DNA of 22,493 nucleotides from a virus: the IMG/VR virus record IMGVR_UViG_3300035070_000262, positions 1 to 22,493 of that record. One strand, written 5' to 3'. Shown piece after piece: positions 1 to 22,493 of this stretch (positions are counted from its first letter, which is position 1; each line of letters starts with the position of its first letter). The notes beneath the pieces are model-generated. The model was not told where the DNA came from. It did no database searches and saw only the letters and a list, made by a program, of their open reading frames with translations. Both the position numbers and the translations under genes were made by a program.

Positions 1-671
1 AATTTTGGTTCTGGTTCTAAACATGCGTCAGCCGCAGGTTTTAAAAAATCGTAAGCCCAATTGACTAAATCTTCTACGGTAGTTTCGTAGGTTTTAATTG
101 GTCCTTTTTTGTCTCTGCTTACAGGTTGCACAATAGTAAGTTTTACTTTTGCGTTTTCGTAAGGGTATCTGTCAAGTATGCCTAAAGCATAAATCTTAAG
201 CTGTAAGTTATTTGGATCTACAGGCCAAGCGCCTGTCTTTAAATCTATTATCTCTATTTCTTTTTTTGTAATGATGGCACAGTCAAGCGTACCCCAAAGG
301 TGTGGGTTTATCTCCTCCAGGGTAACTTGTTCTTCAATCAATCTTTTACCGCCTAACTCTTCGTGACGTTGCAATATGTAATCTGCGTATTGTTTAGCCA
401 TACCCAACATTTCATCGTCAACAACAACTTCTATTTTTTCGTCATCTTCTTCTATGACTGTAGTAAATGTTTTACCTGCGTAGTGATCTTCTAAAGATGA
501 ATCTTTAATTTGGTCTTTCAAAACCTTCTCTGCCATTTCGTGTATCAAAGTACCACGCTCCGCAGGGTAACTTGTTCTGTACGGAGAACCTTGCGACATG
601 ACAGGAGACGCTGGACATTTAGTCCAACGCTCCGCCGCCGAGGGGGAAAGTAAAGCATGTTTACTCGGCAT
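1..671 (-). CDS. DUF2800/Cas4-like PD-(D/E)XK nuclease, 3' end off the window (partial)
   Basis: The minus-strand frame stays open from ATG at 671 to the left edge (223 complete codons, no stop). I translated it by hand. It starts MPSKHALLSPSAAERWTKCP, the typical opening of the DUF2800 phage family, a relative of Cas4/RecB-type nucleases. The expected active-site pattern follows: IEEQV near residues 112-116, GTLD with D130, IDLKTG with D143 and K145, then a QLKIY element near 157-161. Such proteins usually act in phage DNA replication or recombination; the exact substrate is unknown. The start overlaps the end of the excisionase-like gene by 11 nt, so the two are probably co-transcribed and translationally coupled. 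The C-terminal part is outside the window. The nuclease assignment is strong, the biological role is inferred. Confidence 0.85.
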   Translation of the reverse strand, partial: MPSKHALLSPSAAERWTKCPASPVMSQGSPYRTSYPAERGTLIHEMAEKVLKDQIKDSSLEDHYAGKTFTTVIEEDDEKIEVVVDDEMLGMAKQYADYILQRHEELGGKRLIEEQVTLEEINPHLWGTLDCAIITKKEIEIIDLKTGAWPVDPNNLQLKIYALGILDRYPYENAKVKLTIVQPVSRDKKGPIKTYETTVEDLVNWAYDFLKPAADACLEPEPK

Positions 672-861
672 TTGGGTCAACTACCTCTGAGTTAATAAAG
701 GCTTGTATATCTTGTTTGTCGTACAAGATTTTACCGCCTACTTTTCTGTAACGTGGACCTTTGTTTAGACCGCGCCAATTCTCTAATGTTCTATGCGACA
801 TCTTGAGTATTCTGGCCAACTCTTTGGTCGTTACTAAATCTAGGTTTTCTGTGGTTTCCAT
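661..861 (-). CDS. Excisionase-like small DNA-binding protein (HTH_17/AlpA type winged helix)
   Basis: This 66-residue protein is essentially one HTH_17 domain. It has TTKELARIL (11-19), a recognition-type helix SHRTLENW (22-29), and the wing GPRYRKVGGKILYDKQDI (35-52). This family includes AlpA, phage Xis proteins and other small activators or directionality factors. ATG at 861 has a good Shine-Dalgarno (AGGAG, 4 nt upstream). It lies near the integrase, is divergent from the plus-strand regulator-like gene and overlaps the downstream DUF2800 nuclease by 11 nt. The location favours a role in excision or early-gene control. It could instead be a transcription regulator, as sequence alone does not separate these roles. 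Confidence 0.8.
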   Translation of the reverse strand: METTENLDLVTTKELARILKMSHRTLENWRGLNKGPRYRKVGGKILYDKQDIQAFINSEVVDPNAE

Positions 862-887
862 ATTTCTCCTGTTTCTACTAAAATATA

Positions 888-912
888 CCTTTATTTGTTA
901 TGAAAATAAAGG
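888..912. promoter_or_regulatory. Operator-like perfect inverted repeat in the divergent control region
   Basis: CCTTTATTT (888-896) and its exact reverse complement AAATAAAGG (904-912) are separated by 7 nt. The repeat lies in the 59-nt gap between the excisionase-like gene and the plus-strand gene if the latter starts at 921. A minus-strand TATATT (882-887), a possible -10 element, directly abuts it, so a bound protein would cover the -35/spacer region of leftward transcription. No convincing -35 hexamer is visible. Function as an operator is inferred; the repeat itself is direct. The region is AT-rich, but a 9/9 match including a GG/CC end is less likely to be chance. Confidence 0.5.
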
Positions 913-920
913 CAACAAAA

Positions 921-1136
921 ATGGTAGGTAAAATTTTAAGCGACTTTGATGACCCAATAATGCTTCGTAATAATAGAAAGCCTGTCTGGATTAATAGGTA
1001 TCTAAACGAAGATTTATTAAAGTTTGCTGAGTCGCAAGGTAAAGACCCAAGAGACGTAGCTGAGTATTTAATCTCAGTAGGTCTCAATTCATCTGAGCGC
1101 AACCAAAACATCATATTTGATTTCGAAAATCTGTAG
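921..1136 (+). CDS. Small ribbon-helix-helix-like protein, candidate lysogeny regulator
   Basis: This is the only convincing plus-strand gene. From ATG 921 it gives 71 residues. A strand-like segment KPVWINRYL (20-28) is followed by two predicted helices, NEDLLKFAESQ (29-39) and DPRDVAEYLISVG (42-54). This resembles the Arc/MetJ/CopG fold in outline only; I recognise no specific family. ATG 921 is preferred over ATG 900 because AAAGG lies 8 nt upstream, while 900 has no Shine-Dalgarno and sits inside the 888-912 inverted repeat. The 3' end overlaps the integrase end by 26 nt (convergent). Position and fold suggest a repressor acting on the divergent promoter region, which is inference. Confidence 0.6.
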   Translation: MVGKILSDFDDPIMLRNNRKPVWINRYLNEDLLKFAESQGKDPRDVAEYLISVGLNSSERNQNIIFDFENL

Positions 1137-1977
1137 GTTGTAACAGAGCTTCTATATGCTCGCTCACTAGCGCAGCAGACTCAATAGCCTTGTCCTTATG
1201 AATGTGTGCATACCGCGCAGTTGTCTTTTGATCTTTATGTCCAAGCAAATGACCAACTTGCGCTAACGGTAATTTTTGTAAACTAAACGACGCGAAAGTG
1301 TGGCGTAAGTCATGCAATCTAAACTCTTCTATACCAAGTGTTTTTCTGATTTTATCCCACGCTCTCCGAGGCGCTTGAATGTTAAATATTCTCTCGCCCT
1401 CCTGCGCCCTGCGATTGATTATATCCAAGGCGCGTTCGCTCAAATGTATGACTCTTTCCTCGCCGTACTGATCCGTTTTATGTTCGCTCAAGACAAGCAT
1501 ATTGCCTTGTAAGTCTGTCCATTTAGCTTTCGCAATCTCACCGCATCTAGCTCCTGTTAAGAGCAGTAGCCAGATGAAATCTACGGATTCTTGATAGCGT
1601 TTGTTTTTGTATAACAAGTCGAGTTGTTCTTTGACTTGAATAAGTTGTTCGCTTGTTAGGTATAGCTTTCTTTTGTTTTCTTTGTTCTTGGCAATGTGTG
1701 TCGCAGGATTGCTTTCAACCAAGCTAAGAGTGATAGCCAGATTAAACATAGATCTAAGCAATGTTAATACTTTGTTAGCTTGTGCAGGCGCTGTCTCTGA
1801 CAAACTAAAATGCAGTTTGGCTATGTCACCTCTGACAACTTTGTTGAGTTTTTTCTGGCCCAATGGACCTGCAATGTATTTGTGGTAAATCCTGTTTAGT
1901 TCTTTGATTGTCTTTGTTTTACGTCTAGCGCAATCCTGTTGATAAAGATTGTGTAAGTCGTTGATACTTTCGTGCAT
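1111..1977 (-). CDS. int: Tyrosine-family phage integrase
   Basis: This 288-residue tyrosine recombinase has a SAM-like core-binding domain at about 5-95 and a catalytic domain at about 105-270. The full catalytic set is visible: R144 (TGARCGEI), K167 (SEHKTDQ), H222 and R225 (HDLRHTF), H247 (LLGHKD) and Y256 (ARYAHI). It should carry out site-specific integration and, with a directionality factor, excision of the prophage. It is shorter than many 350-400 residue integrases because it lacks an N-terminal arm-binding domain. An in-frame TAA directly precedes ATG 1977, so the short N-terminus is real, and GGAG lies 6 nt upstream. It has its own promoter candidate (2003-2031). No tRNA-like attachment core is seen next to it. 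Confidence 0.95.
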   Translation of the reverse strand: MHESINDLHNLYQQDCARRKTKTIKELNRIYHKYIAGPLGQKKLNKVVRGDIAKLHFSLSETAPAQANKVLTLLRSMFNLAITLSLVESNPATHIAKNKENKRKLYLTSEQLIQVKEQLDLLYKNKRYQESVDFIWLLLLTGARCGEIAKAKWTDLQGNMLVLSEHKTDQYGEERVIHLSERALDIINRRAQEGERIFNIQAPRRAWDKIRKTLGIEEFRLHDLRHTFASFSLQKLPLAQVGHLLGHKDQKTTARYAHIHKDKAIESAALVSEHIEALLQPTDFRNQI

Positions 1978-2002
1978 TTATTTCTCCAAAAATGTACTGC
2001 AA

Positions 2003-2031
2003 AGTATAGGATAGTAGTCTTAATAATTCAA
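2003..2031 (-). promoter_or_regulatory. Sigma70-like promoter for the integrase
   Basis: On the minus strand, TTGAAT (2026-2031) and TATACT (2003-2008) are separated by exactly 17 nt, followed by a short leader to the integrase Shine-Dalgarno (GGAG at 1984-1987). The -35 box matches the consensus at 4 of 6 and the -10 at 5 of 6. The -35 box lies in the last codons of the upstream nuclease gene. This would allow integrase expression separate from the late operon. Confidence 0.5.
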
Positions 2032-2424
2032 CTCTTTTATTGTTTGATGAAACGTAGCCAATGAATCTGCGTTTTTCATTATATCTTCTTCTATGCGTAC
2101 TTCTCCTTTATTGACATTAAAAGGCATAAAAATTACGTTGTTGTATTGTTTTGAATATAAGGCGTAGATATCTATTGCGCCTTCTGCAAAGTGTCTGTTC
2201 TTGGTGTGCGAGCCTCGGCGTAAATCAAACCGCCATTTGTTGTGATTTTTTTCTTTCTTAGTTTTTGACTTTACCTGGCATTTATATAATTTATCTTCAA
2301 AGTCAAAAATTATATCTGCCTCTGCGCCATGCGGAACAATAATTACTGTGTCTGAAACAAGGGCTAAAACGCTGGCAGTAAAATATTCTCCGCTTCTGCC
2401 TAGTCGTTCTGTGACGCGACCCAT
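2020..2424 (-). CDS. Small PD-(D/E)XK endonuclease-like protein
   Basis: This 134-residue single-domain protein has E13 in GRSGEYF, D37 in GAEADIIFDF, then KCQVKSK with Q50 and K52, and a later FAEGAIDIYALY segment (79-90). This resembles the PD(D/E)XK family that includes group I intron-type homing nucleases and small resolvase-like nucleases. That architecture predicts a metal-dependent DNA nuclease, but the substrate (junctions, homing site or host DNA) cannot be told. It follows the 1104-residue ejection protein by 13 nt and precedes the integrase. ATG 2424 lacks a clear Shine-Dalgarno, so coupling to the upstream gene is likely. A homing-type free-standing nuclease is one alternative. 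Confidence 0.7.
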   Translation of the reverse strand: MGRVTERLGRSGEYFTASVLALVSDTVIIVPHGAEADIIFDFEDKLYKCQVKSKTKKEKNHNKWRFDLRRGSHTKNRHFAEGAIDIYALYSKQYNNVIFMPFNVNKGEVRIEEDIMKNADSLATFHQTIKELNY

Positions 2425-2437
2425 AGTTCTAAATCAT

Positions 2438-5400
2438 TTATTTTATTTTTTCTGATAATTTAGTTTCTTTTTTGAAATCTTTTAATTGTTCTATTCTATA
2501 TTTAAGTCTTTCATCGTATTGGTTTTTTAAATTTGCAATTTCTTCTTTTGTAAGATTTGGGTCTTTTAAAACTCTATTTCTTCTTGATTTAATATCTTGA
2601 ATTTCTCTTTGCATATTTAATATATTGTATCTTCTACTTTTTGTAACATCGATTGGATATAAATTAATACCCACTAACCTTAACATTGCTTGAGTTTTTG
2701 TAATTTTTGGATCTCCAAACTTATCAACATCTTTATTTACTGCTTGCGAAATTTTTCCAAGCCAACCTCTATCAGTTAAAAACGGCGGTCCTGCCAATCT
2801 CCATAAATAAAGAAGCGAATCTCTTAATTGTATGTTTGGTGGATCATTTTCATTAATTATATCTTGGCCTGTGAAAGCATCTTTATTGGCTCTTAAAGCT
2901 GTAATTGCTTCTGGCACAGGGCCTCCCAAAATTCCTGTTCTGCCAAAAGCTTCTGCCATTTCTCCTTCGGCAGCATCTCTTATAAGTCCTGTGTACATTG
3001 ACCAAGGTAAAAGATAACTGAAATCAAAAACTTGCCAATTATCATTTTCATCTTTAACAGGCAATATGAATGCGCTTCCATTATCTTTGACAAATTTTGG
3101 CATTAATTCTTTTATAACTTCTACATCTTCAGATGTAATGTCTTGATATTGCTCTACAATTTTTGCCATTCCAAAAGGAATAGCGACATAAGGAATATAT
3201 CTTTCTGGATAACGTATTGCTGTTTCTAAAAGATTTGGAAGCACTTTGTAATAAAAAGTTAAAAAAGGCACACCAACAGGAGCATTTCTTAAATATCTTA
3301 CAAGCGCAGGAACAGATGAATAATCAAATAAAGTTTTTTGCGCTGCTAAAACCGCTGTTGCTTCGTCAGCTCCTTTAGACATTGCATCAATTATTTTTGC
3401 AGTTTTTCCTAAAACTTCCGTAAATTGATAAGCGTTTGAAGCAGTATCAGCAATAACAGCTCCTATATATTTTACTTTTTCTATTGGGTTTTTTATGTCT
3501 TTTTGTTTTATTTTTAAATAAGCTTGATTAATTTCAAACATTTCTTGTTTGTTGTATGTAGTGTTTGTAACACCGTATTTTTTTGCTATTTGATAAAAAG
3601 GACCATCTTTTCTTATATCGTCTAAAGCTTGAATATACCTATTACCTAAATCTTTCCATTTAACTCCAGAAAGATTCATAAGAACTCCGTTTGCTAAAAA
3701 ATTTCTAACTTGCGTTGGTGGATTTAAAGCAACTTTAGTCATTTTCCAAAAACGAGTAAGTTTTGTTAAATAACCTTGAGGACCAAGAATAGCTTGTAGC
3801 CATCCAGAGTCAGGATTTGCAAATTCTTGAGATTCAATTAAATCGTTATATATTTCTTTTCTTATGTATGCTCCTCGTAAAGATCCATATTGTTTTGAAT
3901 CAGGAACTTGTTTATAAGCAGACAAATCTGTTTTGGAAATATTTATTTCAGCTTCATCAATAGCTTCTTGTATTTCATTAACAAGCCTTTCTCCAGATTC
4001 TTTGCTTCTTGGGCCTTTAAGCGTTTCTTCAGCGATTCTGTTTTTTTCTTCAGCCAACCATACAGGGCTAACTTCTTTTCCTCTAAATGATACTAACCCA
4101 GGCCTAAAAGCCCAATTAGGGTTTTCAATTATTTTTTCAAACAAAGAAAATTTAATTATGTCTGACATTGGTTCTTCTATAGCTTTTGGGCCTTGCAAAG
4201 AAACGTCATGCACCTCTCCTAAAAATTCTTTAGTAGCATCATCTAAATCTTTTCTTGTTTTTGTATAATCCATTCTCCCTTTTTTATCTAAAAATTTAAG
4301 ATACATTCTTGGCAAGTATGTTTCTTTATTTTTATCAACTACATCTTTTGGAAGAATATTTCTTTTAACTAAAGAATCACCTATAAAATCTATTGCTTCT
4401 CTTAGTTCTTTTGCCTGATTTCTTACATTTATATCTTTAATAGATTCTGCGCCTTTTTCTCCAATTAAGTATTTTCTAACTGTTTGATTAGTTGCAGAAT
4501 CAAGAGGCTCAAATAAATCGTAAACATCTCTAGTGACTGTTTTTACTTTTTCAAGCCTTCCTCCTGTTAATCCTTTAAACGTTAAAAATTTTTCAACTTC
4601 TGGCAAATCTTTAAAGGTAGAAAATTTAATAAAAGGTTTTTTAATACCATCTAAAACTTTGCCAGCAAAATTTTGATATGTTTTTCCCAACAAGCCTGCT
4701 TCTGCTTCTTGTTTTCTTATTTGTATATCTGGTAAAGGTTCTACCTGTTCTTCTAGCCTTTCTTTTATAGTAGGTTTATTTTCTATATCTGGTTGCCTTG
4801 GTTCTTTTTCATCAATTATTTTTTCATTAATTTCCTTATCTTTAACTTCAATATCTTTTTTAGAAATATCTGGATTCTGTAATGATTTTTCTTCATCTTT
4901 TAATATCTTTGAAAATTTAGTTCTTGCGCCTATATTGCTTGCAACTCCACCAAAAAGGCCTCCCAAGCCTAATCCTATTCCAGCGCCTAAAGCAGAAGAT
5001 TTTCCTAATTCTTCCCAATCAAAATCTTGTTGTACTCCTGCGTTTATTTTAGCGTTTTGTCTAAAAGTATTATCTAAACCAGCATATATAGAACCCTCCA
5101 AAGAACCTATTTTGCTACCTTGTTTAAAGCCCTCTAAAGTTCCTTTTTTTAAAGCTTCTTTTTTTATATCTTTTAAAGCTTGTTTTTTTAAAGGATCTTT
5201 AACAGCTTGTTTTACATTTTCTCTTATAGAGTTTTTTAAAGTTTGTTTTACTCCTTGACCAACAATTCTCCCAGCTATTCCTGCTCCCAAGTAAGTGCTT
5301 GGATCTGTAAAAACGCCTTTTGCAAAACGACCTGCTCCAGCCCAAGTAGCGGCCTTTCTGTCGTATTTATCCATTAAGGTTACAAAATCTTTTTTTTGTT

Positions 5401-5752
5401 CGTCTGTAGCATCAGATAATTGCAAAGCTTCTTGTCCTGTTTCAAATAAATTGTAATTAAATTGACCCATGTAATTTAAGCCAAATTTTGCGTATTCTTC
5501 GTCTGTTTCTAGTTTTGGAGCATCATCTCCTTGATCCCAAAAATATATTGATTTAGAAGCTTCAATCCATTCTGGATCTTCATAAAGACTTTCTTCTGTT
5601 ATTTGGGCTTGTTGTTCTGGATTTTCTATTATTGGCTTTTCAGATAAAGGTTCTGTTTCACCTATTGCTAATAATATTTCTTCTCTAGTAGGTTCTGTTG
5701 GAGATGTAAATTTATATTTTTTGCCTTTATAGTCAAACTTGTATTGTGGCAT
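2438..5752 (-). CDS. Large internal virion / DNA ejection protein
   Basis: At 1104 residues this is the largest gene in the window. It opens with a small domain (about 1-35, YKFDYKGKKYKFTSP...REEIL) seen at the N-terminus of many phage ejection proteins. Next come a Lys-rich amphipathic helical stretch (about 160-215), a glycine-rich hydrophobic segment (GAGIGLGLGGLFGG, about 255-270) and an acidic/Lys linker. A long conserved helical region follows, with NPPTQVRNFLANGVLMN near 675-695, which resembles the LPD38 domain of phage polyvalent/ejection proteins as I remember it. The C-terminus is a charged helix. No lytic transglycosylase signature is evident. Its place at the end of the tail/internal gene block supports a T7 gp16-like role, probably ejected into the cell. 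It is markedly AT-rich compared with TerL. AAGGTG precedes the ATG. Confidence 0.75.
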   Translation of the reverse strand: MPQYKFDYKGKKYKFTSPTEPTREEILLAIGETEPLSEKPIIENPEQQAQITEESLYEDPEWIEASKSIYFWDQGDDAPKLETDEEYAKFGLNYMGQFNYNLFETGQEALQLSDATDEQKKDFVTLMDKYDRKAATWAGAGRFAKGVFTDPSTYLGAGIAGRIVGQGVKQTLKNSIRENVKQAVKDPLKKQALKDIKKEALKKGTLEGFKQGSKIGSLEGSIYAGLDNTFRQNAKINAGVQQDFDWEELGKSSALGAGIGLGLGGLFGGVASNIGARTKFSKILKDEEKSLQNPDISKKDIEVKDKEINEKIIDEKEPRQPDIENKPTIKERLEEQVEPLPDIQIRKQEAEAGLLGKTYQNFAGKVLDGIKKPFIKFSTFKDLPEVEKFLTFKGLTGGRLEKVKTVTRDVYDLFEPLDSATNQTVRKYLIGEKGAESIKDINVRNQAKELREAIDFIGDSLVKRNILPKDVVDKNKETYLPRMYLKFLDKKGRMDYTKTRKDLDDATKEFLGEVHDVSLQGPKAIEEPMSDIIKFSLFEKIIENPNWAFRPGLVSFRGKEVSPVWLAEEKNRIAEETLKGPRSKESGERLVNEIQEAIDEAEINISKTDLSAYKQVPDSKQYGSLRGAYIRKEIYNDLIESQEFANPDSGWLQAILGPQGYLTKLTRFWKMTKVALNPPTQVRNFLANGVLMNLSGVKWKDLGNRYIQALDDIRKDGPFYQIAKKYGVTNTTYNKQEMFEINQAYLKIKQKDIKNPIEKVKYIGAVIADTASNAYQFTEVLGKTAKIIDAMSKGADEATAVLAAQKTLFDYSSVPALVRYLRNAPVGVPFLTFYYKVLPNLLETAIRYPERYIPYVAIPFGMAKIVEQYQDITSEDVEVIKELMPKFVKDNGSAFILPVKDENDNWQVFDFSYLLPWSMYTGLIRDAAEGEMAEAFGRTGILGGPVPEAITALRANKDAFTGQDIINENDPPNIQLRDSLLYLWRLAGPPFLTDRGWLGKISQAVNKDVDKFGDPKITKTQAMLRLVGINLYPIDVTKSRRYNILNMQREIQDIKSRRNRVLKDPNLTKEEIANLKNQYDERLKYRIEQLKDFKKETKLSEKIK

Positions 5753-5760
5753 TTTTCACC

Positions 5761-6549
5761 TTATAGAGTTGGTGTTCCAAATCCTAGCCTGTCAGTTAAA
5801 TCAATAAAGCCGTTATTATTATCATCAGAAGTATCATTATCATCAGAAGGCTCAGGATACAGGAGGTCATACATTTTTTCAGCTGCATCCATTTTTGCTT
5901 TTATTTCTTCAGGTGATATAGGATCTCCTAGAGAATCTTTACTTGTTAATAATTTTGCTTGAACGTCTAGTAAATGTTGTTCTTTTGAACGCTTAGCTCC
6001 ACCGCCGCCTAATATTTGAGTAGCAACATTATATTCTTCTGTGCTTATTTTTTTATTGTCGAAATCTTCTTTAACTTTTTGCCATGCGTTTAAATCTTTT
6101 TGATTAGCCGTTTTTTCTTCTGGGCCACCATAAATATAAGATGTATATATTTTATAACCCAATTCAACAGGCGTATTTTTTAATTGATTGCCTAATCTTT
6201 CATCGAGTATTCCCTCCCTTATTCCGCTATCAACTAGACTGATATATTCATCTTTTTTATTTCTTTCTTGCTCTTGCCTATATTGCAATTCAAAAACTGC
6301 TGGCAAATTTTTATAACCCCCTGGTGACTGAAGCATAATTTTTGCAAAATCTTTTAAAGATCCTTCAGGAAGATTTTTATAATATTCTTTCGCCTGCCTA
6401 TCATAATCTTCTTCTAATTCTTTAATATTTTTTTCTCTTATAGTTTCTTGTCCAGCCAATATAGCTCTTAAAGGATCTTGACCTCTCAATACGCTTGAAA
6501 GCCCTAAAAGACTTAAACCAACTTGTTCTGAATTTTTTCCTATCGACAT
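5761..6549 (-). CDS. Probable internal virion (ejection) protein, unknown family
   Basis: This 262-residue protein is largely helical and charged. It contains an early segment typical of internal virion proteins (GLSLLGLSSVLRGQDPLRAILAGQ, split here as residues about 10-33) and a long charged helix up to residue 50. The acidic C-terminus (DDNDTSDDNNN, about 238-248) ends in a short hydrophobic tail. No catalytic motif is recognised. It is encoded between two other probable ejection proteins, 12 nt after one and 8 nt before the 1104-residue one. Together these three resemble the three-protein ejection sets of podoviruses (T7 gp14/15/16; P22 gp7/16/20). The family is not recognised, so the role rests on context. 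Confidence 0.6.
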   Translation of the reverse strand: MSIGKNSEQVGLSLLGLSSVLRGQDPLRAILAGQETIREKNIKELEEDYDRQAKEYYKNLPEGSLKDFAKIMLQSPGGYKNLPAVFELQYRQEQERNKKDEYISLVDSGIREGILDERLGNQLKNTPVELGYKIYTSYIYGGPEEKTANQKDLNAWQKVKEDFDNKKISTEEYNVATQILGGGGAKRSKEQHLLDVQAKLLTSKDSLGDPISPEEIKAKMDAAEKMYDLLYPEPSDDNDTSDDNNNGFIDLTDRLGFGTPTL

Positions 6550-6561
6550 AATATTTTTTAT

Positions 6562-7587
6562 TTAATATTGAATAGTTTGGATTCCCATTGGATTAAATGA
6601 TGTAGAGCCAAACATTGGTTCTAAAGTTGCTCCTTGAGTTGTTGTTGGAGCTTGATCAAAAACCCCACCAACTGCCAAAGATCCTAATAATCCTGATAAA
6701 CCTCCCAAAATATCTGCTGACCCAGCTCTGCCTCTAGCTGTTTCTGAAATTAAAGATGGTTGACCTCTTACAGCTTGACTCAATAAACCAAATTGTTGGT
6801 AAGGGTATTCCAACGCTCTTTCAAATTCACCTCTCGCAGCAGTAAGAGCTTGTTGTTGGAGCGCTTGTTGTAAACCACCAATACCTAATAAACCAGATAA
6901 TGCTTGTTGTTGCGCTCTCTCTTGCTCGCCCAATAAACCTGCTTGGAATCTTTGTTGTTCTAAACCTGCCGCAGCCCTTCGTCTAGCTGCTTCGGCTTCA
7001 CCAGAGATATCAAATTCTTGCGCTCTGATGTCTCTTAAAATATCAGCTTCAGCCATTCTTGCAGCTTGCTCAAAACCTCTTTGTCTCAAGTCTGCTGCTG
7101 TTCTTGCTTTTTGTTCTATGTAAGGTCTAGTAGCCTCTGCTTCTAATATAGCAGACCTAGAACCACCAAAAGCGCCTGCTCTGATAGCTCTTTCCTGCGC
7201 TCCTGTTCTTGCGATATCCTCTTGTCTTTGGATATCTCGCATTGCTAAATCAATAGCTTGCTGTTGAAAAGGTGATTGATAAGCACCTAAATCAACGTCT
7301 AATAAAGATCTTGCCTGTATTCTTCTTGGGTCTGCAAACTCTGGCGCTTGTTGTTCTAATAAAGTTTGTCGAAAAGCGCCAGGATCAAATCTGCCTGCCT
7401 GTTCAAATAAACCTCTTTGGCCCTCAAACGCTGCTAATTGGTCTGGTGTAAAGCCAGCAACCATTGGTCCTGTGTACGGAATAAAAGGTTCTTGAGCCAA
7501 ACCTAATGCTTTTTGGTAAATATCTTGATATTGTTCTTGTTGAAAGCCTGGAAGACTTTGTTCAACTGTAGTTGCTCCTTTACTCAT
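6562..7587 (-). CDS. Internal virion / DNA injection-like protein, Ala/Gln-rich
   Basis: This 341-residue protein is rich in Ala, Gln, Arg and Glu. It has the signatures YQSPFQQQAIDLAMRDIQRQ (about 113-132) and IRAGAFGGSRSAILEAE (about 145-161), which recur in podoviral internal or injection proteins. Long predicted helices follow (about 165-235), then a glycine/leucine-rich hydrophobic segment (ILGGLSGLLGSLAVGG, about 293-308) that could insert in a membrane. It probably helps form the ejection channel, a role inferred from the family. ATG 7587 overlaps the previous stop in ATGA form, indicating coupled translation. Confidence 0.7.
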   Translation of the reverse strand: MSKGATTVEQSLPGFQQEQYQDIYQKALGLAQEPFIPYTGPMVAGFTPDQLAAFEGQRGLFEQAGRFDPGAFRQTLLEQQAPEFADPRRIQARSLLDVDLGAYQSPFQQQAIDLAMRDIQRQEDIARTGAQERAIRAGAFGGSRSAILEAEATRPYIEQKARTAADLRQRGFEQAARMAEADILRDIRAQEFDISGEAEAARRRAAAGLEQQRFQAGLLGEQERAQQQALSGLLGIGGLQQALQQQALTAARGEFERALEYPYQQFGLLSQAVRGQPSLISETARGRAGSADILGGLSGLLGSLAVGGVFDQAPTTTQGATLEPMFGSTSFNPMGIQTIQY

Positions 7588-7964
7588 AAATCCTTCTTAA
7601 TTAAATATTCTTTTTCAAAACCAAGATGTTTTAGTTTTCTAATCCATCCTTTTCTACCGCCGCCGTATAAACGTTTTATACCGCCTCGGCGAGCAAAATC
7701 TTCTATATATGGTAACATTTCTTGCAATTCTTCGAAATCTCCACCACAAAATAATATGTTTAATCCTTTCATTTGGGGGAATAGAACAAACTGCGTAACT
7801 ATAGCTGATCTTTCACCAGGCCATAAATGGAATAAACCTTCACGAATTTTATCTTCTATGTCGTCTATTGTATAGGAATCTTGATATTTGACCGCTTTTT
7901 CTATGTAAGGTTTACAACGTTGCCATTGTTCCTGCCATTCAGGAAATTTAGTCACCTTTTGCAT
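7584..7964 (-). CDS. Conserved small phage protein, GNAT-like in outline
   Basis: I place the start at ATG 7964 (126 residues). The longer frame begins at TTG 7970 and has no better ribosome-binding site. Features are a WQEQWQRCKPYIEKAV N-terminus, HLWPGERSAIVTQF, LNILFCGGDFEELQEMLPYIE, and a C-terminal GRKGWIRKLKHLGF. Proteins with this pattern occur beside tail genes in many podoviruses and look like a shortened acetyltransferase (GNAT) fold, but no acetyl-CoA motif is certain. It overlaps the upstream gene by 17 nt and the downstream gene in ATGA form, so it is an integral part of the late operon. Enzymatic activity should not be assumed. Confidence 0.6.
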   Translation of the reverse strand: MQKVTKFPEWQEQWQRCKPYIEKAVKYQDSYTIDDIEDKIREGLFHLWPGERSAIVTQFVLFPQMKGLNILFCGGDFEELQEMLPYIEDFARRGGIKRLYGGGRKGWIRKLKHLGFEKEYLIKKDL

Positions 7965-8313
7965 ATTCAACTACACTAAAAATTAAATCTATGTTTGCGT
8001 GATTAACTTGTGCTTTTATGATTTCGCCTTGTTGTAAAATTAAACCAGAATTAACAACTAATTCTATTGTTTCATGTGCGCTTATGTTTTGTTCTTTAAA
8101 TAAGAAAAACTCATTAGAACTTGTATCGGTTATTGATATATCTAAATTTGTTTGTTGATTACCGTGATCGCAGGCAAATATGCCTTCAATTACAGCAAAA
8201 GTAAAATCATCGCCTGTTGGCGCTGTGTAAATAGTTTGCTGTGTAGTAGCTGCAAAAGAATATTTTACGTTAGTAGCTCTTTGAATATATTGTTCTTTAG
8301 CGGCAATATTCAT
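7948..8313 (-). CDS. Small beta-rich virion-associated protein, unknown
   Basis: This 121-residue protein has alternating beta-strand-like segments and no helix-rich region. Examples are FAATTQQTIYTAPTGDDF near the N-terminus and GEIIKAQVNHANIDLIFSVVEY near the C-terminus. This resembles small tail or fibre-associated beta-sandwich proteins that lie next to nozzle genes in marine phages. ATG 8313 overlaps the stop of the nozzle-like gene by one base (TAATG), which argues for coupled translation and a related structural role. I do not recognise a named family. Confidence 0.6.
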   Translation of the reverse strand: MNIAAKEQYIQRATNVKYSFAATTQQTIYTAPTGDDFTFAVIEGIFACDHGNQQTNLDISITDTSSNEFFLFKEQNISAHETIELVVNSGLILQQGEIIKAQVNHANIDLIFSVVEYAKGD

Positions 8314-9830
8314 TACCTTCTGCCTCTAGGTCTAGCGTTGACTCTTACTTGACCAAGTTTAAAGTCTTGGTTTGTGTCGCCCTCTACCTTCATTGAGATA
8401 GTTCTAGCGTTGAATCTAGCATCGGTGTAACCATCGTTCTCAAAAGTAAACGAACCAAAATCGCTTTCTGATCCGTTTGGCGTAAACTTACCTGTAAAAG
8501 AAATGGTTACTCCAGGCAAAGTAGATGCTTCTGAGTCAGGAATTATTTGATTGACTTGCATCACTCTATCGCCGTTGCCTATTTCAATAGGTGCAGTTTT
8601 ACAGAAAGGCACAGTAGCGCCTAAACCGTCAGAGTTAGATAAAGTAGTAGATTCGTGTTGGAATAAATAACCGTCTCCTGATCCTGCGATTGGATAGTCT
8701 AAAACACCTTGGTCAAACCAAGCAGATCTTCTTATGCCTGTGCCTTTGGACCAAACGTTATCAACGTAGTTCCATATAACGTAATTTTGTGGTGCATACT
8801 CACTATCGTTTTCATCTGGAAAGAACCACCAAATCTCATTGTAATTAGAGTTATGACCGCCAACACAAACTCTTCTGTTGTTGTATTTAAGATTGTCGTA
8901 AATGTAATCGTGCAACGGACAAGGTATTTCTCTTAGTTGTCCGTCATAAACAAATATAGAGTTTTCTCCTAACCAGGCTAAAAACTCACCAGAAGAAACC
9001 ACAGCTCTCATGCTGACTGTTTTACAATTTTCTCCTGCTTGAATAATTCCATAAACAAAAGGATTACCAGAATAATACATTCTGCTAATACCTGTTTCAG
9101 TAAATACAATAATGTCTGATTTATATTTAACAGCGCCTTCTATCTCTCCTTGCGATGGAACAATTAAATCACCTGCTGTATTGGTAGCTTTTGCCGTCCA
9201 ATTATTGTTATCTTCTCTGTTACTCCAAGCAATCTTTCTTGGATCGCCACCTGATCCAAACGTGACTAAGTGTCTTTCGTTGGTAACTATGATTGACTTA
9301 TTATTGATAGGAGCATTGCTTAATACGGCAGACGTAGTATCTGGTGAACCACCAGAAGAGTCTGGCCTCCAACGGTAAACTTTACCGTCACCAGCAAAAC
9401 AAAAAATTAAATCTTCTCCCCAATTATCAAAAGAAAAATGTTTAGTATCAAAAAATAAACCAGATTGACTTCTTGCATCTCCGTAATCTTCTTCGCCATA
9501 GTGATACGCACCATAACCTAATGGATCTTGTGAAGCGTCAGTTGTAAAACTGCCTGGAGTTATGTCTGTAGTTGTGCCTTTGTAAATAACGTAAACTTTT
9601 TCTCTTGTGCCTACAGCAATAACAGAATCGCCTGCGTTATCGTTGTAAGTAAATAAACCTATGATAGCGCCTGTGAGCGCGGATGAGTTTAGTTTTTCCC
9701 AACCTTTTATAGGTGTTAAGTAACCGTTTTGAAATCTAATTAAATTTGAATCAACCCAACGGTTTTTGTTTGCGTACTCCGTACCGTTAGTTACAACCCC
9801 AGCAGGAGGCGTTATAGGTACGAGAGGCAT
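8313..9830 (-). CDS. Tail nozzle / packaged-DNA stabilisation-like protein (P22 gp10-like)
   Basis: This 505-residue, beta-rich protein has the N-terminal signature NRWVDSNLIRFQNGYLTPIKGW (about 23-44, shown in parts). Repeated aromatic/DG blade-like segments follow (VIAVGTREKVYVIY, LIFCFAGDGKVYRW, IIVTNERHLVTFG, SDIIVFTETGISRMYY, EFLAWLGENSIFVYDGQ). This beta-propeller-like pattern is typical of the hub/nozzle proteins that close the portal channel in P22- and T7-like phages. The C-terminal part (about 415-505) is another beta domain, ending in a basic tail. It starts one base after the stop of a 36-codon coiled-coil gene. Assignment is by family resemblance and context. Confidence 0.65.
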   Translation of the reverse strand: MPLVPITPPAGVVTNGTEYANKNRWVDSNLIRFQNGYLTPIKGWEKLNSSALTGAIIGLFTYNDNAGDSVIAVGTREKVYVIYKGTTTDITPGSFTTDASQDPLGYGAYHYGEEDYGDARSQSGLFFDTKHFSFDNWGEDLIFCFAGDGKVYRWRPDSSGGSPDTTSAVLSNAPINNKSIIVTNERHLVTFGSGGDPRKIAWSNREDNNNWTAKATNTAGDLIVPSQGEIEGAVKYKSDIIVFTETGISRMYYSGNPFVYGIIQAGENCKTVSMRAVVSSGEFLAWLGENSIFVYDGQLREIPCPLHDYIYDNLKYNNRRVCVGGHNSNYNEIWWFFPDENDSEYAPQNYVIWNYVDNVWSKGTGIRRSAWFDQGVLDYPIAGSGDGYLFQHESTTLSNSDGLGATVPFCKTAPIEIGNGDRVMQVNQIIPDSEASTLPGVTISFTGKFTPNGSESDFGSFTFENDGYTDARFNARTISMKVEGDTNQDFKLGQVRVNARPRGRR

Positions 9831-9831
9831 A

Positions 9832-9942
9832 TTATTCTCCTAATTTAGTTTTGCCAGCTTCTAGTTCGACTATTCTAGCTTCTAATGCTGCTACTGTAGC
9901 TTCTAATGCTGCTACTTTTTCTTCTGTAGTTTGTTCAGACAT
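9832..9942 (-). CDS. 36-residue coiled-coil protein
   Basis: This short gene fills the gap between two structural genes. Translation gives MSEQTTEEKVAALEATVAAL and continues as a heptad-patterned helix EARIVELEAGKTKLGE. Leu/Val/Ile occur at a/d positions, so a small trimeric or dimeric coiled coil is likely. A 21-nt unit encoding VAALEA(T/R) is present twice in tandem. AGAGGT precedes the ATG, and the stop is separated by one base from the next ATG (TAATATG). Such tiny coiled-coil genes accompany tail genes in many marine phages; their function is unknown. Confidence 0.65.
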   Translation of the reverse strand: MSEQTTEEKVAALEATVAALEARIVELEAGKTKLGE

Positions 9943-9950
9943 AACGACCT

Positions 9951-10205
9951 CTATTCAAAAGAATTGGTATCAGGATTCCAAATTTTACCAACATTAGCTC
10001 GTGAAGCTACCCAAGCATCTATTTCAGATTGTGCTGCTGATTGTGCAGCAGTCACTAATTGTTCATCTGAATTAGAACCTGTAGTAACTTTTTTATCAAT
10101 AATAAAAATATTACCGCTTTCATCAGTTATTCTAAAACCAATTAAAGTTTTAGTGGCATCTTCTCCATCTATTTCAAATTTATCTATTGCATAAGTTAAA
10201 GACAT
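9951..10205 (-). CDS. Small tail-fibre-associated protein, unknown
   Basis: This 84-residue protein has an N-terminal beta-like portion (TYAIDKFEIDG, LIGFRITDESGNIFIIDKKV) and a C-terminal helix (EQLVTAAQSAAQSEIDAWVASR). The same layout is common in short proteins encoded directly after tail fibres in T7-like marine phages, as I remember them. GAGGA precedes the ATG. The gene is 24 nt downstream of the tail fibre gene and 8 nt upstream of the 36-codon coiled-coil gene. A structural or assembly accessory role is inferred from position only. Confidence 0.6.
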   Translation of the reverse strand: MSLTYAIDKFEIDGEDATKTLIGFRITDESGNIFIIDKKVTTGSNSDEQLVTAAQSAAQSEIDAWVASRANVGKIWNPDTNSFE

Positions 10206-10229
10206 ATTATTTTCCTCGTAATTATTGTA

Positions 10230-11270
10230 TTAAAGATTCCAATCTGTGTTACCGCCACCATAAGCAGATATGTAAAATAGTCTAGTAATACCTGTTCTAT
10301 TTTTAAAAGTAAGGCTGTGTCCAGATTTAATAACACAAATTTTTCCATCTGTATCTGCTGCTGCAAACCCATAAGTATTGTTTTGCGAACTAACCACAAC
10401 GGAGCCATTATAACCAACATGAAATAAAGCGTTATCACCTGACCCTGCTTCATAAACAGCTAAAAGAGCCGCACCTCCAGTTCCTGATGAGTTAATTGAA
10501 TAGGTTGCGTCATCTGCTAATGAAATATAAGAAGTTCCTGTTAAAACACTAATATTTGCTCCACCTGTTGTAATGTTTCCATCACTTTCAATATTCATTA
10601 CTTCTGTACCACCTACAGTAAATGAAAGTTTATCATTTGCATGATTGTATAAGAGTCTACCCACTGTTTCACTATCGGAATCACCAAAATCAACACTTGT
10701 ATTATCAGTTGTGCCTGTAGTTTTTAATCTTAATTGTGGATGTCCTGATCCTTGCATTTTGAATATAGGATCGCCACCACCTGTAATAACATAAGAATCA
10801 GAACCAGCAATTTTGATATCTATCTGGTCATCAGTATCAGCAGTTATGGATGTATCTGCATCTGCATCAAGGATTAATTCATTTCCATTAACATCGACTG
10901 TGCCACCAAATACTGATTTTAAATTTTCATCAATAGATATGGCGGGTGTCGTCCCGACGCTCGATCCCAAGCCTATCAATAAATCGTCTGCTGAATCATC
11001 TAGCCCTACATAGTAATCTTGTGCGTTGCCATTGAAAACTAAAGCAGTATCTTCCTCGCCTCCGTCTCCAATAGTTAAAGTTGGAGTTGTGCCTTGAATA
11101 ATAATATCGCCACCAAAAGTAACAGCTCCCATAGAAACTGCTGTTCCAGATGTACTAAATATTGCGTCAACCGTATCTAGGTTGGTGTTTATCTTGCCTC
11201 CCCAGGTATCAGTTGAAGCACCGACCTCTGGTTTGGTAAGACTTAAATTGGTTGTTACTGTATCTGCCAT
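10230..11270 (-). CDS. Tail fibre protein
   Basis: This 346-residue protein has the N-terminal signature [20 protein letters not shown] (8-27) followed by [11 protein letters not shown], a common start of phage tail fibres. The rest is a beta-rich, Asp/Gly/Thr/Ser-rich shaft with short repeats (for example [19 protein letters not shown] and [20 protein letters not shown]). It ends in a Gly/aromatic tip ([15 protein letters not shown]). No intramolecular chaperone or depolymerase motif is seen. AGGT lies just upstream of ATG 11270, which is 2 nt after the preceding stop. It probably determines receptor contact, and its distal part is the region expected to vary most between related phages. Confidence 0.75.
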
Positions 11271-11272
11271 AA

Positions 11273-11929
11273 TTACCTATTTGATATTTGTTCAGTCCAA
11301 GTTGTACTTGGGTTTGACTGTTCAGACCATGTTCCTGTTGACGTTAATTCAGTCCAAACGCCAACGGTCTCAGTTTCGTCCTCCCATTTTAAACGACCAC
11401 TAACAGAAAAGGAAGATAAACTAGATAAAGCAGATTCAGCATTAAATCTAGTATTTAAATCAGATCCAACACTTGCGCTTGCAGAAATGGCTGAAGCGCC
11501 TGTTGTTATCTGTGTTCCTGCTGGTGATACAGATGCAGCTACGCTGATATTAGCTTCACCTACGTCTATTTGTGTTCCTGTTGGCGACAATGAAGCGCTT
11601 ACTGATATTGCGCTTTCTCCGAGATCTATTTGCGTCCCTGCAGCAGCAATAGAAGCCGTTCCTGATATGGAACTTGCTCCTGTAAGAATTAATACACCTG
11701 CTTGGGACGTTGAAGAACTTGCGCTAATGCTTGCTGCGCCTAAGTCTATTTGTGTGCCAGATGAAGATAACGAAGCTGTTGCCGAAATATTTGCTGCACC
11801 AACGTCTATTTGTGCGCCAACAGCGCTTATAGAAGCTAATGCAGATATAGATGCTTCGCCTTGTTCATACTGTAAATCACCGTAATTTGATTTACCGTAA
11901 CCACCATACCCATAACCTTGTTGGGCCAT
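11273..11929 (-). CDS. Tandem-repeat tail/fibre-related protein
   Basis: This 218-residue protein has three parts. A Tyr/Gly-rich N-terminus ([19 protein letters not shown], 3-21) is followed by six 20-residue repeats plus a partial seventh (about 25-156). The C-terminal part has repeated Trp-Thr/Ser-Glu motifs (VWTELT, TWSEQS, TWTEQ). Each repeat follows the pattern xISxxASxSxxGTQIDxG, which would suit a regular beta-solenoid or stacked-beta fibre. It is encoded directly upstream of the tail fibre and 4 nt after a small structural gene. A role as a fibre shaft or adaptor is inferred; the repeat structure is direct. Confidence 0.65.
11462..11857 (-). repeat. Coding tandem repeat, 60-nt unit (20 residues), six copies plus a partial one
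   Basis: Residues 25-44, 45-64, 65-84, 85-104, 105-124 and 125-144 of the host protein align without gaps, ending in VG, LG, TG, LG, VG and TG. Residues 145-156 begin a seventh copy. GTQID or a close variant sits at the same place in all units except the third (GVLIL) and sixth (GTQIT). The DNA copies have diverged at many third positions, so the array is old or under selection and not a fresh expansion. Confidence 0.85.
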
Positions 11930-11933
11930 AGTA

Positions 11934-12317
11934 TTAGTCTAGTGAGATAGTTACTGAACTTGCGTTGAATCTAAATACGTCTCCGTTTGATACTGTTTTT
12001 GATGCAGTTAAGTTTCCGTATGCTAATAGGTTGCCAGAACTAGCAGCGTCAAATAAACCCATAGCAACTACTGTGCCGTAATCTCCTGTTGCAGTAGGAT
12101 ATTCAACTGATCCACTATTAGATATAGAACCACTTGAGGCAGTTCCAAAAGCCATAGATTGTCTTGCGTAAGATCCGCCAGAAACTTCTGTTCCACCACC
12201 TGTATCAGATGGCGCTACAGTAAATAAAGCAGCGTAAATAGTTCCAGGTGCCGAGTAAGCTGAACCACCAAAAACGTGGTCCAAAACTTCTAATTCTAAA
12301 TAGTTTGAAAATGACAT
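11934..12317 (-). CDS. Conserved small phage virion protein (tail-associated)
   Basis: This 127-residue protein begins MSFSNYLELEVLDHVFGG and continues TIYAALFTVAP, EVSGGSYARQSMAFG, and a beta-rich Ser/Gly C-terminus. This family occurs widely near the head-tail junction or fibre genes of phages and phage-like elements and is usually annotated as a structural or minor tail protein. AGGA precedes ATG 12317. It is separated from the adaptor-like gene by 9 nt and from the repeat protein by 4 nt. The family recognition is fairly firm; the place in the particle is inferred. Confidence 0.7.
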   Translation of the reverse strand: MSFSNYLELEVLDHVFGGSAYSAPGTIYAALFTVAPSDTGGGTEVSGGSYARQSMAFGTASSGSISNSGSVEYPTATGDYGTVVAMGLFDAASSGNLLAYGNLTASKTVSNGDVFRFNASSVTISLD

Positions 12318-12326
12318 AATAAAATC

Positions 12327-12977
12327 CTAATTATTTGAAAAGTAGTATAAGTTTTTTTTCGGTTTTCCGTAAGTCCTTCTTCTTTGAATTAATGAATTTT
12401 TTCCGAACTGTGCTTTTTCCTGAGCCAAGCGCATTTCTTCTAATGCTTTTTCAAATTGTGAAGTAAACAGAGCAACCCTTTCATCTTCCATCAAAAAGAT
12501 AGAAGCATGTTTTAAAGCGCCATATAAATAAACGTCAGGATGATTATTAGATATAAAATTACTTGTATTGGAATCACTAAGAGCCGTAATTTTTTCATAA
12601 TAAGTTAATTGTAAAGTGTATGCTGCGTCAGGAGTTGGTGCTAATTCAAGAGCATCATCCATAACCGCATAGTAAATAGGTTGTCCTGAAACATTGTTAT
12701 TAGCTGTTCTGTAAACATCTAGTGACTCTAATGATTGTTGAAACAAAGGTCTAAAATCATTTGAAGTAATCTCAACGTTAATAATTTCTAACCAATCAGT
12801 TGGTAAGGTTAAATACTGACTTTCTGCTGTTGCGTTAGCTCTTTTAATCATTTCTTTAACGCGCAGCTTTCTATTTAACTCAGCTTCGGTTTGGTCAATA
12901 AAAATATCTATCTCAGATGTTAAATCTGATCTATTTAAAAAACTTGCTATGTTTGTTTTTAATTCTGAGTACGTCAT
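12327..12977 (-). CDS. Head-tail adaptor-like protein
   Basis: From ATG 12977 this gives 216 residues. The longer frame opens with TTG at 12992, but ATG 12977 forms an ATGA overlap with the upstream stop and has AAAGG 6 nt ahead, so it is preferred. The N-terminus MTYSELKTNIASFLNRSDLT and the following EIDIFIDQTEAELNRKLRV, then LTLPTDWLEIINVEI and LELAPTPDAAYTLQLTYYEK, match the phage adaptor family that binds under the portal (SU10/P22 gp4-type head completion). It is helical at the start with a beta-rich middle. The position after the capsid gene suits this role. Confidence 0.75.
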   Translation of the reverse strand: MTYSELKTNIASFLNRSDLTSEIDIFIDQTEAELNRKLRVKEMIKRANATAESQYLTLPTDWLEIINVEITSNDFRPLFQQSLESLDVYRTANNNVSGQPIYYAVMDDALELAPTPDAAYTLQLTYYEKITALSDSNTSNFISNNHPDVYLYGALKHASIFLMEDERVALFTSQFEKALEEMRLAQEKAQFGKNSLIQRRRTYGKPKKNLYYFSNN

Positions 12978-13264
12978 ATTTTGCCTTTCCAAACCCTAAA
13001 CATTTTATTGTCTGGATCGTTTAACCATTTTTTAAGATGTTTCTTATCTTTAACAGATCCTTCTCGTAACATCTGTTGATATATTACCATAGGTATCTCG
13101 GCTACATGCCTAAATTCTTTGCCAGGTTGTAATTCACTATAGTTTTTAACTGCCTCTATAACAGGTTTAACGTCTTGTGTGGTGTGGTATATGTATTTGT
13201 TGTCCTCAGTAACAAATTCGTTTTTGAGGCCTGTGGTGTGATCTATGATTGTGCGTATTGCCAT
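12974..13264 (-). CDS. Conserved phage head-region protein, unknown function
   Basis: This 96-residue protein has the conserved-looking C-terminus HVAEIPMVIYQQMLREGSVK followed by KKWLNDPDNKMFRVWKGKI, a pattern seen in short proteins encoded after the major capsid gene in many podoviruses. No enzymatic motif is present. The ATG lies 3 bases after the T-tract of the capsid terminator and has no free Shine-Dalgarno. Its translation must therefore rely on read-through transcripts and a leaderless-like or unusual initiation. Its stop overlaps the adaptor start as ATGA. Confidence 0.7.
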   Translation of the reverse strand: MAIRTIIDHTTGLKNEFVTEDNKYIYHTTQDVKPVIEAVKNYSELQPGKEFRHVAEIPMVIYQQMLREGSVKDKKHLKKWLNDPDNKMFRVWKGKI

Positions 13265-13266
13265 GT

Positions 13267-13294
13267 AAAAAAAGGGAGGGGTTATCCCCTCCCT
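13267..13294 (-). terminator. Strong intrinsic terminator after the major capsid gene
   Basis: On the minus strand, GGGAGGGG (13274-13281 complement partner arm), a 4-nt loop and CCCCTCCC form a G+C-rich 8-9 bp stem, followed by seven T residues (13267-13273). It starts 11 nt after the capsid stop, which is doubled (TAA TAA at 13307-13302). This is a textbook rho-independent terminator and the only strong one in the window. Since more late genes lie downstream, it must be partial or bypassed. Confidence 0.92.
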
Positions 13295-13304
13295 CTTTTA
13301 GTTA

Positions 13305-14255
13305 TTAACCAGCGTCAGAATCAGATACTTTGACATCTGCCACGATACCGTGTGCAGCTTCATTTCTCATCTCTAAACCGTACTCACACAAAATCATTTT
13401 TGTGTCAGCATCGCCCACTGTTGAAATATCAATAGTTTCAAAATCTCTAAGATATGCTACAGCAGCGTATTCTGGATCTAACAAGTGAACAGCTTGTTCT
13501 CTACTTCTGTTTGAAGGAACTACTTGTAGTTCACCAAAGTCTCCAGAGTAGATAGAAACAGAAGCCTCGATAGTGTTAGCGTCGACAAATTGTCTAGCTT
13601 GAGACCTACCTGTGAAACCAGATATAACTGATTTGTTGTAAGGTCCAACCATCAATAAAGAAGGCTCTGCACCACTAGCGAAACATTGTTGTTGAACATC
13701 TTTAACCATAGCTTCGGTTAAATCTCTTCTAGTTCCGTTAGTTCTAGCTGCTGAGTCAGATCCGTTTGCGCCATCACTAGCTTTGTTTACGTTGGTAGCG
13801 TACCAAGTTTCCAAAGATCTAGTTTGTCTCGCAGTAGAAGCATCACCAGCATTTTTGGCAATGTTCTGAGTAAGCGCTTCTTCCATGTCTCTTTTCAGAG
13901 CTTTAGCCATAATAGCTAGTTGGTGCGCCATCTCAGAGTTTTTACCAGCTGTGTCAGTAGCCTCTTGAGATCCTGTTACTGTAGCGTCTCTGCTTGAGAT
14001 CATCGCTACGTTAGTTGCCCTAGTTGTGTTAGTAGACGCAGATCTACTTAACTCAAAACCTTCAAGTTGACCTGTTGAAGATGGAGTTGGTAAAACTTCT
14101 GTCTGCCAATCAAATTGGACGTTTGAAATATTTCTTTTTCCGATAGATGAAAGGAAAGGCGTTTGAGTAGGAGAAATATTATAAATAATATCTGATAAAT
14201 CTTCTCTATTACCAATCGCTTCATAGGTATCGAAAGCATTTGTAACTTGTGCCAT
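13305..14255 (-). CDS. Major capsid protein (DUF5309/SU10-type)
   Basis: This 316-residue protein begins MAQVTNAFDTYEAIGNREDL, followed by IIYNISPTQTPFLSSIGKR, the characteristic N-terminus of DUF5309-type major capsid proteins. The HK97-like core includes QVVPSNRSREQAVHLLDPEYAA and AYLRDFETIDISTVGDADT, in parts, near residues 240-285. It directly follows the scaffold gene by 10 nt. AGAGGT lies about 6 nt upstream of ATG 14255. Two tandem TAA stops and an intrinsic terminator fit very high expression. The product assembles the head shell around the scaffold and portal. Confidence 0.88.
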   Translation of the reverse strand: MAQVTNAFDTYEAIGNREDLSDIIYNISPTQTPFLSSIGKRNISNVQFDWQTEVLPTPSSTGQLEGFELSRSASTNTTRATNVAMISSRDATVTGSQEATDTAGKNSEMAHQLAIMAKALKRDMEEALTQNIAKNAGDASTARQTRSLETWYATNVNKASDGANGSDSAARTNGTRRDLTEAMVKDVQQQCFASGAEPSLLMVGPYNKSVISGFTGRSQARQFVDANTIEASVSIYSGDFGELQVVPSNRSREQAVHLLDPEYAAVAYLRDFETIDISTVGDADTKMILCEYGLEMRNEAAHGIVADVKVSDSDAG

Positions 14256-14265
14256 TTTTTACCTC

Positions 14266-15258
14266 TTATTTATTTAGCATTTGTTCAAAAACTTTAGCCG
14301 CATCTGTTGTTTTTCCAGATTTGGCCAACCTTTGACGTAATTTTTTCTCTGGTGCTACCGAAACTTTTCTAGTTGATGCGCCTGGTTTACCTGCTCTAAC
14401 TGAGGCCTTTTGTGTAGGCTTTTTCTTAGCTGCTGATGCGGTCTGGCCTTGAAGCCAAGCATTTCGCAAACCAAGTAAAGCTCTATAGTCATAGACTTGA
14501 TCCATTTCTTGAGGACTAAATCCTAAAGTTTCTATCGCATAATTCCTAATTTCAGATTTCTCTTTATTAGCAATCTTTTCGTCAGACCATTCAGGTATGA
14601 GTTCTAAAAGTTTTTGCTGTCCAAACTCAACCATTTGTTGAACTTGTTCTTGCTGTTTAACTGCGGCTTCTTGTTGAAGTCTTTGTTGCTCAGCTTGAAC
14701 TGCTTGGAGCTTTTCCTTTTTCTGATCCCAAACCTGCTTTTCTCTAACGTAAGCGATTGGATCTTCTTCGCTCAGTTTCGCCCAATCAGGCTCATTCTCT
14801 ATATCGCCCATAATCTGGGCTTCCATTTTTGGCAGCAGTTGAGAATAAACTGCATCCCTTTGAGCTAACTCTGCTTGCTGTTGTTCAAGAGTTTTTCTCT
14901 CTTGCGACAGTTCTTGAGTTTTCCTCGTATAATCTTGTTGTCTCGAATAGCCTCGTTGCAGTTCTTCAAGCGTTACCTCTTGTTCTACACCATCTACTTT
15001 GACTGTGTAAACTTGAGGTTGCTCTACCTCTTCAACTTCGCTTTGTTCTTCAAACTCTTCTTCTGGTAAATCTTCTTGATCTACCTCCTCCAATTCGTCA
15101 ATCTCTACAGCTTCATCAGCTTCTTCAATTAACTCATCTTCTATAATTTCTTCTGCTTGTTCTATTTGCTCCTCTTCTGGAGATAGAAAACTTTCAAAAG
15201 ACGCAACTGATTTTTGATAATCAGTTTGTAATGCAATCGGTTTTTCCGTTGTTGCCAT
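14266..15258 (-). CDS. Capsid scaffolding protein
   Basis: This 330-residue protein has a strongly acidic N-terminal half (Glu/Asp-rich, about 26-80). A short beta element follows (YTVKVDGVEQEVTLEELQRG, about 84-103), then a long Gln/Glu/Lys coiled coil (about 104-215) and a basic, Lys/Arg-rich C-terminal tail (about 276-330). This acidic-coil-basic layout is typical of phage scaffolds, whose basic tail binds the inner surface of the capsid protein. It lies just before the major capsid gene, as usual. AGGAG is 6 nt upstream of ATG 15258. It is the first gene after the promoter at 15283-15312. Confidence 0.85.
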   Translation of the reverse strand: MATTEKPIALQTDYQKSVASFESFLSPEEEQIEQAEEIIEDELIEEADEAVEIDELEEVDQEDLPEEEFEEQSEVEEVEQPQVYTVKVDGVEQEVTLEELQRGYSRQQDYTRKTQELSQERKTLEQQQAELAQRDAVYSQLLPKMEAQIMGDIENEPDWAKLSEEDPIAYVREKQVWDQKKEKLQAVQAEQQRLQQEAAVKQQEQVQQMVEFGQQKLLELIPEWSDEKIANKEKSEIRNYAIETLGFSPQEMDQVYDYRALLGLRNAWLQGQTASAAKKKPTQKASVRAGKPGASTRKVSVAPEKKLRQRLAKSGKTTDAAKVFEQMLNK

Positions 15259-15282
15259 ATAAAACTCCTGTGGTTTTAAGCA

Positions 15283-15312
15283 ATTTTAAACCAAAAAGTA
15301 GAAATGTGTAAA
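15283..15312 (-). promoter_or_regulatory. Sigma70-like promoter for scaffold and capsid genes
   Basis: On the minus strand, TTTACA (15307-15312) and TAAAAT (15283-15288) are separated by 18 nt. Each hexamer matches the consensus at 5 of 6 positions. The predicted start near 15276 gives a leader of about 18 nt with CAGGAG before ATG 15258. The 54-nt gap here is one of the longest in the late region, and the -35 box immediately follows the stop of the upstream gene. A 6-bp inverted repeat (TGGTTT 15271-15276, AAACCA 15288-15293) overlaps the -10 and start site. Confidence 0.6.
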
Positions 15313-15570
15313 TTATTTAAGTTTATTAACTTGATGTTTTGTGATCTTGCCTTTCTCAACAATGATGCGTAAATGCCTCTCTATCTCTGGCAATAACAAT
15401 ATAGATCTGTGTAAATCTTCTCTTGTTTTAACGTCGTCAATATCTCTACTGCTTAACCAATAAGCAATATATTCTGATTTAAGAGATTCAAGAGCTTTTT
15501 TAAAAACCTCACTCTCTAATATTTTCTCCGCTTCTAATCCGTCTAGGATTGCTCTTTGTTTTTCTGACAT
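15313..15570 (-). CDS. Small helical protein upstream of the scaffold, unknown
   Basis: This 85-residue, mostly helical, charged protein contains LKSEYIAYWLSSRDIDDVKT and REDLHRSILLLPEIERHLRI, then a Lys-rich C-terminus. This pattern is familiar from small proteins encoded between portal and scaffold genes in marine podoviruses, usually without an assigned function. It follows the preceding stop by 3 nt, with only a weak, distant Shine-Dalgarno (GGGGA). Its end borders the -35 box of the capsid promoter, so it is the last gene before the nested unit. Confidence 0.65.
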   Translation of the reverse strand: MSEKQRAILDGLEAEKILESEVFKKALESLKSEYIAYWLSSRDIDDVKTREDLHRSILLLPEIERHLRIIVEKGKITKHQVNKLK

Positions 15571-15573
15571 AAA

Positions 15574-16104
15574 TTATGCAATTTCCCCAGGACCTAACAA
15601 TGCTCTAATTCTTTCTATATCTTCTCTTGGTATAGAAGGCATTGAAGGAGCTGGAGGGGTTGCTGGTATTGGGGTAATCTCTGGAGTTGGCCTCATAGGA
15701 ATCATTGGCATTGGCGCAGGTAATGGAACTTGTTGTGTTAGTTGTTGTCCCATAGGTTGTGTTGGTGAGAATGACATGCCAGGTTGTACTATCTGACTAA
15801 AAGGTATTCCGCCTGCAATGCTTCTTGCGTAATCAAAAGCAGAAGTATCCATTGGACCGCCTAGTAAACCGCCACCCATAGAAGGGGTTGGTCCTGACAA
15901 CATTCCTGCTGGCATTTTAGGCGCGGCCATTGAAGTTATAGCTTGTGGAATTGTTCCTGCTAAAAGTGGTCCAACACCAGGCACAAAAGATAAACCAACA
16001 GAGGCTGCTGTGCCTAATAATGGGTTATCTCTGAAACTACCAAATATACCTTCTCCGCTAGGGTCTATACCCAAAATGTCGTCTGCTATTTGTCCTATGC
16101 TCAT
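15574..16104 (-). CDS. Pro/Gly/Met-rich protein, possible virion or membrane-associated protein
   Basis: This 176-residue protein has an N-terminal charged part (MSIGQIADDILGIDPS) and a hydrophobic stretch (LLGTAASVGLSFVPGVGPLLAG, about 29-50, shown in parts) that could cross or insert into a membrane. Low-complexity Gly/Pro/Met-rich sequence follows (about 60-155), with PMPMIPMRPTPEITPIPATP near the end, and then a short helix REDIERIRALLGPG. Proline-rich segments of this sort occur in phage internal or minor head proteins. ATG 16104 overlaps the previous stop as ATGA. I do not recognise a family. Confidence 0.6.
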   Translation of the reverse strand: MSIGQIADDILGIDPSGEGIFGSFRDNPLLGTAASVGLSFVPGVGPLLAGTIPQAITSMAAPKMPAGMLSGPTPSMGGGLLGGPMDTSAFDYARSIAGGIPFSQIVQPGMSFSPTQPMGQQLTQQVPLPAPMPMIPMRPTPEITPIPATPPAPSMPSIPREDIERIRALLGPGEIA

Positions 16105-16340
16105 GCTTGTAATATTTTGTCTAATTTTTCTTCTAAGCGATCAAAGCGATCTAACAGTCTTTCAAAATCTTCTTTCATTTCATCTTTTGTGACGTATTTC
16201 GTCGGTATCTCTTCTCTAGTTTTGTTTAAAAGAATATCTATCCTTTTTATTTCGCTTGTATTAGCTCTAATATTATATAGAAGCGGTGCAAAAATCAAAG
16301 TAATCAAGACGTTCCAGAAAAACATAGGATCAGCTTCCAT
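16101..16340 (-). CDS. Single-TM/coiled-coil protein next to the endolysin (spanin- or holin-like)
   Basis: I place the start at ATG 16340 (79 residues). It overlaps the endolysin stop as TAATG and has GGAG 6 nt upstream, whereas ATG 16352 (4 residues longer) has none. An N-terminal transmembrane segment (PMFFWNVLITLIFAPLLYNI, about 5-24) is followed by a charged heptad-patterned helix (about 30-77, ending EEKLDKIL). This layout suits an inner-membrane spanin subunit or an accessory holin. No outer-membrane lipoprotein partner is evident, so the spanin idea is only a possibility. Confidence 0.65.
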   Translation of the reverse strand: MEADPMFFWNVLITLIFAPLLYNIRANTSEIKRIDILLNKTREEIPTKYVTKDEMKEDFERLLDRFDRLEEKLDKILQA

Positions 16341-16711
16341 TAATAACTCCATACGGTTGGTCTTTGTTTGCCGTGCGTTTCATCTGCGATATCTAAATGT
16401 ATAAACCTTCCTTGACCTTTTTGATTTACGCCTATACCTGTAAATCCGTGTTTAGGCGCTGTCGCAATAATTTTATACGCTTGTTCTCCATAAGACAAAA
16501 TATCTACTGCTAGACCCATTGCATGTGTGCCAACTTTACTTTTATTTATTTCGTTTGGATGTTCTGGACATCTGTAACCAGAAGTTATAACAAATGGAAA
16601 TGCTAACTCTGTTCGTAAACTTTGTAATCTATCTACCAAGTTATGACTTATTAAATTTTTACCGCAATGTCGACAAGCAAATTCGTCTAAGTGAAAATTT
16701 TCCCAAGACAT
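16340..16711 (-). CDS. Endolysin: Zn-dependent D-Ala-D-Ala-type peptidase (M15)
   Basis: This 123-residue single catalytic domain belongs to the M15_3 group of peptidoglycan peptidases. The zinc ligands are visible as H63 and D70 (THAMGLAVDIL) and H105 (RFIHLDIAD). SGYRCPEH (44-51) and the C-terminal RPTVWSY are typical. The N-terminal CRHCGK (13-18) is an extra Cys pair. It should cut stem-peptide crosslinks during lysis. It has no signal peptide and needs a holin; two candidates lie directly upstream. The start overlaps the previous stop as TAATG with AAGGG nearby, indicating a coupled lysis operon. Confidence 0.9.
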   Translation of the reverse strand: MSWENFHLDEFACRHCGKNLISHNLVDRLQSLRTELAFPFVITSGYRCPEHPNEINKSKVGTHAMGLAVDILSYGEQAYKIIATAPKHGFTGIGVNQKGQGRFIHLDIADETHGKQRPTVWSY

Positions 16712-17109
16712 TAGTTTCCCTTTGTTACTTTTTGTATTTTTTCTACAGACCTTAAACCTGCCATGCCGAGCATAGCCATCAATATTGTAGATAACTGAGT
16801 AAAATCAAACTCAGGTAACTCAACTTGTATGCCTGCTATACCTACAGCAAATTGGATCATAGGTGCAAGAATGAAATGATAAAGCATAGCCAAACTACAA
16901 ACCCAGCCGACTGATGGTCGCCACCCAGCTACAAACCAACTCTTACTAGCTGCTTCTATTTTATTAACTTCTATTTGTGCAAGGTTAGCAGTTTGTAATT
17001 GTGTCTTGAGTTCATGCTCAAGTTTCATTTTTAAGTTTTTGTCTGCAACAAATTTACCAAGTACGTTGCCTGCAATACCAACAACTGAATTTGTAATAGG
17101 ATCTGGCAT
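16711..17109 (-). CDS. Holin-like protein of the GTA 3TM type
   Basis: This 132-residue protein has a charged N-terminal helix (about 20-55) and then SWFVAGWRPSVGWVC, the WRP..GW signature of the 3TM holin family first noted in gene-transfer agents. Hydrophobic segments follow (about 66-92 and about 104-120) with a Lys-rich tail. It would form the membrane lesion that releases the endolysin. The endolysin follows with a one-base TAATG overlap, and another TAATG overlap links it to the upstream TM gene. The family recognition is good; direct holin function is inferred. Confidence 0.8.
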   Translation of the reverse strand: MPDPITNSVVGIAGNVLGKFVADKNLKMKLEHELKTQLQTANLAQIEVNKIEAASKSWFVAGWRPSVGWVCSLAMLYHFILAPMIQFAVGIAGIQVELPEFDFTQLSTILMAMLGMAGLRSVEKIQKVTKGN

Positions 17110-17459
17110 TAGTCTTTCCTCTTATCTTTTTGATTTGCTTTAGCTATTTTATCTTTTTCTATTAAGTTTGGCACACCAAGAATAGTTTTTAAAAGTATGT
17201 CTTGCCTAATAATTTCGTTATCAACAGATCTAACTCTGTCGATTAATTGTATTAGTATTTGTGTTTGGGAATCTAGCTTAGAGTCTAGTCTTTTCTCTAC
17301 GGCTTGTAATGACTCGTTTATTTTATCGTCAACTACGTCTATCTTTTGTTCCATACCGTTGACTATTTTATTGAGCAACTTCCATAAGAAAAAACCTAAC
17401 CCAAGCGTAGCTGCTATAGGAAAGCCAACCTCATTGATTATAGTTACAATTTCATTCAT
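17109..17459 (-). CDS. Single-TM/coiled-coil lysis-region protein (BhlA-like holin candidate)
   Basis: This 116-residue protein has an N-terminal hydrophobic segment (VGFPIAATLGLGFFLWKLL, about 11-29). A long charged coiled coil follows (about 35-95, KIDVVDDKINESLQAVEKRL and onward), then a Lys-rich tail. The N-terminus resembles small BhlA-type holins. It begins the lysis cassette, and its stop overlaps the 3TM holin start as TAATG. The Shine-Dalgarno-like AAAGG lies inside a 7-bp hairpin that ends at the A of ATG 17459, so translation may be limited by RNA structure. Whether it is a holin, antiholin or pinholin is not decidable. Confidence 0.65.
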   Translation of the reverse strand: MNEIVTIINEVGFPIAATLGLGFFLWKLLNKIVNGMEQKIDVVDDKINESLQAVEKRLDSKLDSQTQILIQLIDRVRSVDNEIIRQDILLKTILGVPNLIEKDKIAKANQKDKRKD

Positions 17460-17477
17460 AGCCTTTGACGAAGGCTA
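17459..17477 (-). promoter_or_regulatory. RNA hairpin covering the ribosome-binding site of the first lysis gene
   Basis: TAGCCTT and its perfect complement AAGGCTA form a 7-bp stem with a 5-nt loop. On the minus strand the stem contains the AAGG that would act as Shine-Dalgarno, and its last base is the A of ATG 17459. No T-tract follows, so it is not a rho-independent terminator for the late operon. Translational control or an RNA-processing site is an inference. Confidence 0.5.
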
Positions 17478-17479
17478 GA

Positions 17480-17626
17480 TTATTTATGCTTTTTTTGTAC
17501 TTCGAACTCAGCGTCTAAAGAAGCTCCTTTATGTGGAACAAACTTACCTTCGTGTTTCATAAGTTTATAAGTTTTACCGCTTTTCATAAAGTGATAACCC
17601 TTTGGAGCTTTAACTTTCTTTTTCAT
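17480..17626 (-). CDS. 48-residue basic conserved phage protein
   Basis: Translated by hand: MKKKVKAPKGYHFMKSGKTY, then KLMKHEGKFVPHKGASL and a FEVQKKHK end. This Lys/His-rich peptide resembles a small protein often seen in marine phage genomes near packaging and structural genes, of unknown function. The start lies 17 nt inside the preceding gene, and the stop is followed by the lysis-gene hairpin. Its aromatic/Gly pattern (KGYHFM, KTYKLM, KFVPHKG) looks like a small beta fold and is not random lysine-rich sequence, so it is likely to be real. Confidence 0.7.
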   Translation of the reverse strand: MKKKVKAPKGYHFMKSGKTYKLMKHEGKFVPHKGASLDAEFEVQKKHK

Positions 17627-17756
17627 TTTTCTTCTTAGTATTTTTTTTCTTTTTAGATTCTCTAAGTTTTTTAAAGTCAGCAGCAGTTATCTTGTTTCTA
17701 GGTTTAGCAACTCTAGCGATTCTTCTTTGCCCTGGTGTGTATTTAGTAAAAGGCAT
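17610..17756 (-). CDS. 48-residue very basic protein
   Basis: Translated by hand: MPFTKYTPGQRRIARVAKPR, then NKITAADFKKLRESKKKK and a Lys/Asn/Glu tail. The central part has a helix-like TAADFKKLRESKK. The strongly positive charge suggests nucleic acid binding or a role inside the virion, but this is inference. The ATG follows the preceding stop after one base (TAATATG), and its 3' end overlaps the next small gene by 17 nt. Both junctions are consistent with coupled translation. Confidence 0.65.
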   Translation of the reverse strand: MPFTKYTPGQRRIARVAKPRNKITAADFKKLRESKKKKNTKKKNEKES

Positions 17757-17757
17757 A

Positions 17758-17841
17758 TTAGTAGCTGTACTTTCTAGCTTTAGGTTTTTTCTTTTTCATA
17801 GTTGGCTTTTTAGCTGCCTTCTTTTTCATTCCATGTTTCAT
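17758..17841 (-). CDS. 27-residue lysine-rich micro-protein
   Basis: Translated by hand: MKHGMKKKAAKKPTMKKKKP followed by KARKYSY. It is almost entirely Lys/Ala/Pro, with the composition of a DNA-condensing peptide. The ATG overlaps the stop of the preceding gene as ATGA, and its own stop is one base before the next ATG, so it sits exactly in the operon chain. That junction logic is the main support. Such short Lys-rich frames can arise by chance in AAA-rich DNA, so confidence is limited. Confidence 0.5.
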   Translation of the reverse strand: MKHGMKKKAAKKPTMKKKKPKARKYSY

Positions 17842-18080
17842 TTTTTACCTCGTTTTGATTGTTTTGGTCTAAGTAAATCTGCATCGGCTTTTCTAGCGCC
17901 GCCCTTGCCTGTGGCAAAAGATCGAACTCGTCCTGCGGCCCATTGATGCGCTCCTACGCCTGGTCTTGAACCACTTGAATAATAAGCGCCCAAACCTCTT
18001 TTGTAAACTTTTTCAAGAGTAGCTTTAGATATACCGCTTGATTTGTGATACTTGTCTATAACCGCTTGCTTACTTGACAT
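17838..18080 (-). CDS. Small basic phage protein with a DUF5824-like motif
   Basis: This 80-residue protein has VYKRGLGAYYSSGSRPGVGA (25-44), HQWAAGRVRSF and GGARKADADLL, then a basic tail. The RGLGAYYSSGSRPG...AWAxxRVxSF...ARKxDxDLL pattern recurs in many phages and is annotated as a domain of unknown function (DUF5824, by memory). The function is unknown. It may be a virion or DNA-binding protein. It overlaps the upstream gene by 11 nt and the downstream micro-gene as ATGA. Confidence 0.75.
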   Translation of the reverse strand: MSSKQAVIDKYHKSSGISKATLEKVYKRGLGAYYSSGSRPGVGAHQWAAGRVRSFATGKGGARKADADLLRPKQSKRGKK

Positions 18081-18258
18081 CTTTAGATCTTTCTTTAGAT
18101 ATTTGATTCATTTGTTTTGCTGTTAATTTACCAGCTTTGTAAAGCTCAATGGTATTGAGTATTTCTCTTTCTCTTTTAGATTTATTTTTTGACCCTTTTA
18201 AATATTTTTTGGGTACGCCTTTTCTAGTTTTTGCGACTGCTCTGAACTTTCTTGCCAT
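18070..18258 (-). CDS. Small basic protein, unknown
   Basis: This 62-residue protein has a Lys/Arg-rich N-terminal half (ARKFRAVAKTRKGVPKKYLKG) and a helical C-terminal half (REREILNTIELYKAGKLTAK). The second half resembles a short helix-turn-helix-like or coiled segment. Ser/Lys runs separate the two. AAAGG lies about 9 nt upstream of ATG 18258. It overlaps the next small gene by 11 nt. The family is unrecognised; similar small basic genes lie between portal and capsid genes in other marine phages. Confidence 0.7.
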   Translation of the reverse strand: MARKFRAVAKTRKGVPKKYLKGSKNKSKREREILNTIELYKAGKLTAKQMNQISKERSKDVK

Positions 18259-18316
18259 CTTTTTTACCTTTAATAACTTCCGCTTCCGCGACTACTTTAA
18301 CTTTTGCTTTCTGCAT
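18224..18316 (-). CDS. Possible 30-residue basic micro-protein
   Basis: Translated by hand: MQKAKVKVVAEAEVIKGKKD followed by GKKVQSSRKN. The ATG at 18316 overlaps the previous stop by one base (TAATG), exactly like its neighbours. The first 20 residues have an alternating Lys/Val strand-like pattern and occupy sequence otherwise without a gene. The last third overlaps the next gene by 35 nt, more than elsewhere in this cluster, which lowers confidence. If it is not a gene, 18259-18315 is simply a leader for the next gene. Confidence 0.4.
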   Translation of the reverse strand: MQKAKVKVVAEAEVIKGKKDGKKVQSSRKN

Positions 18317-18597
18317 TACCATTTTACTTTATGACTCCAATATCTAGCTGAAAAGAAATCTGGGTTTGGGTCTTGTGCATTGTGTCTTGCGTAATAAGAC
18401 CTACGCCTAGCTTTATCTCTTTGTGTTTTTGGGTTCTTGCCTGCGCCTTTTACGCCTTGTTGACCAAAGCGAATAAGTTTTGTTTTATCGCCTTTTTTAG
18501 CGACTACAACGTGAGACTTAGTTGGATGACCAGGTGTTTTTTTAGCTTTGTTGTATTCGCTTACACCTGCTGCTTTTAACTTTGGATCTTTTGCCAT
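18316..18597 (-). CDS. Conserved small basic phage protein (RFGQQGVKG family)
   Basis: This 93-residue protein has AGVSEYNKAKKTPGHPTKSH (11-30), KLIRFGQQGVKGAG, RRRSYYARHNAQ and ARYWSHKVKW at the C-terminus. Proteins with this order of motifs are common in cyanophages and other marine phages, and I recognise the family by eye, but its function is unknown. Its His, Arg and aromatic residues suggest a small folded basic domain, perhaps nucleic acid binding. It overlaps its upstream neighbour as TAATG. Confidence 0.75.
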   Translation of the reverse strand: MAKDPKLKAAGVSEYNKAKKTPGHPTKSHVVVAKKGDKTKLIRFGQQGVKGAGKNPKTQRDKARRRSYYARHNAQDPNPDFFSARYWSHKVKW

Positions 18598-18779
18598 TAG
18601 TGTATTGTTTGTTCTCTATAATAAATTACTTCGGAATCTTTGGAAATAGTCTCGTCGCATAAGACCTGCATAATCTTCAATGCTTGGTCAAATGATTTTG
18701 CTTTGAGTTCGTAAGCGCTATAAATAGTATCGCCTGCTAAAACTTCTAAATCGTAATACTTATCTGGTTGGTGGCTCAT
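18597..18779 (-). CDS. Small acidic protein after the portal gene, unknown
   Basis: This 60-residue protein has a compact alpha/beta look: KYYDLEVLAGDTIYSAYEL, then KSFDQALKIMQVLCDET, then SEVIYYREQTIH. It differs from the basic proteins after it. The start is 20 nt inside the portal gene and the stop overlaps the next gene as TAATG. No family is recognised. Similar short frames after portal genes occur in other podoviruses, so a structural or assembly role is possible but unproven. Confidence 0.6.
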   Translation of the reverse strand: MSHQPDKYYDLEVLAGDTIYSAYELKAKSFDQALKIMQVLCDETISKDSEVIYYREQTIH

Positions 18780-20886
18780 TACTGAATAATCCTTGTGCTT
18801 GTACTTTAGCCGCTTCTCTAATCATTTCGCGGTCTCTTTCCATAATAGCATTGATTTCAGCAATGTTAAGTTGTGCGCCGTATTTTGCCTGTAATTCGAG
18901 TGCTTTTAGGCGTATTTGTGCTTCTTCAATATCCCTAACCCTATCGTCATCCATGATAATTTTCATCCTGTCGGTCTCTGCGTCAATGACTGCTTTCTGC
19001 GCTTGTACTTGAGCTTTCTGAGCTTCAGCTTGCGCGAGCAGTTCAGCAGGGTCTGGTTTCTGCGGAACAGGTTGTTGTGGCATAGGCGGTACTTGCGTAT
19101 TGATAAAGCTAGTAACGTCTTTGAAGCCTGCCATCTCAATAAGTTTAGATAGCGTGTTAGCGTATTGTTGTAAATTAACCAAAGGATTGTTTGGTCCAAG
19201 TTGTTGAAGTATTTGTTCTTGTTTGTTAGCAAACGCTGAGAGCGCTGCCATCTTTTCTTCATCGCTAGTTTTAGATATACCAACGTTGACCACTATATCT
19301 TTGTTACCGTCCCAAAATCTTGGATCAACAGGAATAAATTGATTGTTTAGTCTAAATACGTCTTGTGCGTCTTGGTGTTTGATAACTAAGTTATTAATTA
19401 AACTGTATAAAGTTTTTAAACCGCCTTCGGCAAAATGACGGCAAATAAGCTCTATTCTGCCTTGCGCTGCTGACATTGTTGCAGTTACCGCAGCTTTGGT
19501 TGATGATTGTAAAGCGTCGGCGTTTAGGCCTGCGCTGGCTCTTGATACTCCTGTTCTGTTTTCTTTAGCATCGTCTAAGTAACCAAGCACAGGGAAAGCC
19601 TCTCTACCAACAAACGGTGTTGTTAGTTGTTGCACCATACCTGGCGCTCGCATTCTAATCGGTTGCCCTATATCGGTGTTTAACACATCGTCAACGTTGA
19701 CTTGACCTTCAACAATACCCATTCTTGGAAAGATTGAATGACCAAGAGAATCTAACGTATCTCTAACAATTTGTGATTTAGCTGCTTGGATTGGTTTTAA
19801 GTAATCCGCAGGACATGAGCCGATTGCTGTGTGCGGTTCAGGGTCAGGACAGAACATAACAATCGGTACTTCGTCGCAAGGCTCTACGTTGATAATGTGC
19901 AGAGCGTCACCTAACGTACATACCCTTAATAATTCGTCGATGCCGTCATCGTCCATGTCGTAGTAAATAAAATGCTCTATGTATAAAACATTTTTAGTTG
20001 CGCCTACGTCTGGAAAAACCATGTTGTCGTGTGGGTTTCTGGCTTGTTGCTCGTCAAAAGCTAACGGATCTAATAAATAACCTTCGCCGCCGTATTGTTC
20101 TATTTCTTCTTTGCTGTAACCCATGGCAACCAACTCGCTTACCGTCTTGATCATGCGGTGAGCGACGTAAGAAGAATCTTGCATAGACCTAGCGTGTCTA
20201 GCTATTAAGACTTCTTCTGGCGGCACAGACTCTAAAATAACTTGGTTTTTAGCTTTGACCCGCCTGATTGTTAAATCGTAAGACACAGGTATAACTTGCG
20301 TTACTTCTTGGCCAGATACGGGGTCGAGGGTAACAATCGTTTCTTCGGTTGCTGTTTCAGATAATATTTCAACGTCTTTATCCATCACCAATGCTTGGTA
20401 AGCGGGCGGTGAAATATTAGTGTATTCATGCGTTGTGGTTGAAAGACTGTCGTCCCAATACGCTTTCACAAAACCTGTCTTTCTGACTAAAGCATCTTTA
20501 AACGCATCGTATAAAACTTGGAAACCAGGGTTTTGTTCTTGGACTATGTAATTAATATAATCGGTTTGTTGTTCCGCAATCGGAATATCTTCTGGCCCTT
20601 TAGGCACGAACTCAACAATCTTTTTTGTCCCAAAGAAAGTACGCATGATAGACGGCAACATAAACAATACCGTATCTCTAACGTCGGTTGACACATAGTA
20701 AGATTGCAATGAGCTAGTTGGTTCTGGCTCGTTACCTAAATAATATTCTGTTGATTCGGCGCGTTCTTGACCAACTTGGTTGTTGTAATCTTTCGCGTCA
20801 TCCATCTCGGCTTTTAGTTGTGCCGATAGGTCGAGCATCATAGATGCTTCTGCTACTTCTTCTTTCGTTTTCTTTTCTTCTGCCAT
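18760..20886 (-). CDS. Portal protein
   Basis: From ATG 20886 this gives 708 residues. The frame can extend three codons to TTG 20895 inside TerL, but ATG 20886 gives a TAATATG junction with the TerL stop, a pattern repeated elsewhere here. Typical portal features are the N-terminal helix with ERAESTEYYLGNEP, then SYYVSTDVRDTVLFMLPSIM and RKTGFVKAYWDD. A central KEEIEQYG/PHDNMVFPDVG region follows, then NRTGVSRASAGLNADALQ, which marks the clip/stem part. The Gln/Ala-rich coiled C-terminus (about 590-700, PQQPVPQKPDPAELLAQ) is like the barrel or crown helices. The dodecameric ring forms the DNA entry vertex and binds TerL, its upstream neighbour. Confidence 0.88.
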   Translation of the reverse strand: MAEEKKTKEEVAEASMMLDLSAQLKAEMDDAKDYNNQVGQERAESTEYYLGNEPEPTSSLQSYYVSTDVRDTVLFMLPSIMRTFFGTKKIVEFVPKGPEDIPIAEQQTDYINYIVQEQNPGFQVLYDAFKDALVRKTGFVKAYWDDSLSTTTHEYTNISPPAYQALVMDKDVEILSETATEETIVTLDPVSGQEVTQVIPVSYDLTIRRVKAKNQVILESVPPEEVLIARHARSMQDSSYVAHRMIKTVSELVAMGYSKEEIEQYGGEGYLLDPLAFDEQQARNPHDNMVFPDVGATKNVLYIEHFIYYDMDDDGIDELLRVCTLGDALHIINVEPCDEVPIVMFCPDPEPHTAIGSCPADYLKPIQAAKSQIVRDTLDSLGHSIFPRMGIVEGQVNVDDVLNTDIGQPIRMRAPGMVQQLTTPFVGREAFPVLGYLDDAKENRTGVSRASAGLNADALQSSTKAAVTATMSAAQGRIELICRHFAEGGLKTLYSLINNLVIKHQDAQDVFRLNNQFIPVDPRFWDGNKDIVVNVGISKTSDEEKMAALSAFANKQEQILQQLGPNNPLVNLQQYANTLSKLIEMAGFKDVTSFINTQVPPMPQQPVPQKPDPAELLAQAEAQKAQVQAQKAVIDAETDRMKIIMDDDRVRDIEEAQIRLKALELQAKYGAQLNIAEINAIMERDREMIREAAKVQAQGLFSNEPPTR

Positions 20887-20887
20887 A

Positions 20888-22420
20888 TTAGCCAACTCGT
20901 ATTATTCTCGATTTAACAGGCTTGCGAAAATTATACCCCATAAAGCTTTCTCCGCCACCAAAACTTGCGGCGGTGCTTGCCATCGTCAGCGCGAGCGCGT
21001 CAGCTTTGTCGGGTGATTTGATGCCTCTTTTTTTCATTTCTTCTTTTGACTCTATTTTTATTTTGCCTGTTGACGTATATTTGTAAGACGGCGCAGCTAA
21101 TTCAGAAACAAGCTCATCATCGTTAGGAAGTCTGCAATCACGCTGCGCCAACCAATCTTTTACCTTGAACCATAACTCGGCTCGCAAGTTTAAATAATTC
21201 TTTTTCGTCGCTGGCGCTTCGGCTACGTTGACACCGCGCACAGGTAAATTTTGTTCGGCTAACCTATCGACAACTCCAGCTCCTAAACCAATCACATCGA
21301 CTAATATTTCTTGCGGTCTTTCCATCGCCGTACAATCGTCAAATTTATTTTTCACAACTCCGCAGAGTTGCATAAGATCCATAGATTGAAAGTTAGTTAT
21401 CTCAAAGACAGTATTACCCTGGCGCACACAGAGCGCGCTAGAGTCACCGCCAAAGCGAGCTACGTCTAAACCCCATAAAATCGGCTCACTCGCCGTTAGC
21501 GCTACGTCTCGGTCTATCGCGGCGCGGACTAACTCCATAGGAATAACGGTATCGTCGTCGGCGCGTGGGAACTCGCCCATCACTTCTACTCGCGCTACGG
21601 TTGAATCTTCGCCGTATTGTTCGAGCATGCGCTGAAATAATTCTTTATCTGTGCCTTCGACGGTGCGCGAGTCAATTTGTTCGTTCTTCCAAAAAGAGCG
21701 ATTGCTGTGAAAACAGTCGTAAAACGGACCTGTGTTCCGTCTTGGGTTAGAAAAACAAAACCAATATCTATCGGTAGTTGGTTCTGAGAAGAAACCTTCC
21801 GAGACTGAGTAAATCGGCGCAGGTATACCAGATGCCTCATCCATAATCAGGCAAACGCCGTAATTAGAGTGAATCCCTGCGAAAGCGTCAGGATTTTCCT
21901 CGCTCCACAGTTGCGCTTGCGCGTAGTAATAACCTGTGTCGATTTTAAGATCTCTAATCAACGCTTCTTCAAACCAAGCCGCAGGCTTAATTGCAGTAGC
22001 GGTTTTAGTAAACCAATGCGAGTTTATGGCGAGTGTTAGCCATTTACCTAACTCGGCCCAAGTTCTTGAGCGTAATTGCTGTTCGGTGTTAGCGGTAACA
22101 ATAATCGTCGACCCCAAGCGCGTGGAGAGCATCCAGATAATGAGCCAGGCGACGAGAGCGGATTTACCAATACCACGACCAGAGGCGACGGCGAGCCTAA
22201 ACATCTCTGGCATATCGACTCTTTCGTTACGTTGGATATGCGTTGTAATTTCTCGCAAAATTTTTTCTTGCCATTGCCTTGGTCCATCAAAATCTTCGAG
22301 GGGGGTGTCCTTTTGTCCCCAAGGGAAACAATATTTAACAAAGTTGTACGGATTATCTTTGACCATTGGTGACCATAGTTCGGTCATCAACTCTTGTTCT
22401 TGTTGCGGACTATACTTCAT
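20888..22420 (-). CDS. terL: Terminase large subunit
   Basis: This is a 510-residue packaging ATPase-nuclease. Walker A is GRGIGKS (81-87), with Walker B as CLIMDE (190-195) and a coupling-type FSNP (224-227). The RNase H-like nuclease domain shows D320 (LWGLDVARFGGDSSAL), D375 (ILVDVIGLG) and D474 (SPDKADALAL). It translocates DNA through the portal and makes the genome cuts. It is followed by the portal gene with a one-base gap. It is clearly G+C-richer than the tail and ejection genes. The upstream partial gene overlaps its start by 11 nt and may be, but is not shown to be, the small terminase. Confidence 0.95.
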   Translation of the reverse strand: MKYSPQQEQELMTELWSPMVKDNPYNFVKYCFPWGQKDTPLEDFDGPRQWQEKILREITTHIQRNERVDMPEMFRLAVASGRGIGKSALVAWLIIWMLSTRLGSTIIVTANTEQQLRSRTWAELGKWLTLAINSHWFTKTATAIKPAAWFEEALIRDLKIDTGYYYAQAQLWSEENPDAFAGIHSNYGVCLIMDEASGIPAPIYSVSEGFFSEPTTDRYWFCFSNPRRNTGPFYDCFHSNRSFWKNEQIDSRTVEGTDKELFQRMLEQYGEDSTVARVEVMGEFPRADDDTVIPMELVRAAIDRDVALTASEPILWGLDVARFGGDSSALCVRQGNTVFEITNFQSMDLMQLCGVVKNKFDDCTAMERPQEILVDVIGLGAGVVDRLAEQNLPVRGVNVAEAPATKKNYLNLRAELWFKVKDWLAQRDCRLPNDDELVSELAAPSYKYTSTGKIKIESKEEMKKRGIKSPDKADALALTMASTAASFGGGESFMGYNFRKPVKSRIIRVG

Positions 22421-22493
22421 TCTTCTTATTCATCTCATCAAAATAAATTCTGGTGCAATAACGTCTAATAATAGCAGCGACGGTGAGGACTGT
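22410..22493 (-). CDS. C-terminal end of an upstream gene (partial)
   Basis: The only minus-strand frame open through the right edge encodes TVLTVAAIIRRYCTRIYFDE and then MNKKNEV before TAG at 22412-22410. The other two frames have stops. The stop overlaps the TerL start by 11 nt, a junction like others in this operon. Small terminase subunits often precede TerL, but 27 residues are too few to assign a function. It could also be chance. Confidence 0.45.
   Translation of the reverse strand, partial: TVLTVAAIIRRYCTRIYFDEMNKKNEV

Follow-up and report, generated by a model that had tools for sequence, protein, structure and literature searches.

A conserved divergent gene pair encoding RHH-like and HTH_17 proteins as a candidate regulatory hub in uncultured marine podovirus-like phages

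A pair of small divergent genes, encoding a 71-aa protein with ribbon-helix-helix (RHH)-like features and an HTH_17 DNA-binding protein, is, judging from gene order and sequence comparison, a conserved regulatory hub in related podovirus-like phages of marine origin, none of them cultured. The pair sits where the replication and virion genes meet, in genomes whose other genes lie nearly all on one strand, and is probably the main on/off switch of these phages. The preferred reading, to which a probability of roughly 0.5 is assigned, is that the hub controls the leftward replication operon and acts as a prophage switch in integrase-bearing phages. The palindrome between the two genes is restricted to one lineage.

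Organisation of the locus

The window, i.e., the whole stretch of DNA analysed, is a 22,493-base virus record. The 66-aa HTH_17 (MerR/excisionase-like) protein is encoded on the minus strand at 661–861 and the 71-aa RHH-like protein on the plus strand at 921–1136, leaving a 59-nt divergent promoter/operator gap (862–920). The HTH_17 gene heads the leftward replication operon and its end is overlapped by the next gene, which encodes a DUF2800/PD-(D/E)XK exonuclease (3–680, minus strand; Pfam DUF2800 E 6e-46). On the other side, a tyrosine integrase (1111–1977, minus strand; Pfam Phage_integrase E 2e-16) is convergent with the 71-aa gene, their tails overlapping by 26 nt. Both the divergent pair and the convergent integrase had been described in the original prediction and were confirmed in the sequence. 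An alternative start for the 71-aa gene at ATG 900 was rejected, as it has no Shine-Dalgarno sequence and homologues start near the equivalent of 921. Scanning of the window found no Rfam families or tRNAs.

Two further features of the window were recorded away from this locus. A perfect inverted repeat, AGGGAGGGG-TTAT-CCCCTCCCT, lies 3' of the major capsid gene (13273–13294) and is possibly a terminator. A minus-strand gene at 11273–11929 encodes a possible tail or fibre protein made up of repeating ISASAS..GTQIDxG-like units.

Conservation of the pair and loss or gain of the integrase

A profile search for the 71-aa family picked out 264 stretches encoding it, and the 80 best were retained; gene order was compared across 107 loci and 28 members were aligned. 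No homologues were found in cultured phages, and the only relative in bacterial genome contigs is on a Rhodobiaceae MAG contig (L139) with phage gene content. The HTH gene lies upstream of the 71-aa homologue on the opposite strand in every testable locus of the 107, so that the divergent arrangement first seen in the window is unchanged across its relatives; this constancy of gene order is the firmest finding of the analysis. The integrase behaves differently. It occupies the convergent position in 44 loci (the window and 43 others) and is absent from 55 with sufficient sequence, 52 of which keep the HTH gene, although the integrase-less contigs may be incomplete or represent derived losses. 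As gene order is kept with and without the integrase, the HTH/71-aa pair is the constant part of the locus and the integrase the variable part.

The gene content preceding the 71-aa homologue also varies. A DUF3310-type gene, its identity confirmed by Pfam in three representatives, is found there except in the window's lineage and a sister lineage with 60% identity. These observations bear on a tentative alternative in which the pair times the lytic programme, setting early versus late transcription, while the integrase is a passenger freely gained and lost in the adjacent slot. The 55 loci with no integrase in the slot are in keeping with this; three of the records concerned are 30–36 kb long and searching them gave no integrase match at all. 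The insertion of DUF3310 in the rightward operon of most relatives points the same way, as do T7-like cyanophages that integrate without classic lysogeny or a known repressor (PMC8776855). However, the 44 loci with a convergent integrase in the same slot fit a lysogeny role in those phages, and the possible incompleteness of the integrase-less contigs weakens the count on the other side.

The annotation of the HTH gene is affected by the same distribution. Its product is a small HTH protein of the Xis/HTH_17 type (Pfam HTH_17 E 5e-11; PHROG 66 E 4e-9), and PHROG 66 is annotated as ‘excisionase and transcriptional regulator’. Above the Pfam cut-off, HTH_17 was matched by the HTH genes of the window and of the Rhodobiaceae contig, with weaker matches in two others. 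The term ‘excisionase-like’ is no more than the best family label: since the pair persists without an integrase, neither ‘excisionase’ nor ‘lysogeny’ is specifically supported. The originally envisaged switch between lysogeny and excision is partly supported, but a device dedicated to it does not hold throughout the family, given the 55 loci that keep the pair with no integrase in the slot. Comparison of positions 860–2100 with 190 alphaproteobacterial genomes in search of attP/attB sites gave, besides L139, short chance matches only, none of them in a tRNA gene.

Some relatives carry additional genes. The contig G004, which has no integrase, encodes CsgF and CsgG (curli export), a FecR-domain protein and a CHASE2 and adenylate/guanylate-cyclase protein among its virion genes (L136:5710–10388), and a similar gene set is present in G006. 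This is unusual phage cargo. Curli-type genes have reportedly been mentioned for a marine methylophage.

The intergenic gap and its palindrome

The 59-nt gap contains a perfect 9-bp inverted repeat at 888–912, a candidate operator with arms CCTTTATTT (888–896) and AAATAAAGG (904–912) and a 7-nt spacer, GTTATGA. It adjoins a candidate leftward -10 element, TATATT, on the minus strand (887–882); both had been predicted and both were found as described. Reading of the sequence places a poor leftward -35 candidate, TTTATT, inside the right arm, which ends in AAAGG, a likely Shine-Dalgarno sequence 8 nt 5' of ATG 921. The repeat lies across the putative leftward core promoter, and the right arm also takes in the putative ribosome binding site. 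A consensus promoter scan did not report the leftward TATATT (882–887). It did report a plus-strand candidate, TTTCCA-18-TAAAAT (855–884), which would place the transcription start at the left arm of the repeat, but as the scan gave 4 sites against 3.7 expected this rightward candidate is weak.

Whether the repeat is more than chance depends on the scale considered. Perfect 9-bp repeats with a spacer of up to 20 nt occur three times in the window, and shuffled windows contain 2.9 on average; of 5000 shuffles of the gap itself, 66 (~1%) contained one. The repeat is thus not unusual window-wide and marginally unusual within the gap. No further copies of the pattern were found in the window with up to three mismatches. 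The repeat could also act as an RNA hairpin that hides the Shine-Dalgarno sequence of the RHH-like gene, giving translational control. The right arm carries AAAGG ahead of ATG 921, and minimum-energy folding yields the hairpin. However, its stability is no better than that of shuffles (z -0.36), transcription from the sole rightward promoter candidate would begin within the left arm, and the repeat is not conserved; translational control of this kind is very improbable.

Conservation was assessed first among close relatives, comprising the window and 12 IMG/VR contigs that encode the same 71-aa protein with 97–100% identity. Both arms are invariant in these 13 genomes, and only positions 897 (G/A, in the spacer) and 917 vary in the gap. 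As 917 is the only variable site outside the spacer, the arms do not stand out from the rest of the gap in their conservation. The expected co-variation of the two arms was accordingly not demonstrable: the arms are constant, but almost the whole gap is equally so. The pattern CCTTTATTT-N7-AAATAAAGG was found in 14 viral contigs: the 12 close relatives and two others (L049, L052), where it lies beside or inside unrelated genes.

Relatives whose protein identity is ~60% or lower do not have the repeat, and its predicted conservation is thus limited to the close relatives; none of intermediate protein identity (70–90%) were found. The sister lineage L055–L060 does not carry it despite having the same divergent pair and integrase; its 51-nt gap holds an imperfect 8-bp repeat with at best 7/8 matches (shuffles 0.056). 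Perfect 8-bp repeats are present in the gaps of the Rhodobiaceae contig, TACACTTT-N8-AAAGTGTA (shuffles 0.051), and of L028 (shuffles 0.153). None above chance was found in the gaps of the remaining lineages. In L055, L139, and L028 these loose repeats of comparable size lie upstream of the leftward -10, which is suggestive, but the statistics do not support it. That 888–912 is an operator is a plausible guess from the sequence, for the window's lineage only. A chance repeat in an A+T-rich gap is a serious alternative, somewhat less likely than not, and would be compatible with a real hub. The window-wide frequency equal to that of shuffles, the absence from other lineages, and a gap that in close relatives is just as invariant outside the repeat all fit chance; the ~1% frequency within gap shuffles and the position over promoter elements argue against it.

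The low variation extends beyond the gap. Among the 13 close relatives, variable sites number 10/216 in the 71-aa gene, 105/841 in the integrase, and 61/201 in the HTH gene. The gap and 71-aa gene together (862–1136) show several-fold less variation than the flanking integrase and HTH genes, third codon positions included. Selection may account for this, as may an anchor for recombination or a site so far overlooked, e.g., attP. In the clades compared, the 71-aa gene is likewise less variable than most of its surroundings. Four relatives (L003, L008, L010, L012) have HTH alleles ~20% different in DNA beside an unchanged gap and 71-aa gene, and these diverged alleles look as if they were swapped through recombination. 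All four retain nearly the same recognition helix, so the swaps are uninformative as to which protein reads the palindrome.

Fold of the 71-aa protein and the reader of the gap

Searches of Pfam, PHROG, and PDB sequences with the 71-aa protein gave no match, to RHH proteins or any other. AlphaFold2 modelled two members as single chains, both at low confidence, with pLDDT values of 60 for the window protein and 62 for the other. The former (pLDDT 60) shows a strand at residues 22–24 and helices at 26–38 and 43–52, the order of elements in an RHH fold, whose strand-helix-helix core spans ~45 residues, and the latter (pLDDT 62) has two helices in the same place. All PDB chains matched with a Z of at least 2 are RHH proteins, though weak matches: TacA2 (2.6), VapB (2.5), and TacA3 (2.1) for one model and ParG (2.6) for the other. 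Using hhalign against 21 RHH_1 proteins from alphaproteobacteria, residues 22–55 align gap-free in the RHH register (P 0.047); of 30 column-shuffled control families, one scored higher. Taken together, the helices, the register, and the fold matches make an RHH fold likely but not certain. The original RHH-like label agrees with the helix pattern, register, and weak fold matches, but finds no counterpart in a sequence match to RHH proteins. The family would then be a new RHH-like family of marine phages.

The alignment of 28 members also shows conserved motifs outside the putative RHH core, an N-terminal DFDDPI..RN.RKP and a C-terminal D-(I/F)-x-x-L. These motifs are one reason to consider that the HTH_17 protein reads the gap and the 71-aa protein is a non-DNA-binding partner, e.g., an anti-repressor or a host-interacting protein, with a conserved acidic C-terminal tail. 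The RHH fold is itself a prediction, and the close relatives pair HTH alleles of near-constant recognition helix with a constant gap, which leaves the HTH protein a candidate reader. As all reported fold matches of the 71-aa protein are RHH proteins, a reversal of roles is unlikely, and the RHH-like protein is retained here as the putative reader.

Absence of a classical repressor

The original prediction held that no CI-type repressor is present within the window, and none was found in the records of its relatives either. HTH_3 (Cro/CI) and Peptidase_S24 (LexA-like) domains were found in none of 15 records, 12 of which carry an integrase, while control genomes were positive; the 15 records are linear and possibly incomplete. 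Ten accessory proteins of G001, a relative of 31.6 kb, were also scanned. They gave an HTH_17 protein, a C5 methylase, and two weak HTH matches, with no CI-like protein among the ten. From their positions, the two weakly matching proteins resemble a replication protein and a small terminase subunit. The methylase of G001 is a C-5 cytosine DNA methylase (L130:107–1432).

Proposed mechanism

In the preferred reading the RHH-like protein, transcribed rightward, would bind the divergent gap as a dimer or tetramer and repress the leftward promoter of the HTH-exonuclease-replication operon, while also limiting its own synthesis. The leftward HTH_17 protein would be the probable opposing regulator and, in phages that carry an integrase, a Xis-type accessory factor. 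In integrase-bearing lineages, repression would keep the genome silent as a prophage, whereas in those with none it would time early gene expression. Mutually antisense transcription of the convergent integrase and RHH-like genes could add interference. A more specific and doubtful form of this proposal is that a widespread marine podovirus lineage decides between lysis and lysogeny by setting 71-residue RHH repressors against a divergent HTH_17 protein, with neither CI nor LexA, the same pair being a lytic timer where no integrase is present.

Comparison with known systems

The hub of 71- and 66-residue proteins with its 59-nt control region is a testable candidate for lysogeny control in integrase-bearing marine podoviruses, and is found with and without an integrase in many marine contigs. 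Small phage RHH repressors at divergent promoters are familiar from Arc and Mnt of phage P22, where Mnt helps to maintain lysogeny. However, P22 also has the CI-type c2 repressor, of which no equivalent was found here, and the 71-aa protein has no sequence similarity to RHH families. The layout of a repressor divergent to a small HTH protein is shared with C/Cox of P2, in which the HTH protein stands first in the early operon and has a further role in excision. There, C is not an RHH protein and int lies on the strand of C, whereas here the integrase gene points towards the RHH-like gene and is not always present.

Among T7-like phages, homologues of known repressors were not found in integrating cyanophages (PMC8776855). 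For LUZ100, a T7-like podovirus with an integrase, a small non-CI MarR-like regulator has been proposed as the lysogeny switch, but it is co-transcribed with the integrase and its proposed target is a phage RNA polymerase promoter (PMC10134795). The archaeal virus SSV1 encodes F55, a tiny RHH protein that represses early promoters as well as its own transcription and is the chief factor in keeping the virus lysogenic (PMC9608457). F55 differs from the present case in that its 11-nt site is repeated within and among promoters, in place of one inverted repeat, and in that no divergent HTH partner is described in the sections considered (PMC9608457). F55 shows that one small RHH protein can maintain lysogeny (PMC9608457).
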